NCBI GenBank assembly: GCA_002356515.1 | Contig: AP017605.1 | Coordinates: 2,108,001-2,172,000, forward strand | Direction: 5' to 3' | DNA: 64,000 bases | Origin: Mesorhizobium loti | Lineage (GTDB): Bacteria > Pseudomonadota > Alphaproteobacteria > Rhizobiales > Rhizobiaceae | Part shown: positions 1 to 64,000 of the stretch, piece by piece | How positions within the stretch are numbered: position 1 is the first letter of the stretch | Layout of the letters: every line of letters starts with the position of its first letter | Position numbers and translations under genes: made by a program | Notes under the pieces: model-generated | Database searches by the model: none | What the model was told of the DNA's origin: nothing | The model's input: the letters and a program-made list of their open reading frames with translations, nothing else

Positions 1-891
1 GCGCTGGCGCTCGGCGCGCTTGCCGAGCGCGCCGGCATCCCTGCCGGCGTCATCAACATCGTCACCGGCATGCCGACCGAGATCGGCAACGAAATCATGG
101 CGAACGAGACCGTCCGCAAGATCTCCTTCACCGGCTCGACGCGGGTCGGCTCGCTGCTGATGCGCGGGGCGGCCGACAGCGTGAAGCGGCTCAGCCTCGA
201 ACTCGGGGGCAACGCCCCCTTCATCGTCTTCGACGACGCCGATCTCGACCTCGCCGTCGAGGGCGCGCTGGTCTCGAAATTCCGCAATGGCGGCCAGACC
301 TGCGTCTGCGCCAACCGCATCCTCGTTCAGGCCGGTGTCTACGACGCCTTCGCTGCCAAGCTATCCGCTCGCGTCAACGCCATGACGGTGGGGCCGGGCA
401 CACAGCCCGGCGTCGCCATCGGGCCGATGATCAACATGGCGGCGGTCGAGAAGATCAACCGCCACGTCGAGGACGCGCTCGCCAAGGGTGCTGTAATCAT
501 CACCGAGAAGCCGGCCTTGCCCGACGGCCCTCAGTATGTCGCGCCGCTGGTGCTGAGCGGCGCCACCAAGGACATGCAGCTCGCCGGCGAAGAGACGTTC
601 GGCCCGGTCGCGCCGCTTTTCCGGTTCGAGACGGAAGAGGAAGCGATCGCGCTGGCCAATGGCACGCCCTACGGCCTCGCCTCCTACTTCTATACCGAGA
701 ATCTGCGGCGCGCCTGGCGCGTCGGCGAGGCGCTGGAGTTCGGCATGGTGGGCTTGAACACCGGCTCGGTCTCGATCGAAGTCGCCCCCTTCGGCGGCGT
801 CAAGCTGTCCGGCCTCGGCCGCGAGGGCGCGCAGGCCGGCATCGAGGAATATCTCGAGATGAAGAGCTTTCACATGGGCGGGCTGGGCTGA
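1..891 (+). CDS. gabD: NAD(P)-dependent succinate-semialdehyde-type aldehyde dehydrogenase, 3' part
   Basis: The gene is open at the window start, so only about the last 296 residues are present. Both catalytic parts of the aldehyde dehydrogenase family are visible: the general-base Glu in LELGGNAPF and the nucleophilic Cys in GGQTCVCANR. The ESFGP-like segment appears as EETFGPVAP and the C-terminal GGVKLSGLGREG is intact. The wording around these motifs fits the GabD (succinate semialdehyde dehydrogenase) branch, which oxidises the semialdehyde left after transamination of GABA-like compounds to the acid. The oxidase and aminotransferase that follow support a role in amine or omega-amino acid breakdown. 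The exact substrate is inferred. Confidence 0.85.
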   Translation, partial: ALALGALAERAGIPAGVINIVTGMPTEIGNEIMANETVRKISFTGSTRVGSLLMRGAADSVKRLSLELGGNAPFIVFDDADLDLAVEGALVSKFRNGGQTCVCANRILVQAGVYDAFAAKLSARVNAMTVGPGTQPGVAIGPMINMAAVEKINRHVEDALAKGAVIITEKPALPDGPQYVAPLVLSGATKDMQLAGEETFGPVAPLFRFETEEEAIALANGTPYGLASYFYTENLRRAWRVGEALEFGMVGLNTGSVSIEVAPFGGVKLSGLGREGAQAGIEEYLEMKSFHMGGLG

Positions 892-925
892 GGCAGTTTT
901 TGCCGAAGCCGGGCCGGATCGGCGA

Positions 926-2200
926 TCACTGAATCCGGTCGAGCGCCTTGTAATAGAGCCCGACCATCGGCAGGAACCAGGGCTTGCCGGAATAGCCCGG
1001 AATAGCAGGCCATTCGAGCCCCTTCAGCGGATTGCGGTCCTCGCGGCCGAGCATGGCATCGGCCAGGATCATGCCGAGATGGGTGGAGAGCTGCGCACCG
1101 TGGCCGGAATAGCCCATCGCGAACCACACACCGTCCTGGTAACCGGCGCGCGGAAAACGGTCCTTGGTCATGTCGACCAGCCCGCCCCAGCAATAGTCGA
1201 TCTCGACCTTGGCGAGCTGCGGAAAGATCGCCGCGAGGCCCGCCCGCAGGATCTGTCCGCTCCTGGCGTCGGAGCGCTGGTCCGATGTCGCCGAGAAGCG
1301 TGCGCGGCCGCCGAAGATCAGGCGATTGTCCGGTGACAGCCGGAAGTAGTTGCCGATGTTCATCGAGGTGACGCATGTCCGGTTGCCGGGCATGGTGGCA
1401 GTGATCTCGGCGTCGCTTAGCGGCCGCGTGGCGATGATGAAGCTGCCGACGGAAATGATCCTGCGACGGAAATAGCTGAAGTCAGGCGTGGTGTAGGCGC
1501 CGGTCGCCACCAGCACATTGTCGGCGCTGATGCGGCCGCGCGAAGTGGTCAGCTCATGCCGGCTGCCGGCCTGCTTGTGATCGGTCACCGCCGCGTTTTC
1601 ATAAATGACGGCACCGTGGCGGGTGGCAGAAGTGGCGAGACCCGTCACATAACGCCCCATATGCATCATGGCGCTCTTCTTCGACAGCATCGCGCCATGG
1701 AAGGGCGAGCCGATCTCGGATTTGAGGTCGGCCGCCGTCAGCAGCGCCGTATCCGGATCCACTTCGGCATGGAGGGCCTCGAAGTTGCGGGCGATCGCTT
1801 CGAAATGTTGCGGCTTGGAGGCGAGCTTCAGCTTGCCGGCGCGGCGGAAGTTGCAGTCGATGCCTTCTTCGGCGACCAGCGCCTCGATGGTGTCGACGGA
1901 GTCGTCAAGCGCCCGGTAGAGCGCGATGGCGCGCTCCTTGCCGAGCTCCGCCTTGGCCGAGAGGTAGCTGTGGGCGAGGCCGTTGTTGAGGTGTCCGCCA
2001 TTGCGGCCGGATGCGCCCCAGCCCACACGCTGCGCCTCCAGCACGACCACCTTGGCACCGGCCTTCGCCAGCTGGCGCGCGGCGGCGAGCCCGGTGAAGC
2101 CGCCGCCGATGATGGCGGCATCGTAGTGCCCCTCGACCGGGCCTTGCGCCCCGCCGGAAAAGACGGGAGCTGTGTCGTGCCAGTAGGAGACGAACTTCAT
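926..2200 (-). CDS. FAD-dependent oxidoreductase, DadA/PuuB-like
   Basis: This 424-residue protein has the dinucleotide-binding motif IIGGGFTGLAAARQLAK about 35 residues from the start, followed by VVVLEAQRVGWGASGRNGG, typical of the DAO family that includes gamma-glutamylputrescine oxidase PuuB and D-amino acid dehydrogenases. The C-terminal FAD contact is FAMGYSGHGAQLSTHLG. The start is taken at the ATG of MKFVSYWHD; the frame stays open further upstream but that part does not resemble protein. It is convergent with the aldehyde dehydrogenase, 34 nt away, and lies downstream of a HAD hydrolase on the same strand. It probably oxidises an amine or amino acid to an imine or aldehyde; the substrate is not visible. 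Confidence 0.85.
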   Translation of the reverse strand: MKFVSYWHDTAPVFSGGAQGPVEGHYDAAIIGGGFTGLAAARQLAKAGAKVVVLEAQRVGWGASGRNGGHLNNGLAHSYLSAKAELGKERAIALYRALDDSVDTIEALVAEEGIDCNFRRAGKLKLASKPQHFEAIARNFEALHAEVDPDTALLTAADLKSEIGSPFHGAMLSKKSAMMHMGRYVTGLATSATRHGAVIYENAAVTDHKQAGSRHELTTSRGRISADNVLVATGAYTTPDFSYFRRRIISVGSFIIATRPLSDAEITATMPGNRTCVTSMNIGNYFRLSPDNRLIFGGRARFSATSDQRSDARSGQILRAGLAAIFPQLAKVEIDYCWGGLVDMTKDRFPRAGYQDGVWFAMGYSGHGAQLSTHLGMILADAMLGREDRNPLKGLEWPAIPGYSGKPWFLPMVGLYYKALDRIQ

Positions 2201-2217
2201 CGGCGATCCGCCTTGTT

Positions 2218-2886
2218 TCAGAGCCCAACCACGCCTGGAAGACCGGAAATGTCCGATATCTCGACATAGCCATAGTACGGGTTGGCCGGTTCGTGGCCGC
2301 GATTGACCCATACCTTGTTCTTGATGCCGAGATCGTGTGCCGACATCAGGTCGTAGCGGAACGAGGACGAGCAGTGAAGAACATCCTCCGGGCCGCAACC
2401 CAGCCTGTCGAACATGTATTCGAAGGCCTTGAAGCGCGGCTTGTAGGCCTGCGCCTGCTCGGCCGTGTAGACGGCATGGAACGGCGCGCCGAGCTTCTCG
2501 ACATTGGACATGATCTGCGCGTTCATGGCGTTGGAGAGGATGACCAGCGGAATTTCCTTGGCGACTTTCGCCAGGCCGGCTGGAACATCCGCATGAGGTC
2601 CCCAGGTCGGAACGCGCTCATAGACCATTCTGGCATCGTCGGCGCTGAAAGCAACGCCGTTGCGCTTGCAGGTGCGCTCGAGCGCATTATGGACGACGTC
2701 GGCATAGGGCTTCCAGTCGCCCATAATCTCGTCGAGCCGATAGGCCGCGAAATTCTTGATGAACTCCTGCATGCGTGGCTCGTCGAGGCCGCTGCCGTAG
2801 AGGTCGCGCGCCGCTTCCGCCATCTGGAAAAAGGTCAACGTGCCGTAGCAGTCGAAGGTGATGTATTTGGGCCTGAAGGAAGCCAT
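2218..2886 (-). CDS. HAD hydrolase, haloacid dehalogenase type II-like
   Basis: This 222-residue protein begins MASFRPKYITFDCYGTL, which carries the HAD motif I nucleophile Asp in FDCYGTL. Motif II is seen in VILSNAMN, and the C-terminal part has YKPRFKAFEYM (motif III Lys) and a late acidic region. Length and motifs match the L-2-haloacid dehalogenase/type II group, many of whose members act on phosphate esters. The chosen ATG lies just before the conserved core. It is 17 nt upstream of the FAD oxidase on the same strand and probably co-transcribed with it. A second HAD of the same type lies at 5665, so these hydrolases seem tied to this amine pathway. True substrate unknown. Confidence 0.85.
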   Translation of the reverse strand: MASFRPKYITFDCYGTLTFFQMAEAARDLYGSGLDEPRMQEFIKNFAAYRLDEIMGDWKPYADVVHNALERTCKRNGVAFSADDARMVYERVPTWGPHADVPAGLAKVAKEIPLVILSNAMNAQIMSNVEKLGAPFHAVYTAEQAQAYKPRFKAFEYMFDRLGCGPEDVLHCSSSFRYDLMSAHDLGIKNKVWVNRGHEPANPYYGYVEISDISGLPGVVGL

Positions 2887-3206
2887 AGCAGTCGATCTCC
2901 GGTGGAAGCACATCCGCGCTGGGATGTATTTCATCATAGGACGGCAGGCAGCGGCCCACCTGACCGAAATCGCCCTCCCGAAAGCAGAAAGTTCCGTATC
3001 CGCCATCCGGTTTGGCACGCTGTAGCATCTGGCGTGCCGATTGTGGCGCCGCGCGCGGCGTTAGGCGCGTCCGCCGCGGGCGATGCCAGCACAAGATGCG
3101 GCGCACCCCTCGTGCTACGGCGAAAGATACTGTCCAAGCCAAAGCCTTCAGACGATCTGCGGCGCGCCGATGCCCGAGACTTGGGCTCTAGACGGAAGGA
3201 TGCCTC
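2887..3206. other. divergent intergenic region
   Basis: This 320-nt gap separates the leftward HAD/FAD-oxidase pair from the rightward GNAT/aminotransferase pair and must hold the promoters for both. No convincing gene, hairpin or recognised operator was seen. Confidence 0.5.
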
Positions 3207-4046
3207 ATGCCGCAGGGCGAGATCGAACTCCGGGCCTTCGGGCCGGACCATATCGAAGGCGCCGTGGCGCTTTCCCGCCAGGAGAATTGGCCGCATCGCC
3301 CGCAGGACTGGCAGATGGCGCTGCAGCTCTCGAGCGGCGCGGTCGCGCTCGACGATCAGGGCCGCGTCGCCGGGACCATCCTGGTCACGCCCTACGGCAT
3401 GGACTGCGCCATGATCAACATGGTGATCGTCGACAGGAACGCGCGCGGCAAGGGGCTTGGGCGCCGGCTCATGGATCAGGCATTTGCGCTTGCCGGCAAA
3501 CGTCCGCTGCGGCTCGTCGCGACGGCGGACGGCATGCCTCTCTATGAGAAACTAGGCTTCGTGCCTTCCGGCACCATTTTGCAGCACCAGGGCAAGGTCG
3601 CGGCGCTTGGCGCGCCCGATGGCGTGGAAGCAGCCGGTCCTGACGATCTGCCTGACATCAAGGCGCTGGACCGCGATGCTTATGGCGCCGACCGCGAGGC
3701 CCTGATCGATGCGCTGGCGGAGCGCGGCCAGTTCGCGGTCATCCACCGCGACGGCGCCATCGAGGCCTATGCCGCGATCCGCCCGTTCGGACGCGGCGAG
3801 GTGATCGGTCCGGTCATCGCGGGAAGCGCAGCCGAGGCGAAGGCCCTGATCGGCTTCTTTGCGGCGTCGCGTCCAGGCGCCTTCCTGCGCGTGGATACCG
3901 GCAGCGGGACTGGCATCGCCGGCTGGCTCGAGGAAATCGGCCTCACCCATGTCGGCGGCGGCGTGGCCATGGACCGTCCACCCAAGACGGTCGCGGAACA
4001 GGCCAGGCCAAAAATTTACGCCCTCGCCAACCAGGCGCTCGGCTAG
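3207..4046 (+). CDS. GNAT family N-acetyltransferase, two-domain
   Basis: This 279-residue protein has an N-terminal GNAT fold with the acetyl-CoA motif IVDRNARGKGLGRRLMDQAF (R-x-x-G-x-G type) near residues 72-92 and LYEKLGFVPSG after it. The second half (about residues 140-279) resembles the C-terminal acetyltransferase-like domain found in many two-domain GNATs. The gene ends 10 nt before the aminotransferase start, so the two are probably co-transcribed. Acetylation of an amine intermediate, or detoxification, would suit the setting, but the substrate cannot be read from the sequence. Confidence 0.8.
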   Translation: MPQGEIELRAFGPDHIEGAVALSRQENWPHRPQDWQMALQLSSGAVALDDQGRVAGTILVTPYGMDCAMINMVIVDRNARGKGLGRRLMDQAFALAGKRPLRLVATADGMPLYEKLGFVPSGTILQHQGKVAALGAPDGVEAAGPDDLPDIKALDRDAYGADREALIDALAERGQFAVIHRDGAIEAYAAIRPFGRGEVIGPVIAGSAAEAKALIGFFAASRPGAFLRVDTGSGTGIAGWLEEIGLTHVGGGVAMDRPPKTVAEQARPKIYALANQALG

Positions 4047-4056
4047 GAGGACAACA

Positions 4057-5430
4057 ATGCTCGCCAATTCGCTGATCGAACTCGACCGCGCCCATCTCAT
4101 CCATCCGGTCTCATCCTATCGCGGCCACGAGGCACTTGGTGTCCGTGTCTTGAAATCGGCGAAGGGCGCGACCGTGACCGACGCTTCCGGCAAGCAACTC
4201 GTCGACGGATTCGCCGGACTGTGGTGCGTCAATGCCGGCTATGGCCACGACAGCATCGTCGAGGCGGCGGCCCGGCAGATGCGCGAGCTCCCTTACGCCA
4301 CCGCCTATTTCGATCTCGGCTCGGAGCCGGCCATCCGGCTCGCCTCGGAACTGGCCGAGCGCGCGCCCGGCGATCTCAATCACGTCTTCTTCACGCTTGG
4401 CGGGTCGGACGCGGTCGACAGCACCATCCGTTTCGTCCGCTACTACTGGAATGCCAAGGGCGAGCCGCAACGCGACCAGTTCATTTCCATCGAACAGGGC
4501 TATCACGGCTCGTCGGTCGTCGGCGCGGGCCTGACAGCGCTCCCCGCCTTTCACGCCGGCTTCGGCATTCCCTTCGAATGGCAGCACAAGATCCCCTCCC
4601 CCTATCCCTATCGCAACCCGGTCGGCGAGGACGGCAACGCGATCATCGCCGCATCGCTCGCCGCGCTGAAGGCCAAGATCGAGGCGATCGGGCCGGAGCG
4701 GGTCGCCGCCTTCTATGCCGAACCGATCCAGGGCTCGGGCGGCGTCATCGTCCCGCCGAAAGGCTGGATCAAGGCGATGCGCGAGCTCTGCCGGGAGTAC
4801 GGCGTCCTGTTCATCGCCGACGAGGTGATCACCGGCTTCGGCCGCACGGGGCCTCTGTTCGCCTGCACCGAAGAGGAGATCGTTCCCGATTTCATGACGA
4901 CGGCGAAGGGGCTGACCTCGGGCTATGTTCCCATGGGCGCCGTGTTCATGGCCGATCATGTCTATAACGTCATCGCCGATGGCGCGGGCGCCTCGGCCGT
5001 CGGCCACGGCTACACCTATTCCGCCCATCCCGTCAGTGCCGCCGTCGCGCTTGAGGTGTTGAAGCTCTACGAAGACGGCCTTCTGGACAATGGCATCAAG
5101 GCCGGCGCCCGCCTGATGGCGGGATTGAAGGGCCTGAGCGACCACCCGCTCGTCGGCGATGTGCGTGGCCGCGGCATGCTTGCCGCCATCGAACTGGTGG
5201 TCGACAAGCAGAAGAAGACGCCGGTTCCAGCATCGGCGATGCCGGCACGGCGCATCTTCGACAGGGCGTGGGACAACGGCCTGATCATCCGTGCCTTTGC
5301 CAACGGGGTTCTCGGCTACGCGCCGCCGCTCTGCTGCACCGACGCCGATATCGATGCGATCATCGAGCGCACGCGTCGGACGCTCGACCAGACGCTGGAC
5401 GATCCCGATGTCCGCCAGGCACTGGCATGA
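4057..5430 (+). CDS. PLP-dependent class III aminotransferase (omega-amino acid/putrescine type)
   Basis: This 457-residue protein is a full-length class III aminotransferase. Visible landmarks are GLWCVNAGYGHDSIVEAA, the SDAVDS cofactor phosphate contact, VAAFYAEPIQGSGG, the cofactor Asp in LFIADEVITGFGRTG and the Schiff-base Lys in TTAKGLTSGYVPMGA. A perfect AGGAGG lies 6 nt before the ATG. The family moves the terminal amino group of putrescine, beta-alanine, taurine or GABA-like substrates to pyruvate or 2-oxoglutarate. Together with the aldehyde dehydrogenase at the window start it would give amine to semialdehyde to acid. Confidence 0.9.
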   Translation: MLANSLIELDRAHLIHPVSSYRGHEALGVRVLKSAKGATVTDASGKQLVDGFAGLWCVNAGYGHDSIVEAAARQMRELPYATAYFDLGSEPAIRLASELAERAPGDLNHVFFTLGGSDAVDSTIRFVRYYWNAKGEPQRDQFISIEQGYHGSSVVGAGLTALPAFHAGFGIPFEWQHKIPSPYPYRNPVGEDGNAIIAASLAALKAKIEAIGPERVAAFYAEPIQGSGGVIVPPKGWIKAMRELCREYGVLFIADEVITGFGRTGPLFACTEEEIVPDFMTTAKGLTSGYVPMGAVFMADHVYNVIADGAGASAVGHGYTYSAHPVSAAVALEVLKLYEDGLLDNGIKAGARLMAGLKGLSDHPLVGDVRGRGMLAAIELVVDKQKKTPVPASAMPARRIFDRAWDNGLIIRAFANGVLGYAPPLCCTDADIDAIIERTRRTLDQTLDDPDVRQALA

Positions 5431-5561
5431 CGGCGAAATATGTCGTGTCTCGAAATATCGCCGGGGCGGACGATTTCGCAATTTTGTGCCGCCCCCTCAC
5501 GCCTTTTCGGCGAATCCAGCGCGGGGGAAGTGCCAGACTGCAGTTAAGACAAGGCCAGAAA

Positions 5562-5577
5562 GCCCGGATTTCCGGGC
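5562..5577. terminator. short hairpin after the aminotransferase gene
   Basis: GCCCGGA-TT-TCCGGGC forms a short perfect hairpin about 130 nt after the aminotransferase stop. It is followed by CTT on the plus strand and by TTTCT on the minus strand. It may end transcription in either direction; the stem is short, so this is tentative. Confidence 0.3.
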
Positions 5578-5664
5578 CTTCGAGAAAGGCCGACGCCCCG
5601 GACAGCACGGAATTTTGTTCTGTTCGACACATGCAATTCGGCCGTACGCAGAGGAGAGCCAGTC

Positions 5665-6387
5665 TTGGCCAGGGGCTTTAGCGAATTCAAATACTTGACC
5701 TTCGATGTGGTCGGCACGCTGATCAACTTCGAAGGCGGGATTACGACCTGCCTGGCGGGAATTGCCGCCGAGGCCGGTGTTTCGATCGATGACGAGGAAG
5801 CGCTGAGCCTCTACCGGCAGGCCCGTTACATGCCCGATGCCGGCCTGTTTCCCGACGATCTCGTACGTGTCTACACAGTCATCGCGCCGCGGCTCGGCCT
5901 CCCGACCGAGGAGAAATACGGCGTCCGCCTGCGGGATTCGGCCAGTGTCTGGCAAGACTTCCCCGACAGCGCGGCTGCATTGGCGGACCTTGCGAGGTCG
6001 CACAGGCTGATCGCCATGACCAATGCAAGGCGCTGGGCGCTCGATCATTTCGAAAAGCAGCTCGGATCGCCCTTTTTCGCCACCTTTACGGCCGACGATA
6101 CAGGCACGGAGAAACCGGACCCGGCCTTCTTCCAGAAGGTCTTCGATTTCGTGGCCTCCCGAGGCGACAGCAAGGACGACATCCTGTACGTCGCGCAAAG
6201 CCAGTACCACGACATCGGCATATCCCGGGCACTTGGCTTGACCAATTGCTGGATCGAGCGCCGGCACGCCCAGAAGGGCTATGGCGGCACGATCGAGCCC
6301 GAGCGCTTCACCGCGCCGGACTACCATTTCACCTCAATGGCCGCATTGGCGGCGGCCGTGCGGGAAAGCCTGAAGGAACGAACCTGA
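5665..6387 (+). CDS. HAD hydrolase, haloacid dehalogenase type II-like (second copy)
   Basis: This 240-residue protein starts with TTG, with GAGGAG 8 nt upstream. The HAD nucleophile Asp is in YLTFDVVGTLINF, motif II is in LIAMTNARR, and TGTEKPDPAFFQ supplies the motif III Lys. It has the same overall plan as the protein at 2218-2886, but the two are clearly diverged. It lies 62 nt before the ABC transporter genes and may be their first operon partner. Possible roles are removal of a phosphate or halide from the imported compound or an intermediate; unproven. Confidence 0.83.
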   Translation: MARGFSEFKYLTFDVVGTLINFEGGITTCLAGIAAEAGVSIDDEEALSLYRQARYMPDAGLFPDDLVRVYTVIAPRLGLPTEEKYGVRLRDSASVWQDFPDSAAALADLARSHRLIAMTNARRWALDHFEKQLGSPFFATFTADDTGTEKPDPAFFQKVFDFVASRGDSKDDILYVAQSQYHDIGISRALGLTNCWIERRHAQKGYGGTIEPERFTAPDYHFTSMAALAAAVRESLKERT

Positions 6388-6449
6388 GCCCAAGCCCGGA
6401 AAGCCGCAGCAAGACGCGCAACCCGGAAACAAACAGAAAGGGGAATGCT

Positions 6450-8060
6450 ATGACCGACAAGATCACCAACTGGACCGGCGCAGACGATGCCATGGTCGAG
6501 AATGCCATCCGGCGGGGCGCGAGCCGCCGCGAACTTCTCAAGATGCTGTTGGCCGGCGGCGCCGCGGTTGCCGCGGGCAGCGTGGTGCTTGGCCGTGCCA
6601 CCCAAGCCGTCGCCGCCACGCCGGTCTCCGGCGGCAATTTCAAGGCAGCCGGCTGGTCGTCCTCGACCGCCGACACGCTGGATCCGGCAAAGGCGTCGCT
6701 GTCGACCGACTATGTCCGCTGCTGCTCGCTCTACAACCGCCTGACTTTCCTCGACAAGGATGGCGTCACGCAGATGGAGTTGGCCGAAAGCTTTGACAGC
6801 AAGGACGCCAAGACCTGGACCGTGAAGCTGCGCAAGGGCGTCACCTTCCACGACGGCAAGGACCTCACCGCAGACGACGTCGTCTTCTCGCTGAAGCGCC
6901 ATCTCGACAAGGCTGTCGGCTCCAAGGTCGCCAAGATCGCCGCACAGATGACCGGCTTCAAGGCGGTCGACAAGTCCACGGTCGAAATCACGCTCGCCGA
7001 TCCGAATGCCGACCTGCCGACCATCCTGGCGCTGCATCACTTCATGATCGTTCAGGACGGCACCACCGACTTCTCCAAGGGCAACGGCACCGGCGCCTTC
7101 GTGCTGCAGACGTTCGAACCGGGCGTGCGCTCGGTGGTCACCAAGAACAAGAACTACTGGAAGTCGGGCAAGCCCTATCTCGACTCGTTCGAGTTCATCG
7201 CCATCAGCGACGACAGCGCCCGCGTCAATGCGCTGCTTTCCGGCGATATCAGTTTCGCCGCCTCGATCAATCCGCGCGCGATGAAGCTCATCGGCGGCCA
7301 GCAGGGTTTCGAACTGTCGAAGACGACCTCGGGCAACTACACCGACCTCAACATCCGGCTCGACATGGATCCGGGCAGCAAGGCCGACTTCGTGACCGGC
7401 ATGAAGTATCTCGTCAATCGAGAGCAGATCGTCAAATCGGCGCTGCGCGGCCTCGGCGAAATCGGCAACGACCAGCCCGTCTCGCCAGCGAACATCTTCC
7501 ACAATGCCGACCTCAAGCCGAAGGCCTTCGACCCGGACAAGGCGAAGTTCCACTTCCAGAAGGCGGGCCTGCTCGGCCAGTCCATTCCCGTGATCGCCTC
7601 CGATGCCGCGACCTCGTCGATCGACATGGCTGTGATCATCCAGGCCGCCGGCGCCGATATCGGCATGAAGCTCGACGTCCAGCGCGTGCCGTCCGACGGC
7701 TACTGGGACAATTACTGGCTCAAGGCGCCGATCCATTTCGGCAACATCAATCCGCGCCCGACGCCGGACATCCTGTTCTCGCTCCTCTACGCCTCCAACG
7801 CGCCCTGGAACGAAAGCCAGTACAAGTCGGAGAAGTTCGACAAGCTGATGATCGAGGCGCGCGGCTCGCTCGACCAGGCCAAGCGCAAGGAGATCTACGG
7901 CCAGATGCAGACCATGATCTCCGAGGAGGCCGGCACCATCATCCCGGCCTACATTTCCAACGTCGATGCCCTCTCCAGCAAGGTGAAGGGTTTGGAGGCG
8001 AACCCGCTCGGTGGCATGATGGGCTACGCAATGGCGGAATATCTCTGGCTCGAAGCCTGA
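6450..8060 (+). CDS. peptide/amine ABC transporter substrate-binding protein (SBP family 5)
   Basis: This 536-residue protein has a twin-arginine-like export signal near residues 25-55 (SRRELLKMLLAGGAA, then an Ala-rich stretch ending VAATP), so it should act in the periplasm. The mature part has the DppA/OppA hallmarks WTVKLRKGVTFHDGKDLTADDVVFSL and LADPNADLPTIL. The preceding GAAAGGGG is a good ribosome site. It delivers substrate to the two permeases and fused ATPase downstream. Family 5 proteins bind peptides, nickel, glutathione or opines; the nearby amine genes suggest an amino compound. Confidence 0.9.
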   Translation: MTDKITNWTGADDAMVENAIRRGASRRELLKMLLAGGAAVAAGSVVLGRATQAVAATPVSGGNFKAAGWSSSTADTLDPAKASLSTDYVRCCSLYNRLTFLDKDGVTQMELAESFDSKDAKTWTVKLRKGVTFHDGKDLTADDVVFSLKRHLDKAVGSKVAKIAAQMTGFKAVDKSTVEITLADPNADLPTILALHHFMIVQDGTTDFSKGNGTGAFVLQTFEPGVRSVVTKNKNYWKSGKPYLDSFEFIAISDDSARVNALLSGDISFAASINPRAMKLIGGQQGFELSKTTSGNYTDLNIRLDMDPGSKADFVTGMKYLVNREQIVKSALRGLGEIGNDQPVSPANIFHNADLKPKAFDPDKAKFHFQKAGLLGQSIPVIASDAATSSIDMAVIIQAAGADIGMKLDVQRVPSDGYWDNYWLKAPIHFGNINPRPTPDILFSLLYASNAPWNESQYKSEKFDKLMIEARGSLDQAKRKEIYGQMQTMISEEAGTIIPAYISNVDALSSKVKGLEANPLGGMMGYAMAEYLWLEA

Positions 8061-8069
8061 GAGGCGCCT

Positions 8070-8097
8070 GCCGGGGACCGGACAGCCGGTCCCCGGC
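8070..8097 (+). terminator. strong hairpin between SBP and permease genes
   Basis: GCCGGGGACCGG-ACAG-CCGGTCCCCGGC is a perfect 12-bp stem with a 4-nt loop and no T-run after it. Hairpins in this position of ABC operons commonly stabilise the abundant binding-protein message or attenuate read-through into the permease genes. That role is inferred here. Confidence 0.7.
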
Positions 8098-8146
8098 ACC
8101 TATTGCGCAACATGGCTTGGCCGAACGCAACCGCAGGAGCGCTTCC

Positions 8147-9097
8147 ATGAAGTCTGGGGTTCTCAACCTCGTGTTGAAGCGGCTGGCGATCGCGGTCGTC
8201 ACGCTTTTGATCGTCTTGTTCGCCGTGTTTTTCGCCACCAGCATGCTGCCCGGCGACACCGCGTCGATCCTGCTCGGCCAGGCGGCCACCCCGGAAGCCG
8301 TCGCCGGCCTGCGCGAGGCCATGCATCTCAACGATCCGGCAATCCTGCGCTTCCTGCTCTGGCTTCTCGGCCTGCTCCACGGCGATCTCGGCACCTCCTA
8401 TGCCAATGAGATGCCGGTCGCAGCGCTGATCGGCGGGCGCTTCGTCAACACCATGGAACTCGCCGGCATCACCACGCTGCTCTCGGTGCCGCTGGCGCTG
8501 ACGCTCGGCATCACCGCCGCCATGTTGCGCGGTTCCCTCTACGACCGCATCGTCACCATTCTTTCGATCGGCGTCATCTCCGTGCCGGAATTCATGGTCG
8601 CGACGCTCGCGGTCCTGCTTTTCGCTGTCTATCTCAAATGGCTGCCGGCCCTGTCCTCGGTCAATGAGGCGCATACGCTGACCGACCTCGTGCGCATCTA
8701 TGCCATGCCGGTGATCACGCTCACCTTCGTCATATCCGCCCAGATGATCCGCATGACCCGCGCCGCGGTGATCGAAACGCTTTCCACGCCCTATGTCGAG
8801 ATGGCGCTTCTCAAAGGCGCCTCACGCGGCCGCATGGTGCTCAAGCACGCGCTCCCCAATGCGCTCGGACCGATCGTCAACGCGGTTGCGCTGTCGCTGT
8901 CCTATCTGGTCGGCGGCGTCATCATCGTCGAGACGATCTTCAACTATCCCGGCATCGCCAAGCTGATGGTCGATGCGGTCGCCACCCGCGACCTGCCGCT
9001 GATCCAGAGCTGCGCCATGATCTTCTGCCTCGGCTATCTCTTGCTCATCACCGTCGCCGACATCATCGCCATCATGTCTAACCCGAGGCTCAGGTGA
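8147..9097 (+). CDS. ABC transporter permease, DppB-like
   Basis: This 316-residue membrane protein has an N-terminal helix (LAIAVVTLLIVLFAVFFA), then the DppB-type segment LPGDTASILLGQAATPEAV. The coupling-helix EAA motif that docks on the ATPase is MALLKGASRGRMVLKHALPNALGP. The start is the ATG just after an AGGAGC site; a longer open frame upstream overlaps the hairpin and is not needed. It pairs with the next permease to form the inner-membrane channel. Confidence 0.9.
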   Translation: MKSGVLNLVLKRLAIAVVTLLIVLFAVFFATSMLPGDTASILLGQAATPEAVAGLREAMHLNDPAILRFLLWLLGLLHGDLGTSYANEMPVAALIGGRFVNTMELAGITTLLSVPLALTLGITAAMLRGSLYDRIVTILSIGVISVPEFMVATLAVLLFAVYLKWLPALSSVNEAHTLTDLVRIYAMPVITLTFVISAQMIRMTRAAVIETLSTPYVEMALLKGASRGRMVLKHALPNALGPIVNAVALSLSYLVGGVIIVETIFNYPGIAKLMVDAVATRDLPLIQSCAMIFCLGYLLLITVADIIAIMSNPRLR

Positions 9098-9945
9098 CGA
9101 TGGCGCGTGTGGCAGCTTCCCGTCGGTCCTTCCTGGGCCACAGTTACAATCTCGTGGGCGTCGTGGCCGCGCTGGTCATCCTGGCGTGGACGCTGATCGC
9201 CATCTTTGCGCCCGCCATCATTCCCCATTCGATCGGCGATATCGTCGACGACGATTATTTCGGCCCGATGCGTCAGGGTCTGTGGCTCGGCTCGGACTAT
9301 CTGGGGCGCGACATGCTCTCGCGGGTGCTGATGGGCGCGCGCTACACCGTCGGCATATCGCTCGCCGCCGTCGTCATCGCCTGCTTTTCGGGCGTGGTGC
9401 TGGGGATGATCGCGGCCGTCGCCGGCGGCTGGCTCGACACCTGCCTCAGCCGCTTCCTCGACGCCATGAACTCCATCCCCAGCAAGCTGTTTGGCCTTGT
9501 GGTCGTCGCCGCGGTCGGCTCGTCGATCCCGGCGCTGATCCTGACGCTCGCCGTCATCTACATACCGGGCGCCTACCGCTTCGCGCGGGCGCTCGCCGTC
9601 AACATCAACACCATGGACTTCATGACCGTCGCCCGCGTCCGCGGCGAAAGCATCGCCTATCTCATCGGGTCCGAGATCCTGCCCAACATCATCCGGCCGG
9701 TGCTGGCCGATTTCGGCCTGCGCTTCGTCTTCATCGTGCTCTTGCTCTCCGGCCTGTCCTTCCTCGGGCTCGGCCTGCAGCCGCCGCTCGCCGATTGGGG
9801 CGCGCTGGTGCGCGAGAACATTGGCGGCCTGCCCTTCGCCGCGCCCGCCGTCATCATTCCCTCCCTGGCGATCGCCAGCCTCACCATCAGCGTCAACCTG
9901 CTGATCGACAATCTGCCGCAGAAGATCAGGGATCGCGACGCATGA
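9094..9945 (+). CDS. ABC transporter permease, DppC-like
   Basis: This protein of up to 283 residues overlaps the previous gene by 4 nt (GTGA), with a possible ATG two codons later. It shows the DppC layout: an N-terminal helix, then LGSDYLGRDMLSRVLMGARYT, which is diagnostic for this subunit, and the EAA motif around MTVARVRGESIAYLIGSEIL. Further hydrophobic helices follow to the C-terminus. It forms the second half of the translocation pore with the DppB-like protein. The tight overlap implies translational coupling. Confidence 0.9.
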   Translation: MTMARVAASRRSFLGHSYNLVGVVAALVILAWTLIAIFAPAIIPHSIGDIVDDDYFGPMRQGLWLGSDYLGRDMLSRVLMGARYTVGISLAAVVIACFSGVVLGMIAAVAGGWLDTCLSRFLDAMNSIPSKLFGLVVVAAVGSSIPALILTLAVIYIPGAYRFARALAVNINTMDFMTVARVRGESIAYLIGSEILPNIIRPVLADFGLRFVFIVLLLSGLSFLGLGLQPPLADWGALVRENIGGLPFAAPAVIIPSLAIASLTISVNLLIDNLPQKIRDRDA

Positions 9946-11597
9946 CCAATCTCGTCGAGGTCAGGAACCTGAGGATCGAGGCGACGACCGACTCCGGACG
10001 CGTCGTCGAAATCATCAAGGGCGTCAGCCTCGACATCGCCGATGGCGAGATCGTCGCCCTGATCGGCGAGAGCGGCTCAGGCAAGACGACGGTGGCGCTC
10101 TCGCTGATGGGCTATGCGCGGCCCGGCTGCCGGATCATCGGCGGCGAGATCAACGTCAACGGCAAGAACATGGCGGCACTTTCCGAGAAGGAACGGGCGA
10201 AGCTGCGCGGCACCGACATTGCCTATGTACCGCAAAGTGCCGCCGCCTCCTTCAACCCTTCGTCCACCATCATGGAGCAGGTGATCGAGGTGACGCGCAT
10301 CCACGGGCTGATGCCGCCCGAGCAGGCGCGAAAGCGTGCGGTCGAGCTGTTCAGGGCCTTGTCGCTGCCGGACCCGGAAGGGATCGGCGCGCGCTATCCG
10401 CACCAGGTTTCAGGCGGGCAATTGCAGCGGCTGTCGGCGGCCATGGCGCTCATCGGCGATCCCAAGCTGATGATCTTCGACGAGCCGACGACGGCACTCG
10501 ACGTGACGACGCAGATCGACGTGCTGAAGGCCTTCAAGTCGGTCATGCGGGCTGGCGGAATTGCGGGTGTTTACGTTTCCCATGACCTCGCCGTCGTCGC
10601 CCAGATCGCCGACCACATCGTGGTGCTGAAGGGCGGCGAAGTGCAGGAGACCGGCACCACGGCCCAGATCCTTTCGGCCGCCCAGCACCCCTATACGCGC
10701 GAACTTTTGGCTGCCTTCGAGCCGAAGCCGCGGCAAGCGCATGCAGACGCGGATGCCGGCGCCAAGCCGTTGCTTCGCATCGACAATGTGACCGCCGGCT
10801 ATGGCGCGGTGCGGGCTGACGGACTGCCGCTTATCCGCGCCGCCGATTCCGTCAGCCTGGTCGTCGAGAAGGGGCGCAACCTCGGCATCATCGGCGAATC
10901 CGGCTGCGGAAAATCAACGCTGGCGCGCGTCATCGCCGGCATCCATCCGGCGGCGGCCGGCGACATCATATTCGACGGCAAACAACTGGAGCGCGTCGCG
11001 GGCAAACGCAGCCAGGACCAGCTGCGCGAGATGCAGATCGTGTTCCAGTATGCCGATACCGCGCTCAATCCGGCCAAGCCTGTGGAGGACATCATTGCCC
11101 GGCCGCTGGCCTTCTATCACGGGCTCGACAGGCAGGCGCGCTCGAAGCGCGTCGACGAACTGCTCGATATGGTTCGCCTGCCGAGGACGCTGCGCTACCG
11201 CCGCCCGTCGGAGCTCTCGGGCGGCCAGAAGCAGCGCGTGAATTTTGCGCGCGCGCTGGCAGCTGATCCCAAGCTCATCATCTGCGACGAGATCACCTCG
11301 GCGCTCGACACGGTGGTGGCGGCCGCCGTGATCGAACTGCTCAAGGAGCTGCAGCGCGAGCTGGGCCTCTCCTACATTTTCATCAGCCACGACCTCTCCG
11401 TCGTCGAAGCGATCTGCGACGAGATCATGGTCATGTACAATGGGCAGCGGGTTGAACAGATCACGCCCGACAGGCTGCAAGCGCCGACCCACCCCTATTC
11501 GAAGCTTCTGTTCTCCTCCGTGCCGAAGCTCGATCCGACATGGCTCGACGGCCTCGTCCGCGACCCAGAGCTGGTCAGTCAGTACGGCCACCGCTGA
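9942..11597 (+). CDS. fused dipeptide-type ABC ATPase (DppD-DppF in one chain)
   Basis: This 551-residue protein carries two complete nucleotide-binding domains. The first has Walker A GESGSGKTT, signature SGGQLQR and Walker B MIFDEPTTALD. The second has Walker A GESGCGKST, signature SGGQKQR and Walker B IICDEITSALD. Each has a switch His (YVSHDLAVV and FISHDLSVV). In most dipeptide importers these are two separate genes. The start overlaps the permease stop by 4 nt. It energises the importer formed with the three preceding genes. Note that the second Walker B has Ile in place of the usual Pro (DEI versus DEP). Confidence 0.93.
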   Translation: MTNLVEVRNLRIEATTDSGRVVEIIKGVSLDIADGEIVALIGESGSGKTTVALSLMGYARPGCRIIGGEINVNGKNMAALSEKERAKLRGTDIAYVPQSAAASFNPSSTIMEQVIEVTRIHGLMPPEQARKRAVELFRALSLPDPEGIGARYPHQVSGGQLQRLSAAMALIGDPKLMIFDEPTTALDVTTQIDVLKAFKSVMRAGGIAGVYVSHDLAVVAQIADHIVVLKGGEVQETGTTAQILSAAQHPYTRELLAAFEPKPRQAHADADAGAKPLLRIDNVTAGYGAVRADGLPLIRAADSVSLVVEKGRNLGIIGESGCGKSTLARVIAGIHPAAAGDIIFDGKQLERVAGKRSQDQLREMQIVFQYADTALNPAKPVEDIIARPLAFYHGLDRQARSKRVDELLDMVRLPRTLRYRRPSELSGGQKQRVNFARALAADPKLIICDEITSALDTVVAAAVIELLKELQRELGLSYIFISHDLSVVEAICDEIMVMYNGQRVEQITPDRLQAPTHPYSKLLFSSVPKLDPTWLDGLVRDPELVSQYGHR

Positions 11598-11612
11598 CGA
11601 GACGGTGGAACC

Positions 11613-12089
11613 TCACCTCGGAAACAGGCTGGGCAGTGGCATGTGCGCCTTGACGATGGGCGACTTCAGCACCACGAAGCTGAAATACTTGTCGATGCCG
11701 ATATCCATGTCGGTCAGCCTCTCCATGATCGTCTGGTACTCGGCTATGCCGGCGGTCACGAATTTCATCAGATAGTCGTAGCCGCCCGACACGAGATGGC
11801 ATTCGATGACCTGGTCGATCTTCTCGACGACGGCGAGAAAGCGGGCGAAGTCGACCTGGCGGTGATTCTTCAAGGTGATTTCGGTGAACACGGTCAGCGT
11901 CTGGCCAAGCTTGCCGATGTTGATCTGCGCGGAATAGCCCTCGATGTAGCCCTCCGATTGCAGTCTCTTGACCCGCATCAGGCACGGGCTCGGCGACAGA
12001 TGCACCAGTTCAGCCAGTTCCACATTGGTGATGCGGCCGTTCTTCTGCAATTCGTACAGAATCTTGATGTCGATCCGATCCAGTTTCAT
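11613..12089 (-). CDS. Lrp/AsnC family transcriptional regulator
   Basis: This 158-residue protein begins MKLDRIDIKILYELQKNGRI and continues with the helix-turn-helix NVELAELVHLSPSPCLMRVKRLQ, then a RAM ligand-binding domain with VIECHLVSGGYDYLMKFVT. Lrp/AsnC proteins sense amino acids and usually regulate a neighbouring transport or breakdown gene. It is convergent with the ABC operon and divergent from the FAD oxidase at 12313, which is its likeliest target. The start is the ATG at the conserved N-terminus; the longer open frame upstream lies in the promoter region. Confidence 0.92.
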   Translation of the reverse strand: MKLDRIDIKILYELQKNGRITNVELAELVHLSPSPCLMRVKRLQSEGYIEGYSAQINIGKLGQTLTVFTEITLKNHRQVDFARFLAVVEKIDQVIECHLVSGGYDYLMKFVTAGIAEYQTIMERLTDMDIGIDKYFSFVVLKSPIVKAHMPLPSLFPR

Positions 12090-12312
12090 GGCCGACTCCG
12101 CAGAACGCATGCCGCAGCACAAAATGCTGCCTTGCTTATAGACATTGACACTACCACAGCCCGTTGGCCTGTCCATCCAAGCGGATAGCGCTTTGAAACG
12201 CAGCGGCTCCCGATTTCGACCGCGTTGCCGGAATAAAATTCTGCTTCGGCCGCAACTGCGGCAGCGGCTGCCTGCGCAACACGGTAGATTGGCGCTTCAA
12301 GGCAGAGAGACC

Positions 12313-13638
12313 ATGGGCGCGCCGCTACAGCAAATCGAGACGTCAAGCGAACTGCCGCGATCCGCGGACGCGGTGGTGATTGGCGGCGGCATCGTCGGTG
12401 TCTTCACGGCCTATTATCTGGCCAGGCGCGGCATGAAGGTCGCGCTTGTCGAAAAGGGACTGATCGGCGCCGAGCAGTCCTCGCGGAACTGGGGATGGTG
12501 CCGCCAGCAGAATCGCGACGCCCGTGAGCTGCCGATGGCGACCCGAAGCCTCGATTTGTGGGACAGTTTTGCCGCGGAAACCGGCGAAGACACCGGCTTT
12601 CGCCGCTGCGGCCTGCTCTATCTCAGCAATGACAATGCGGAACTTGCCGGCTGGGCGCGCTGGCGTGACTTCGCCAGGACGGCCGGCGTCACCACGCATA
12701 TGCTCGACAGCGCCGGGGCCAGCGAGCGGGGTCGCGCCACCGGCCGGAGCTGGAAGGGCGGCGTCTTCTCGCCGACCGACGGCACCGCCGACCCGTCGCG
12801 GGCAGCCCCCTCGGTCGCCCGGGCCATCCTCAAGCTCGGGGGCACCGTGCACCAGAACTGCGCCGCGCGCGGCATCGAGACCGAAGGCGGACGCCTGAGC
12901 GGCGTGATCACCGAAAGCGGTACGATCCGGACCAAGCTGGCGGTCCTGGCCGGCGGCGCCTGGGCATCCTCCTTTTGCCGGCAGTTCGGTTTCCGTTTTC
13001 CGCAGGCGTCGATCCGCTCCTCGATCCTGTCGGTCTCGCCGGGCGCGGAGGGTCTGCCGGATGCGCTGCACACGGCGAAAATCTCGGCCACGCGTCGCGG
13101 CGACGGCGGCTACACCCTCGCCATAAGTGGACGCGGCCGCGTCGACGTGACGCCGCAGCAACTGCGCTTCTCCTCGCAATTCGTCCCGATGTTCCTGAAG
13201 CGCTGGCGCAGCCTCGCGCCGGGCGGGCTGCAGGGCGTACGCTCGGGCCACGAAACGCTCAAGCGCTGGCGGCTCGACCAGCCGACGCCGATGGAGCGGA
13301 TGCGCATTCTCGATCCGCTCCCGGACCAGGCGACAATCCGCCTGACCCACGCCCGCGCGCTCGAACTTCTGCCCGACCTTCGAAAGACCAAGATAAGTGC
13401 TGCCTGGGCCGGCTATATCGACAGCACGCCGGACGGCGTGCCTGCCATCGGCGAGATCCATAGCGTTCCGGGTTTCTTCCTGGCCGCCGGGTTTTCGGGA
13501 CACGGCTTCGGCATCGGACCCGGCGCCGGTCACCTCGTTGCCGATCTGGTGACCGGGTCGCAACCGATCGTCGATGCGACATCCTACGATCCGCGGCGCT
13601 TCGATGCTTCCGTGTGGGGGAAGGTCGCCGATTTCTAG
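12313..13638 (+). CDS. FAD-dependent oxidoreductase (HcnC/opine oxidase beta/DadA-like)
   Basis: This 441-residue protein has the FAD motif AVVIGGGIVGVFTAYYLARRG near the N-terminus, followed by NWGWCRQQNRDARELPMATR and the C-terminal FAAGFSGHGFGIGPG-type contact (read here as LAAGFSGHGFGIGPGAGHLVA). Family members oxidise glycine, sarcosine, opines or D-amino acids. It is convergent with an HcnB-like and an HcnA-like gene, 36 nt away, which in related systems form a three-part membrane oxidase with an HcnC-like subunit. The split over two strands is unusual, so joint function is likely but not certain. Confidence 0.87.
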   Translation: MGAPLQQIETSSELPRSADAVVIGGGIVGVFTAYYLARRGMKVALVEKGLIGAEQSSRNWGWCRQQNRDARELPMATRSLDLWDSFAAETGEDTGFRRCGLLYLSNDNAELAGWARWRDFARTAGVTTHMLDSAGASERGRATGRSWKGGVFSPTDGTADPSRAAPSVARAILKLGGTVHQNCAARGIETEGGRLSGVITESGTIRTKLAVLAGGAWASSFCRQFGFRFPQASIRSSILSVSPGAEGLPDALHTAKISATRRGDGGYTLAISGRGRVDVTPQQLRFSSQFVPMFLKRWRSLAPGGLQGVRSGHETLKRWRLDQPTPMERMRILDPLPDQATIRLTHARALELLPDLRKTKISAAWAGYIDSTPDGVPAIGEIHSVPGFFLAAGFSGHGFGIGPGAGHLVADLVTGSQPIVDATSYDPRRFDASVWGKVADF

Positions 13639-13674
13639 GACGGGATCCTCATCCATGCGCGGTTCGCAATCGCA

Positions 13675-15042
13675 TCAGTCTTCCCGGAGAAAGGCGCCGA
13701 TAGGCGCAGGCCGTACAGGCGCCTGCCCGCGGAATCGACCGACATCGCTGGGGATACAACCGGCTTGCGCTGCTGCGAGTTCAACGGCCGCCAACTGGCA
13801 ATACCGCCCCTGGCATCGTCCCATGCCGACACGCGACAACGACTTCACCCGGTTGGCCTCGCCGCCACCGAAATTCACACGTTGACGTACGGCTCCGGCA
13901 GTCACGTTCTCGCAGCGGCAGATGATCGCGTCGTCGGGCAGCGCCCGCATCATCTTGGCCGGCCAGGGAAAGGCGCTAGCCAGACCGTGCGCAAAGCGCT
14001 CGAGCCGCTTGAGCTTGCGCAGATCGGCGCTGGTGGCGGGCGCCCGATGTCCGAGATCGGCAAGACATGCCACCGCCGCCAGACGCCCCGCGATCTCCGC
14101 GCCGTCCGCCCCCAAAAGACGAACCCCGTCACCCGCAAGATAGACGCCATTGCCGGCGCGACCCATCTCATCGGTCTGTGGCAGCCATTGCTGCCACTGC
14201 TCATCATAGGTGAAGGCGCATCCCGCCAGGTCGGCGAGATGCGTCTCGGCGCGTAGATGCCAGCCCATGCCGATCGTGTCGCATGGCGTGAGGCGCTGCC
14301 TTCCGCCGGCGTCGCGCCAACACATCGCCGTGACACCTTGCCCGTCGGCCTCGATCCTTTCGAGGCTCACGCCTGCATGATAGCGGCCGCCGAGCCGCAC
14401 CCGCAGGGCCAGACCGCGCAGCGTGACGAGCGGCCGGGCGGCAAGCTTCCAGAAGCCCCGTATCTGCTGACGCCAGGGCGAGGTGTCGAGCACCGCCGCC
14501 ACTTCCGCTCCAGCCTTGACGAGTTGCGCGCCGACCAGCGTCAGCAGAGGCCCCGACCCCATCAACACGATGCGCCGCCCCAGCGCCACGCCCTGCGCCT
14601 TGAGCGCGATCTGCGCCGCGCCAAGACTGTAGACGCCGGCGCTCTGCCAGCCCGGAACCGGAGCGACACGGTCGGATGCGCCGGTGGCAAGGATCAGGCG
14701 GTCATAGCTGACTATCTGCACCCCGCCCTCCCCCAGCACGTGCAGCCGCCCCTCATGCACGGCGATGACCGAGCTCGCCGCGCAATGGGTGAGCCGCCCG
14801 TCTGCCACCAAGTGGTCGAACAGCGCATGCAGCGCGCGCGCTTTCGCCGCCTCCGACCCGTAGAGCTGCTCCGGCGTGCGGACGAACCCGTCAGGCGGGC
14901 GACGATAGATCTGGCCACCGACGCGATTGCCTTCGTCGATCACCATCGGATAGAGCCCCGCCTCGACCAGCGCCGCCGCCGCCCTTATGCCGGCGGGGCC
15001 GGCGCCGACGATCACGACGCGCGGCAACGAGGTGTCGCTCAC
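13675..15042 (-). CDS. FAD/NAD(P)-binding oxidoreductase with BFD-like [2Fe-2S] domain (HcnB/opine oxidase alpha-like)
   Basis: This 455-residue protein starts with a GTG that overlaps the stop of the preceding gene (GTGA). It has a first dinucleotide fold (VVIVGAGPAGIRAAAAL) and a second one (IVLMGSGPLLTLVGAQL). A C-terminal BFD-like iron-sulphur region has CRC in IICRCENVTAG and C-x4-C in GRCQGRYCQ. This is the domain order of HcnB, of opine oxidase subunit A and of the sarcosine oxidase alpha middle part. It should receive electrons with the small ferredoxin subunit encoded just upstream. Confidence 0.9.
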   Translation of the reverse strand: MSDTSLPRVVIVGAGPAGIRAAAALVEAGLYPMVIDEGNRVGGQIYRRPPDGFVRTPEQLYGSEAAKARALHALFDHLVADGRLTHCAASSVIAVHEGRLHVLGEGGVQIVSYDRLILATGASDRVAPVPGWQSAGVYSLGAAQIALKAQGVALGRRIVLMGSGPLLTLVGAQLVKAGAEVAAVLDTSPWRQQIRGFWKLAARPLVTLRGLALRVRLGGRYHAGVSLERIEADGQGVTAMCWRDAGGRQRLTPCDTIGMGWHLRAETHLADLAGCAFTYDEQWQQWLPQTDEMGRAGNGVYLAGDGVRLLGADGAEIAGRLAAVACLADLGHRAPATSADLRKLKRLERFAHGLASAFPWPAKMMRALPDDAIICRCENVTAGAVRQRVNFGGGEANRVKSLSRVGMGRCQGRYCQLAAVELAAAQAGCIPSDVGRFRGQAPVRPAPIGAFLRED

Positions 15043-15341
15043 GGCCAGCTCTCCGGTGGCGTAGTGCGCAGCCGCATGCCTTCCGTGACAAGCGTGGAGC
15101 ATGCCCGCAGGCGCGGTCCTTCCTCCTGCCAGACCCAGCAATCCTGGCAGGCGCCCATCAGGCAGAAGCCGGCGCGCGGTTCCGGTCCGAACTCGGATGT
15201 TCGCAACGCGTGTCCCGACGCCAGCATGGCAGTCAGCACGGTGTCACCGGCCAGTGCAGTGCGCACCTGCCCGTCGAGAAAGAAATGCAGCTGCGCCCGA
15301 TCGCGCTCGGCCAGCCGGACGATGCGGCCGGCAGTGATCAT
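15039..15341 (-). CDS. small (2Fe-2S)-binding subunit, HcnA/opine oxidase-like
   Basis: This 100-residue ferredoxin-like protein has the cluster ligands in FCLMGACQDCWVW and a further Cys in LRACSTLV, with the VRTALAGDTVLTAMLASG lead-in seen in HcnA and in the N-terminal part of sarcosine oxidase alpha. It overlaps the HyuB-like gene by 4 nt and the HcnB-like gene by 4 nt, so all three are translationally coupled. It passes electrons from the FAD subunit. The coupling to hydantoinase-type genes suggests one pathway in which ring opening feeds an oxidase. Confidence 0.9.
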   Translation of the reverse strand: MITAGRIVRLAERDRAQLHFFLDGQVRTALAGDTVLTAMLASGHALRTSEFGPEPRAGFCLMGACQDCWVWQEEGPRLRACSTLVTEGMRLRTTPPESWP

Positions 15342-17323
15342 TCCGCGGCCTCGCGTACAGGGTGAGGACGCGGCAGTTCGGGGAACCGTTCGCAGACCGC
15401 ATCGAAAGCCGCCTGGACGCCCTCCGGCCCCGAAAGTCCCTTCATGCGGCGGAAGATCTCCGTCTTGGTGAAGAAGCGCCAGTGGATCGGCAAATCCCCT
15501 AGTATGGCGGTGAGCCGGTCATAGGCCGCCGGCGTCCACTGCGCTTCGTAGCCGTCGCGCTCCGGACCGAAATGGAAATGGCCGGCGGCCGGCTCGTGAT
15601 GCGCGCGCCGCCTTTCCGTCGCCTGCTCATCGACCTCGCCTTCGCGAATGACGACACCATAGTCACGTTCGGCCGCTATCGGCGAAACGTAGCCGCGCCG
15701 CACATCCTGCGCGACCTGCCAAGGCTCGCGTTCATACGGATCGCCGCGCCCGCCGCCTCCGGCAGAGCGGATCTCGAGCACATCGCCGGGCTGCAGCACC
15801 GCGGTGTCGATATTGCCCAGCCGCCGCTCATGCTCGCTCCCCGGATTGACGATCATGTCGGACAGGCCGGCGGCCTTGCCGCCCAGCACACCCCAGGGAC
15901 GGAAGAAGCTGCGGTCACGGTTGCGCGCCGTGATCCTGGAGTCGGGAGCAAAGACGCGGAAGGCCATCTCGGTCGCCAGCCCGCCGCGCCAACGCCCCGC
16001 CCCGCCACTGTCCCTGGCGAGCCCATATTTCAGGAATTCGACCGGCGTCTCGGTCTCGGTGATCTCGATCGGCGTGTTCTTCAGATAGGCGGCATCCGCG
16101 CCCGATCCGTTGGTCCCATCGCGATGCGGCATCGCCCCGCCGCCGCCCACCACGGGGTTCACCGCCGTGATGACGGTCCGGCTGGTGCGCTCGTCCGTAG
16201 TCATAACGTTGACGATGCAGTTGTTGCCGGCGGGTGCTGCTGGCAGGCGCTCCGGCACGGCTTGCGAGAAGGCGCCGAAAATCACCGATCGCAGCCGGGC
16301 GCAGGTGAGCGAGCGCATGCCCACGGCGGCGGGATGCACCGGGTTCAGCACCGAGCCTTGCGGCGTGATGCAGGTGAACGGCCGGGTCAGGCCCGTGTTG
16401 AGCAGGATCTTCGGGTTCAGCGTATAGAGCACGTAGTAGACGCCCACCAAAAGCATGGTGTGACGCGGATCGCCGCCCGAAGGCACATTGAGCGAGGACC
16501 CGAGCTGCGGATCTGAGCCGGTGAAGTCGAGCACCGCCTCATCACCCTTGATCGTCAGCCTCAGCTTCAGCCGGCACGGATTGGCCTCGACCGAATCCTC
16601 GTCGGCATAGTCGGCGAATTCCCAGGTGCCGTCGGGCATGGCGCGCAGCACGTCGCGCGCCTGCGCCTCGGCATGGTCGAGAAGTGCTGCAACGCCCTCG
16701 ATGAAGCCGGCCTTGCCGAACTTCCGCACCATCGCCTGGATCTTGCGCTCGCCGGTGTTGAGCGCGCCGACCAGCGCCTTGATGTCGCCGATGTTGAGGT
16801 CGGGCTTGCGCACATTGGTGCTCATGATCCGCAGGATCATCTCGTCGAAGACCCCTTCCCGCACCAGCTTCATCGGCGGAAAGCGGATGCCTTCCTGATG
16901 GATTTCGGTCAGCGCCCGGCTGAGCGAGGCCGGCACCGCCCCGCCCATATCGGTGTTGTGGATGTGCCCTCCGGTCCAGGCGACGATCTCGCCATCGACG
17001 AAGACCGGCTTCCACAGATGCGTGTCGGGTGCGTGCGTGGCGACGTGGCCGGAATAGGGATCGTTGGTGAAGGCAACGTCGCCCGGCCGGTAGTCGTCGA
17101 CCATCGCGATCGCGCGGTGATAGGAAAGCCCAGGATACCAGGTGGCGCCAAGTTCCATCGGCACGGCGAAGGTCGCTCCCGAACGATCCATCAGCATCAC
17201 CGTAAAATCCTGCGTCTCCTTGACAAAGGCGGAGTGCGCGGTGCGATGCAGCGTGTGGGCCATGTTCTCGGCGGCCGCGCGGGCATGGTTGGCCAGAACC
17301 TGCAGGTTTGTGCGATCAAACAT
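15338..17323 (-). CDS. hyuB: hydantoinase B/5-oxoprolinase family protein
   Basis: This 661-residue protein starts MFDRTNLQVLANHARAAAEN. It contains ATWYPGLSYHRAI, VAFTNDPYSGHVATHAPD and TGGHIHNTDMGG, all characteristic of HyuB, plus RSAGGGGRGDPYEREP near the C-terminus. HyuB works with HyuA in ATP-dependent hydrolysis of cyclic amides such as hydantoins, 5-oxoproline or N-methylhydantoin. It is 4 nt from hyuA and is followed by the HcnA/HcnB-like genes. The terminal 80 or so residues (EREYGVVIREGEVDE onward) are long for the minimal family fold. Confidence 0.92.
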   Translation of the reverse strand: MFDRTNLQVLANHARAAAENMAHTLHRTAHSAFVKETQDFTVMLMDRSGATFAVPMELGATWYPGLSYHRAIAMVDDYRPGDVAFTNDPYSGHVATHAPDTHLWKPVFVDGEIVAWTGGHIHNTDMGGAVPASLSRALTEIHQEGIRFPPMKLVREGVFDEMILRIMSTNVRKPDLNIGDIKALVGALNTGERKIQAMVRKFGKAGFIEGVAALLDHAEAQARDVLRAMPDGTWEFADYADEDSVEANPCRLKLRLTIKGDEAVLDFTGSDPQLGSSLNVPSGGDPRHTMLLVGVYYVLYTLNPKILLNTGLTRPFTCITPQGSVLNPVHPAAVGMRSLTCARLRSVIFGAFSQAVPERLPAAPAGNNCIVNVMTTDERTSRTVITAVNPVVGGGGAMPHRDGTNGSGADAAYLKNTPIEITETETPVEFLKYGLARDSGGAGRWRGGLATEMAFRVFAPDSRITARNRDRSFFRPWGVLGGKAAGLSDMIVNPGSEHERRLGNIDTAVLQPGDVLEIRSAGGGGRGDPYEREPWQVAQDVRRGYVSPIAAERDYGVVIREGEVDEQATERRRAHHEPAAGHFHFGPERDGYEAQWTPAAYDRLTAILGDLPIHWRFFTKTEIFRRMKGLSGPEGVQAAFDAVCERFPELPRPHPVREAAE

Positions 17324-17327
17324 GGCG

Positions 17328-19406
17328 TCACTCCGCGAAGGTCAGCAGAAGGTTGAGATGGCGGTCGACCCGTGCCTGCGCTCCGGCTGGAATGGCGAAG
17401 GTGGTGTCTTCCTGAACGACCACGGCAGGCCCGTGGAACATGCTGCCCGAGACGAGGGTCTGCCGGTCGTGCAGGTCGACGGTTTCGACGCTCGCGCCCG
17501 TGTAGACCGGGAGCCGGCGCGCCGGGATGGCCGCAATTTCCACTTCTTCGGTCTCCGGGAGGGAGAGTTTCGGCCCGGCGCCTATGGCGGACAGCCGGAC
17601 GTTCACAAGCTCGATCTCGCCGTCCGGATCGTGGAAATCGTAGAGCTGCTGATGGGTGATGTGGAAGGCCTGCGCGATGGCGCCTGCATTGCCCTCCATC
17701 AGCCATTCCGGCAGAAGGACAACCTCGATCTCGTAACTCTGCCCGACATAGCGCATATCGCAGGACAGGTTGAGTTCCGCTGCCGCATCGTGCCCCTGCG
17801 CCGCGAGCCAGTCGCGGCCCTCCTGTGCAAGCGTCTCGAAGGCCTCGCGAATCCCGCCAAGCGCCACGGCCGACAGCGGGCTGAAGATGGTGCGGATGAA
17901 GTCGCCGCGCAGATCCGCCACCAGCCCGCCGAGCGCCGACACCACGCCGGGACGGCGTGGCGCCATGACACGCTTCATGCCAAGCTCGCGGGCAAGGAAG
18001 GCGCCGAGCATCGGACCGCCGCCGCCAAAGGGCATCAGCGTGAAATCGCGCAAGTCCACCCCGGCGCGCGAGGCGAGTTTCTCGACCTCGACGAACATCT
18101 CCGACACCGCGATATCGAGGATCGCCTGCGCCGTCTGCTCGACCGGGCGGCCGAGCCGGGCGGCAAGCTCGCCGATGGCGCGATGTGCCAGTCCGGTGTC
18201 GATCCTGAGCTGGCCGTAGGCCATCTCGCTGTGACCGAGCCATCCACACACGACCATGGCGTCCGTCACCGTCGCCTGCTCACCGCCACGGCCATAGCAG
18301 GCCGGCCCCGGTGTCGAACCGGCCGATTCCGGCCCGACCCGCAGCACCCCTTGCGCGTCGACAGTGGCGATCGAGCCGCCACCGACACCGATCGAACTGA
18401 CCGACACGGAGGGGATATGCAGCGGGAATTCGCCGATAAGCTCGCCGGTGCCAAACTGCGGCTCGCCATCGATGATAAGCGCGAAGTCGGCCGAAGTCCC
18501 GCCAATGTCGAGGGTAAGGATCTTGTCCTCTCCGGCTTGGCGCGCCAGCCACGAGGCGCCGATGACACCCGAGGCCGTTCCCGACAAGAGCATGTTGACG
18601 CAGGCGCGCTTGCCCTCGGCGGCGTTCATCAACCCGCCATTCGACTTGGTCAGCATCGGACGTGCCGGCACGCCGCGGCCCTTCAGCCGCTCTTCCAGTG
18701 CCGTCAAATAGCCGGAGACGCGCGGATGGACATAGCCGTTGAGGATGGCGGTCGAGCTGCGCTCATATTCGCGGATGACTGGCCAGACTTCCGCGGAAGA
18801 GAAGACGAACAGATCGGGCGCAAGACGGACGATCGCCGCCTTGACCGAGGCTTCCTGCACGGCGTTGCGCCAGGAATGGAGGAAGCAGACGATGATGCCA
18901 TGCGCCCCGTTCGCTTTCGCCACCGCGACCGCGCTTTCCACGGCCGCCATATCAGGCGCCTGGGATTCGCTGCCGTCGGCGCGCATGCGGGCCGGGATGC
19001 CGAACACCATGTCGCGTGAGATCAGCGGATCAGGCCGCGCGCAGAACAGCGAATACATGTCCGGCATGCGCAGCCGCGCGAGTTCGATGACGTCCTCGAA
19101 GCCGGCATTGGTGAACAGCGCCAGCGGCGCGCCCTTGCGCTGGATGATGGTGTTGATGCCGACAGTCGTGCCATGCACGAAACGCGTCATGCGGGCAGGA
19201 TCAAAGCCTTCGCGCTCGGCGAGAAGGGTGAGGCCCGTCATCAGCTCGGCACCCGGATCTTCCGGCGTCGTCAGCACTTTCAGCGAGGCGACGCGACCGG
19301 AATTGGCTTCGAGCGCGCAAAAGTCGATAAATGTGCCGCCGATATCGACGCCGACCTTCCAGTCGGCTTCGTTCCGCGCCTCGTCCGCCGCGATGGCACC
19401 ATCCAT
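17328..19406 (-). CDS. hyuA: hydantoinase A/5-oxoprolinase family protein
   Basis: This protein of about 692 residues has the actin-like ATPase phosphate loop in VGVDIGGTFIDFCALE near the N-terminus. Further hallmarks are RFVHGTTVGINTIIQRKG, LTLDIGGTSADFALI and FGGGGPMLGAFLAREL. The ATG at 19406 is preferred because GAAGGGA sits just upstream; a TTG eight codons earlier is also open. It is the first gene of a tightly packed minus-strand operon (hyuA, hyuB, HcnA-like, HcnB-like). The LysR-type box and 17-bp repeat array lie about 80-170 nt upstream. Confidence 0.92.
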   Translation of the reverse strand: MDGAIAADEARNEADWKVGVDIGGTFIDFCALEANSGRVASLKVLTTPEDPGAELMTGLTLLAEREGFDPARMTRFVHGTTVGINTIIQRKGAPLALFTNAGFEDVIELARLRMPDMYSLFCARPDPLISRDMVFGIPARMRADGSESQAPDMAAVESAVAVAKANGAHGIIVCFLHSWRNAVQEASVKAAIVRLAPDLFVFSSAEVWPVIREYERSSTAILNGYVHPRVSGYLTALEERLKGRGVPARPMLTKSNGGLMNAAEGKRACVNMLLSGTASGVIGASWLARQAGEDKILTLDIGGTSADFALIIDGEPQFGTGELIGEFPLHIPSVSVSSIGVGGGSIATVDAQGVLRVGPESAGSTPGPACYGRGGEQATVTDAMVVCGWLGHSEMAYGQLRIDTGLAHRAIGELAARLGRPVEQTAQAILDIAVSEMFVEVEKLASRAGVDLRDFTLMPFGGGGPMLGAFLARELGMKRVMAPRRPGVVSALGGLVADLRGDFIRTIFSPLSAVALGGIREAFETLAQEGRDWLAAQGHDAAAELNLSCDMRYVGQSYEIEVVLLPEWLMEGNAGAIAQAFHITHQQLYDFHDPDGEIELVNVRLSAIGAGPKLSLPETEEVEIAAIPARRLPVYTGASVETVDLHDRQTLVSGSMFHGPAVVVQEDTTFAIPAGAQARVDRHLNLLLTFAE

Positions 19407-19484
19407 GATACGTCCCTTCTTGTCTGCCAACCAAAGCTGACACGACAGGATGGCCGGGGTCCAAGACGTATGATGAGGAACGAT

Positions 19485-19499
19485 ATAAGTCTTGCTTAT
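19485..19499. promoter_or_regulatory. probable LysR-type operator upstream of hyuA
   Basis: ATAAG-TCTTG-CTTAT is a perfect inverted repeat containing the T-N11-A pattern used by LysR-type regulators. It lies 78 nt upstream of the hyuA start. A closely similar box (ATAGG-TTAAG-CTTAT) sits in front of the adjacent lysR gene, which supports binding of that regulator at both sites. Confidence 0.6.
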
Positions 19500-19574
19500 G
19501 CCCCCTTCTTGCTTATGCCCCCTTCTTGCTTATGCCCCCTTCTTGCTTATGCCCCCTTCTTGCTTATGCCCTTG
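19490..19574. repeat. five-copy 17-bp tandem repeat with CTTAT half-sites
   Basis: Four identical copies of TCTTGCTTATGCCCCCT and a fifth that diverges after 14 nt run head to tail. The first copy supplies the right half of the operator at 19485-19499, so the array repeats the CTTAT half-site five times at 17-nt steps. The last copy contains the stop codon of the lysR gene. Copy number could vary by slippage. Confidence 0.9.
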
Positions 19575-20469
19575 TCTTGTCACCGCCCAGCACGACGGAA
19601 CAGGCCGCGCGGATCTGGTCGCGCATCATCTCATCGGCCCGCGAAAGTGCCCGTGTGCGCGAGGTGAGCAGCGCGATCGGAAATTCCGGCGCATTCGCCA
19701 GCGGCCGGACGGCAAGCCCGGCAAACTGATGCCAGGGCAGCAGCGCGTCGACAAGCGCGACACCCAGGCCGGCCTGGACGAAGCCGACGGCCGAGATGGA
19801 GACATCGATCTCGAGCGACGGCGAAAGCGCCACGCCCTGCGCACGGGCCGCGTGGGCCAGTTCGTCAGCGGGACGTGTGTTGCCGCGATAGGATATCAAG
19901 TCCTCGCCGGCGAGATCGGCGAGCGTCAGCTCGGTTTTCCCGGCCAATACATGCCCGGCGGGCAGCAGGCAGGCGAAACCGACGCTGCCGATCACTTCAG
20001 CCTCGATATCGGGAGGCAGGCGGTCGTCCAAGGCCACGCCAAGACTGGCATCGCCAGCGCGCAGCATGTCGACGATGGCGGCGATCGGCGCCATATGGGA
20101 GCGCAGCAAGATGTCGGGATGCTGCGCCCGAAAGCTGGTGAACGCGCGCGGCAAGATCGCCATGGCCGGCGGCGGTGAGGCCGCGACCCGCACCAGCCCC
20201 GTCCGGCCCAAACGCAGGTCGGTGGTCTTGCGGCGCAAGCCCTCCAGCCCCGCCGACAGCCGCTCGGCATCGGCGAAGATTTCGAGCGCCTCCGGGGTCG
20301 GCCGCAGCCGGCCCTTCACCCGCTCGAACAGCGTGAAGCCGAGTTCGTCCTCGGTGTGGAGCAGGATCTGGCTGAGCGCGGGCTGGGAAATGTTCAGCAT
20401 CCGCGCCGCGGCGGTCACGGTGCCCGCGCGCATGACGGCGATGAACACTTCGAGCTGCCGGGCCCGCAT
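19564..20469 (-). CDS. LysR family transcriptional regulator
   Basis: This 301-residue protein begins MRARQLEVFIAVMRAGTV, then has the winged HTH ARMLNISQPALSQILLHTE followed by LGFTLFERVKGRLRPTPEA. The effector-binding half continues to a C-terminus encoded inside the 17-bp repeat array. It sits upstream of hyuA on the same strand and divergent from the FAD oxidase at 20585, so it probably regulates both and itself. The chosen ATG is the conserved family start; a longer open frame runs into the divergent promoter. Confidence 0.92.
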   Translation of the reverse strand: MRARQLEVFIAVMRAGTVTAAARMLNISQPALSQILLHTEDELGFTLFERVKGRLRPTPEALEIFADAERLSAGLEGLRRKTTDLRLGRTGLVRVAASPPPAMAILPRAFTSFRAQHPDILLRSHMAPIAAIVDMLRAGDASLGVALDDRLPPDIEAEVIGSVGFACLLPAGHVLAGKTELTLADLAGEDLISYRGNTRPADELAHAARAQGVALSPSLEIDVSISAVGFVQAGLGVALVDALLPWHQFAGLAVRPLANAPEFPIALLTSRTRALSRADEMMRDQIRAACSVVLGGDKTRA

Positions 20470-20478
20470 GGCCACTCC

Positions 20479-20493
20479 ATAGGTTAAGCTTAT
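20479..20493. promoter_or_regulatory. probable LysR-type operator in the lysR / FAD-oxidase divergent region
   Basis: ATAGG-TTAAG-CTTAT fits T-N11-A and differs by one base in its left arm from the box upstream of hyuA. It lies 9 nt upstream of the lysR start codon, where it could mediate autoregulation, and about 90 nt upstream of the divergent FAD oxidase gene. Confidence 0.55.
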
Positions 20494-20584
20494 GGTTCTT
20501 GTCCAAACCCATCTTTGACGCAATGAAGCGGTGCCGACAAGATCGGCGCCGTCAGGGATCATCCCTTTGGCACAGGGAATAACC

Positions 20585-21793
20585 ATGGATGTGATCGTGC
20601 TGGGCGGCGGACTGATGGGGACGGCTTGCGCCTATTTCCTCGCCAGGCGCGGCGCACGCGTGACGCTGATCGAGCGCAACCGGATCGGCATCGGCGCGAC
20701 CGTCGCCTCCTTCGGCAACATCCGGCGCACGGGACGCCATCTGTCCCAGCTTCCGCTGGCCCATCGGTCGCTGCGGCTGTGGGGCGAAGCCGAAAAGATG
20801 CTTGGCCGCGACGTGGAATTCCGCGCCACTGGTCATATCAGGCTGATCTTCGATGAAGGAAGCCTTGCCGACATGCGGGCCCATGCCCAAGCCGCACGGC
20901 CCTGGGGGCTCGAGCTGGAAGAACTTGGCCCGCGTGAGGTCCGTTCCCGTTTTCCCGGCCTCGGCCCTGACGCGGTCGCCGCATCGTTCTCTCCGCATGA
21001 CGGCAGCGGCAATCCGCGGCTGATCGCACCCGCCTTTGCCGACGCGGCCCGCAAGCTCGGCGCGGAAATCATCGAGGACGCTGAAGTCGACACGATCAAG
21101 CACTCGGGTTCCGGTTTCCTTGTCACCACTTCGAAAGGCGCATTCGCCGCCGAGTGCCTGCTCAACACCGCCGGTGCCTGGGGCGCACGCATCGCCGCGC
21201 GGTTCGGGGAAGAGGTCCCGCTCGACGCCCGGGGTCCGCAGATGGGGGTGACGGAGCCGCTGCCGCATCGGATCCTGCCTGTGGTCGGCATCTGGACGCG
21301 CGACAAGCACCATGGCGCCTATCTGCGCCAGGTCGAGCGGGGCAACATCGTCTTCGGCGGCGCGGCCGAAAGGGTGCCGGTGGACCTCGATCCGGGCCAT
21401 GCGGTCGCCGACCCGATGCGCCTCCCGTTGCAACTGCGCGCGGTCACACGGCTGCTGCCGGCAATCGCGCAGGTCGCGGTCATCCGCACCTGGTCCGGCT
21501 GCGAGGGCTATGTGCGGGACATGCTGCCGGTCATGGGAGGCTCGGCGACGACGCCAGGCTTGTTCCACGCCTTCGGTTTCTGCGGGCACGGCTTCCAGCT
21601 CGGTCCGGGCGTGGGCGACGCCATGGCCGAACTCATCATGACCGGCCGTTGCGAAACGCCACTTGACGATTTCAGGATTGATCGCTTCGCCCGCGCAGGT
21701 TTCGCGATGAGTGCTTTCGCGAAGGACGGTTCAGTTCGAGCCTCCGGCTGCGCCGGGCTTGGCAAAGCGTCTGGTTGGTCAGCGAAAATCTGA
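20585..21793 (+). CDS. FAD-dependent oxidoreductase, DadA/sarcosine-oxidase-like
   Basis: This 402-residue protein opens directly with MDVIVLGGGLMGTACAYFLARRG, a complete FAD-binding motif, and has VTLIERNRIGIGATVASFGN. Its C-terminal contact is FGFCGHGFQLGPGVGDAMA. It resembles the DAO-fold oxidases for secondary amines and D-amino acids. It is transcribed divergently from lysR across a 115-nt region holding a LysR box, so it is probably part of the same regulon as hyuAB. The last 25 or so residues (SAFAKDGSVRASGC onward) look poorly conserved. Confidence 0.87.
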   Translation: MDVIVLGGGLMGTACAYFLARRGARVTLIERNRIGIGATVASFGNIRRTGRHLSQLPLAHRSLRLWGEAEKMLGRDVEFRATGHIRLIFDEGSLADMRAHAQAARPWGLELEELGPREVRSRFPGLGPDAVAASFSPHDGSGNPRLIAPAFADAARKLGAEIIEDAEVDTIKHSGSGFLVTTSKGAFAAECLLNTAGAWGARIAARFGEEVPLDARGPQMGVTEPLPHRILPVVGIWTRDKHHGAYLRQVERGNIVFGGAAERVPVDLDPGHAVADPMRLPLQLRAVTRLLPAIAQVAVIRTWSGCEGYVRDMLPVMGGSATTPGLFHAFGFCGHGFQLGPGVGDAMAELIMTGRCETPLDDFRIDRFARAGFAMSAFAKDGSVRASGCAGLGKASGWSAKI

Positions 21794-21874
21794 CTGGTGT
21801 GGCGTTTCGACCAAGCGCATAATTGCCAAGCCTGCGCAGCGTTGAACTTGCGCCGCAAGGACAGGAGGCCGGCA

Positions 21875-22900
21875 ATGAGCACAGCTCGCGAAAAGGTCGA
21901 CCGTCAGCGCCGCCGGCTGCTCGGCGCGGTCGCTCTTGCGGCTGCCGGCCAGTTCGGCATGCCGGTCGTGTTCGGCGCGCAGGCAACCGGACAACTGGAC
22001 GCGTCCTTCGGCCCGCTGAAGCAGGTCGATGCCGGCGTGCTCAAAATCGAGTATGCCGAGGCCGGTCCGTCCGACGGCCCGCCGGTCGTGCTCTTGCATG
22101 GCTGGCCGTACGACATTCACAGCTTCGTCGACGTTGCACCGATGCTTGCATCGGCGGGGCATCGCGTGCTGGTACCCTATCTGCGCGGCTATGGGGGAAC
22201 GCTCTTTCGTTCCGCCGGGACATTTCGCAACGGCGAGCCCGCGGCGCTCGCCGTCGATCTCACCGCCTTCATGGATAGTCTCAAGATCAAAACCGCGGTC
22301 CTGGCGGGCTTCGACTGGGGCGCCCGGACAGCCGACATTGTCGCCGCGCTCTGGCCCGAGCGCGTCAAGGCGCTGGTTTCCGTCAGCGGCTACCTGATCG
22401 GTAGCCAGGAGGCCGGCAAGATGCCCCTGCCGCCGCAAGCCGAGTTCGAGTGGTGGTACCAGTTCTACCTCGCAACGGAACGCGGCCGTCTTGGCTACGA
22501 GAAAAACCGGCGCGATTTCAACGAGCTGATCTGGCATCTCGCTTCGCCGAAATGGGCATTCGATGACGCCACCTACGCGCGTAGCGCGGCGGCCTTCGAC
22601 AACCCTGATCACGTCGACATCGTGGTCCACAACTACCGCTGGCGGCTCGGCCTGGCCGAAGGCGAGGCCGAGTACGCCGAAATGGAGAAACAACTGGCCA
22701 CCGCCCCGACCATCGGTGTCCCGACCATCACGATGGAGAGCGACGCCAACGGCGCGCCGCATCCAGCGCCGAGTTCATACGCCAAGATGTTCACTGGCAA
22801 GTATGAGCATCGGCAGATCGAGGGAGGTGTCGGGCACAACCTCCCTCAGGAGGCGCCGAAGGCCTTTGTCCAGGCCGTTCTTGACGTCGCCGGTTCGTGA
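21875..22900 (+). CDS. exported alpha/beta hydrolase, epoxide hydrolase/dehalogenase-like
   Basis: This 341-residue protein starts after AGGAGG and carries a likely twin-arginine signal (DRQRRRLLGAVALAAAG). The alpha/beta hydrolase oxyanion loop is LLHGWPYD. The nucleophile elbow is GFDWGAR, with Asp rather than Ser, as in haloalkane dehalogenases and epoxide hydrolases. The catalytic His is in GVGHNLPQEAP near the end. The Asp nucleophile points to cleavage of C-halogen or epoxide bonds by a covalent ester route. A role with the neighbouring oxidases is not evident. Confidence 0.85.
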   Translation: MSTAREKVDRQRRRLLGAVALAAAGQFGMPVVFGAQATGQLDASFGPLKQVDAGVLKIEYAEAGPSDGPPVVLLHGWPYDIHSFVDVAPMLASAGHRVLVPYLRGYGGTLFRSAGTFRNGEPAALAVDLTAFMDSLKIKTAVLAGFDWGARTADIVAALWPERVKALVSVSGYLIGSQEAGKMPLPPQAEFEWWYQFYLATERGRLGYEKNRRDFNELIWHLASPKWAFDDATYARSAAAFDNPDHVDIVVHNYRWRLGLAEGEAEYAEMEKQLATAPTIGVPTITMESDANGAPHPAPSSYAKMFTGKYEHRQIEGGVGHNLPQEAPKAFVQAVLDVAGS

Positions 22901-23145
22901 GGCCGTCCGCCCAGCCGTGACGGCGTGACCATGATTTCGCCCCAGCGAGGTGGCCGACGTTCTGTCGGACAGGCGGCACGTGGCTGAACTGGACGAACTG
23001 CGAGAGACTCATCCTGCCTTCGGCAATCTCGTGAGATTGGGCGGTCAGGGAGCGTGACGCACATCGTCCGAAGTATCGCTGCTCTGGTGAATATTAGCGC
23101 ATTTGATAGTATCGCTCCCACGCCGCCAGCCAAGGCACCCGTAGC

Positions 23146-26100
23146 ATGTCGGAAAAGCCTCGAGTAGAGCCTCCAATCGTGGCCCTTACCAACAGCGTCG
23201 TGAGCAGGGACGACAGTAGTGTGTCCGACGTTCGCAGCGAGCGGCGCGTTATGACAGCTCTCTGTTATGATCTGGTCGGATCGACCGACCTGCTCGCAGC
23301 TCTGGATATCGAGGACTATGACGAACTGGAGTCGGCCTTTCGGCGTGAGGCAAGACAGGCAATCTCATCGTATTCGGGCGTTGTCGTGATGGAAGCCGGC
23401 GACGGTGGTGTCGCACTTTTTCCAGCAGAGATGGAGGCAAAGGACGCGGCTTCGCAGGCGATCCGGGCCGGGCTCGAAATCATTGAAGCGTGCAAGCGGG
23501 TCGGGCTGGAGAAAGACCATACGGACCTACATGTTCGGGTCGGGATCGCTACATCCATGACCCTCGTTCACGAGGACGGCGGTAACACGGCGCATGCCAG
23601 CGTCACTGGCCCTGCTTTGGCCATGGCGACGCGGCTTCAGGCCATGGCTCAGCCGGATGCAATATTGGTGTCCGACGAGACCCGAAATCTGGCGCGGCGG
23701 TCCCACGTTTTCAGTTTTCGTGGCATTCACGTTATTAAGGGTTTCGCGGAGCCGGAGCGGACCTGGCGTGCCATCAGCCACAAGCGGGACGTCGACCGCT
23801 TCTTCGCCTTCGGGCGCTTGAACAATACGTTTATAGGCCGTGGGGACGAACTGGCCACCATCGCCGCATGTTGGCGCGATGCTGTCGCCGGCAAGGGCGG
23901 CGTCATTTTGGTTCAGGGTGAGGCCGGTATCGGCAAGTCCCGGCTGCTTTATGAAGTCCGCAAGAGGACACGCTTTCAGCGGGCAAAATTGCTGCTTTTT
24001 CAATGTCAGCCAGGCGGCTCTCACTCGGCCCTTTATCCTCTGCTGCAAAATGTTCGCAGTGAGCTGGCTGGCAAAGAGGGGCGGCTGGAGACCTCAGACG
24101 TAGCGAAGGTCTTCGGAAATCAAAGCGTTCACGATGACGAAGTGGTCGACATCTTCTCGTTTCTGCTTGGGGCTGAGGGATCGAACCCCACTCTGAAAGA
24201 GGCTGATCTCAAGGTCATCCGGGAGAAAGCCACCTGGGCGGCGCGCAGAAGCATCGAAGCCATATGCAAACGCGGACCACTCATCCTGGTGGTCGAAGAC
24301 ATACATTGGATCGACCCCACATCGAGGCAATTACTGGAGGAAATTGCACTCTTCATTCATCGGCTGCCCGCGCTTCTCATAATGACTGCGCGACCTGGAT
24401 CTGAGACTTATTCAGAGTTCCGGGACGTGTCGAATATCACTCTGAAGCCGCTCGATCGCGAGGAAACGCGACAGGCAATCATCGCCATGCGGCCGGAAAT
24501 TGGGTCAGCCACGCACTCGGAACTCGTTAGCATGGTGGAGGAGGTAACCGGGGGCGTGCCTCTCTTCATCGAGGAAATCTGCCAATGGATCGCCGAAAAT
24601 GCAGCCTCCATAACGGATCGCCTTGCGCCAGCCGGCTCATCAAGCCGAATATCGGTGTTTGAAGGCATCGTTGAAGCCAGGCTGGAAGCCTTGGGCCCCG
24701 CAAAGGATGTGGCACGAGCGGCAGCCGTCGCCGGCAATCGTTTCAATCTGGAATTGCTCCGCAAGCTGCTGCCGGAATACAGTGACGAGACGATCAGGAA
24801 CGCACTGGACACCCTCATCGAGGCGGAATTCCTCATCCGGGTCAGGCCTTCCGGCGAGCCCGACTATGGATTTCGTCACGCTCTGATCCGAGAGACAATC
24901 TACAATGCACTGCTGCGGAGGAGACGGCAGACCCTTCATCAGTCGCTTTTCTCCACCGTCGGCCGCGACCGAAATCTGGCTCCCTGGCTGGGTACGGCTG
25001 AACTGGCGGAGCATGCTGAACGCGCTGGCCTTATCGAGGAAGCGATCGATCAGTTCATCGCAGCCGGCCGGGAAAGCTACGTCCGCTCTGCAATGGCCGA
25101 GGCGAGACAGATTCTCGACCATGCCATGACCCTTTGCCAGCGAGTGAGAAGGCCGGACAAGCAGGACGTTTTGCGCCTCGCCGCGATGATGCCGCTCGGG
25201 CCGATACTTACAGCCACGGAAGGTCCAAACTCGCTGCCGGCCCGCAAACTTTACGAGGACGGGGTAGAGATCGCCAGGCGGCGGCCACTCGCCGAGCGTG
25301 CGAAGTGGTTTCCGATCTACTGGGGTTGGTGGTTCACCGACTCCACCATCGACGGGGAGCGCGCACGGACCGTCCTCGCCGACCTGAGGGATGTCGACGA
25401 CCCCGAAGTGCAGTTTCAAGCCAGACACTGTGTCTGGGCGATCGAATTTAATCTTGGGCATCACAAGAACTGTGTCGCAGCGGTCGACGAAGGACTTGCG
25501 CTCTATGGGACAGGCCAAAGGGCAGGAGATGCCACTCTGTTCGGCGGCCATGACGCCAGGGTCTGCGGCCTGTCGCACAGGGGTCTCTCTCAGTGGTTTA
25601 CCGGCCGGGCCGCAAGCGCAGTTCGGTCGTTGGCTGAAGCCAGGCGCTGGGCAATGCAAACGGCGCATGTTGGTAGTATCGCCCATGCCTACATCAACGA
25701 AGCGATGCTTGATTGCTATCGCCGAGATTTCTCGGCGCTGCGCGGCGTCATCGCCGATATCCGCGAATTGACGAAGCGCCACCATCTGCCCTCCCTTGCC
25801 GCCTTGGCGCAAATTCTCGAAGGCTGGTGCGAAGGAAATGCTGCTCGGGTTGAGCAAGGCAGGGACCAGATCAAGGAGGGTCTCGCGATCCACGGCGAAC
25901 TCCAGACGCCGGAAGACTATCCTGTCTACTACGGCATGCTGGCGGAGCTTCTGGCCCGGACAGGCGAGACTGACGAGGCCCTCAGGCTTGTCTCTTCCGC
26001 GGCTGCGGAAGCCGAAGCAGGCGGCAGCCTTTCTTGGCTCGCCGAACTCTATCGGCGAAAGGCACATCTGCTTCTACTGAGAGGTTCCTCGGGCACGGAT

Positions 26101-26307
26101 GTTGTTGCCGCGCTCTCCAAAAGCCTGGCTACCGCCGATGAGCAAAATGCGGTGCCAATCCTGCTCAATGCATATGAGATGCTCAGGACATGGGGCGTAT
26201 CGGAGGAATTATCCCGGCAGTACCGTGGGCGCGTCGCCTTGGCGAAATCAGCCATCGAGCAGGGCGCGGCGTTGTTCGTCAATCTAGAACCAAGCCTGCG
26301 CCGCTAG
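23146..26307 (+). CDS. class III cyclase-like / AAA-type NTPase fusion regulator
   Basis: This 1053-residue protein has a cyclase-homology domain at about 35-210: metal Asp42 in YDLVGSTD and Asp86 in MEAGDGGVALF are kept. Residues usually Lys and Asn in active class III cyclases appear as Met82 and Ala159, while Arg163 is kept. An NTPase domain follows: FIGRGDEL near 229, Walker A GEAGIGKS at 258-265 and Walker B ILVVEDIHWID. The C-terminal half is helical and TPR/MalT-like. Such fusions act as signal-responsive regulators. It ends 29 nt before the YcaO gene, and a cyclase/kinase fusion partner is a known feature of some TOMM clusters. It may sense a signal without making cyclic nucleotide. 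Confidence 0.85.
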   Translation: MSEKPRVEPPIVALTNSVVSRDDSSVSDVRSERRVMTALCYDLVGSTDLLAALDIEDYDELESAFRREARQAISSYSGVVVMEAGDGGVALFPAEMEAKDAASQAIRAGLEIIEACKRVGLEKDHTDLHVRVGIATSMTLVHEDGGNTAHASVTGPALAMATRLQAMAQPDAILVSDETRNLARRSHVFSFRGIHVIKGFAEPERTWRAISHKRDVDRFFAFGRLNNTFIGRGDELATIAACWRDAVAGKGGVILVQGEAGIGKSRLLYEVRKRTRFQRAKLLLFQCQPGGSHSALYPLLQNVRSELAGKEGRLETSDVAKVFGNQSVHDDEVVDIFSFLLGAEGSNPTLKEADLKVIREKATWAARRSIEAICKRGPLILVVEDIHWIDPTSRQLLEEIALFIHRLPALLIMTARPGSETYSEFRDVSNITLKPLDREETRQAIIAMRPEIGSATHSELVSMVEEVTGGVPLFIEEICQWIAENAASITDRLAPAGSSSRISVFEGIVEARLEALGPAKDVARAAAVAGNRFNLELLRKLLPEYSDETIRNALDTLIEAEFLIRVRPSGEPDYGFRHALIRETIYNALLRRRRQTLHQSLFSTVGRDRNLAPWLGTAELAEHAERAGLIEEAIDQFIAAGRESYVRSAMAEARQILDHAMTLCQRVRRPDKQDVLRLAAMMPLGPILTATEGPNSLPARKLYEDGVEIARRRPLAERAKWFPIYWGWWFTDSTIDGERARTVLADLRDVDDPEVQFQARHCVWAIEFNLGHHKNCVAAVDEGLALYGTGQRAGDATLFGGHDARVCGLSHRGLSQWFTGRAASAVRSLAEARRWAMQTAHVGSIAHAYINEAMLDCYRRDFSALRGVIADIRELTKRHHLPSLAALAQILEGWCEGNAARVEQGRDQIKEGLAIHGELQTPEDYPVYYGMLAELLARTGETDEALRLVSSAAAEAEAGGSLSWLAELYRRKAHLLLLRGSSGTDVVAALSKSLATADEQNAVPILLNAYEMLRTWGVSEELSRQYRGRVALAKSAIEQGAALFVNLEPSLRR

Positions 26308-26336
26308 CCGCGCGGCTGGGAGATCGGGAAGCCTCC

Positions 26337-27494
26337 ATGCTGGAACGGTACGAGCGCTCGGGTCCTCCGCCGCGCGAAGCGCTCATGCGGCTAATGGCGA
26401 TGCGCGAGCTCTTGGGCATCACACGGATTGCAGACATCACAGGCCTCGACGTGCTCGACATACCCGTGGTTCAGGCGGTCAGGCCTTTCTCCCTTTTAAA
26501 TTCCGTTTCGCAAGGCAAGGGACCGACCATAACCGAAGCTGCGGTATCGGCCATTCTCGAGGCCGCGGAGTCCTGCTTTGCCGAGCGCTTGACGCACTAC
26601 GACCCCATAGCGGCCTCCGCAGACTCCCTGAATATTCCTCCTGAAAGATTCGAAGCCCATCTCCAGCCTGGTGTCGACGCGGGCTGGCGCAGCAGGGACA
26701 TAGCTTGGATTCATGCCGAGAATATCCTCAAGGGTGGCTTGCAGGATTGGGTCCCATTCGAGCTTGTACACACTGCCTACGTGTTCCCGCCGCGGCCCCA
26801 CGAGGAAATCTTCGCTTCATCGACGTCTGGCCTGGCGGCCTCCTTCAAGGAAACGGACTCTATCCTGCACGGGATAATGGAATGCATCGAGCGCGACGCA
26901 CTCACGCGGGCGGAGCGAATCCATGGCTTTTTCCAGCGCCGTCGAATTGACCCAAGAACGATCGACGATCCGACAGTTGCGGGCCTTCTCGAAAGTCTGG
27001 AAGCCAAAGGCCTGCTGGTGGGGCTTTGGCACGCCCCCTCGCCGCTGGGACTACCGGTGATCTGGTGCCATCTCATGGAGGATCGGCCACCGGAAACTGC
27101 AATTCTTCACCATCCGGCAGAGGGCTCGGCGGCAGGTTTCGATGCCGCGTCCGCGATCGTTCACGCAATCTACGAGGCGGCGCAGTCGCGATTGACGGCG
27201 ATCTCCGGCGCCCGTGATGACCTGACGCGTGTGTCCTATCCAAGATATCCCGATTGGCAAAAAATTGCGGCGCACCGACGCCTCCTGTCAGACGGCCCTC
27301 GCGACGTCCATTTCCATGCGATTGCCGGACAGAACTACCCCAGCGCGGGAAATAGGATGTCCGCCCTTCTCGCACAGATCGAGGGCGCAGGAATCGACGC
27401 GGTGTACATGATCCAACTCGATACGAGGCCGCTCTGCGACCTATCGGTCGTCAGGATCGTCATACCGGCCTTAAGGCCGCTGTTGCATGGCTAG
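26337..27494 (+). CDS. YcaO-family ATP-dependent cyclodehydratase/thioamidation protein
   Basis: This 385-residue protein shows the YcaO ATP-binding signature: S71-x3-E75-x2-E78 in SAILEAAES, E182-x2-E185-R186 in MECIERDA, and E280-x2-Q283-x-R285 in EAAQSR. It begins directly in the catalytic fold, with no fused ocin-ThiF/E1-like partner. It ends VIPALRPLLHG without the PxPxP tail of azoline-forming YcaOs. Family enzymes phosphorylate a backbone amide to install azolines or, with TfuA, thioamides. The next gene is TfuA, overlapping by 8 nt, so thioamidation of a peptide or protein is the best inference. Confidence 0.92.
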   Translation: MLERYERSGPPPREALMRLMAMRELLGITRIADITGLDVLDIPVVQAVRPFSLLNSVSQGKGPTITEAAVSAILEAAESCFAERLTHYDPIAASADSLNIPPERFEAHLQPGVDAGWRSRDIAWIHAENILKGGLQDWVPFELVHTAYVFPPRPHEEIFASSTSGLAASFKETDSILHGIMECIERDALTRAERIHGFFQRRRIDPRTIDDPTVAGLLESLEAKGLLVGLWHAPSPLGLPVIWCHLMEDRPPETAILHHPAEGSAAGFDAASAIVHAIYEAAQSRLTAISGARDDLTRVSYPRYPDWQKIAAHRRLLSDGPRDVHFHAIAGQNYPSAGNRMSALLAQIEGAGIDAVYMIQLDTRPLCDLSVVRIVIPALRPLLHG

Positions 27495-28227
27495 GCAAAT
27501 GCGTCCCAAGCTGGTCTTCTCCGGTCCCACCGTGTCACAGGGCGAGGTGCTGGAAATCGTGGAGGCGATCTGCCTTCCGCCGGCTGTGCAAGGTTCGATC
27601 ATTGCGGCTGTGCAGCATTTTGATCCGAGCGCGATAGTCATCATCGACGGCGGCTTTCAGTCGGAGCCGGCGGTCAGGCACAAGGAAATCCTTTGGGCAA
27701 TAGCGAAAGGTGTTCCGATAATCGGCGCAGCGAGCATGGGGGCACTTCGCGCCGCGGAACTCTTTCCATACATGCAGGGCGTGGGGCTCATCTACCGGTG
27801 GTATCGTCGTTTTGCGTTTGCGCCTGACGATGCAGTGGCCGTGCTGCACGGACCATGGGAGGTAAATTCCGCGCCCATAACCCACGCGCTGATCGATCTT
27901 CGCATGACGGTTCGCAGGGCGTGCCGTCGAGGCATTATTTCGGCTGAATACAGAGCCAGCCTGGAGCGCGCCGCGCAAGCTCTCAATTTTCGCCAGCGCA
28001 CGCTCGACCGCATGGTCGGTGACGCCTTGTCATGCGAAGGTGATCTCGTTGTCGAGAAATATCAGGAGATCCTCGCCGCAACATTCGTTCAGCAAAAGAA
28101 GCAGGATGCGCGCGATGCACTCCGGCTATTGCATCACGGCTTATTGAAGGAGCCCGCCCCCCTGCCGGATTTCCAATTGACGGCGGCTTTCTTTAAGGAT
28201 CTCGACGAAGCCGGGTTAGAGATTTGA
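27487..28227 (+). CDS. tfuA: TfuA-like protein, YcaO partner
   Basis: This 246-residue protein has the TfuA core: IVIIDGGFQSEPAVRHKEILWAI, GVPIIGAASMGALRAAEL and GVGLIYRWYRRFAFAPDDAVAVLHG. TfuA was first linked to trifolitoxin production in Rhizobium. With YcaO it takes part in thioamide formation, as in thioviridamide-type RiPPs and methyl-coenzyme M reductase. The gene overlaps the YcaO stop by 8 nt, so the pair is translationally coupled. No separate sulphur-carrier gene is nearby. The reaction here is inferred from the pairing. Confidence 0.93.
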   Translation: MARQMRPKLVFSGPTVSQGEVLEIVEAICLPPAVQGSIIAAVQHFDPSAIVIIDGGFQSEPAVRHKEILWAIAKGVPIIGAASMGALRAAELFPYMQGVGLIYRWYRRFAFAPDDAVAVLHGPWEVNSAPITHALIDLRMTVRRACRRGIISAEYRASLERAAQALNFRQRTLDRMVGDALSCEGDLVVEKYQEILAATFVQQKKQDARDALRLLHHGLLKEPAPLPDFQLTAAFFKDLDEAGLEI

Positions 28228-28277
28228 GAGCATCAGGGCGAGAATTCTCAATGTCAACATACGATGCGTTTGGCATT

Positions 28278-28309
28278 TTGCTAATGTATTAAAAATTGCT
28301 AATGTATTA
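28278..28309 (+). repeat. 14-bp direct repeat upstream of the metallopeptidase
   Basis: TTGCTAATGTATTA occurs at 28278-28291 and again at 28296-28309, 18 nt apart, in an AT-rich gap just before the ATG at 28312. The spacing and position suggest an operator or a duplicated promoter element. Binding factor unknown. Confidence 0.7.
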
Positions 28310-28311
28310 GA

Positions 28312-29511
28312 ATGAGAGGGGCTGAGCTAATAGGAACGCTCGATCGATCCAGCGACCAAAGTCGTTCCGTCGGCACGCGCTTCCTTCTATTCCCCCAGGT
28401 GCCCCACCTTGCCGACTACGGCACACCAGAGACCGTCTGGATATCGACCCCGCCGGGCCGGTTACGCGCCGGTCCGGAGGACCACCGCATCTATGTCCGC
28501 GATCCGCTTCTCGACAAGGAACCTTACGAGTATCCCTATCTGCCGCCCTTCGTTGGCGAGGCCTTCCCGCCTGCGGAACCCGCCTACGACGGTCACTTCG
28601 ACCAGATTTCATTGAATTCACGTCAGTTCCTGGCGGCACACGCCTTCGGGGCAGTCAGCAGGGTCCTGGACATCTGGGAGAGCTACCTTGGGCGGCCGAT
28701 TACCTGGTACTTCGCCGAAACCTATGAGCGGCTGGAGATCATTCCGTGGGTCGACTGGAACAACGCCCAATCTGGCTACGGTTATCTGGAACTCGGCGTG
28801 GACAGGGCGCCCGACGGCCGAACTTATCCCTATGCCCTCAACTTCGATACGATTGCGCATGAGGTCGGCCATGCGATTCTGTTTTCCCTTTTTGGGGTGC
28901 CGGCAAATGGCTTGAAGACCGGCGACTTCGCGTCGTTCCATGAGGCGAGCGCCGACATAACGTCGCTTCTGTCCTTCCTGCATTTCGACAGCGGCCTCGA
29001 CCGGCTGCTCCGCCACTGCGACGGCAACCTCCTCGTCCTGAACGAGCTCAACCGCATTGCCGAACTGATCGGCGACCGGCAGATTCGCCTCGCCAGCAAT
29101 TCGCGCCGCATGTCTGAAGTCTCCGACGAAATTCATGACAGGTCGCGGCCCTTCACGGGGGCCGTATTCGATACGATCGTCGACATCTACCACGCGAATC
29201 TCGTGGGTGATGGACTAGCCGACGGGCGGCTTCTCGATATCGATATTAGAGATATCGACGAGGCCGCCATGCACCGCATCTCGAATTTCACGGCGCTGGC
29301 CTTCCGTGCCAGGCCGTTCCTGTTCAAAAGCGCGCTGACCCGGGCGCGCGACGATGTGGCGCTGACCCTTGCCCGGACCTGGTCCAGCCTCGACGCAGAC
29401 GATCTGACCTTTGAGAATGCCGCGATGGCCATTGCCGAAGCCGGCAGCCGCATCGCGCCGGCGCTGGGCGCCAAGTTCGAGGAAAACTTCAGGTGGCGAG
29501 AAATTTCATGA
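28312..29511 (+). CDS. gluzincin-like zinc metallopeptidase (HExxH), unknown family
   Basis: This 399-residue protein has HEVGH at 183-187 in IAHEVGHAILF, and FHEASADITSLL at 209-220, where Glu211 is placed as the third zinc ligand in thermolysin- or fungalysin-like enzymes. Both His ligands and the catalytic Glu184 are present, so it should be active. No signal peptide or membrane helix is seen, so it is probably cytoplasmic. It lies 84 nt after tfuA and 29 nt before the AT-rich gene at 29541. It could trim a modified precursor, but I cannot place it in a named family. Confidence 0.75.
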   Translation: MRGAELIGTLDRSSDQSRSVGTRFLLFPQVPHLADYGTPETVWISTPPGRLRAGPEDHRIYVRDPLLDKEPYEYPYLPPFVGEAFPPAEPAYDGHFDQISLNSRQFLAAHAFGAVSRVLDIWESYLGRPITWYFAETYERLEIIPWVDWNNAQSGYGYLELGVDRAPDGRTYPYALNFDTIAHEVGHAILFSLFGVPANGLKTGDFASFHEASADITSLLSFLHFDSGLDRLLRHCDGNLLVLNELNRIAELIGDRQIRLASNSRRMSEVSDEIHDRSRPFTGAVFDTIVDIYHANLVGDGLADGRLLDIDIRDIDEAAMHRISNFTALAFRARPFLFKSALTRARDDVALTLARTWSSLDADDLTFENAAMAIAEAGSRIAPALGAKFEENFRWREIS

Positions 29512-29540
29512 ACTGAATTGCCGAAGCGAGGAGAAGCATC

Positions 29541-30206
29541 ATGAGCGACGACTATCACCGTCCTACATATACGACGACCGATTTGCACGGAGCGTTCAAT
29601 GCAACGCAGGTGCGGCTCTACGGGGTTCCTGGAGTACCAAAGCCAGAAGACAAAAATGAATTTGGAGATATAAACACTATTGTAAAAGAAGGTCAGTACG
29701 CTATGACTTTTTCCAAATTGGCGGAAAGCACTCCTGACAATAATTATGAAGAATTGCTGCAAATGATAAAAACAATGTTCGAAAATCAAGGAATTACCAA
29801 GCAAGAAAGTTCTTACGTTTTTATTAAATCTGTATTAGATAATTATATGTTACTTTTAAGTGCGATCGACACACAACCAACTAAGAAAGATTCGAAGAAA
29901 TATAGCTGTGGAGTAATTTTCGGATATGCGTACGAGGGGCACACATACGATCTACCAAAACCAAAGATCATGTTGATACCGGCACCTCCGCTACAGATAC
30001 CCGGCGATGATTCCGGATATGATCTTAAGAAAGACTATTACAGGGTCTGGATTGTCGATAAGCTTGACCAATGCGTCGAATTCGAAATGAACCAGGGCTT
30101 TGTCGAACAGCTTGTTCTGGAGGCGAACCTTCCCGGCAAGCGCTCGCCGACCATGTATGCTGCGAAGCAGGCGCTCGGGCACCGCAGTGGCAGGCTGACT
30201 GAGTAG
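29541..30206 (+). CDS. AT-rich hypothetical protein, candidate substrate or partner of the YcaO-TfuA system
   Basis: This 221-residue protein is unrecognised. A good GAGGAG site lies 8 nt before the ATG, 29 nt after the metallopeptidase stop, so the two are probably co-transcribed. The stretch from about 29640 to 30010 is much richer in A and T than its surroundings, with Lys, Asn and Ile codons unlike the neighbours, which suggests recent transfer. It has two Cys (in KYSCGVIFG and LDQCVEF), an aromatic and Pro-rich middle (DLPKPKIMLIPAPPLQIPG) and no export signal. It may be the modified protein, an immunity factor or an unrelated cargo gene. Confidence 0.7.
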   Translation: MSDDYHRPTYTTTDLHGAFNATQVRLYGVPGVPKPEDKNEFGDINTIVKEGQYAMTFSKLAESTPDNNYEELLQMIKTMFENQGITKQESSYVFIKSVLDNYMLLLSAIDTQPTKKDSKKYSCGVIFGYAYEGHTYDLPKPKIMLIPAPPLQIPGDDSGYDLKKDYYRVWIVDKLDQCVEFEMNQGFVEQLVLEANLPGKRSPTMYAAKQALGHRSGRLTE

Positions 30207-30413
30207 CGGTAGATCCTGCTGCTTCGCGGGCCGTCGAGGGGTTGTGTCTGCCGGCCCGAGCTTGGTGCAGTCGGAAACGACAACTTCGTGGAGCTTGGGG
30301 CGTCGAGCTGGCTGCGGCGCTGTCCAATCAACTTCGGAGCTTGGCACCATGGGCTCGGTCCGGGTCGCTTCGCGGCAAGAACCGACAGCAATTTTCATCA
30401 GCAAAATCAACGG

Positions 30414-30635
30414 TCATGGCGGGCCCGGAAGGACGAAGGGCCAGTCGAACGCCTCTACCGCGATTGAATAAGCCTTAATGCGATCGCTGCGCCCCGCCAA
30501 GGTTTCGTACACAAGGAAACGACGCTCGCGATCGGTTGCCTGAAAGTCCGCACTGCTCAGAACACGCGCCAGTTGGGCCTTGCGGTCGTCGGGTGGAGAA
30601 ACGTGCCCCTTCCTGTGCGTGCAATTTCGGGCCAA
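30414..30635 (-). pseudogene. remnant of a cyclase/TPR-type regulator N-terminus
   Basis: The minus strand encodes LARVLSSADFQATDRERRFL followed by ETLAGRSDRIKAYSIAVEAFDW. This is the start of a common rhizobial regulator family that normally continues FDPQxDPIVRIEAGRLRR. Here a few residues are missing after RRFL and the frame ends soon after AFDW. Only the first 50 or so residues of a protein of several hundred remain, so this is a decayed fragment. Confidence 0.6.
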
Positions 30636-30679
30636 TCGATCCCTCGTCCATCTTCACACCGCCGCCGACTCGTCCACGC

Positions 30680-30870
30680 GAACACGAGGGAGCGGCCGGT
30701 AATGAGGGGAACCTTCAGGATAGGGCCTTCCTCACTCCAGTCCTGCAGCGGCGATCCTGAAACTGACGGATGCGTCTTCAATACAATCTACAAAATTGTC
30801 GGGAAAACCGCGCCCTTGCCGTGCTTAAAATCGCACTCCTTGACAACTCTCAAGACAACATCGCCCCTCG
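30680..30870 (-). pseudogene. broken paralogue of the small protein at 51237-51452
   Basis: The minus strand reads KGAVFPTIL, stop, IVLKTHPSVSGSPLQDW and EEGPILKVPLITGR. This matches KGADFPTIWKAILKVHPCVTGSP and DDGPVLLIPLITGQ in the intact 71-residue gene. An in-frame TAG replaces the Trp codon region, and the C-terminus has drifted. No anaerobox is seen in front of this copy. Confidence 0.65.
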
Positions 30871-30883
30871 AAGCGATCGCTTC

Positions 30884-31096
30884 CTACGCTTTCTTCAAAA
30901 ACTCCGTCCGTAGAACCAGGTTTTTGACCTTTTCGGCCCGACACTCGACCTCATCTTCATTGCCCGTGAGGTGGATGTTTTTGATCAGAGTTCCGCGTTT
31001 CAGGATGACGGACGTGCCCTTGACCTTGAGATCCTTGATGAGCGTGACGGAATCCCCTTCGCTCAGCGGCGTGCCGTTGCTGTCTTTGACCTTCAT
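30884..31096 (-). CDS. PhnA/YjdM-like C-terminal domain protein
   Basis: This 70-residue protein reads MKVKDSNGTPLSEGDSVTLI then KDLKVKGTSVILKRGTLIKN and ends LVLRTEFLKKA. It matches the small C-terminal (KOW-like) domain of PhnA/YjdM proteins without the N-terminal zinc ribbon. Short PhnA-like proteins of this size are common, but their function is poorly known and the old link to phosphonate use is weak. The start overlaps the stop of the upstream 60-residue gene by 4 nt. Confidence 0.85.
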   Translation of the reverse strand: MKVKDSNGTPLSEGDSVTLIKDLKVKGTSVILKRGTLIKNIHLTGNEDEVECRAEKVKNLVLRTEFLKKA

Positions 31097-31275
31097 GATT
31101 TCGCTTCCTGCTTTTGTGCATCCAGCCCGTTGAGGAGATCGGCAAGTTCCTCGGCATCGTGCTGGTTCATTCCAACAATGGTTCGGCTGCCCATCTCGGC
31201 GGGCCGCCCGGTCCAGGCATCGTTGACAGCCCAGGTGTCTGTCGGCTCCTGAAAGGGTTTGTAGCGTCGAGTCAC
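31093..31275 (-). CDS. small hypothetical protein upstream of PhnA-like gene
   Basis: This 60-residue soluble protein contains TWAVNDAWTGRPAEMGSRTI and HDAEELADLLNGLDAQKQEA. It overlaps the PhnA-like start by 4 nt (ATGA), which argues that both are real and co-translated. I do not recognise the family. Confidence 0.6.
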   Translation of the reverse strand: MTRRYKPFQEPTDTWAVNDAWTGRPAEMGSRTIVGMNQHDAEELADLLNGLDAQKQEAKS

Positions 31276-31405
31276 GCGGATACGATAATCGCCGAGGTTC
31301 CCTGTGCCAAGAGTGGTTCAATATTTTTTCGCTTTGTATTGATGTTTTATACGTCAGTGATACTATGAAGAATATCATTTCTCATATTCAAACGCTGATG
31401 CCTCA

Positions 31406-31678
31406 ATGATCACTGCTTCCCAGCTTCGTGCTGCCCGCGCCCTTCTCAACATCGACCAGAAAACCCTAGCGGAAATGGCGGGCGTCTCGCTGCCGACGAT
31501 CCAACGAATGGAAGCCAGCCAGGGCAATGTGCGAGGCGTTGTCGACAGTTTGATGAAAGTGATCAACGCGCTCAGCCGCGCCGGCGTAGAACTTCTCAGC
31601 GAACATGTACGTAGCGACGATGGCGGCCGTGGCGTCAGGTTCCGCCATCCGGACACGCTGCTTGGCAGGCCAAACTAG
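31406..31678 (+). CDS. small XRE-type helix-turn-helix protein (paralogue 1)
   Basis: This 90-residue protein begins MITASQLRAARALLNIDQKT and has the HTH LAEMAGVSLPTIQRMEAS. It then has a conserved tail with VDSLMKVINALSRAGVELL and DDGGRGVRFRHP. The same plan recurs at 34063 and 42351. The upstream region is AT-rich. The next gene downstream is a DUF1275 membrane protein. It probably binds DNA locally; its target is not known. Confidence 0.85.
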   Translation: MITASQLRAARALLNIDQKTLAEMAGVSLPTIQRMEASQGNVRGVVDSLMKVINALSRAGVELLSEHVRSDDGGRGVRFRHPDTLLGRPN

Positions 31679-31817
31679 GCCGTACAAAAGCACACCCTCG
31701 GCGCCACGCATTCACCCGCCCTCGCCTTTGTCTTCCCTGCTCAAGAAACACAATGAGTCTCTCCTGGCACGTCAGCTTGCGGTCCCGCCTTTCCACGTGG
31801 AAAGGCGAGGTTTGCCC

Positions 31818-32576
31818 ATGATCCTATATCTGCGCCGGTTGACTGGCAGGGAACGAAGCGAAAGAACGGATCGGCATCTCGCCCGTTTCCTGACGTTCAT
31901 AGCAGGAGCTGCCAACGCTGGCGGCTTCCTGGCAGTTCAGCAGTACACTTCCCACATGTCCGGCATCGTTTCGTCGATGGCCGACCACCTGGCACTGGGC
32001 AATGTCGGACTGGCACTTTCCGGATTGGGGGCCTTGTTGTCATTTGTCACAGGTGCTGCCTGTTCGGCAGTCCTGGTCAACTGGGGACGGCGGCAGGGTC
32101 TGCAGAGCGAATACGCGTTCCCGCTTGTCCTGGAAGCGATCCTGCTGATGTGTTTCGGTCTGCTCGGCAGCCATCTTGCACGTCACGAAGCGCTGTTCGT
32201 GCCAATGACGGTGATGCTGCTTTGCTTCATCATGGGGCTGCAGAACGCCATCATAACCAAACTGTCGGAAGCCAGAATCCGGACGACGCATGTCACGGGC
32301 CTGGTGACCGATATGGGCATCGAACTTGGCAAGCTGCTTTATTGGAACATCTCAGGCAATGACTCGGACAGACTCTTCGTAAGAGCAGACCGGAGAAAGC
32401 TGAGACTGCTCGCGTCGCTTGTGGCATTGTTCTTTGTCGGCGGCGTCATCGGCGCTGTGGGTTTCAAACACATTGGCTTTGCAGCGACGTTGTTTCTCGC
32501 GGCCATTCTCCTTGTGCTGGCCTCAATGCCAGTCTTGGAGGATCTCTCCATTCGCATGAGGCGGCTCTGGCAGTAG
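31818..32576 (+). CDS. DUF1275 (YoaK-like) integral membrane protein
   Basis: This 252-residue protein has about six hydrophobic segments. It includes FLTFIAGAANAGGFLAVQQYTSHMSG, in which the AGxxNAxGFL and THMSG-like pattern is typical of DUF1275, and GLQNAIITKLSEARIRTTHVTG. The family is predicted to be a transporter of unknown substrate. The start is the ATG preceded by AGGCGAGG. Residues 1-15 (MILYLRRLTGRERSE) form a basic cytoplasmic lead. Confidence 0.88.
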   Translation: MILYLRRLTGRERSERTDRHLARFLTFIAGAANAGGFLAVQQYTSHMSGIVSSMADHLALGNVGLALSGLGALLSFVTGAACSAVLVNWGRRQGLQSEYAFPLVLEAILLMCFGLLGSHLARHEALFVPMTVMLLCFIMGLQNAIITKLSEARIRTTHVTGLVTDMGIELGKLLYWNISGNDSDRLFVRADRRKLRLLASLVALFFVGGVIGAVGFKHIGFAATLFLAAILLVLASMPVLEDLSIRMRRLWQ

Positions 32577-32625
32577 CTCGACAAAGCTGTGCCACATTCC
32601 GGATTTGGCGCCACATTCGCGAAGG

Positions 32626-32823
32626 CGCTGCTCTTAAATTTCGGCAGCTATCCTGAAGCACGAACACGATAAGACCGGCTCCAACGGCAAGAGCGAGCGA
32701 ACTCAGCCATACCCACTCCTCACGTAGAGTAAGATCGAAGAGATAGCCGCCCGCTAACGCGCCAGCTGCGGCTCCAACGGTCAGAGCTGCCGTGTCCGGT
32801 GAGGGGCTCGCGTTTCTGCGCAA
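32626..32823 (-). pseudogene. C-terminal remnant of an MFS transporter
   Basis: The minus strand encodes DTAALTVGAAAGALAGGYLF then EEWVWLSSLALAVGAGLIVF, the last two transmembrane helices of a drug/sugar MFS permease. No upstream helices are found in any frame. It is a leftover of a deleted gene in a remnant-rich stretch. Confidence 0.5.
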
Positions 32824-33034
32824 TGTCTATGCTGACGATGACCTGCGTGCGAACCGGTTGGTGCGGGCGATTGCCGTTCGATGGCCAACACGGTTCGCCT
32901 AATATCCCGTTGCCCCCTCCGAGGCGTTGCAGCGGCCCGCGGTGCGCCCCCTTCGCAACTGGCTCGTGCGAGAAGCAATCGAGAGCCCTGTATGAACTTG
33001 GCGTTCTGCTCAGCCTTGTCAGTGGCGCCGCACC

Positions 33035-33781
33035 CTAGGCAGCCCGTCGCGGTCCGCGCCACGGCCTGAATGCCAGCAAGCCGAGCTCATGTTCGATCTC
33101 GTCGGCTCCGACCGACGGCGGTATCAGCAGCACTGGCTGGACGAGATCCCGCACCTTGCCCGCCATGACGAGTGCGTTGCGATCCGGAATGCCGCGGATA
33201 TCGAGCAGTCTCACATCCGCCCAGATATTGGCGAGCTTTGCGGCAACGCGATCCGGCATGATGTCGAGGTCGTGACGAGCATGAACGTTGCCGATCAGAA
33301 TACCGGAAGAATCCTGGAGACGCGTCTGCGCCAAGCCGAAGAATGTCTCGGCGCACAAGTGATCTGGGATGCGGCCCCCGGAATATGCGTCCATAACGAT
33401 CGCGTCGTAGCGGTGACGGCCGGCGCGCAAAAAGTCCCGCCCATCGGAGATGCAGCAGTGAACGCCAAGAGGTAGCCCGAAATATTTCCGGGCGATTTGG
33501 AAAGCCTTGGGATTGATGTCGACGATCGTAACACGCACACCAACCCTATCCAGCATCGTGCCCAGGCTGCCACCTCCACAGCCGATCATCAGAACATCAG
33601 ACACCTGCGCCTGTGCGAGAAGACCAAAGATCGCGTGGATGTAGGGCACAACGCTGATGCCGCTCGGATCGCACTCGCTTTGATAGCAGCCACCCTGACG
33701 ATAGATGAACGAACCCGAGTCCTTGCTCCGCAGAACCTCGATATTGCCGAAATCGGTATGATATTTCGCAACCCGGATCAT
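33035..33781 (-). CDS. spermidine synthase-like methyltransferase-fold protein
   Basis: This 248-residue protein has the SAM-binding motif VLMIGCGGGSLGTML, an acidic second strand (VTIVDINPKAFQIAR), then CCISDGRDFLRAG and DAIVMDAYSGGRIPDHL. These match the SpeE family fold, with the catalytic Asp position in MDAYSG. Similar stand-alone proteins are often of unknown substrate and not true polyamine synthases. It has no close operon partner: an MFS remnant lies downstream and the XRE/hyf operon starts divergently. Confidence 0.8.
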   Translation of the reverse strand: MIRVAKYHTDFGNIEVLRSKDSGSFIYRQGGCYQSECDPSGISVVPYIHAIFGLLAQAQVSDVLMIGCGGGSLGTMLDRVGVRVTIVDINPKAFQIARKYFGLPLGVHCCISDGRDFLRAGRHRYDAIVMDAYSGGRIPDHLCAETFFGLAQTRLQDSSGILIGNVHARHDLDIMPDRVAAKLANIWADVRLLDIRGIPDRNALVMAGKVRDLVQPVLLIPPSVGADEIEHELGLLAFRPWRGPRRAA

Positions 33782-33987
33782 GACTTTGTCATCACAGCCA
33801 ATTCCTAAGTCCGCCGCTCGGCTGGTTTCCGTTTGTCAGACCCGTCCAGCGGAGCCGAGGAGGCCCTCCGGCAGCAGGCTCCGCTTCGCAGTTGCAGGAC
33901 AACTGCTCGGCGAGGCCCAGAGCCTCCCGGCTCGTGTCACTCAGTTTTCTACAACTTCAAGACAGATGCGTCACGCATCATTAATTG

Positions 33988-34000
33988 AATGCCCGGCATT
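33988..34000. promoter_or_regulatory. palindrome upstream of the XRE/hyf operon
   Basis: AATGCC-C-GGCATT is a perfect 6-bp inverted repeat in an AT-rich stretch, 62 nt before the XRE-like gene that leads the hyf-like operon. It may be an operator for that regulator; no matching motif was seen before the other two XRE paralogues. Confidence 0.3.
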
Positions 34001-34062
34001 TTAATATATGCTGCAGCGCGTAGAGATAATATCTCAAAGCTGATCAAAAAGGGGATGCGACC

Positions 34063-34377
34063 GTGATAACCGCTCCACAGTTGCGTGCCGCGAGGGCGCT
34101 CCTTGGCATCGACCAGCGCAGGCTTGCCGAATTGTCTGGCCTTTCCGTGCCGACGATACAGCGTATGGAAGCCAGCGAGTCGATTATCCGGGGCAATGTA
34201 GATTCTCTAATGAAGCTGATCGGAGCGCTTGACCTGGCCGGCGTCGAATTGATTGCTGAAGGCGCCTCCAGCCAAATCGGCGGGCGCGGCGTGCGGCTGA
34301 AAGCAGATTTTGATCCCGCCAAGATTCTAGGAGGGGTCGAGGCGGACGCCAAAACCCCCGTGAGGAGTGTGGCGTGA
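34063..34377 (+). CDS. small XRE-type helix-turn-helix protein (paralogue 2), first gene of the hyf-like operon
   Basis: This 104-residue protein begins MITAPQLRAARALLGIDQRR with the HTH LAELSGLSVPTIQRMEAS, then VDSLMKLIGALDLAGVELI and the GGRGVRLK tail seen in its paralogues. It overlaps the hyfB-like start by 4 nt, so it is translationally coupled to the membrane complex. This placement suggests that it regulates or accompanies that operon. Confidence 0.87.
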   Translation: MITAPQLRAARALLGIDQRRLAELSGLSVPTIQRMEASESIIRGNVDSLMKLIGALDLAGVELIAEGASSQIGGRGVRLKADFDPAKILGGVEADAKTPVRSVA

Positions 34378-36395
34378 TTTCGGGGGCCGCAGTTCTCCTG
34401 TGGGGCGTTGCCGCGCTCCTGGGGACTGCGGTGATTGCGACTGCGGGAAGCCGTAGATCGGACGCAGGAACGCGCCTGATCTATAGCCTGACACTAGGCA
34501 TATCGGCGGCCGTGCTCCTGGTTCTCGCCAGCCGCATCGCCGACGATCCCGTGACTCCGTCGACTGCCGCGCTGCCGCTTGGGCTGCCATGGATTGGCGC
34601 CCATTTCCGTCTGGACGCGCTCTCGACCTTCTTCCTCGTCGTCGTGAACTTCGGCGGCACCATGGCCAGTCTTTACGGCCTCGGCTACGGCAGACATGAG
34701 TCTGCGCCGCATCGGGTGCTGCCGTTCTTCCCTGCCTTCCTAGCCGGGATGAATCTGGTCGTGCTGGCGGATGACGCCTTCACTTTCCTGCTTTCCTGGG
34801 AATTCATGTCGCTTGCCTCCTGGGCGCTCGTCATGGCGCACCATCGCGAGCAGGACAATGCGCGGGCGGGCTACATCTATCTGGTGATGGCGAGCTTCGG
34901 CACGCTCGCGTTGCTGCTTGCCTTCGGCCTGCTGGCTGGCCCGAGCGGAAACTACACGTTCGAAGCGATGCGTGCCGCCTCTTCTACTCCGCCCGTCGCG
35001 GTTTTCGTCCTGGCTCTGATGTTGCTGGGCGCCGGCTCCAAGGCTGGCCTGGTACCGCTGCACGTATGGCTGCCACTCGCTCACCCCGCCGCGCCAAGCC
35101 ACGTCTCGGCCCTGATGAGCGGCGTCATGACCAAGGTCGCCATCTACGGCTTCATACGCGTTATTTTCGACCTGCTCGGCGAGCCGGCATGGTGGTCGGG
35201 CGTTGTCGTGCTTTTCCTGGGCGGCCTGACGGCGGTTCTCGGCATTCTTCACGCCTTGATGGAAAAGGACCTGAAGCGGCTTCTTGCCTATAGCACCATC
35301 GAAAACGTCGGTGTCATCTTCGTGAGCCTTGGCCTTGCGCTGGCCTTCAGGGCAAATGCGATGCCATCGGCCGCAGCGCTGGCGCTCACCGCCGCGCTGT
35401 TCCACGTCCTCAATCATTCCTTTTTCAAGAGCCTGCTTTTCTTCGGCGCCGGCGCCGTGCTCACCGCAACCGGCGAACGGGACATGGAGAAGCTGGGCGG
35501 TCTTATCCATAGGATGCCGCAGACCAGCTTCGTCTTTCTCGTTGGCTGCGTGGCGATCTCCTCACTTCCGCCCTTCAACGGCTTCGTCTCCGAATGGCTG
35601 GCTTTCCAGGCTGTCTTGCAAAGCCCGGATCTGCCGCAATGGGCCCTGAAGGTGATGGTGCCCGCGGTCGGCGGCCTGCTGGCGCTGTCGGCGGCGCTGG
35701 CCGCGGCCTGCTTCGTAAAGGCCTTCGGAATTACGTTTCTGGGCCGACCACGGACCTCGGCGGTGGAACACGCGCACGAAGCCGACCGCTACTCGTTGGC
35801 GGCAATGTTCATCCTTGCCGCGCTCTGTCTGCTTGCCGGCATTCTGCCGGGCTTTGTCATAGATGGCCTTTCCCCCGTGACGCTTTCGCTCATCGGCAGC
35901 CGCATGCCGGTGCAGATGGCGCAACCTTGGCTTTCGATCGCGCCAATCGCCGAGAGCCGCAGTTCCTACAACGGCCTGCTGGTGTTTGTATTCATCGCCA
36001 TTTCCGCATCCGCCGCGGTCTATGTCATCCATCGCTTCGCCTCGCACGCACTCCGTCGCGGTCCCGCCTGGGGTTGTGGCTTCGCCGATGCCGTCCCGGG
36101 CTCGCAGTACACGGGCGTCAGCTTCGCACAGCCTATCCGCCGGGTCTTCGGCACATTCGTGTTCCGCGCGACTGAAAGGGTCGAAATGCCGGCACCCGGC
36201 GATACCGGTCCGGCCCGCTTCAATCTGGAAATCCATGACGCGATCTGGGAGACGCTGTATCTGCCCATTGGCAAGGCCCTCGACTTTGCGACCGACCACC
36301 TGAATCATCTGCAGTTCCTGACGATCAGGCGCTACCTGACCCTTGTATTTCTCTTTCTCATTGTCCTGCTTTTGGTGCTCGCACTATGGCCCTGA
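34374..36395 (+). CDS. hyfB: hydrogenase-4 component B-like, NuoL/M-type antiporter subunit
   Basis: This 673-residue protein is a polytopic membrane protein close in length to E. coli HyfB. It has the proton-pumping core of the NuoL/NuoM/MrpA family: FTFLLSWEFMSLASWALVM with its Glu, and GAGSKAGLVPLHVWLPLAHP with its Lys. MEKDLKRLLAYSTIENVGVI and FHVLNHSFFKSLLFFGAGAV also match. It starts with GTG after GAGGAG. It should translocate ions using energy from the peripheral subunits encoded downstream. Confidence 0.92.
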   Translation: MISGAAVLLWGVAALLGTAVIATAGSRRSDAGTRLIYSLTLGISAAVLLVLASRIADDPVTPSTAALPLGLPWIGAHFRLDALSTFFLVVVNFGGTMASLYGLGYGRHESAPHRVLPFFPAFLAGMNLVVLADDAFTFLLSWEFMSLASWALVMAHHREQDNARAGYIYLVMASFGTLALLLAFGLLAGPSGNYTFEAMRAASSTPPVAVFVLALMLLGAGSKAGLVPLHVWLPLAHPAAPSHVSALMSGVMTKVAIYGFIRVIFDLLGEPAWWSGVVVLFLGGLTAVLGILHALMEKDLKRLLAYSTIENVGVIFVSLGLALAFRANAMPSAAALALTAALFHVLNHSFFKSLLFFGAGAVLTATGERDMEKLGGLIHRMPQTSFVFLVGCVAISSLPPFNGFVSEWLAFQAVLQSPDLPQWALKVMVPAVGGLLALSAALAAACFVKAFGITFLGRPRTSAVEHAHEADRYSLAAMFILAALCLLAGILPGFVIDGLSPVTLSLIGSRMPVQMAQPWLSIAPIAESRSSYNGLLVFVFIAISASAAVYVIHRFASHALRRGPAWGCGFADAVPGSQYTGVSFAQPIRRVFGTFVFRATERVEMPAPGDTGPARFNLEIHDAIWETLYLPIGKALDFATDHLNHLQFLTIRRYLTLVFLFLIVLLLVLALWP

Positions 36396-37342
36396 TCCTT
36401 GAGTTGGCCGTTCAGGGCGCGCAGATGTTGCTGGTGCTTTTGCTGGCACCGCTCCTGACCGGCTTCGTCCGCAAGGTGAAGGCAAGGCTGTTGCGGCGCC
36501 AGGGCCCTCCTCTCATCCAGCCCTATCGCGATCTCTTGCGGCTGATGCGCAAGGAGGTCGTTCTGGCCGACAATGCATCCTGGCTGTTTCGCGTCATACC
36601 CTATCTGATTTTCGCCTTCACCTGGGTCGCCGCCGCGCTCATCCCGACATTCGCCACCGGCCTCGAGTTCAGTTGGACCGCCGATCTCATAGCGATCGTG
36701 GCGCTGCTTGGAAGCGCACGGTTCTTCCTTGCGCTGGCGGCGATGGACGTCGGCACGAGCTTTGGCGGCATCGGCGCCAGCCGCGAGGTGATGATCGCTT
36801 CCCTGGCCGAGCCCGCCATGCTCCTGATCGTGTTCAGCCTGGCACTCGTTGCCGGAGCGACGCAACTGTCCACGGTGGCGGCTTTCATGGGCTCGCCGCA
36901 GGTTGGCCTGCGGGTATCGCTCGGAATGTCACTGATCGCTCTCGTCATGGTGGCAATCGCGGAAAATGCCCGTGTACCGGTGGACAACCCGGCGACGCAT
37001 CTGGAGCTGACCATGATCCACGAGGCGATGGTCCTGGAATATTCCGGTCGCCATCTGGCGATGATCGATTTCGCGGCCTTCCTGAAGCTTCTGCTCTACG
37101 TCTCGCTGATTTCCTGTGTCTTCGTTCCCTGGGGGCTCGTGACCACCGGGGCCGGGCCCTGGGCCTATGTTCTGGGCGTCATTTTCTACATCTGCAAGCT
37201 TGCCGCGAGCGGCGTTCTCCTCGCCTTGTTCGAGACTGCCATCGCCAAGATGCGTGTCTTCCGCGTCCCGGATTTCCTCGGGGCAGCGCTCATGCTGGCC
37301 CTGCTTGCCACGCTCCTGCGGTTCGTCTCGAGGAGCCTCTGA
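36386..37342 (+). CDS. hyfC: hydrogenase-4 component C-like, NuoH-type membrane anchor
   Basis: This 318-residue protein overlaps hyfB by 10 nt. It has the NuoH/HyfC features: GFVRKVKARLLRRQGPPLIQ near the N-terminus, VLADNASWLFRVIPY, GTSFGGIGASREVMI and the acidic loop ENARVPVDNPATHLELTMIHEAM. Acidic residues in this loop face the quinone- or proton-channel entry in complex I relatives. It anchors the soluble HyfG/HyfI-like arm to the membrane. Confidence 0.92.
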   Translation: MALILELAVQGAQMLLVLLLAPLLTGFVRKVKARLLRRQGPPLIQPYRDLLRLMRKEVVLADNASWLFRVIPYLIFAFTWVAAALIPTFATGLEFSWTADLIAIVALLGSARFFLALAAMDVGTSFGGIGASREVMIASLAEPAMLLIVFSLALVAGATQLSTVAAFMGSPQVGLRVSLGMSLIALVMVAIAENARVPVDNPATHLELTMIHEAMVLEYSGRHLAMIDFAAFLKLLLYVSLISCVFVPWGLVTTGAGPWAYVLGVIFYICKLAASGVLLALFETAIAKMRVFRVPDFLGAALMLALLATLLRFVSRSL

Positions 37343-38004
37343 TGAACGGCCTCACCTTCGACATCGCTCATCTGCTGGCCGGTGGCCTGGTGCTGGTCAG
37401 TTTCATGATGCTGTACCAGGATCGCCTCTTTGCACTGATCAACGTTTTTGCGGTTCATGCCATCGTCCTCGCCCTGTCGGTGGCTTGGCAGGCCTACATC
37501 CAGGACGCGCATCATCTCTACGTCACGGCGGCGATTGCCCTCATTTTCAAGGCGATCATCATTCCCGTCGGGCTTCATCGCATCATTCAGCGGCTCGGCA
37601 TCCATCGCGATATCGAGACGGCGGTCGGGATCGGTTCGACCATGCTCGCGGGAATAGGGCTGGTGACCCTGTCCATGGTCCTGATGCTGAGGGTCACCCC
37701 CTACGCCGCCCCCCTCGCCCGCGAGGACCTGGCCTTCGCGCTGTCCATAATACTGCTGGGCCTGCTGGTGATGGTCACCCGGCGGAATGCCGTCAGCCAG
37801 GTGGTGGGATTCATGTCGCTCGAGAACGGCCTGGTCCTTGCCGCCACGGGGGCCAAGGGCATGCCGCTGGTCGTCGAGATCAGTGTCGCCTTCTCGATCC
37901 TCATCGCCTTCATCGTCATCGGTGTCTTCCTGTTCCGCATCCGCGAGAGGTTCGACTCGGTCGATGTCGGCGCGCTCGACGACTACAGGGGAGAACACCG
38001 TTGA
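37342..38004 (+). CDS. hyfE: hydrogenase-4 component E-like membrane protein
   Basis: This 220-residue protein begins at an ATG overlapping the hyfC stop by one base. It has about seven hydrophobic segments, with a NuoK-like part near the C-terminus (GLLVMVTRRNAVSQVVGFMS then LENGLVLAA with its Glu). The last helix is followed by IRERFDSVDVGALDDYRGEH. It belongs to the ion-pumping arm of the complex. Confidence 0.9.
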   Translation: MNGLTFDIAHLLAGGLVLVSFMMLYQDRLFALINVFAVHAIVLALSVAWQAYIQDAHHLYVTAAIALIFKAIIIPVGLHRIIQRLGIHRDIETAVGIGSTMLAGIGLVTLSMVLMLRVTPYAAPLAREDLAFALSIILLGLLVMVTRRNAVSQVVGFMSLENGLVLAATGAKGMPLVVEISVAFSILIAFIVIGVFLFRIRERFDSVDVGALDDYRGEHR

Positions 38005-39452
38005 CCGCGTTTTCCCTCGATGCGGTGGCCGCCATTTTGCTGATACCAGTCGTCGCAGCCGCGCTTCTGGCGGCGCTGCCGAATTATCGGCTGGCGGCTG
38101 GCCTCAATGTCGCCGCGAGCTTGCTGACCTTGCTCGCCGCAATATCGCTTTTCGTCACGGTTCGGCCACCGCCCGGTCAATACCTGCTCGTCGACGATCT
38201 CAATATCGTCTTCATCGTGCTCAACACGTTCGTCGGCTTCACGACCAGTGTCTTCAGCGCCTCCTACATTGCGCATGAGCTGGACACCGGACGGCTGACC
38301 GCGCCGAACCTCCGTTTCTACCACGCGATGTACCAGATCATGATGTTCGGCATGAACCTGGCGTTCGTGTCGAACAATATCGGCTTGATGTGGGTGGCGG
38401 TGGAGCTTGCCACGCTGACCACCGTGCTCATGGTCGGCATCTACCGCACGCACGAGGCGCTGGAGGCGGCCTGGAAGTATTTCATACTCGGCAGCGTCGG
38501 CATTGCGCTTGCCCTCTTCGGCACCATCCTCGTCTACATGGCCGCGCAGCCGGTTGTTGGCGAAGGCACGAATGCCATGGTCTGGACAGTGCTTATCGAG
38601 CACGCAGCGCGCTTCGACCCGGCTTTGCTCAACGTTGCCTTCGTCTTCCTGCTGCTCGGCTACGGCACGAAGGTTGGCCTTGCACCCTTGCATGCCTGGC
38701 TGCCCGACGCGCACGCGGAAGGCCCTACGCCGATTTCCGCGGTGCTGTCGGGCTTGCTGTTGAACGTCGCGCTCTATGCCGTGCTGCGCTTCAAGCTGTT
38801 GCTTGCCGCAAGTCCGGAGGCGATCTCGCCCGGGCCATTGATGATCACGATGGGGCTGACGTCGCTTGTTTTCGCAGCTTTCATGCTTTACCGCCGCCGC
38901 GACATCAAACGTCTGTTCGCATATTCCTCCATCGAGCACATGGGCATCATCGTGTTCGCTTTCGGCATGGGTGGCCCGCTCGCCAATTTTGCCGGACTGC
39001 TGCACATGGTCATGCACAGCCTGACCAAGTCGGCGATCTTTTTTACGGTCGGCCACATCGCTCAGATCAAGGGAACACAGAACATTGCCGAGATCCGGGG
39101 GTTGACGGAAACGCATCCGGGGCTTGGCTGGGCGCTCGTCATCGGCGTCGTTGCCATTGCCGGCCTCCCTCCGCTCGGCATCTTCATGAGCGAATTCCTG
39201 GTCGTGAGTTCGACATTTGCAAGGCACCCCCTTTTGGCGATGCCGCTGGTGTTCGGGATTTTGCTCGCTTTCGGCGCCCTGCTGCTTCGGTTGACCGGCA
39301 TCGCATTCGGCGAACCGCGCGGCAGCACCGCGCCCGCCGAGGCCTCCTACGTTCCGATGTATTCCCACTTGGCGCTGGTATTTGCCGCCGGCATCTATCT
39401 GCCACCACCGCTGGTCATATGGTTCCAGCATGTCGCCAACCTGCTAGGATGA
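38001..39452 (+). CDS. hyfF: hydrogenase-4 component F-like, second NuoL/N-type antiporter subunit
   Basis: This 483-residue protein starts with TTG overlapping the hyfE stop (TTGA). It carries MWVAVELATLTTVLMVGIYR, LGYGTKVGLAPLHAWLPDAH with its Lys, RRRDIKRLFAYSSIEHMGII, and HSLTKSAIFFTVGHIAQIKG. These are the NuoN/HyfF landmarks. A second antiporter-type subunit beside HyfB means the complex could move more than one ion per cycle. No hyfD-like third antiporter gene is present. Confidence 0.92.
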   Translation: MTAFSLDAVAAILLIPVVAAALLAALPNYRLAAGLNVAASLLTLLAAISLFVTVRPPPGQYLLVDDLNIVFIVLNTFVGFTTSVFSASYIAHELDTGRLTAPNLRFYHAMYQIMMFGMNLAFVSNNIGLMWVAVELATLTTVLMVGIYRTHEALEAAWKYFILGSVGIALALFGTILVYMAAQPVVGEGTNAMVWTVLIEHAARFDPALLNVAFVFLLLGYGTKVGLAPLHAWLPDAHAEGPTPISAVLSGLLLNVALYAVLRFKLLLAASPEAISPGPLMITMGLTSLVFAAFMLYRRRDIKRLFAYSSIEHMGIIVFAFGMGGPLANFAGLLHMVMHSLTKSAIFFTVGHIAQIKGTQNIAEIRGLTETHPGLGWALVIGVVAIAGLPPLGIFMSEFLVVSSTFARHPLLAMPLVFGILLAFGALLLRLTGIAFGEPRGSTAPAEASYVPMYSHLALVFAAGIYLPPPLVIWFQHVANLLG

Positions 39453-39471
39453 CGCGGACGGAAGAAAAAAC

Positions 39472-40989
39472 ATGCCCGCATTGATCGATCTCGTCCTTAC
39501 TGGCAAACGTGTGGACAACCATTTCCCGTGGTCGCGCGCAGTGGTAACCCCGAAAAAATGGAGCTTTGCCGTCGAGCAGCTGGCTGAGGGTCACTGGAGC
39601 TTGCTCGGTCTCTGGGGCGAGCCAGGCACCGTCCACATGGCACTCCTCGACGAGGCCGCCGGGGACATCGGCGTTGTCAGCCTGGTATGTCCCGATGGAC
39701 GTTACCCGTCGGTCGGCCGGCTGCATTCGCCCGCATTGCGCCTCGAACGTGCGGCCGCGGACCTGTTCGGGCTCTTGCCACAAGGCGCGCCCGATACCCG
39801 GCCGTGGCTTGATCATGGCCATTGGGGCGTCAGCTATCCGCTGAGTGCGCGCGTCCGGACGTCTGCTGCGACGGCGTCCCCCTACCATTTTCTGCCTGTC
39901 GAGGGGGAAAGCCTGCATCAGATTCCGGTCGGGCCCGTGCATGCCGGCATCATCGAGCCAGGGCATTTTCGGTTTACAGCGAGCGGCGAAACGATCGTCC
40001 GGCTGGAGGAACGCCTCGGATACACGCACAAGGGCATAGAAGGCCTGATGGCGGGGTCCGATATCGACCGAGCCGCCAAACTGGCGGGCAGAATCTCCGG
40101 TGACAGTACCGTAGCGTATTCGCTGGCATTTGCACGTGCGGTCGAAGCGGCGCTGAGCGTCGAGGTTCCGCCGCGCGCGGTCTGGCTGCGAGCGCTCATG
40201 GCTGAGCTGGAGCGTCTGGCCAACCATCTGGGCGATATCGGCGCCATCTGCAATGATGCTGCCTTCGCGCTCATGCATGCCCACTGTGGTGTGCTGCGCG
40301 AGCGCGTATTGCGGGCAAGCGATGCTGCCTTCGGCCATCGTTTGATGCGCGACCGCATCGTGCCTGGAGGAGTGGCAACCTACCTGACCGACGAGGGGAC
40401 GACAGCCGTTTGGTCTCTCGTCGCAGAGATCAGGCAGCGGTTTCCTGCACTTGTCGAGCTCTACGACAACACCGCGTCGCTGCAGGATCGGACAGTCGCA
40501 ACTGGGCGGCTGAAGGTGGAACTCGCTCGACAATATCGCGCCGGAGGGTATGTCGGCCGAGCCTCCGGTCGGGACTTCGATGCGCGACGGAGTCTGGCCT
40601 ATCCTCCCTATGACGCGCTCACCTTCAATGTGCCTCTCCTCCAGGAAGGCGACGTGAACGCCCGTGTCTGGATTCGCATTCACGAAGTCGAGCAAAGCCT
40701 GTCCTTGGTCGAGCAAATCCTGCGACAGCTGCCGGGCGGACCGATCCGTGTCGACGTTGCGCAGACAAGCGGCCCGCACGAAGGCATGGCGCTCGTCGAA
40801 GGTTTCCGGGGCGACATTCTGGCCTGGCTGCGTATTGGCAAAAGCGGCCTGGTCGAGCGCTGTCACCTGCGTGATCCGTCATGGTTTCAATGGCCCCTCC
40901 TTGAGGCGGCGATCGAGGGGAACATCGTCGCCGACTTCCCGCTGTGCAACAAATCGTTCAATTGCTCTTATTCGGGCCATGATCTTTGA
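39472..40989 (+). CDS. hyfG: hydrogenase-4 large-subunit-like (NuoC-NuoD fusion) lacking [NiFe] ligands
   Basis: This 505-residue protein joins a NuoC-like domain (about 1-145, with YPLSARVRTSA at the junction) to a NuoD/HycE-like domain. Where group 4 [NiFe] hydrogenases have the proximal CGxC, this protein has AGRISGDSTVAYSLAFARAV. At the C-terminus, where they have DPCxxC, it has PLCNKSFNCSYSGHDL, which contains no CxxC. It therefore cannot hold a normal [NiFe] centre. The GYTHKGIEGLM and LERLANHLGDIGAI segments near the quinone or active-site cavity are kept. It should be a redox-linked scaffold subunit with an unknown reaction. Confidence 0.9.
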   Translation: MPALIDLVLTGKRVDNHFPWSRAVVTPKKWSFAVEQLAEGHWSLLGLWGEPGTVHMALLDEAAGDIGVVSLVCPDGRYPSVGRLHSPALRLERAAADLFGLLPQGAPDTRPWLDHGHWGVSYPLSARVRTSAATASPYHFLPVEGESLHQIPVGPVHAGIIEPGHFRFTASGETIVRLEERLGYTHKGIEGLMAGSDIDRAAKLAGRISGDSTVAYSLAFARAVEAALSVEVPPRAVWLRALMAELERLANHLGDIGAICNDAAFALMHAHCGVLRERVLRASDAAFGHRLMRDRIVPGGVATYLTDEGTTAVWSLVAEIRQRFPALVELYDNTASLQDRTVATGRLKVELARQYRAGGYVGRASGRDFDARRSLAYPPYDALTFNVPLLQEGDVNARVWIRIHEVEQSLSLVEQILRQLPGGPIRVDVAQTSGPHEGMALVEGFRGDILAWLRIGKSGLVERCHLRDPSWFQWPLLEAAIEGNIVADFPLCNKSFNCSYSGHDL

Positions 40990-41001
40990 AGGCACGCCGT
41001 C

Positions 41002-41541
41002 ATGCGCAAGCTTCTTTTTGAAAGCCTGATACGCCCCGCTCTCACCGAGCGTCCGCCGTTGGCTAGCAACGCCGCGGTCGACGAACTTGCACGCGCCCTC
41101 GATGGGGCTGCTCGCAAGCGATTGGGGCGAAGCCTGGCGATCCGGGCGGTCGACGCCGGTTCCTGCAACGGCTGCGAACTTGAGATGAACGCGCTCAACA
41201 ACGCTTTCTACGATATCGAGCGTTTTGGAATCCGGTTCGTCGCCTCGCCGCGCCATGCCGATGTACTGCTTGTCACCGGCCCGGTCACAAAAAACATGCG
41301 CGAGGCATTGAAGCGGACCTACGACGCAACGCCCAACCCCAAATGGGTTGTCGCACTCGGAGATTGCGCCAGGGACGGCGGCTGTTTCGCTGGCAGCTAT
41401 GCCGTGGTGCGCGGAGTGTCGGAGGTGGTGCCCGTCGACCTGCACATTCCAGGCTGCCCGCCGCCGCCAATCGAAATTCTGAGGGGCTTGCTCGCCTTAC
41501 TTGAGCAAGTGAATTCAACGGCTGGCGTTGCTCAAGGCTGA
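41002..41541 (+). CDS. hyfI: hydrogenase-4 small-subunit-like, NuoB-type [4Fe-4S] protein
   Basis: This 179-residue protein has four cluster ligands placed as in NuoB: Cys55 and Cys58 in GSCNGCELEMNAL, Cys122 in GDCARDGGCF, and Cys152 in HIPGCPPPPIEI. The N2-type cluster is therefore intact although the partner large subunit has lost its metal site. It is 12 nt from hyfG. No HyfA/HyfH ferredoxin, formate dehydrogenase or hyp maturation gene is found around it, so the electron donor must be encoded elsewhere. Confidence 0.92.
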   Translation: MRKLLFESLIRPALTERPPLASNAAVDELARALDGAARKRLGRSLAIRAVDAGSCNGCELEMNALNNAFYDIERFGIRFVASPRHADVLLVTGPVTKNMREALKRTYDATPNPKWVVALGDCARDGGCFAGSYAVVRGVSEVVPVDLHIPGCPPPPIEILRGLLALLEQVNSTAGVAQG

Positions 41542-41869
41542 ATATCGACGTGGAGGCTCTTCGGGGGCCGCTTTGTTGATGCAGCCAAGCGGCTAGGGAC
41601 TACCAGCCGCGCGCAGATAGCTTCCGCTGCTCCTCACCGAACCGATGCGTTCCGCAGTGAACCCTAGTGAACACGTCAGCGAGATAGCCCCGGCAGTCTC
41701 TGGTGCGGCCAAGCGAGCTCTATGAGCTGGCCGATCATCTGAAACCACAGGCGCAATAGGCGCGCGGTCAGCCTGTGTCCATGTGGTTCGAAGCGCATGC
41801 GGCATCATGCTAGGCAGTGGATATCTAGCCGTTTAACCATCGAGTATCATGTATTATACATTATCATTA
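41542..41869. other. intergenic, no gene supported
   Basis: About 330 nt after hyfI hold no convincing reading frame. The last 50 nt are AT-rich and probably contain the promoter of the DUF983 gene. Confidence 0.5.
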
Positions 41870-42256
41870 ATGGACAAAGGAAGTGACAGATTTGCACGGC
41901 CGACCCTGCCAGTCGCCCCTTTCACGAGGCTTGGTGGGCCGATGCCCAATTGTGGTCAGGGGAAATTGTATCGCACCTACCAGAAGCAGGTGGAGCGTTG
42001 CGCAGTTTGTGGAGAACGCTTTGGTGACATAGCATCTGATGACGCGGCGCCTTGGTTCACTGTCCTCATAGCGGGCGTCTTTGCAGCGCCTCTGTATTTC
42101 TTGTTCCAAGAGCTTCTTCTGTTATACTTCGCCGTCACAATGATATTGATCTCTCTTATCATTGTGGCGCTGATACTGCTTTTGTTACCCCGCATAAAAG
42201 GTGCTTTGATCAGCGCATTCTGGTTTTCGCGGCTTGAAAACGACGAGCCGAGATGA
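41870..42256 (+). CDS. DUF983 family membrane protein
   Basis: This 128-residue protein has a short zinc-knuckle-like N-terminus (PNCGQGKLY and CAVCGERFGD), the DUF983 segment SDDAAPWFTVLIAGVF and two hydrophobic helices ending in FWFSRLENDEP. In most family members the first knuckle is CPxCGxGKLF. Here the first Cys is replaced (GPMPNCGQG), so the metal site may be weakened. A start seven codons upstream is also open. Function of the family is unknown. Confidence 0.75.
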   Translation: MDKGSDRFARPTLPVAPFTRLGGPMPNCGQGKLYRTYQKQVERCAVCGERFGDIASDDAAPWFTVLIAGVFAAPLYFLFQELLLLYFAVTMILISLIIVALILLLLPRIKGALISAFWFSRLENDEPR

Positions 42257-42350
42257 ACACTTTACTGATCACAATTGCGCGTTTCCACAGGCTGTCGCGA
42301 TGGTCGATGACTGTTGCAGTGCAGAGCAGTCGTAATTAGGAGACCGAAAT

Positions 42351-42623
42351 GTGATTAGCGCTTCGCAGATTTGCGCAGCCCGGGCATTGCTTGGAATTGA
42401 CCAGAAAAGCCTGGCTGAGCGTGCCGGCATTTCGCTGTCAGCCATCCAACGAATGGAAGCCGGCGAGAGCGATCTACCGGGCGCGTTCGACATGCAGAAG
42501 AATGTCGTAATCGCCCTCAGGGCAGCAGGGATCGAGCTGATTGGCGATCATGAGCGCAGTGGCGGCGGAGGCCGAGGTGTGCGCCTGGCGCATCCTGTCG
42601 GTATGGCAGGCCGGACACATTGA
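42351..42623 (+). CDS. small XRE-type helix-turn-helix protein (paralogue 3)
   Basis: This 90-residue protein starts with GTG after AGGAGACC. It reads MISASQICAARALLGIDQKS with the HTH LAERAGISLSAIQRMEAG, then VVIALRAAGIELIGD and GGGGRGVRLAHP. It is the most diverged of the three paralogues: the VDSLMK segment became FDMQKN. The following stretch holds only a broken gene, so any original partner may be lost. Confidence 0.83.
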   Translation: MISASQICAARALLGIDQKSLAERAGISLSAIQRMEAGESDLPGAFDMQKNVVIALRAAGIELIGDHERSGGGGRGVRLAHPVGMAGRTH

Positions 42624-43081
42624 TGTCAGCTCCAAATCCGATCGTCACACTTCCAGCGCTATAGCATGAGGAACGCGAATGCAGCCCTTGTGTCCGACCA
42701 GGGACGAACCTGATAGGCGTGTGGCTCCGGATAATCTCGCGATCGACCCAAGCCGGACTGGGCTTCGCTGCGGCTCTTAGCGATAATGGAATCACTGTGA
42801 TCCTATCGATGTCCGCTTTTTGATAAATAAAACCATTGATTGGAATGCCGGATATTGGCCCTAATCGAAGATCTGCTGTACCGACTTTGGTGTGCCGTTT
42901 CGAGGTCCATGCCTCCGAAAATATCTTGCAAGAAGTGATTTCTGCTCTACTCAGTGGCGGTCAGCTGATTGTGCACGCGCACGGCAACTGCGAGCGAGGC
43001 ATCACCTACCAACACAGCAGCCAAACCAAGACGATGTGAGCCACGCCAATTCTGCACCACGCTGTGTTTTGGGCGTCTGAA
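42624..43081. other. intergenic, no gene supported
   Basis: This stretch of about 460 nt holds only short frames without recognisable protein features. It separates the XRE-like gene from a broken ATPase gene. Confidence 0.45.
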
Positions 43082-43404
<323 letters not shown>

Positions 43405-43538
43405 GGCTCGCTCACGCCGGCTTCGTCAACCTCCGCTTCTATCTGGTCACCGACAGCCTTGGCCTTGCCGGCGCCGGAGAGCGTTTTCCCTCTGGCGGAA
43501 GTGCCGCCTGGAGCAGCGTCAGGTTTTTCCTGAGGACT

Positions 43539-43799
43539 TCAATCGAGAATTCGATCTTGGTGACCAGACCAGGATAGGCTGGGCGATCCTTCTTGCAACG
43601 AGATTGTCAACTCTTGGATTTGCTCCCCGGCCATTTCAAGTCGTCCCGACATCCGCTCGGAATATACGTGCACCAAGAACCCCACCTGTGCGGCTTCAAT
43701 GAGCCGCTGCCGACGACGCCGCTGGCGTTCTGCTGGGGACATCGGAGCGCTGCCCTTAAGTGGGCGGCCTCGTTTCCGTTTGAGCTCGCCCTCGGCCAT
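43539..43799 (-). CDS. small basic protein with AT-hook-like motif, possibly frameshifted
   Basis: This 86-residue protein contains KRKRGRPLKGSAPMSPAERQ followed by a basic run, a plausible DNA-binding start seen in many small plasmid- and phage-borne proteins. Downstream on the same strand another frame continues LVTKIEFSIEVLRKNLTLLQ and ends near 43447, which looks more natural than the present C-terminus. The gene may therefore have suffered a frameshift around 43600. Function unknown. Confidence 0.45.
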   Translation of the reverse strand: MAEGELKRKRGRPLKGSAPMSPAERQRRRRQRLIEAAQVGFLVHVYSERMSGRLEMAGEQIQELTISLQEGSPSLSWSGHQDRILD

Positions 43800-44195
43800 G
43801 GTGTCCTCGTTATTATTGTGCGTCACGAAAACTGAATTTGATGACGCCGACTGTCAAGAAGTGGCCTGACAAGGACTCCGCTCCACGAACGTCGTTGAGA
43901 ATATAGGCTTGCCTTTCCGGTAAGGATTCAAACTGACAGTCATTCACGTCTAGAAATGATCTGCTTGCGCCATGAGCGGCTCCTCAGGAACTAGGTATCG
44001 AATGACCGCAGTTGGGCCGTTTGCGGACCGGCTGCTTCAGGCGGCAAATCTTCAAAGCCGGACATTACGGTCACCGTGAGCATTGTCGTGACCTGACCCG
44101 ATGCTGCCGTTCAGTCTCACGATCAGGAAGGTCCTAGAATGCGAGAAAAGGCGACATGGGATCGCGACAGAAAACTAAAATATCGGAACGTCGCT
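43800..44195. other. intergenic, no gene supported
   Basis: Nearly 400 nt without a recognisable gene. It lies downstream of the ferredoxin-cyclase-Rieske gene, which reads leftward into it. Confidence 0.45.
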
Positions 44196-45578
44196 TCACT
44201 CGAGCCCGATCCACACAAAGCCGTCCTGCTTTCGGCAGGGGTATACGATCAGTTTTGCGCGGTTTTTCGAAATGTTACCCGCGAATTCATAGCCCGGCGC
44301 AGTACCATCCTGCTGCAGCTGCGCCCACCCCCTGATTTCGCCGGTAGACAGGTCGAAACAACTCTGATGCCAGCGGCAGACCAGGCCAAGATCTGGAGTG
44401 ATCGTGCTCTCCGTGTGCGGGAGCTTCAGCTTTTCGGCCTGAGTGGAACTTCGCCTTTCGTAGAGCGGCAGATGAAGATGCGGGCAGGCATTGTTGAAGG
44501 CGCAATAGTTGTCGGATCCGCGAACGACGACGATATCGCAATCTTCAAAATCGAGAATCCGGCGTTCGTAGGGCTTAAGCTCGTTTTCGGAAAAAGCGCG
44601 AACCCACCTCCTGCCGCCCTGACGGATAGTCTCGCGAAGCCCCTTGGCATTCAGGTCGGCGTCAATTTCGGGCTTCAGCCTGACTATTTCGAACAGGCTT
44701 GTGCGCTCGGCGGTACCGCGAAGGCGTACCCTGACGAAGTCGCCGATTTCCACCTTGTCGGCGATCTGGTCGCGAAGGGCCTCTGATATTAGCAATCGCG
44801 TACCGGCATCTTTATTGGCGGCCTCGACCCGGCTGGCCAGATTTACAACGTCGCCGATGGCCGTGAGACGTTCGTGTCCAGCAAAACCCAATGTGCCGAT
44901 GACGGCTTCGCCATAGTTGAGGCCGATACGAATATCGAAATCGATGCCATACATCGAGGCAAAGAAAGGCTTCAGACGATCGACCGTGGCGAGGGTCTGA
45001 AGTGCGGCGTTCACGGCGCGGAGCGGAGCGTCTGGCTGGTCGTCGATACCGAATATTGCCATGAGCCCATCGCCGATCAGTTTGTCCACGAAACCGCCAT
45101 TCTGCTCGATGATGTCGCCGACTTGGGCAAAGTAGCGATTGAGCAGATACATCACGTCGTAGGGCGAAAGCCGCTCCGACAGCGCTGTGAAATCAACAAT
45201 GTCACTGAAGAAGACCGCAACATGCCTTGCTTCGCCGCAACGAGTCGCGGCAGAAGTGCCAAGCTGACTGGTGATCATCATGTCGGTTTCGTCTAGCACC
45301 AGGCGTCGGACGCGAAGCTCGCCTTCCGGCCTGAGCTGACAGGCCAGCCGAACCTCATCGGCCAATCTCAACCGGTTCGCCATTAGGGTTTCGTCCGGAT
45401 TCCGGTCCGGGCAAGCCTCAAGGCCATCGAGAACCCAAACGCGGCATGTCGAGCATTTCGCCCTGCCGCCGCATGCGTGGGCAAATGGCACGCCCGACCT
45501 GAGAGCCGCCTCAAGCAAGGTCTCATCCGCGGCCACGTCGAAATCCACTCTGTCGGGTAAAGCGGTTACTTTGGTCAT
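44196..45578 (-). CDS. ferredoxin - class III adenylate cyclase - Rieske three-domain fusion
   Basis: This 460-residue soluble protein begins with a [2Fe-2S] ferredoxin domain (Cys36, Cys42 and Cys45 in HACGGRAKCSTCRV, then Cys80). A cyclase domain at about 118-300 keeps every catalytic residue: Asp126 and Asp170 for metal, Lys166 and Asp243 for adenine, and Asn246 with Arg250 in DVVNLASRVE. The C-terminal Rieske domain has CPH at 365-367 and CRWH at 401-404. It should make cyclic AMP under control of redox or oxygen through its two cluster domains. A GTG four codons upstream is an alternative start. No gene is coupled to it. Confidence 0.93.
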   Translation of the reverse strand: MTKVTALPDRVDFDVAADETLLEAALRSGVPFAHACGGRAKCSTCRVWVLDGLEACPDRNPDETLMANRLRLADEVRLACQLRPEGELRVRRLVLDETDMMITSQLGTSAATRCGEARHVAVFFSDIVDFTALSERLSPYDVMYLLNRYFAQVGDIIEQNGGFVDKLIGDGLMAIFGIDDQPDAPLRAVNAALQTLATVDRLKPFFASMYGIDFDIRIGLNYGEAVIGTLGFAGHERLTAIGDVVNLASRVEAANKDAGTRLLISEALRDQIADKVEIGDFVRVRLRGTAERTSLFEIVRLKPEIDADLNAKGLRETIRQGGRRWVRAFSENELKPYERRILDFEDCDIVVVRGSDNYCAFNNACPHLHLPLYERRSSTQAEKLKLPHTESTITPDLGLVCRWHQSCFDLSTGEIRGWAQLQQDGTAPGYEFAGNISKNRAKLIVYPCRKQDGFVWIGLE

Positions 45579-46120
45579 ATCACCGAACACAGGTCCGTCG
45601 CGTTAACTGGCTTCTCAGTGTAGCACCAATCGGCTCAGGCAATAGAATCGTGCAAAATTCGAACACCAACGAAGCCGAAATGGTTTCGTTGCGGGGACCG
45701 GACCATGAGACCTCTTGCATCAGCAGCGACCGCTTGCTGAGCAGACAACGAGGGTTGATCATAGCGCGGATCGTATTGGTGACGTTGCAGAGCAGAAACC
45801 GGCTTCCTCGAGATGCGACAACAAGGCAGCAACGATGTACGCCTACTATCAACGCGCGAAGCAGACCATCTCGCTCTAACCGTCGAACTTCCGTCAATGG
45901 CGCAACCGCGACCTCCGGCGTGGTCGTCGGCAATGTCTGCTTTCAGGCGGTGGCAAAGCTGACCTCAACGGCCGAGATCAGGCGCATTGCCGCCCGGCAG
46001 CATTGGGCCGCGAGCTGACAGTCAGCTCCTAGGCTGAAATCATCAGCAAGCGGACGTTCCCGCTGGCAAGAAGAATTTCGGGCGCCGGCAGGCCTACGAA
46101 AGTTCCTGAGGAAGGAAGCC

Positions 46121-46309
46121 GTGGACCACGGGCAATGGCTACGGGATGTCGATTTTCGGCTGGTGTCGGGGATGGCAGGACCGCCGCCACCAAGCGCCGG
46201 GATCGATCCGGACGGACCGCTTCGCCTTTCGGCCGCCCGGCATTTTCGGCGCGGCGTGAGGAGGGTCGCGGCCTTGGCGGCATCGACGATCACCATGGTC
46301 GACCGTTGA
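46121..46309 (+). CDS. possible small protein
   Basis: This 62-codon frame starts with GTG behind GAGGAAGG and reads DHGQWLRDVDFRLVSGMAG onward. The ribosome site is good but the protein has no recognised family, and the surrounding region looks decayed. Confidence 0.25.
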   Translation: MDHGQWLRDVDFRLVSGMAGPPPPSAGIDPDGPLRLSAARHFRRGVRRVAALAASTITMVDR

Positions 46310-46419
46310 GTGCCTGCGGCTGAACCCTGGAGCATGCAATGCCAATTCATGGACAGTTCTCTCGATCCGGTGTTCTGGCGTCCGGCGGTCTGCGCGGCTG
46401 CCTCCATCGTTCGAACACC

Positions 46420-46580
46420 TCAATCACGATCATGCGTCCGCCGCAGCAAGGACATGAGCACCACGGGCAGGTTGCGCGGATGCGCCAGCCGGACGAGCTT
46501 GCGCGCTAGGTCCGGGCGGTCAAGCGAGTTGGTGAAGAAGAAGCGCAGCGCCGACACGATGGGGAACGCCATCGTCCTGC
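46420..46580 (-). pseudogene. possible C-terminal gene fragment
   Basis: The minus strand reads ALRFFFTNSLDRPDLARKLV and HPRNLPVVLMSLLRRTHD, which looks like the end of a real protein rather than random sequence. I do not recognise the family, and no upstream part is present. Confidence 0.3.
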
Positions 46581-46685
46581 TGTCTGACCTGGAACCGGCG
46601 CAGATCGTCCGCTGCGGCCGTATCCGGTGATCAGTCAAGGAAGGTTGCGAACCGGCCGACATCGTGGAGGTACGTTGGAGCGGGA

Positions 46686-46699
46686 TTGATGCGTATCAA
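46686..46699. promoter_or_regulatory. FNR/FixK-type box before groEL
   Basis: TTGAT-GCGT-ATCAA is a perfect match to the anaerobox consensus and ends 54 nt before the groEL start. Confidence 0.85.
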
Positions 46700-46753
46700 A
46701 GCCGACTGAACTCATCCCTGTTAGCCAAGACGCATGATAGTTCGGAGACGGTC

Positions 46754-48376
46754 ATGGCTCACAAACAGGTGTTGTTTCGTTCAGCGGCGCGCGAAAAGAT
46801 TCTGCGTGGCGCAACCCAGCTCGCCGACGCCGTGCGCGTGACGCTCGGGCCGCGCTCGAAATCGGTTTTGATCGAAAAGAAGTGGGGCGCTCCCATCGTC
46901 TGCAATGACGGGGTGACCATCGCCAAGGAATTCGACCTGAAGGATCCCGAGGAGAACCTTGGCGCGCGGATGCTCAGGCAGGCGGCCGAGAAAACCGGGG
47001 ACATGGTCGGTGATGGCACCAGCACGTCGACCATTCTGGCCCATGCGATGTTCGCTGACGGGGTGCGCAATGTCGTCGCTGGCGCCAGCGCGATCGACAT
47101 CAAGAAGGGTCTCGATCGCGCAACAAAACGCGCGATCGACACGCTCAAGCAGATATCCCGCCCGGTCTCGACCCGTCGCGAAAAAGAACAGGTGGCAACG
47201 ATCTCCGCGCACAACGATCCTCTCATCGGCCAGCTGGTCGGCGAGGCAATGGAGAAGGTTGGCGGCGAAGGCGTCATCACGGTCGAAGAGTCGAAGACCA
47301 CCGAGACCGTTCTGGACGTCGTCGAAGGCATGCAGTTCGATCGCGGATTCCTGTCACCGTATTTCGTGACCGATCCCGAGAAGATGGAAGCGGTCCTGGA
47401 AGACGCGCTCGTGCTCATCGTCGAAAAGAAGATCGCTTCGCTGAATGATCTGATCAAGCTGCTCGAGGCTGTAGCAAAGTCGGGAGCGCCCCTGCTCGTG
47501 ATCGCCGAAGAAGTCGAAGGCGAGGCACTGGCGACGCTCATCGTCAATCAGATCCGGGGCACCTTCAAGAACTGTGCCGTAAAGGCGCCTGGCTTCGGCG
47601 ATCGCCGCAAGGCCATGTTGCAGGACATCGCCATCCTGACCGGCGGACAGGTCATCTCCGAGGACCTCGGGCTCAAACTGGAAAATGTCACGATGGAACA
47701 GCTGGGCCGGGCCAAGCGCATGGTCGTCGACAAGGACAATACGACGATCATCGGTGGCAGCGGAGACCCGAAGGCAATCAAGGGCCGTGTCGAACAGATT
47801 CGGCGAGAGATCGACAATACGACGAGCGACTATGATCGCGAAAAGCTGCAGGAGCGGCTGGCCAAGCTTGCAGGTGGTGTCGCCGTCATCAAGGTCGGCG
47901 CGCCGACCGAGGCTGAAATGAAGTCGAAAAAGGAAGCTCTCGACGATGCCATCAGCGCCACCAAGGCCGCGGTCGCCGAAGGCATCGTGCCGGGCGGCGG
48001 GCTTGCCCTCTTGCGATGCATCACGACCGTGGCTGACGAGGAACAACACTGCGAAGGCGACGAGCGGACCGGCGTGCAGATCCTCAGGCGGGCTCTCGAA
48101 GCGCCGGTCAGGCAGATCGCCGAGAACTCCGCCGTCGACGGAGGCGTCGTCATTGCCAAGATGCTCGAAGGCACCGGCAATTTCGGCTTCGATGCGGGAA
48201 GGAAGGAATATGTCGACCTGGTTGAAGCCGGCATCATCGATCCGACCAAGGTCGTTCGCATCGCGCTGGAGAACGCAGTCTCGGTGGCGAGTGTTCTGCT
48301 CTTGACCGAAGCGACCATGACCGAAATTCCGGAACCGGCGAAAGAACGCACCTTCGAACCAGAGATGGCGATGTAG
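46754..48376 (+). CDS. groEL: GroEL-type chaperonin, orphan paralogue
   Basis: This 540-residue protein aligns with GroEL throughout: [20 protein letters not shown] near the N-terminus, [40 protein letters not shown] and [13 protein letters not shown]. The nucleotide loop reads [13 protein letters not shown] where most GroELs have GDGTTTATVLA. The usual GGM-repeat tail is missing: it ends RTFEPEMAM. No groES gene is adjacent. Together with its perfect anaerobox this suggests a specialised chaperonin used at low oxygen, which may borrow GroES from the main operon. Confidence 0.95.
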
Positions 48377-48444
48377 GCGGCGAGTTCCGGAGCACCGAAT
48401 TTGGATTGGAGGCGAAAGGCGCGAACCGCCGAGGCCGGCAGGCT

Positions 48445-48458
48445 TTGATGCGCATCAA
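48445..48458. promoter_or_regulatory. FNR/FixK-type box before the first USP gene
   Basis: TTGAT-GCGC-ATCAA is a perfect and fully palindromic box. It ends 56 nt before the ATG. Confidence 0.85.
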
Positions 48459-48514
48459 GGCGCACGATCGGACCTCAGGTGATCCTGCGGCAAATCTCAT
48501 CGGAGGGCACCAAA

Positions 48515-49330
48515 ATGATCTTCAACACCATCATGGTTCAACTCGATGTCGATTCTCCGGCAGCGCCGCGAACGAACTATGCGCTGGAGTTGGCGCGACG
48601 CTTCGAAGCCACACTGATCGGTTTTGCCGCGGCCGATTCATATGTCTTTGTCCCCGGTGACGACGGCGGGATGGCGGCGGCAGAAATCATGCGTGAGCGC
48701 CGGATCGAGATCGAGGATCGCCTGAAGATCCTGAAGGAGGAATTCCTGGGCCTCGTCGGAGACGACGCCACCTGGCGTGAAGAGATCGGGGATCCGACAC
48801 GCCTGCTCGCGAAACATGCCCGCGCCGCCGATCTCGTCGTGACGGGAACGCCGGTCTCCGGCGCTGATCACCACCGGGTGGTCGACATCGGAACATCGGT
48901 GCTGTCGGCCGGACGGCCCGTGCTGATTGCGGCCGACCGGCTTGTTCCGCCCGACCCCAAGAAGGTTCTGGTCGCGTGGAAGGATACCCGCGAGGCTCGG
49001 CGAGCAGTCACGGATGCACTGCCGTTCCTGACCGGCGCACAAGATGTGCTCGTGGCGACGATCGAAGAACAAAACCAGAGGGATGCGCGCGAAAGTGTCA
49101 GCGACGTCGTCCGGTACATGATGAGGCATGGCATCAAGGCGAGATCGGAAATCCTGGACTCGGATCGTAGGGATGCTTGCGAAACCATTGTCGGACTCGC
49201 CCACGGCATGGGTGCCAACCTTGTCGTCGCCGGTGGCTACGGGCATAGCCGGCTGTTTGAATGGGCCTTTGGAGGCATGACCCGCTCCCTGCTCAGGAAT
49301 GGCTCCGTCAACCGCTTGTTCTCGAACTGA
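48515..49330 (+). CDS. universal stress protein, tandem UspA domains (1)
   Basis: This 271-residue protein has two UspA folds. The second ends with the nucleotide-binding signature VVAGGYGHSRLFEWAFGGMT, close to the G-x2-G-x9-GS pattern. The first has lost part of it (LVVTGTPVSG). It contains VLVAWKDTREARRAVTDALP, shared almost exactly with the USP at 50028. The start is chosen for the CGGAGGG site upstream. USPs of this kind support survival in stationary, hypoxic or oxidant-exposed cells. The flavin reductase gene follows 77 nt later. Confidence 0.92.
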   Translation: MIFNTIMVQLDVDSPAAPRTNYALELARRFEATLIGFAAADSYVFVPGDDGGMAAAEIMRERRIEIEDRLKILKEEFLGLVGDDATWREEIGDPTRLLAKHARAADLVVTGTPVSGADHHRVVDIGTSVLSAGRPVLIAADRLVPPDPKKVLVAWKDTREARRAVTDALPFLTGAQDVLVATIEEQNQRDARESVSDVVRYMMRHGIKARSEILDSDRRDACETIVGLAHGMGANLVVAGGYGHSRLFEWAFGGMTRSLLRNGSVNRLFSN

Positions 49331-49407
49331 CGCACTGAATGCAGGCCGTTCGCCCGGTGACGGCCGGCTTGCGCTTGCCAATATAGAATACAACGGAGGG
49401 TGCGAAG

Positions 49408-49938
49408 ATGAAGGAACTGCCGCTTGCCGAGGTCTATCGGCTGATCGAACCGGGTCCAGTCGTTCTGCTGACAACGAGGGCGAGAGGCCGCGCCAATGTC
49501 ATGACCATGTCGTGGCACATGATGGTGGAGTTTACACCGCCGACGATTGCCTGTGTCGTGTCGAGTGGCGATTTCTCGTTTGCCGCGTTGCGCGACACCA
49601 AGGAGTGCGTGATCGCGATTCCGGCCGTGGGACTGGCGGACAAGGTCGTGGCGGTCGGCAACTGCTCAGGCCGGGACAAAGACAAGTTCGCGACGACCTG
49701 GCTGACGCCGCTGGCCGCCGAGCATGTCGCCGCGCCCTTGGTCGCCGAATGCTTTGCCAATCTCGAATGCCGCGTCGTCGATACCCGGCTCGTCAACAAA
49801 TACAATCTTTTCGTCCTCGAGGTCGTGAAGGCCTGGGTCGATCCGGGGCAGCCAAAACCAAAGACGATGCACCATATCGGAAAGGGTACCTTCGTGGTGG
49901 ACGGAGAGACCATCCATTTCGAGTCGCATATGCCCTGA
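49408..49938 (+). CDS. flavin reductase-like FMN-binding protein
   Basis: This 176-residue protein has the flavin reductase-like (split-barrel) features VVLLTTRARGRANVMTMSWH, MVEFTPPTIACVVSSGDFSF and NCSGRDKDKFATTW, with LVNKYNLFVLEVVKAWVD later. Such proteins bind FMN and reduce flavin or an unidentified substrate. It has no box of its own and follows the USP gene by 77 nt, so it is probably in that operon. It is also just upstream of the next box. Confidence 0.88.
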   Translation: MKELPLAEVYRLIEPGPVVLLTTRARGRANVMTMSWHMMVEFTPPTIACVVSSGDFSFAALRDTKECVIAIPAVGLADKVVAVGNCSGRDKDKFATTWLTPLAAEHVAAPLVAECFANLECRVVDTRLVNKYNLFVLEVVKAWVDPGQPKPKTMHHIGKGTFVVDGETIHFESHMP

Positions 49939-49947
49939 GGTCGCAAC

Positions 49948-49961
49948 TTGATCGGCATCAA
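49948..49961. promoter_or_regulatory. FNR/FixK-type box before the second USP gene
   Basis: TTGAT-CGGC-ATCAA is a perfect match and ends 66 nt before the USP start at 50028. Confidence 0.85.
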
Positions 49962-50027
49962 GGATCGCAATGCATGGGACGGGCTAGTCTCAGCTGATCC
50001 GACCGATACCGAAGAAGAGCGTGAGCG

Positions 50028-50852
50028 ATGAGTTACAAATCCATTCTGCTGAATGTGGGCATAGACGGGCCGATCGCGCCCGTCACCAAGATTGCCATCG
50101 ATCTTGCCAGGCGCTCCGAGGCCCGGTTGATCGGCTTCTGTGCGGCCGATGCGCCCTTGCCCGTCACGATGGCACCCGAGGGTGCTGCGATAGCCGCCGA
50201 GGTCTGGCAGCAATTGAGGGATGACATCAAGAAGCGCTTCGAGGACCTCCACGTCGAGTTTGACAGCCTGGTTGCCGGTTCGGTGGCGACGGAATGGCGC
50301 AACACGCTCGACAATCCCAACCATGCCTTGGTCGCGACATCGAGGAGCGCGGATCTCATCATCACCGGAGCTCCTGAAGGGGCTTCCTCCGGCGATTCCT
50401 ATCGGACTGTCGATCCCGGCAGCCTAGTGCTGCGCGCTGGCAGGCCGGTGTTGATCTCGTCGGCCGGCGCGGAGCAGGCACCGACAGGCAGGATCGTGGT
50501 TGCCTGGAAGGATACACGCGAAGCCAGACGCGCGGTGGCCGATGCAGTGCCGCTGATGGCGATGGCGGACGATGTGATCGTGGTCACGATCGATTCCGAG
50601 CCGGGTGACCGAACGACAGCCGGCATAAAGGATGTCGCGACCTTCCTGGCCGAGCATGGCATCAAGGCGCGCACCGAAGTGCTGAAGGCCGACAACGAGA
50701 GCAACAAGCTGATCGACTTCCTGAGTTCCGCCAAGGCCGATCTGATCGTGTCAGGCGCTTATGGACACAGCCGCATCATGGAATGGGTGTTCGGCGGCGT
50801 TACCCGCTCGCTGCTCGACGACGTCCAGCTCTGCCGCTTCATGTCAAACTGA
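50028..50852 (+). CDS. universal stress protein, tandem UspA domains (2)
   Basis: This 274-residue protein is a clear paralogue of the one at 48515. It has IVVAWKDTREARRAVADAVP and the nucleotide loop IVSGAYGHSRIMEWVFGGVT in its second UspA domain. The first domain has ITGAPEGASSGDSYRTVDPG. It has its own perfect anaerobox. Two USPs of the same type within 1.5 kb point to a local duplication. Confidence 0.93.
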   Translation: MSYKSILLNVGIDGPIAPVTKIAIDLARRSEARLIGFCAADAPLPVTMAPEGAAIAAEVWQQLRDDIKKRFEDLHVEFDSLVAGSVATEWRNTLDNPNHALVATSRSADLIITGAPEGASSGDSYRTVDPGSLVLRAGRPVLISSAGAEQAPTGRIVVAWKDTREARRAVADAVPLMAMADDVIVVTIDSEPGDRTTAGIKDVATFLAEHGIKARTEVLKADNESNKLIDFLSSAKADLIVSGAYGHSRIMEWVFGGVTRSLLDDVQLCRFMSN

Positions 50853-50936
50853 TCACCCGCCCCTCGACATGCCTTGGCGTGTTCGTCAGCGACTACGGCT
50901 ATTGGCACCGGTGGGGCTTGGAAGGGAGGATGGCAA

Positions 50937-51164
50937 ATGCCTTATGCGACCGAGGAAGATCTTCCATCGCCCATCAGGACGCATTTGCCCACGCATGCCC
51001 AGGAGATCTTTCGCGCTGCCTTCAACAGCGCTTGGGACGAATATGTCGACCAAGGCGAAAAGCGTGAAGAAACAGCCCATCGCGTCGCGTGGGCTGCCGT
51101 GAAGCGCCACTATCGCAAGGCAGGCAGGGATTGGGTGCCCATCCGACCAAGCCGTGTAATTTGA
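50937..51164 (+). CDS. ChaB-like small protein
   Basis: This 75-residue protein reads MPYATEEDLPSPIRTHLPTH then AQEIFRAAFNSAWDEYVDQG, and AHRVAWAAVKRHYRKAG near its end. This is the ChaB family pattern. ChaB has been described as a cation transport regulator, though its real role is unsettled. The start follows GGGAGG. It is 84 nt behind the second USP gene and probably in its transcript. Confidence 0.87.
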   Translation: MPYATEEDLPSPIRTHLPTHAQEIFRAAFNSAWDEYVDQGEKREETAHRVAWAAVKRHYRKAGRDWVPIRPSRVI

Positions 51165-51174
51165 TCGAGATCAA
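51161..51174. promoter_or_regulatory. FNR/FixK-type box before the 71-residue protein
   Basis: TTGAT-CGAG-ATCAA is a perfect match that overlaps the last codons of the ChaB-like gene and ends 62 nt before the next start. Confidence 0.85.
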
Positions 51175-51236
51175 GACCGTCTCCGCTGCGTTCATTCATA
51201 AGATTTGGGATCGGGCACTTAGGCAATGTGGTTTCA

Positions 51237-51452
51237 ATGACAGACAGCGTTACGGGGCTTCTCAATGCGTGCAACGCGGAGAAGAGCAAAGGGGCGGATT
51301 TTCCGACGATCTGGAAAGCCATCCTGAAGGTGCACCCCTGTGTCACGGGATCACCGATCCAGGACCGCAGTGATGACGGTCCGGTGCTGTTAATTCCGTT
51401 GATCACCGGACAGTTTCTCGCCTTCCTGGATTCGGAATTCTATCTCCTTTAG
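51237..51452 (+). CDS. conserved small protein of unknown function
   Basis: This 71-residue soluble protein includes SKGADFPTIWKAILKVHPCV and DDGPVLLIPLITGQFLAFLD. A GTG three codons earlier is an alternative start. Its own anaerobox and a broken paralogue at 30680-30870 show that it is a real gene family. I do not recognise its function. Confidence 0.75.
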   Translation: MTDSVTGLLNACNAEKSKGADFPTIWKAILKVHPCVTGSPIQDRSDDGPVLLIPLITGQFLAFLDSEFYLL

Positions 51453-51644
51453 CCGCAGCGCTGACGGTTATCGGGGTACGGCGCCCCTCCGGAGATCTTG
51501 GCTGGGGATTCTGCGGTCGACACTGCCGGCGACGGTCTCTGCCGCCAGCAATGCCTTCCTGATCGCAGGTGCGTGAGGCCGACATTCCGCCACATCTGGC
51601 CCGCGACGGTCGATATCAGCCTGGTTGTGGGCTGTGCGGGCTAC

Positions 51645-52049
51645 TCAAGCCGCTGCCAACGTGTTCTCGATGGCTTCGACTGAGTGCTTCACGAGATCCT
51701 TGCCGAGTTCGCCCGCCAGTTTCGCCTTCAGCGAAGGCTCAACATGCTTGCGCAGTTCGCCGAGCGTCCGCGGATCGGCAACGACCACCACATGCTCGAA
51801 CGCTTCCGTCAGCGCCTCGCGATTGAGATACGCGGCCACGGCAGCGGCAAAATCGTCTTCCCGCAGGCGAGAGTCGTCGGGATTGGCAGTGGAACTGCGG
51901 TGGCGACCACCCGAGCCAGTGTTGGCCGCTTGAAGCGTCGGCTCGCCCAATTCAACCAGATCGATCCGGGGCTCGTGACCCTTGTTGCGAAACAGGCGCA
52001 ATTTCTCGCCGTCGGTTACCGCGACCAGCGTGCCAGTCGTCATAATCAT
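51645..52049 (-). CDS. host attachment family protein
   Basis: This 134-residue protein begins MIMTTGTLVAVTDGEKLRLF and has EHVVVVADPRTLGELRKHVE and LVKHSVEAIENTL. This matches the family first described as needed for attachment of Agrobacterium to host cells. The fold resembles peptide release factor/eRF1-like domains, and a direct adhesion role is doubtful. AAGGAG precedes the start. It lies 138 nt after the BON gene on the same strand and is probably co-transcribed from the BON promoter. Confidence 0.85.
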   Translation of the reverse strand: MIMTTGTLVAVTDGEKLRLFRNKGHEPRIDLVELGEPTLQAANTGSGGRHRSSTANPDDSRLREDDFAAAVAAYLNREALTEAFEHVVVVADPRTLGELRKHVEPSLKAKLAGELGKDLVKHSVEAIENTLAAA

Positions 52050-52145
52050 GCTGTTACTCCTTGACATAGATTGAAGGTGTTGCTCGCCATCATGGCCGCG
52101 ATCTTCACCGCCAGCTTCGCGGTGCGCGTGCCTCGGGACTATCGG

Positions 52146-52170
52146 CGCGGCGGCCGCTTGAGCCGCCGCG
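52146..52170 (-). terminator. hairpin between BON and host-attachment genes
   Basis: CGCGGCGGC with a 7-nt loop and GCCGCCGCG forms a perfect 9-bp GC-rich stem without a T-run. It may reduce read-through from the BON gene or protect its message. Confidence 0.5.
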
Positions 52171-52187
52171 TCAACCGGGTCGAACCA

Positions 52188-52835
52188 TCAGACAATCGCA
52201 ATCCGGTCTTCCACCATCCGGACGCCCGGCGTCGACCAGGCGGCACGTTCCGCCGCCTGGCGCTCGGACCAGGCCTTGACCTTGCCTTCAAGCGTCACCC
52301 TGCCATCCCGCACATTGACGCGGATCGCCTGGGCTTCGACTTCCGCATCACGTTTCAGCGCATCCTCGATGCGCTTCTTGACGTCGGGTACCGAGGCACG
52401 TGGGGTGATTTCGATCTGATTGGCCACGCCAACGACACCGGCCAGCCCGCGCACAGCCTCGGCCGCCGCGTTCTTCTGGTATTGCCATTCAACTTTCCCG
52501 GTCAGCGTGATCCAGCCGTCCTGGACCTTGACCTGCACCTTGTCCCTCGGGATGGAGACGTTCCAGGTGACCGCATCGACCGCCCGCCTGGCGATCTCGT
52601 CGTCCGCGGTTCCCTTCTGTCCGATCAGCCGGACTTCGATTTCCTCGGCAATACCCTTCACGCCCTTGACCCGCTTGACCACATTTTCGGCGGTGGTCTT
52701 TTCCCAATAGGAAGAAACATGCCCGGTCAGGGTGACGATGCCCTCGTCCACGGCGACGCCGATGTGGGCGGCGTCGATGCTCGGCTCGAACTCCAACTCA
52801 TCGAGAATATTCTGACGCAATGTTAAATCCGTCAT
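52188..52835 (-). CDS. triple BON-domain protein
   Basis: This 215-residue protein has three BON domains. Each has a helix-strand core with a valine-rich strand and a Gly: VDEGIVTLTGHVSSYWEKTT, VQDGWITLTGKVEWQYQKNA and VRDGRVTLEGKVKAWSERQA. No signal peptide is seen, so it is probably cytoplasmic, unlike OsmY. BON proteins bind membranes or lipids and often appear under osmotic or envelope stress. Its promoter region holds an anaerobox. Confidence 0.92.
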   Translation of the reverse strand: MTDLTLRQNILDELEFEPSIDAAHIGVAVDEGIVTLTGHVSSYWEKTTAENVVKRVKGVKGIAEEIEVRLIGQKGTADDEIARRAVDAVTWNVSIPRDKVQVKVQDGWITLTGKVEWQYQKNAAAEAVRGLAGVVGVANQIEITPRASVPDVKKRIEDALKRDAEVEAQAIRVNVRDGRVTLEGKVKAWSERQAAERAAWSTPGVRMVEDRIAIV

Positions 52836-52903
52836 GGTCTGTCTCCTCTTGAACGGGGGCTTTCACCCCACCCAAAACAAAGCACCCTCGACAGAGGGTC
52901 ACA

Positions 52904-52917
52904 TTGATCTGGCTCAA
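52904..52917. promoter_or_regulatory. FNR/FixK-type box before the BON gene
   Basis: TTGAT-CTGG-CTCAA has one mismatch in the second half and lies 68 nt upstream of the leftward BON start. The same variant half-site is used before the USP pseudogene. Confidence 0.65.
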
Positions 52918-52980
52918 CAGTTGGCGACTTTCGCTTGCCCTGCTGTCAGCGGCCGTCCTGTCGGTTGGAGACGTCGCTGC

Positions 52981-53178
52981 TCAAGCGGGAACGGCCTTGC
53001 ATTCAGCCACCGGCTCGCGAACGGGCTTAGAAAGATCAAGCACCATCCGTCCCTCAACCTTGCCCGCCTTGAGGTTCGCGAAGATCGTGTTGATGTCCTC
53101 AAGACGCGCCTTGGTGATTTCGGCCTTCACGCACAGACGCCCGTTCGGCATGAACGCACCGGCGTCTATGCAGGCACG
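52981..53178 (-). pseudogene. C-terminal fragment of a zinc-dependent alcohol dehydrogenase
   Basis: The minus strand reads TKARLEDINTIFANLKAGKV then EGRMVLDLSKPV and a stop. LEDIN-x-IF-x2-L-x-AGK-x-EGR-x-VLD is the end of AdhP-like medium-chain alcohol dehydrogenases. The catalytic and cofactor domains are absent, because the Nramp gene begins immediately upstream. It is a remnant, though a short reading frame from MPNGRLC is open. Confidence 0.65.
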
Positions 53179-53193
53179 GCTCCATGCCCTTTG

Positions 53194-54471
53194 TCACAGC
53201 ACGAAAAAGCCAATTGAAGCCAAGGCCATCACCGCCGTGGCGAGCGCACCGCCGAGAGCCATCCAGCGCGGCAAGGTGAGATGGCCCATGATCCGGGGGT
53301 TCATCGCGATCATCATCATGATCGCCATCAGTGGAGCGGCCAAAACTCCGTTCACCACAGCACTCCAATAGAGCGCTCTTATGGGATCCATGCCGACAAA
53401 AGTCAGGGACACTCCACCGAGCGTTGCGACCGCAATCGTGCCATAGAAGGCCTTGGCATCTCGCGGGGGCCGATCGAGGCCTTCGGGCCAACGAAACATC
53501 TCCGCGACGGCATAGGCGGCGGAGCCGGCAAGCACGGGGATGGCAAGCATTCCGGTGCCGATAATCCCAATGGCGAAAACGGCAAACGCAAACTCCCCGG
53601 CGACCGGCCTGAGCGCTTCGGCCGCTTCGGACGAAGTCTTGATCTCGGTGATCCCGTTGGCATGAAGCGTCGCCGCAGTGGCGATGATGATGACGATGGC
53701 CACCAGGTTGGAGAAGCCCATTCCGAACAGTGTGTCGCCCCGGATGCGCGACAGCTCCGGCCCGGCAGCGTGAGAGTTGGCGCCCAGCCGTTGACGATGT
53801 TGCCTGTGCTGCTCCTCGACCTCCTCCCCGGCTTGCCAAAAGAAGAGGTAAGGACTGATTGTCGTGCCAAGAACGGCAACCAGCGCCATGGCGTGATCGC
53901 CGTCGAAGACGATCTGCGGAACCAGCGCACCATAGAGCGCCACGCTCCAGGGCACACGGACTGACAGCACCACCGCCACATAGGCAAGCAGGGACATGGT
54001 CAGCCATTTAAGCACCATCACGTAGCGCCGATAGCTCACGAAGATTTCCAGGAAACTGCAAATCAAAGCGAACAGCACCGCATACAAGGACTGCGGGCCA
54101 CCCAAGAGCAATTTAAGCGCCGCCCCCATGGCGCCGAGGTCGGCGCCGATGTTGATGACGTTGGCGACAAGCAGCAGAAGAACGGCGAAACGCAGCAGCC
54201 AGGGCGAGTAGTGTCGACGCAGATTGCGCGCGATACCTTGGCCGGTTACCGCGCCGATCCCGGCACTGATCCCTTGAGTTACAGCCATCAGCGGATAGCT
54301 GAAGAGCATGGTCCATGCGAGCGTGTAGCCGAATTGCGCGCCCACCTGACTATAGGTGGCGATACCACTTGGATCGTCATCAGCCGCGCCCGTGATCAGG
54401 CCTGGGCCCAAGCTTCCAAGAAAGTTGTAGGGTCGGCGGCGCGTGGTAGCCGATGCGTCTGACGGTTCCAT
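53194..54471 (-). CDS. Nramp-family divalent metal transporter
   Basis: This 425-residue inner-membrane protein has the Nramp start NFLGSLGPGLITGAADDDPS, in which the metal-binding first helix normally reads GPGxxxxxAxxDPGN; here it ends DDDPSGIATYSQ. Another landmark is GTTISPYLFFWQAGEEVEEQ, where other Nramps have G-x2-x2-PHNLYLHSA. These changes are typical of the Nramp-related group that may move Mg, Mn or Al species rather than Fe. About eleven helices follow. The ATG at 54471 is chosen for GAGGGG upstream. Confidence 0.88.
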   Translation of the reverse strand: MEPSDASATTRRRPYNFLGSLGPGLITGAADDDPSGIATYSQVGAQFGYTLAWTMLFSYPLMAVTQGISAGIGAVTGQGIARNLRRHYSPWLLRFAVLLLLVANVINIGADLGAMGAALKLLLGGPQSLYAVLFALICSFLEIFVSYRRYVMVLKWLTMSLLAYVAVVLSVRVPWSVALYGALVPQIVFDGDHAMALVAVLGTTISPYLFFWQAGEEVEEQHRQHRQRLGANSHAAGPELSRIRGDTLFGMGFSNLVAIVIIIATAATLHANGITEIKTSSEAAEALRPVAGEFAFAVFAIGIIGTGMLAIPVLAGSAAYAVAEMFRWPEGLDRPPRDAKAFYGTIAVATLGGVSLTFVGMDPIRALYWSAVVNGVLAAPLMAIMMMIAMNPRIMGHLTLPRWMALGGALATAVMALASIGFFVL

Positions 54472-54596
54472 CGAATGGTTCCCCTCACTCTTCTCGTCAC
54501 GCGAACCGAACTCACCGTTGCCGCGCCGAGTTGTTCCGAGCCTTCGAGCGCGAAGAAGCACGTATTTTCTTCTATCCGGTTTCGAAGTCCGATCGA

Positions 54597-54610
54597 TTGA
54601 TGCGGGTCAA
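54597..54610. promoter_or_regulatory. FNR/FixK-type box in the Nramp / HhH-protein divergent region
   Basis: TTGAT-GCGG-GTCAA has one mismatch. It ends 69 nt before the rightward start at 54680 and lies 125 nt upstream of the leftward Nramp start, so it fits the rightward gene better. Confidence 0.65.
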
Positions 54611-54679
54611 GGATACGAAGCGTCGAATGGCATAGGAGGGCCAAATCGACACTCTTGAACTCCTGCGCCGAGGAAAGTC

Positions 54680-55591
54680 ATGCCGGAGCCGCTGCAGATC
54701 GTGACGCCAAACCCGGGCATAGAGCCAATGACGACGATGGCGGCCACACCAATCCCCGAGAACATCGGGGTGGCAGGAAAATTCCGGGATTTTTCCGATC
54801 TCCTCGACAGCCAGGGGGCCGACGGCTTCCGCGCACGGGCCTACAGAAGGGCGGCGGATGTCGTTTCCAGGCTGGAACGGCCCGTAAGCGAAATCCTGGC
54901 AAAGGAGGGACGCGACGGCCTCGTCGCCCTTCCGGCCATCGGAACAGGTATAGCTGGGGCGATTACCGAGATGGTTGCAACCGGGCGCTGGTCCCAACTG
55001 GAACGGCTGCGCGGCGAGATGGAGCCGGAGGCGCTGTTCCGCTCAATCCCCGGAATCGGACCCCGATACGCGCACCGCCTCGCCGAGGATGGGCAGCTCG
55101 AGACCCTCGAAGACCTGGAGAACGCGCTCCATAGCGGCGCACTTCATATCAAGGGTATCGGTCACAGGCGCAAGGAGATGCTGGCGGCAGCCCTCGCCGA
55201 GCGGCTCGGCAGGGTTCGGCTGAGAACGACCCATCAATCTCAACCCTTGCCGCCAGTGTCGATGCTGCTCGAGGTCGATCAAATGTATCGCGAAAAGGCT
55301 GCGGCCGGCGCGCTTCGCAAGATTGCACCGAAGCGCTTCAACCCGAAAGGCGAGGCCTGGTTGCCGGTGCTGCATGCGCGCCATGACAATTGGCATTTCA
55401 CGGCGTTCTTCTCGAACACCAGGCTGGCGCACGAACTGGCAAAAACGAGCGATTGGGTCGTGATCTATTTCCAGGCCGACGGCCAACCGGAGGGACGGTG
55501 CACTGTCGTCACCGAAACAAGGGGGCCGAGCGCCGGCATGCGCGTCGTCCGGGGACGGGAAGACGAACAGCAACTGAAGGAAACGGTATGA
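54680..55591 (+). CDS. helix-hairpin-helix protein related to the PolX N-terminus
   Basis: This 303-residue protein has the PolX-type N-terminal domain: NIGVAGKFRDFSDLLDSQGA, FRARAYRRAADVV and LPAIGTGIAGAITEMVATGR. A helix-hairpin-helix follows (FRSIPGIGPRYAHRLAEDGQ and ALHIKGIGHRRKEMLAAAL). The nucleotidyl-transferase palm and PHP domains are absent. The second half (WLPVLHARHDNWHFTAFFSN onward) is a separate domain of unknown role. It probably binds DNA. The start follows GAGGAAAG. Confidence 0.8.
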   Translation: MPEPLQIVTPNPGIEPMTTMAATPIPENIGVAGKFRDFSDLLDSQGADGFRARAYRRAADVVSRLERPVSEILAKEGRDGLVALPAIGTGIAGAITEMVATGRWSQLERLRGEMEPEALFRSIPGIGPRYAHRLAEDGQLETLEDLENALHSGALHIKGIGHRRKEMLAAALAERLGRVRLRTTHQSQPLPPVSMLLEVDQMYREKAAAGALRKIAPKRFNPKGEAWLPVLHARHDNWHFTAFFSNTRLAHELAKTSDWVVIYFQADGQPEGRCTVVTETRGPSAGMRVVRGREDEQQLKETV

Positions 55592-56028
55592 TGGCTGCGA
55601 GCAGCATTGGCGACGGCGAAACGGAACTCGAAGTTCCGCTCGAAACAGTATGCTTCATCATCATGAAGGCGCGCGAGTTCGATGCCAAGGATCCGGTCAC
55701 CGAACCCAGCCCCGCCTCCAATCCGTCCGACGACCGGTCCGCCGCGATCCTGGAGGATCATGACGACGACCCGGTTCTCGAAGAATTGCAGTCGCTGATT
55801 TCCGATCTTTCCGTCGACGCACAAATCGACCTGGTAGCCCTGATGTGGCTGGGTCGCGACGACCAGTCCGCCGACGAGTGGCAAAGTGTTCGCCAGCAGG
55901 CAGCTGACGCGCACAACGAGCATACTGCCGACTATCTCTGTGGGACACCGCTGCTTGCAGACCATCTCGCCGATGGTCTTTCGACACTCGGCTACTCCTG
56001 TGTCGAATATGAACGCGAGCACTTTTAG
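55588..56028 (+). CDS. DUF3775 family protein
   Basis: This 146-residue protein is translationally coupled to the previous gene (ATGATG overlap). It has ETVCFIIMKAREFDAKD, an acidic insert with DDRSAAILEDHDDDPVLEEL, then DLVALMWLGRDDQSADEWQS and DYLCGTPLLADHLADGL, matching DUF3775. It is small, acidic and soluble, with unknown function. The tight coupling to the DNA-binding HhH protein suggests a joint role. Confidence 0.85.
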   Translation: MMAASSIGDGETELEVPLETVCFIIMKAREFDAKDPVTEPSPASNPSDDRSAAILEDHDDDPVLEELQSLISDLSVDAQIDLVALMWLGRDDQSADEWQSVRQQAADAHNEHTADYLCGTPLLADHLADGLSTLGYSCVEYEREHF

Positions 56029-56389
56029 TCATCACAACGCGCTAAGCTTGCTGGCGGACGGCGTTCGATGTCGCCCGCGCACGATCCCTTGATGGCATCG
56101 CCATCGGGGCTCCAAGCGGAAGACATTTTCTGACGCCATTGATCCCGATCAATGAGCCGCTCCTTTGCAGGGGCTTTGATGCTGTTCTTGCCAGGCTGAG
56201 CTAGATTTGGCGACGCGGGCGCGATGACCTGCGGCAAAACCGCGGATTCGCGAAGCAACGGACCAGTTCGGCGACGACACTTGGCAAGCGGGTCCGCTGA
56301 CCTCCGGCTCTAGCGCCTCTTGGGAGACCTAAGGTGGAAGGGTGGAGGCGGCGGCACCTGCCTATCAACTCACCTTCAAGGAGAAGACC
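56029..56389. other. hsp20 upstream region
   Basis: This 361-nt gap holds no supported gene. It carries the anaerobox at 56139-56152, leaving a possible 5' leader of about 200 nt before hsp20. Confidence 0.5.
56139..56152. promoter_or_regulatory. FNR/FixK-type box upstream of hsp20
   Basis: TTGAT-CCCG-ATCAA is a perfect match. It is 237 nt before the hsp20 start, unusually far compared with the other boxes of this island. Confidence 0.75.
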
Positions 56390-56929
56390 ATGGCTGAAGC
56401 TGCCACCAAACTCCCCGTCAAGACAGAGAAGAGCACTGCGCCGACGCCAGCCGGCAACTGGACCACCCCGTTCGAAAGCCTGCGCCGCGAAATCGACCGG
56501 CTATTCGACGACTTTCACCCGTTCGACTTCCGCCTGCCTTCGACCCGCTCCCTGTTCGGTCATGAACTGCCGTCCCTGCGCAATGCGGGCTGGTCGGTCG
56601 CGCCGGCCATGGATCTCGTCGAAAAGGACAAGGAGTATGAGATCACGGCCGAACTGCCCGGCATCGACGAGAAGAATGTCGAGATCAAACTCTCCAATCA
56701 CACGCTGACGATCAAGGGCGAGAAGAAGGAAGAAAAGGAAGAGAAGGACAAGGACTACTATCTGTCCGAGCGCCGCTACGGCTCCTTCCAGCGTTCCTTC
56801 CAGGTGCCTGAAGGCGTCGACACCGGCAAAATCGATGCAAGCTTCAGCAAGGGCGTGCTGACGGTGAAGCTGCCCAAGACCGCCGAAGCCCAGAAGGCCG
56901 AGAAGAAGATCACGGTCAAGGCCGCGTAA
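56390..56929 (+). CDS. Hsp20 family small heat-shock protein
   Basis: This 179-residue protein has an alpha-crystallin domain at about 75-170: VAPAMDLVEKDKEYEITAEL, PGIDEKNVEIKLSNHTLTIK, SFQRSFQVPEGVDTGKIDAS and GVLTVKLPKT, the last being the conserved G-V-L motif. The N-terminal arm ends FRLPSTRSLFGHELP. It should hold unfolding proteins for GroEL/DnaK refolding, which fits its place beside the groEL paralogue and the other stress genes. AAGGAGA precedes the ATG. Confidence 0.95.
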   Translation: MAEAATKLPVKTEKSTAPTPAGNWTTPFESLRREIDRLFDDFHPFDFRLPSTRSLFGHELPSLRNAGWSVAPAMDLVEKDKEYEITAELPGIDEKNVEIKLSNHTLTIKGEKKEEKEEKDKDYYLSERRYGSFQRSFQVPEGVDTGKIDASFSKGVLTVKLPKTAEAQKAEKKITVKAA

Positions 56930-56948
56930 CAGGCATGGTGACCCGCTT

Positions 56949-56979
56949 GTCTCAGCGCGTCTGTCCGGCGCGCTGAGAC
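56949..56979 (+). terminator. hairpin terminator after hsp20
   Basis: GTCTCAGCGCG, a 9-nt loop, then CGCGCTGAGAC gives a perfect 11-bp stem 20 nt after the hsp20 stop. CTTCTCT follows, a moderately T-rich tail. Confidence 0.7.
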
Positions 56980-57073
56980 CTTCTCTAAAGGACGATACGT
57001 CAAACTGCGTTTGGATGGTACCTAGTCCGGGTACCGAGACTGTTTCGACCCGGGGCCGGTTTGCCGCATCATA

Positions 57074-57271
57074 TCAACGCGATTGTTGGACGACCCTTCC
57101 TGGTTTGCCGGGCGCGCCGGACTGATCGCGAGCTTGGATTTCGGCTATCTCAAGCTTCTTCTGCTCCAACGCCAGCAAGCCTTCGATGACACGCCTTTGT
57201 TCGGGATCTGTCTCGCGCGCGAGCAAATCCTGAAAGTGGGCAATGTTGGCACGCGCAATAAAGCGGTCCAT
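57074..57271 (-). CDS. small conserved protein A (paralogue of 57929-58099)
   Basis: This 65-residue protein reads MDRFIARANIAHFQDLLARE then RRVIEGLLALEQKKLEIAEI, and is largely helical and charged. It shares I-A-R-x-N-I-x-H-F, L-L-x2-E-x2-K-L and other positions with the protein encoded at 57929-58099. The conserved pattern supports a real gene. Function unknown; it could be a coiled-coil partner. Confidence 0.75.
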   Translation of the reverse strand: MDRFIARANIAHFQDLLARETDPEQRRVIEGLLALEQKKLEIAEIQARDQSGAPGKPGRVVQQSR

Positions 57272-57715
57272 GACATTCCTTAATTGCCAAGATAACGACA
57301 TCCTACTCCTAAGTGCGGGCCGCTCAAAGCCATTTACGCCAACGCAGGTTCGCTGCGGCTGGCTAGGTGAAACCCCGTAAGGATCAAACCGAATTTCGCA
57401 ATGTCAGACATTGCGCCATTGATGTCATCAGAGGCAGATCGTCGTTTCGATCTTGGTGAAGTCAGCTTCGCCACCGAGAGTTCTCCCGCGCGTCTCACCC
57501 CCCAAAGCAGGGGAGACACGATCGAACGTGCCGGACCTGCACAGCAGCGAGATGATGAAATGGCAGACCTTGCGGAACGTGGCAGCCCAACTACGGGAAA
57601 CTCGACTACTGATCGCCGTTTGGAAGGCATTCACGTAGCCGGCAAGCAAGATGCCCGGTCTTTGGATTTGACCTGCGTCAAGGACGCTTTGGCCGTTCCT
57701 TCCAAAAATGAATCC
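57272..57715. other. region without a clearly supported gene
   Basis: This stretch of about 440 nt keeps an open plus frame in line with the next gene, but its translation looks non-coding, and no box or hairpin was seen. Confidence 0.4.
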
Positions 57716-57910
57716 ATGTGGCAACCAATATCGACCGCCCCTTTTGATCGGGATTTGGAATTGGCCGTCATGGACGGGGATGGCGTTCACGCCCTCGTTT
57801 TTCCCTGCAGGCGCATACTGACAGGCTGGACCAAGTCGGCCACGAAGGAACGGGTGGACATCTCACCTACCCATTGGAGAACGTGGAAACCTGACAAGAC
57901 AGATGTTTAG
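57716..57910 (+). CDS. small conserved rhizobial protein
   Basis: This 64-residue protein begins MWQPISTAPFDRDLELAVMD and has HALVFPCRRILTGWTKSATK and HWRTW near its end. The MWQPISTAPFDRDLELAV opening is recalled from many small rhizobial proteins of unknown function. The frame is open for 105 codons upstream, but that part lacks protein-like composition, so the ATG at 57716 is preferred. The ribosome site is weak. Confidence 0.65.
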   Translation: MWQPISTAPFDRDLELAVMDGDGVHALVFPCRRILTGWTKSATKERVDISPTHWRTWKPDKTDV

Positions 57911-57928
57911 CGGCATTGCCGCGTTTTT

Positions 57929-58099
57929 CTATTTGTTGCTGTGCCCGTTTGTTCCCTTGTCGGCCTCCTCGGCCTTTCGGAGCTTTTCTTCTTCTTTCTC
58001 GAGCAATTCAAGCAACGCCTTCCGCTTGAGCTGATCTTGCTCCTCTGCCAGGCGCTGGCGAAAATGCTCGATATTCAGGCGCGCGATCCCCTTATCCAC
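57929..58099 (-). CDS. small conserved protein B (paralogue of 57074-57271)
   Basis: This 56-residue protein starts with GTG and reads VDKGIARLNIEHFRQRLAEE, then LLELLEKEEEKLRKAEEADK. It is charged and helical. It matches the protein at 57074-57271 over the whole N-terminal 45 residues, which makes both more credible. Function unknown. Confidence 0.65.
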   Translation of the reverse strand: MDKGIARLNIEHFRQRLAEEQDQLKRKALLELLEKEEEKLRKAEEADKGTNGHSNK

Positions 58100-58310
58100 T
58101 CGTCACCTAAGCAGCCGCAACGGCTTCCCTGTTCGTCTGTGCAGTCACATATCATAGCCAAATCGCCCGCGTCTAATCCCGCCGGGATACGTCAGTTCCA
58201 CAAAGGCATGCCTCAGATGGCGCGGGGCTTCCGTGGCTTCAAACCACCCTCTTACGCAAGCTCCCCCGAGCAATCCGCACCTACGGCTATGGCCGTATCG
58301 ACGGCACTCG

Positions 58311-58324
58311 TTGATGCAGGTCAA
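58311..58324. promoter_or_regulatory. FNR/FixK-type box before the Spy-like gene
   Basis: TTGAT-GCAG-GTCAA has one mismatch and ends 62 nt before the Spy-like start. Confidence 0.65.
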
Positions 58325-58386
58325 GGCCATCAACGCCACCCTGTGATTTCTTTGACACTTGGAATTCGCTGTGAAGGAGACGACCG

Positions 58387-58941
58387 ATGTTTAATTTGCG
58401 CAGCAGTGTTGTCGCCGGCCTAATGCTGAGCCTTGTCGCGATGCCGGCTGTGGCCGGAGCTGAAGACAACGATTCTGGTTGGTGGCCTCGTTGGGGTATG
58501 GGCCGGATGATGATGGGTCAATGGGGCATGGGCGGCCCGATGGGTGGCTATGATTCAGACGAGATGCTCGATCGGATCGACGGACGCCTCGCCTTCCTCA
58601 AGACGGAACTGAAGATTACCAACGAGCAGACGCCCTCCTGGGACGAACTTGCCGGCATCATCCGTAGCACGGCCGAGTCGCACAACGCGTTAATGCAGGG
58701 CATGCTCAAAGAATTCCAGGACGGTGAGTTCTTGAAGAAGCCCCTGCCCGAGCGACTGGCCTACCAACAGACCCATCTCGAAGCGCGTCTGGAACAGGTA
58801 AAGACTGTCAGGGCAGCAGTCGAAAAACTATACGCAAAGCTGAGCGATGAGCAGAAGCAGGCGGCTGACGAGATTGTCCTGCCTATGATGGGTATGGGTA
58901 TGGGGCGCTCGGGCTTCGGTCCTGGAATGATGTTCAGATAA
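58387..58941 (+). CDS. Spy/CpxP-like periplasmic LTXXQ protein, Met-rich
   Basis: This 184-residue protein has a signal peptide (MFNLRSSVVAGLMLSLVAMP, cleaved near AVAGAED). A Met/Gly/Trp-rich stretch follows (WGMGRMMMGQWGMGGPMGGY). The helical core contains FLKTELKITNEQTPSWDELA (an LTxxQ-like repeat) and LYAKLSDEQKQAADEIVLPM. It ends MGMGMGRSGFGPGMMFR. Spy-type proteins are periplasmic chaperones; the Met-rich parts could bind copper or quench oxidants. GAAGGAGAC precedes the start. Confidence 0.88.
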   Translation: MFNLRSSVVAGLMLSLVAMPAVAGAEDNDSGWWPRWGMGRMMMGQWGMGGPMGGYDSDEMLDRIDGRLAFLKTELKITNEQTPSWDELAGIIRSTAESHNALMQGMLKEFQDGEFLKKPLPERLAYQQTHLEARLEQVKTVRAAVEKLYAKLSDEQKQAADEIVLPMMGMGMGRSGFGPGMMFR

Positions 58942-58988
58942 CCTCCATTGCGTCCTGATCGTGTAGATGATCGCGGAGGAACTGACGC

Positions 58989-59636
58989 ATGTTCGTCGCA
59001 CTTCGCCTTGTGGCCGGGCTAGCTCTGCTCGACATCAACCAAGCCGCCGGCTCGACGATCTTTCCGACGGGGGTCGTCTACAGCAATTGGACTGACGAGA
59101 GCGAAGAGGCCAAGGTGTGCGAGATCGTCCTCGACGTCAGCAACCCGCCATCGCGGGAAGTCGTCAAGTTCATCGCGCTTGCCGGTTACAACAAATTCGA
59201 CGGGACCGTTCTGGCCGGCTTTCTCATGGCTGCAGCCGACATCACGACAGCCGACAAATATCAAATAGCGCGGATTTCAGGCGCTGCATTCAGCTCCCGC
59301 ACATTCAACTCGCTCGGCCATTTAGATTACGAAATCTATGACGACGGTACAGTCATGGCGACGACACAAGATCCGCTTCTCGCTATTACTTTCATTAACG
59401 CGGTGATTTTCGGAACCTACGAATTGCGTTTTGCGCGCCCAGATTCAAACGCCGAAATACGAACCTACAAGATTGCATCCGCTCCAGGGGAACCCGTAAC
59501 CAGCAATTTCATGCACTGCATGGATCACCTCGCTGTCGAGTCTCACCGCACTCAATCAGATGCATCGACAAAAGGAAGCCCGCTGCCGGAGGGAGCTGGC
59601 AGCGGGCTCAGCATCGCGACGGATCAGGGAGGATAA
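58989..59636 (+). CDS. probable exported protein of unknown function
   Basis: This 215-residue protein has a hydrophobic N-terminus (FVALRLVAGLALLDINQAAG) that may be a signal. It continues TIFPTGVVYSNWTDESEEAK and TVLAGFLMAAADITTADKYQ. I do not recognise the family. It lies 47 nt after the Spy-like gene and is probably co-transcribed. The last 25 or so residues are encoded across a strong hairpin, so the true gene end may once have been earlier. Confidence 0.6.
   Translation: MFVALRLVAGLALLDINQAAGSTIFPTGVVYSNWTDESEEAKVCEIVLDVSNPPSREVVKFIALAGYNKFDGTVLAGFLMAAADITTADKYQIARISGAAFSSRTFNSLGHLDYEIYDDGTVMATTQDPLLAITFINAVIFGTYELRFARPDSNAEIRTYKIASAPGEPVTSNFMHCMDHLAVESHRTQSDASTKGSPLPEGAGSGLSIATDQGG
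59577..59608. terminator. strong hairpin at the 3' end of the exported-protein gene
   Basis: AGCCCGCTGCC, a 10-nt loop, then GGCAGCGGGCT is a perfect 11-bp stem. On the minus strand it is followed by TCCTTTTG, so it may also terminate leftward transcripts coming from the USP pseudogene. It overlaps codons of the rightward gene. Confidence 0.6.
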
Positions 59637-59689
59637 CCGTCGCTTGCCCATGTCAGGGGAGGACATGGGCACCCTAGAAATAGGAACAT

Positions 59690-59940
59690 ATTCCTACAAT
59701 TCAAGGCAGACGTTTCGATTTTTGAGAGACCGTTGTTCGCCGCTTCAGCTTCGCGGATGAGCTCCGGCAATTTTGGCAGTAGCCGCGACACGACGGTCGA
59801 GGCGTTTGAGATATGGCGCTGATAACTTCGTCATGAAGTTCAGCTCCCAAATATGCCGCAATCGCCGTCGCGTTGAATGCGATCGCATCCGAGTTGCTGT
59901 CAGGGTGTGTGACAAGAGGGAGAAACGCCCGCAATTTCAC
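59690..59940 (-). pseudogene. frameshifted, internally deleted universal stress protein gene
   Basis: The minus strand starts MKLRAFLPLVTHPDSNSDAI and AFNATAIAAYLGAELH, a rhizobial USP N-terminus. It then shifts frame and continues ISNASTVVSRLLPKLPELIR and EAEAANNGLSKIE, which is the later part of the same domain after a short deletion. The rest of the protein is absent. An anaerobox still sits 80 nt upstream. Confidence 0.7.
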
Positions 59941-60020
59941 GGGTCAAAATCTTGATTGGATCGACGGCAAAGAGTGGCGCCGTCGAAGACCCACAGTTAG
60001 GCCTTATCGGCCACGAGCCA

Positions 60021-60034
60021 TTGATATGGCTCAA
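60021..60034. promoter_or_regulatory. FNR/FixK-type box before the USP pseudogene
   Basis: TTGAT-ATGG-CTCAA has one mismatch and lies 80 nt upstream of the leftward pseudogene start. It has the same CTCAA half as the BON box. Confidence 0.6.
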
Positions 60035-60102
60035 ATCGGCCAGCTTGAGGCAACACCGAAGCGCCGCGGCGAACGATGTCGGCGTCCAGGCGCGCCCCAC
60101 GA

Positions 60103-60116
60103 TTGACGCGGATCAA
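60103..60116. promoter_or_regulatory. FNR/FixK-type box before the exporter operon
   Basis: TTGAC-GCGG-ATCAA has one mismatch and ends 64 nt before the small gene that leads the HlyD/ABC operon. Confidence 0.65.
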
Positions 60117-60180
60117 GGCCGTCGCGGCTGCTCTCTGTTTTGGCTTCGTGAAAATCAGCCACCCCAAGCGGAGTCTCGCC

Positions 60181-60342
60181 ATGGTCGACATCACATCAAG
60201 CCCCGAACAAATCAGATCCGCTTCGCCCGAACTGCGGCGATGGCTGGGGCACGAGGTCGCGCGCGTCCTTGTGGAGGAAAACGCCCTGAATCCGGAAAGA
60301 GCTTTTCCGAAGCCGGCCGGTGCCGCGGGAGCCCTTCGGTGA
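60181..60342 (+). CDS. small protein leading the exporter operon
   Basis: This 53-residue protein reads MVDITSSPEQIRSASPELRR then WLGHEVARVLVEENALNPE. It is soluble and partly helical. Its stop overlaps the HlyD start (TGATG), so it is translationally coupled to the exporter. I do not recognise the family. Confidence 0.6.
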   Translation: MVDITSSPEQIRSASPELRRWLGHEVARVLVEENALNPERAFPKPAGAAGALR

Positions 60343-61409
60343 TGAACTCTCGGCGGACATGGCTGATCGCCGGCCTTCTGATCGCTGTTGGCGCGGGTGG
60401 TTACTACGCATGGCAGAAATCCAAGGATGACGATCTGCCGGAAGGCATAGCGAGCGGGAACGGCCGCATAGAAGCGGTCGAGATCGACGTGTCGACGAAG
60501 GCGCCGGGCCGGATCAAGGAAATCCTTGTCGATGAAGGCGATTTTGTCAAAGCTGGCGAAGTGCTTGCCCGCATGGACACGGTGCAGCTGGAGGCCCAGC
60601 GCCGTCAGGCCGGAGCCCAGTTGCAACGCGCTATGATCGGCGTGGAGACCGCCAATAGCCTGGTAACGCAGCGCGAAGCCGAAAGAACGGCCGCGGCCGC
60701 GGTCGTCGCGCAGCGCGAAGCCCAATTAGACGCCGCCGAGCGCACGCTGGTGCGCACTGAGCAGCTTGCCACCAACAACACCATTTCCCAGCAGGTCCTC
60801 GACAACGACCGGGCAACCGCGCAGGGAGCAAAGGCTGCGGTGGCTGCGGCACAAGCTCAGCAAGCAGCAAGCGATGCCGCTATCAACGCGGCAAAGGCTC
60901 AGGTCATCGACGCCAAGGCGGCGGTCGACGCTGCCCAGGCCGCGATCGAGAGCATCGACGCCGACATCGACGATTCCACGCTCAAGTCTCCGCGCGACGG
61001 ACGGGTGCAGTACCGGGTGGCGGAGCCTGGAGAAGTCCTGTCCGCCGGTGGGCGCGTGCTCAATCTCGTCGATCTCGGCGACGTCTACATGACCTTCTTC
61101 CTGCCCACGGCCCAGGCAGGCCGTGTGGCGATCGGAACGGAGGTCCGCCTCGTGCTCGACGCAGCCCCGCAATATGTGATCCCTGCCAAGGCTACCTACG
61201 TCGCTGACGTCGCCCAATTCACGCCAAAGACAGTCGAGACCGAGGAAGAGCGCCTGAAGCTGATGTTCCGGATCAAGGCGCAGATTTCACCGGACCTGCT
61301 GCGCAAGTATATCCAGCAGGTGAAGACCGGCTTGCCGGGCGTGGCCTATATCCGGCTGGATCCGCAGGTTGCGTGGCCGGCCAAACTCCAGGGAAAGCTC
61401 GCTCAATGA
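60342..61409 (+). CDS. HlyD/EmrA-like periplasmic adaptor protein
   Basis: This 355-residue protein has one N-terminal membrane helix ([18 protein letters not shown]), then the biotinyl-lipoyl-like half motif [20 protein letters not shown] and [18 protein letters not shown] long Ala/Gln-rich coiled coil runs from about 85 to 200. The second half motif is [20 protein letters not shown]. It links the inner-membrane ABC pump encoded next to an outer-membrane channel. The layout matches the YbhG/YhiI-type adaptors that pair with YbhFSR or RbbA-like exporters. Confidence 0.92.
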
Positions 61410-64000
61410 CCGCGTGGCCGAGCGCCACCGCAAGTCTTCCCTCACGGCCGGTCGCACGGCTGGAAGGAGTCGGCCATTCCTACAGCAGGACCCGGGCGCT
61501 CGACGGCATCACCTTGGACATACCTGCCGGCTGCATGGTTGGCCTGATCGGGCCCGACGGCGTCGGCAAGTCCAGCCTGCTTTCCTTGATCGCGGGAGCG
61601 CGGGCAATACAGCAAGGACGCATCGAGGTGCTTGGCGGCAACATGGCCGACGTCCGCCATCGACAGACCACGTACCCCAGGATTGCGTATATGCCGCAAG
61701 GCCTCGGCAAGAACCTCTATCCGACGTTGTCCGTCTTCGACAACATCGACTTCTTCGGCCGCTTGTTCGGGCATAGCCGGGATGAGCGGGAGCGCCGCAT
61801 TGGCGAGCTTCTGCAGAGCACGGGGCTGGCGCCCTTCGCTGCCCGACAGGCAGGCAAGCTTTCCGGTGGCATGAAGCAGAAGCTCGGCCTCTGCTGCGCC
61901 CTTATCCATGATCCCGACCTCCTGATCCTGGACGAGCCAACGACCGGTGTCGATCCTCTGTCGCGTCGTCAGTTCTGGGAGCTGATTGACCAGATCCGCC
62001 GCGGTCGCACTGGAATGAGCGTCATTGTTGCAACCGCCTACATGGAGGAAGCCGCCCGATTCGACTGGCTAATCGCAATGGACGGAGGCCGCGTGCTGGC
62101 CTCTGGATCGCCGTCGGAGCTGCTTGAGCGGACTGGCGCGCCTGACCTCGACGAGGCCTTTATCGCACTCCTTCCGCAGGAAAGGCGGGACGGCCATCAG
62201 CAGGTGGTGATCCCGCCCCGATCCGCGGACACCGGCGACGAAGCTGCCATTGAGGCGGAACATCTCACCATGCGGTTCGGCGATTTCACCGCCGTCGACG
62301 ACGTGAGTTTCCGTATCGAGCGGGGCGAGATCTTCGGCTTCCTGGGCTCGAATGGCTGCGGCAAGACGACCACCATGAAGATGCTGACCGGTCTGCTTCA
62401 GGCAAGCGAAGGCAAGGCCCGGCTCTTCGGACGCGAGATAGACCCGAACGACATCGAAGTTCGGCGGCGCGTCGGCTACATGTCGCAGGGATTCTCGCTC
62501 TATTCCGAGCTGACGGTCCGTCAGAACCTCGAGCTTCATGCCCGGCTCTTCGGCCTGGCTCCAGACGCCATCCCACAAAGGATCGCGGAGATGGCGCAGC
62601 GCTTCGATCTCGCCGGCCATTTGGATGCGCTTCCCGATGCCCTGCCGCTCGGAATCCGGCAGCGCCTGTCGCTTGCCGTGGCGATGATCCACTCCCCCGA
62701 TATCCTGATCCTCGACGAGCCCACATCCGGTGTGGACCCGGTCGCCCGCGACGGGTTCTGGCAGATCCTCTGCGAGCTATCACGCAAGCAGAACGTCACG
62801 ATCTTCGTCTCGACACACTTCATGAACGAGGCGGAACGTTGCGACCGCGTTTCGTTGATGCATGCCGGCAGGGTTCTTGTCACCGACACGCCGGCGATGA
62901 TCGTCCAGAATCGCGCGGCGCCGACGCTTGAGGAGGCTTTCATCCGCTATCTCGAGAGCGCGGCCGCCGCGAAGGATACCGCACCGCCGGATGCCGGGAC
63001 TGAACCGGGACACGCCACCGGCGCGCCGGAAGGGTGGACGAAGCATCCGCAGGAAAAGCGTGGCAATCGCTTCTTCGATCCCCGCCGTATGTTCGCCTAT
63101 ACGCGGCGCGAGGCGCTCGAACTCCTGCGCGATCCGATCCGCGCCACGCTCGCCATCGTCGGCACGCTCATCCTGATGCTCGTCGTGGGTTACGGCATCA
63201 ACATGGACGTGGAGAATATGACGTTCGCCGTCCTCGATCACGACGATACGGCAATCAGCCGCGACTACGTGCAGCAAATCGCCGGCTCGCGATACTTCAC
63301 CGAAAAGGCGCCTATACCGGACTACGCCGATCTTGACCGGCGCATGGAAGACGGCGAACTCAGCCTGGCGATCGAGATTCCGCCCGGCTTCGGTCGCGAC
63401 CTGGCGCGCGGCCGTAACGTCACCATCGGCGCGTGGATCGACGGCGCCATGCCGACGCGTGCCGAGACCGTGCGCGGTTACGTCCAAGGCATGCACGCAG
63501 GCTGGCTTGCCCAGAAGGCACGCGAGATCTATGGCGACGCGGCCACGGTCGGTGATTTTCAGCTGGCGATCCGCTATCGCTACAACCCCGATGTCCGGAG
63601 CCTCGATGCTATTGTTCCGGCAGTGATCCCGATGCTTCTCTTGTTAATACCGTCGATGCTGGCCGTGCTGAGCGTCGTGCGCGAAAAGGAACTCGGCTCG
63701 ATCATCAATTTCTACGTCACGCCGGTCACGAGGTTCGAGTTCCTGCTCGGCAAGCAGATACCCTATGTCGTGCTCGCGATGCTGAACTTCCTGCTGCTGA
63801 CAGCCTTTGCCATCTTCATCTTTGACGTCCCATTCACCGGCAGTTTTCCAACCTTCGCCGCCGCCGCGTTTCTCTATGTCATCGTCACGACGGGGATGGG
63901 GCTGCTGCTCTCGACTTTCATGAGCAGCCAGATCGCGGCGATCTTCGGAACCGCGCTGATCACGATGATTCCGGCCTCGCAATATTCGGGCATGATCGAT
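61406..64000 (+). CDS. fused ABC exporter: two ATPase domains plus ABC-2 permease (RbbA/YhiH-like), 5' part
   Basis: The start overlaps the HlyD stop by 4 nt, and the frame is open to the window end (865 codons visible). The first ATPase domain has [19 protein letters not shown] and [12 protein letters not shown]. The second has GSNGCGKTT and [12 protein letters not shown], with its signature altered to [10 protein letters not shown]. From about residue 560 an ABC-2 permease begins ([20 protein letters not shown], then a large extracellular loop and further helices). One chain therefore combines what YbhF and YbhS/R do separately. It should export a hydrophobic or toxic compound with the HlyD partner. 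Confidence 0.92.

Follow-up and report, generated by a model that had tools for sequence, protein, structure and literature searches.

A five-gene cassette of Mesorhizobium loti seems, on balance, to encode an unrecognised family of thioamidated peptides, in which a YcaO-TfuA pair would modify the C-terminal tail of a 221-residue protein (ORPH) and a thermolysin-like peptidase (PEP) would cut this tail. The genes lie in the window, by which we mean the whole stretch of 64,000 nucleotides that was analysed. For a TfuA-associated YcaO, in Sinorhizobium meliloti for example, the finding supplies candidates for both substrate and protease, along with a prediction of the product. Passages of a 2015 survey call the substrates of TfuA-associated YcaO proteins unknown (PMC4603692). 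A 2021 survey places 70% of its unique TfuA clusters in Proteobacteria, with more than 500 in Rhizobium, and states that RiPPER was run at standard settings (PMC8120280). These settings are described in another paper as covering precursors of 20-120 residues (PMC6511847), so precursors of the size of ORPH would go unpicked. No description of the five-gene cassette was found in the open-access papers searched.

The five genes of the cassette

The initial annotation had listed five consecutive rightward genes, and this order was recovered with all open reading frames on the plus strand, including the gap of 29 nt between the regulator and YcaO, the 8 nt overlap of YcaO and TfuA and the gap of 29 nt between the peptidase and the orphan gene. 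The first gene, CYC (23146..26307), bears out the cyclase/NTPase call, since Pfam Guanylate_cyc and AAA_16 were both matched: a class III cyclase domain is found at residues 39-199 and an NTPase domain at residues 228-400, together with a weak TPR match. CYC is probably a regulator. The product of YcaO (26337..27494, with the ATG at 26337) scored 173 bits against Pfam PF02624 (cut-off 25.7) and is by its sequence a predicted ATP-dependent backbone-modifying enzyme. It is the sole YcaO match in the genome, and residues E75, E78, E182, E185, E280, Q283 and R285, which we take to be the conserved ATP/Mg site residues, are invariant across 13 sequences. The adjacent TfuA gene (27487..28227) scored 129 bits against PF07812 (cut-off 30), and its product is the putative thioamidation partner.

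The fourth gene, PEP (28312..29511), had been called a metallopeptidase, and the predicted structure agrees: the model (pLDDT 87) matches 24 PDB entries at E<=0.001, M4 and M36 peptidases, with thermolysin 4tnl as the best match (E 2.5e-6), and the fold of the model is that of thermolysin. Residues H183, E184, H187 and E211 are invariant both in 18 and in 47 sequences. From alignment and model together, the HExxH motif, the downstream Glu and the thermolysin fold are present as traits of M4 peptidases, and PEP is accordingly described here as M4-like. Neither PEP nor ORPH matched a Pfam family at E 0.1, the M4 models included in the case of PEP, and the N-terminus of PEP shows no strong hydrophobicity. 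The last gene, ORPH, occupies positions 29541..30206. Its AT-rich character is genuine, as positions 29500-29999 have 40% GC and the middle of the gene has 31%, compared with 50-52% at the two ends. A scan of ten window proteins (five from the cassette and five neighbours) gave no C protein/ThiF partner and no FMN dehydrogenase, and no transporter clearly tied to the cassette was seen in its flanks.

Linkage across genomes

When the loci of the best 80 matches to PEP were compared, all five genes were present in 80/80, one gene being split over two open reading frames in three of them, and order and strand were kept in 77. CYC was present in every locus and was divided between two open reading frames in L119 and L141. 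An even sample of the order Rhizobiales had YcaO and TfuA at 22 of 22 PEP places and ORPH at 20, and the contigs of the remaining two places stop there. It is clear that the linkage is far above chance, and the comparison of gene order proposed in the initial annotation has peptidase and orphan gene staying with YcaO-TfuA in the best matches and, the two interrupted contigs aside, in the sampled places. The five proteins have distance matrices that correlate across 77 loci with r between 0.82 and 0.96, values that include shared host relatedness, and for no pair was a value as high reached in 500 permutations. The cassette is common to many soil and root-nodule bacteria. The label "orphan" has to be given up, as searches gave 274 ORPH relatives of the window type and at least 1057 of a sister type.

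Separation of peptidase and orphan gene from YcaO-TfuA, which had been named as evidence against a common locus, does occur in a minority, namely in five loci that were read (L187, L190, L200, L201 and L202) with PEP and the precursor but no YcaO-TfuA nearby; no such locus was read among those of the window's own type. Because no YcaO was found in three of three tested genomes that carry PEP and such an ORPH with a repeat tail, nor within the stretch examined around the pair at two plasmid loci, the PEP-ORPH pair can do without thioamidation. In one further locus, L197, TfuA is present and YcaO was not found.

Predicted leader, middle and tail of ORPH

ORPH belongs to a large family of proteins that have no Pfam domain and end in a tail; 105 aligned relatives gave weak Pfam matches only. 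Confidence in the predicted model is high across residues 121-190, where the block means are 85-93. The AT-rich middle, residues 41-116 (29661..29888), is hypervariable, with 20-22% identity to the proteins of L096, L100 and L109, while PEP is 94-96% identical there and the other four cassette proteins as a group are 91-96% identical. The predicted core or tail KRSPTMYAAKQALGHRSGRLTE, residues 200-221 (30138..30203), lies at the position taken by repeats in the sister proteins and forms a single conserved segment free of Cys. The window-type tail is conserved over genera, and one of two patterns, which were chosen after the tails had been seen, fits 80/80 loci. Repeats were absent from window-type tails in all 80 loci and all 120 listed proteins, and so was Cys from the last 25 residues in the same two sets. 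The initial annotation had not foreseen the hypervariable middle, the repeats, the thermolysin fold or the YcaO-free relatives.

Tandem repeats in the sister lineages

A tandem array was found in the tails of 90 among 120 listed sister proteins, with units such as VSGAR, SGAHARI and MSARG and periods of 4, 5, 6, 7 and 9 residues, and no repeat was found in the other 30. None of the 120 had repeats in the first 60 residues, and shuffled tails (20 shuffles each) gave none either. Read by eye, L194 and L218, sister loci linked to YcaO, likewise show no tail repeat. The sister tails are rich in Gly and Arg, and Cys occurs within the last 40 residues of two of the 120 listed proteins. Of the 90 consensus units, 87 contain R or K and 85 contain V, I, L or M; units devoid of Arg and Lys include SGANLG of L213, which stands beside YcaO-TfuA, and GMNV of L197. 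Across 16 arrays, including two taken from YcaO-free loci, the copies differ by 954 synonymous and 111 non-synonymous codon pairs. The copies thus drift mainly at synonymous codons and behave as repeated core peptides would.

Proposed pathway and alternative explanations

Among the substrates considered in the initial annotation, the 221-residue protein is now the best supported, being kept with YcaO, TfuA and the peptidase over genera and having sister forms that are mostly repeat-tailed. We propose that ORPH is a ribosomal precursor in which a large N-terminal protein domain serves as leader and the core sits at the C-terminus. Within this core, YcaO and TfuA together would convert at least one backbone amide to a thioamide, and by analogy with thiovarsolin chemistry the site may be the bond preceding the usual Arg or Lys. 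The M4-like PEP would then release the core and, in the sister lineages, split the tandem array into short peptides, and the cyclase/NTPase protein may read the state or the product and signal via cyclic nucleotides. More tentatively, and this we regard as doubtful, the cassettes could form a large overlooked alphaproteobacterial class in which a dedicated protease of the thermolysin kind frees several copies of short thioamide peptides, most of them bearing Arg, from a folded leader, with the peptides as signals for the paired nucleotide cyclase and the hypervariable middle as the source of strain specificity.

Several observations weigh against the proposed pathway: PEP and a repeat-tailed ORPH in genomes that lack YcaO, an array beside YcaO-TfuA that contains neither Arg nor Lys, the non-repeated tails of the window type and of some sister proteins, and flanks in which no clearly tied transporter was seen. 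Nor does a plain leader role account for the hypervariable middle. Its divergence next to four well-conserved proteins, the conservation of the tail over genera and the confident model at residues 121-190 would all suit an ORPH that is itself the working protein, with the middle as its active or recognition part and a thioamidated tail that stays in place or is trimmed for activation. The short tandem units of the sister proteins are many and different, as would be expected of released peptides more than of a single tag that stays attached, and we consider a working protein rather unlikely. For some intracellular M4 enzymes an adjoining gene encodes a small inhibitor, and ORPH might similarly be an inhibitor or folding partner of PEP, with YcaO-TfuA acting on another protein. 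The pairing of PEP and ORPH where YcaO is absent speaks for such a role, but YcaO-TfuA accompanies PEP in 22/22 sampled places, and the role would not explain why the arrays keep their amino acids while the codons drift, making it improbable.

The tail repeats could also be structural, either a solenoid as in pentapeptide-repeat proteins or a binding tail of the RGG kind. PF00805 matches five of the 44 sister proteins scanned (E<=0.01, best E 2.7e-5) and is a precomputed domain of P0241, the NCBIfam pentapeptide models each match up to 3 of the 44, and the Gly/Arg-rich composition is in keeping with such a tail. In one sister protein the PF00805 score is 18.0 bits against a cut-off of 20.2, and window ORPH has no PF00805 match. 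A structural role is nevertheless very improbable, as the five different periods misfit a single five-residue solenoid and window-type tails are free of repeats. A released, thioamidated core remains our preferred reading.

Comparison with known systems

CYC resembles the kinase/cyclase fusions of TOMM clusters (TIGR03903), aligning with model positions 277-1265 only; it lacks positions 1-276, presumably the kinase part, and its 334 bits are less than half of the cut-off of 705.75. A TOMM or linear azole peptide was rejected, as the ten window proteins scanned include no azole-forming partner and the tail is no Cys/Ser/Thr-rich core, with Cys in 0/80 window-type tails and two Ser and two Thr among the 22 residues of the window tail. 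In NCBIfam, YcaO and TfuA score best against the models of the methanogen McrA thioglycine system, TIGR03266 (McrA-glycine thioamidation) and NF033432; equivalence was rejected here too, with 151 bits under a cut-off of 365 and 152 under 235, and the McrA target is described in the relevant passages as an archaeal protein (PMC5589413).

Leader-removing metalloproteases likewise place a metallopeptidase in a RiPP-like cluster; those treated in the pertinent sections of PMC10885120 belong to M1, M16, M61, M103, M50 and M79, with "thermolysin" not mentioned there, whereas PEP is M4-like. A close likeness is to the thiovarsolin cluster (var) of Streptomyces varsoviensis, where, in the sections describing it, YcaO and TfuA adjoin a precursor with repeated cores that contain Arg, and the thioamide lies between Pro and Arg (PMC6511847). 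According to the same sections the var precursor was found within the 20-120 residue range and the cluster has no specific protease (PMC6511847), whereas ORPH has a large predicted leader domain and the present cassette has an M4-like peptidase and a cyclase. The heme-oxygenase-like, ATP-grasp, amidinotransferase and MFS genes of var have no counterpart among the ten window proteins scanned, and the thiovarsolin host belongs to the Actinobacteria, unlike the window. Neither window ORPH (E 0.1) nor the 44 sister proteins (E 0.01) gave a proteusin match in NCBIfam. In architecture, the proteusins with their nitrile-hydratase-like leaders, as described in parts of PMC10858898, combine a long, partly structured leader with a C-terminal core, which is the arrangement predicted for ORPH.

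The cassette genes and their linkage

Inspection of the open reading frames confirmed the five genes of the initial annotation on the plus strand, with the gaps and the overlap that it had claimed: CYC (23146-26307), YcaO (26337-27494, ATG start at 26337), TfuA (27487-28227), the peptidase gene PEP (28312-29511), and the predicted precursor gene ORPH (29541-30206). A Pfam scan of the cassette proteins gave matches to cyclase and AAA_16 (CYC), YcaO, and TfuA, and no family for either PEP or ORPH. YcaO has a single match in the whole 8.45 Mb assembly, and the closest relative of PEP among named genomes (98%), from which the records nearest the window's genome were possibly excluded, is from Mesorhizobium carmichaelinearum, which makes Mesorhizobium the probable genus of the window. 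Directly before the PEP start (28278-28309) the 14-base word TTGCTAATGTATTA is present in two copies in the window and in the related locus L095, in one copy in L096, L098, and L099, and in altered form in L097, L100, and L109. The region may contain a tandem duplication as well as an extended -10 element.

The PEP profile (A1) was searched against named genomes, giving 263 relatives, and the best 80 of these were taken for locus comparison. Profile searches of the stretches around these best 80 of 263 relatives found all five genes in every locus, with CYC present as two ORFs in L119 and L141 and YcaO as two ORFs in L122. The order CYC-YcaO-TfuA-PEP-ORPH on one strand was found in 77 of the 80 loci, and in three Microvirga loci (L156, L169, and L171) PEP lies at the other end on the opposite strand, convergent with the other four genes. 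Since the 80 loci were the best matches, an even sample of the taxonomic order was also drawn, yielding 22 PEP places in 21 of 397 genomes, the window counted among them. YcaO and TfuA were beside PEP in all 22 places, and ORPH was present in 20; the contigs of L208 and L217 end at or shortly past PEP. Among 101 relatives, YcaO-TfuA was adjacent in 20 of the 24 PEP places with E below 1e-70. The linkage is well supported.

ORPH as a probable precursor

Two types can be told apart among the relatives of ORPH. In the window type, of which 274 members passed E<=0.01 (120 of these listed), both termini are conserved and the middle is hypervariable; the tails read Y...H[RK][SGN]G[RK] in 54 of 80 loci and Y...LAP.R in 26, two patterns chosen only after the tails had been inspected. 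The sister type was found by alignment of ORPH genes adjoining more distant YcaO-TfuA-PEP sets, and has the same domain followed by a tandem repeat at the extreme C-terminus. Ten sister leaders, trimmed ahead of the tails lest low-complexity words drive the matches, were combined into a profile that found at least 1057 proteins. Among the matches listed, 90 of 120 sister proteins carry C-terminal tandem repeats with 36 different consensus units (period 5 in 53, 7 in 36, and 9 in one), and the repeat search found none in 30. As controls, repeats were absent from the first 60 residues of the sister proteins (0/120) and from their tails in all 20 rounds of shuffling (0/120 each time); for the window type, the counts were 0/120 listed proteins and 0/80 loci. 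Individually examined loci added periods of 4 (GMNV) and 6 (RAVMAS, SGANLG, and GRSMMT), and no repeat was seen by eye in L194 and L218, both beside YcaO-TfuA.

Summed over 16 arrays, the unit copies differ at the DNA level by 954 synonymous versus 111 non-synonymous codon pairs, the pairs not being independent and some of the loci being close kin. Because of this ratio the arrays are taken to be selected as amino acids, which is predicted by repeated cores and not by fresh slippage. The precursor-like nature of ORPH is well supported.

In the alignment the tail of the window's ORPH, KRSPTMYAAKQALGHRSGRLTE (nt 30138-30203), occupies the position of the sister-protein repeats. Its end GHRSGRL is by eye similar to the sister unit SGAHARL, a likeness that may be due to chance. 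The ORPH model (mean pLDDT 76.8) is confident for residues 121-190 (block means 85-93), middling for residues 31-120 (56-79), and weak beyond 200 (61, 59, and 43), a region that includes a predicted helix at 203-215. When the window is compared with L096, L100, and L109, the CYC, YcaO, TfuA, and PEP proteins are 91-96% identical and ORPH residues 41-116 merely 20-22%; the corresponding values are 90-96% and 68-76% for L097-L099, and 96-98% and 87% for the closer L095. At 31%, the GC content of the window's ORPH middle lies below the 34-47% of the eleven relatives examined; in L096 and L109 (46-47%) the value for the middle nearly equals that of the C-terminal part (48-49%). From these comparisons, the variation of the middle looks like an exchange of allelic modules.

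The peptidase fold

Pfam M4 models gave no match to PEP. Residues H183, E184, H187, and E211 are invariant in alignments of 18 and of 47 relatives, and the AlphaFold model (pLDDT 87) has thermolysin 4tnl as its best structural match (E 2.5e-6, probability 1.00), with TM-scores that are moderate (for 4tnl, 0.49 on the query). All matches at E<=0.001 are M4/M36 enzymes.

Relatives with incomplete gene sets and flanking genes

Four of the 24 PEP places (G014, G020, G046, and G056) have no YcaO-TfuA within the sequenced stretch examined, and whole-genome searches for YcaO were negative in all three genomes covered (G020, G046, and G056). PEP and a repeat-tailed precursor occur without YcaO and TfuA in L187 (6983-9312), L190 (6983-9293), L200 (7244-9878), and L202 (6148-8513), where the precursors have units like GRSGGAM, or LSRSGGA-like ones, and are followed by a protein of 110-122 residues. 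Such loci are found on Rhizobium plasmids (R. etli and R. ruizarguesonis) and in genomes of the window's genus. PEP matches were present in 140 plasmid records, 117 from Rhizobium and 39 predicted conjugative. Locus L197 (5620-8988) contains TfuA, PEP, and a precursor with (GMNV) repeats, and YcaO had no match within its 16 kb stretch even at E 10. The YcaO-TfuA pairs of L047, L049, and L051, with no PEP or precursor match in the stretch examined, probably belong to other thioamidation systems.

Among the 14 most shared flanking groups listed, the top one by lineages, present in 25/117 loci and 10/26 PEP clusters, is a nucleotide cyclase some 600 residues long that is separate from CYC. Twenty of these 25 loci are without the fused CYC and five have both; the separate cyclase is found in all five YcaO-free loci. 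Since the stretches examined for six sister loci (L043, L197, L207, L208, L211, and L212) contain neither of the two forms, a cyclase is frequent near the cassette, not universal. As it is so often nearby, the cyclase might signal through a cyclic nucleotide. A recurring flanking protein that reads as GNAT-like is shared by 4 loci in 3 PEP clusters, and the sharing of an ABC-ATPase group (12 loci, 9 PEP clusters) looks like chance in a huge family. The three genes downstream of the window's cassette, encoding a YjdM/PhnA domain (30884-31093, minus strand), DUF1275 (31605-32576, plus strand), and a methyltransferase-like protein (33038-33781, minus strand), had 0 matches in 133 related stretches.

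Comparison with known systems

As far as the available text of the following sources goes, the review of leader-removing proteases names no thermolysin-like enzyme (PMC10885120), and long structured leaders do exist in proteusins (PMC10858898). The graspetide survey mentions adenylate cyclases, along with YcaO and TfuA, in the neighbourhood of ATP-grasp genes (PMC8939145), a setting different from that of the cassette. In the corresponding text of the global TfuA survey, which used RiPPER at standard settings, "metallo" and "cyclase" occur 0 times and "peptidase" once, as prolyl endopeptidase (PMC8120280); the RiPPER precursor search was limited to 20-120 residues (PMC6511847). Two loci speak against the proposed chemistry: the SGANLG unit of L213, beside YcaO-TfuA, is without Arg or Lys, and L197 (unit GMNV) has TfuA without a YcaO match. 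The position of a thioamide is therefore not readable from an Arg rule alone. We infer thioamide formation, cleavage, and signalling for the cassette, and regard it as a novel variant among YcaO-TfuA peptide systems. In the accessible part of their description, the thiovarsolins have a thioamide between Pro and Arg and a cluster with no specific protease, and with their repeated core, YcaO, and TfuA they are the nearest precedent to the cassette (PMC6511847).
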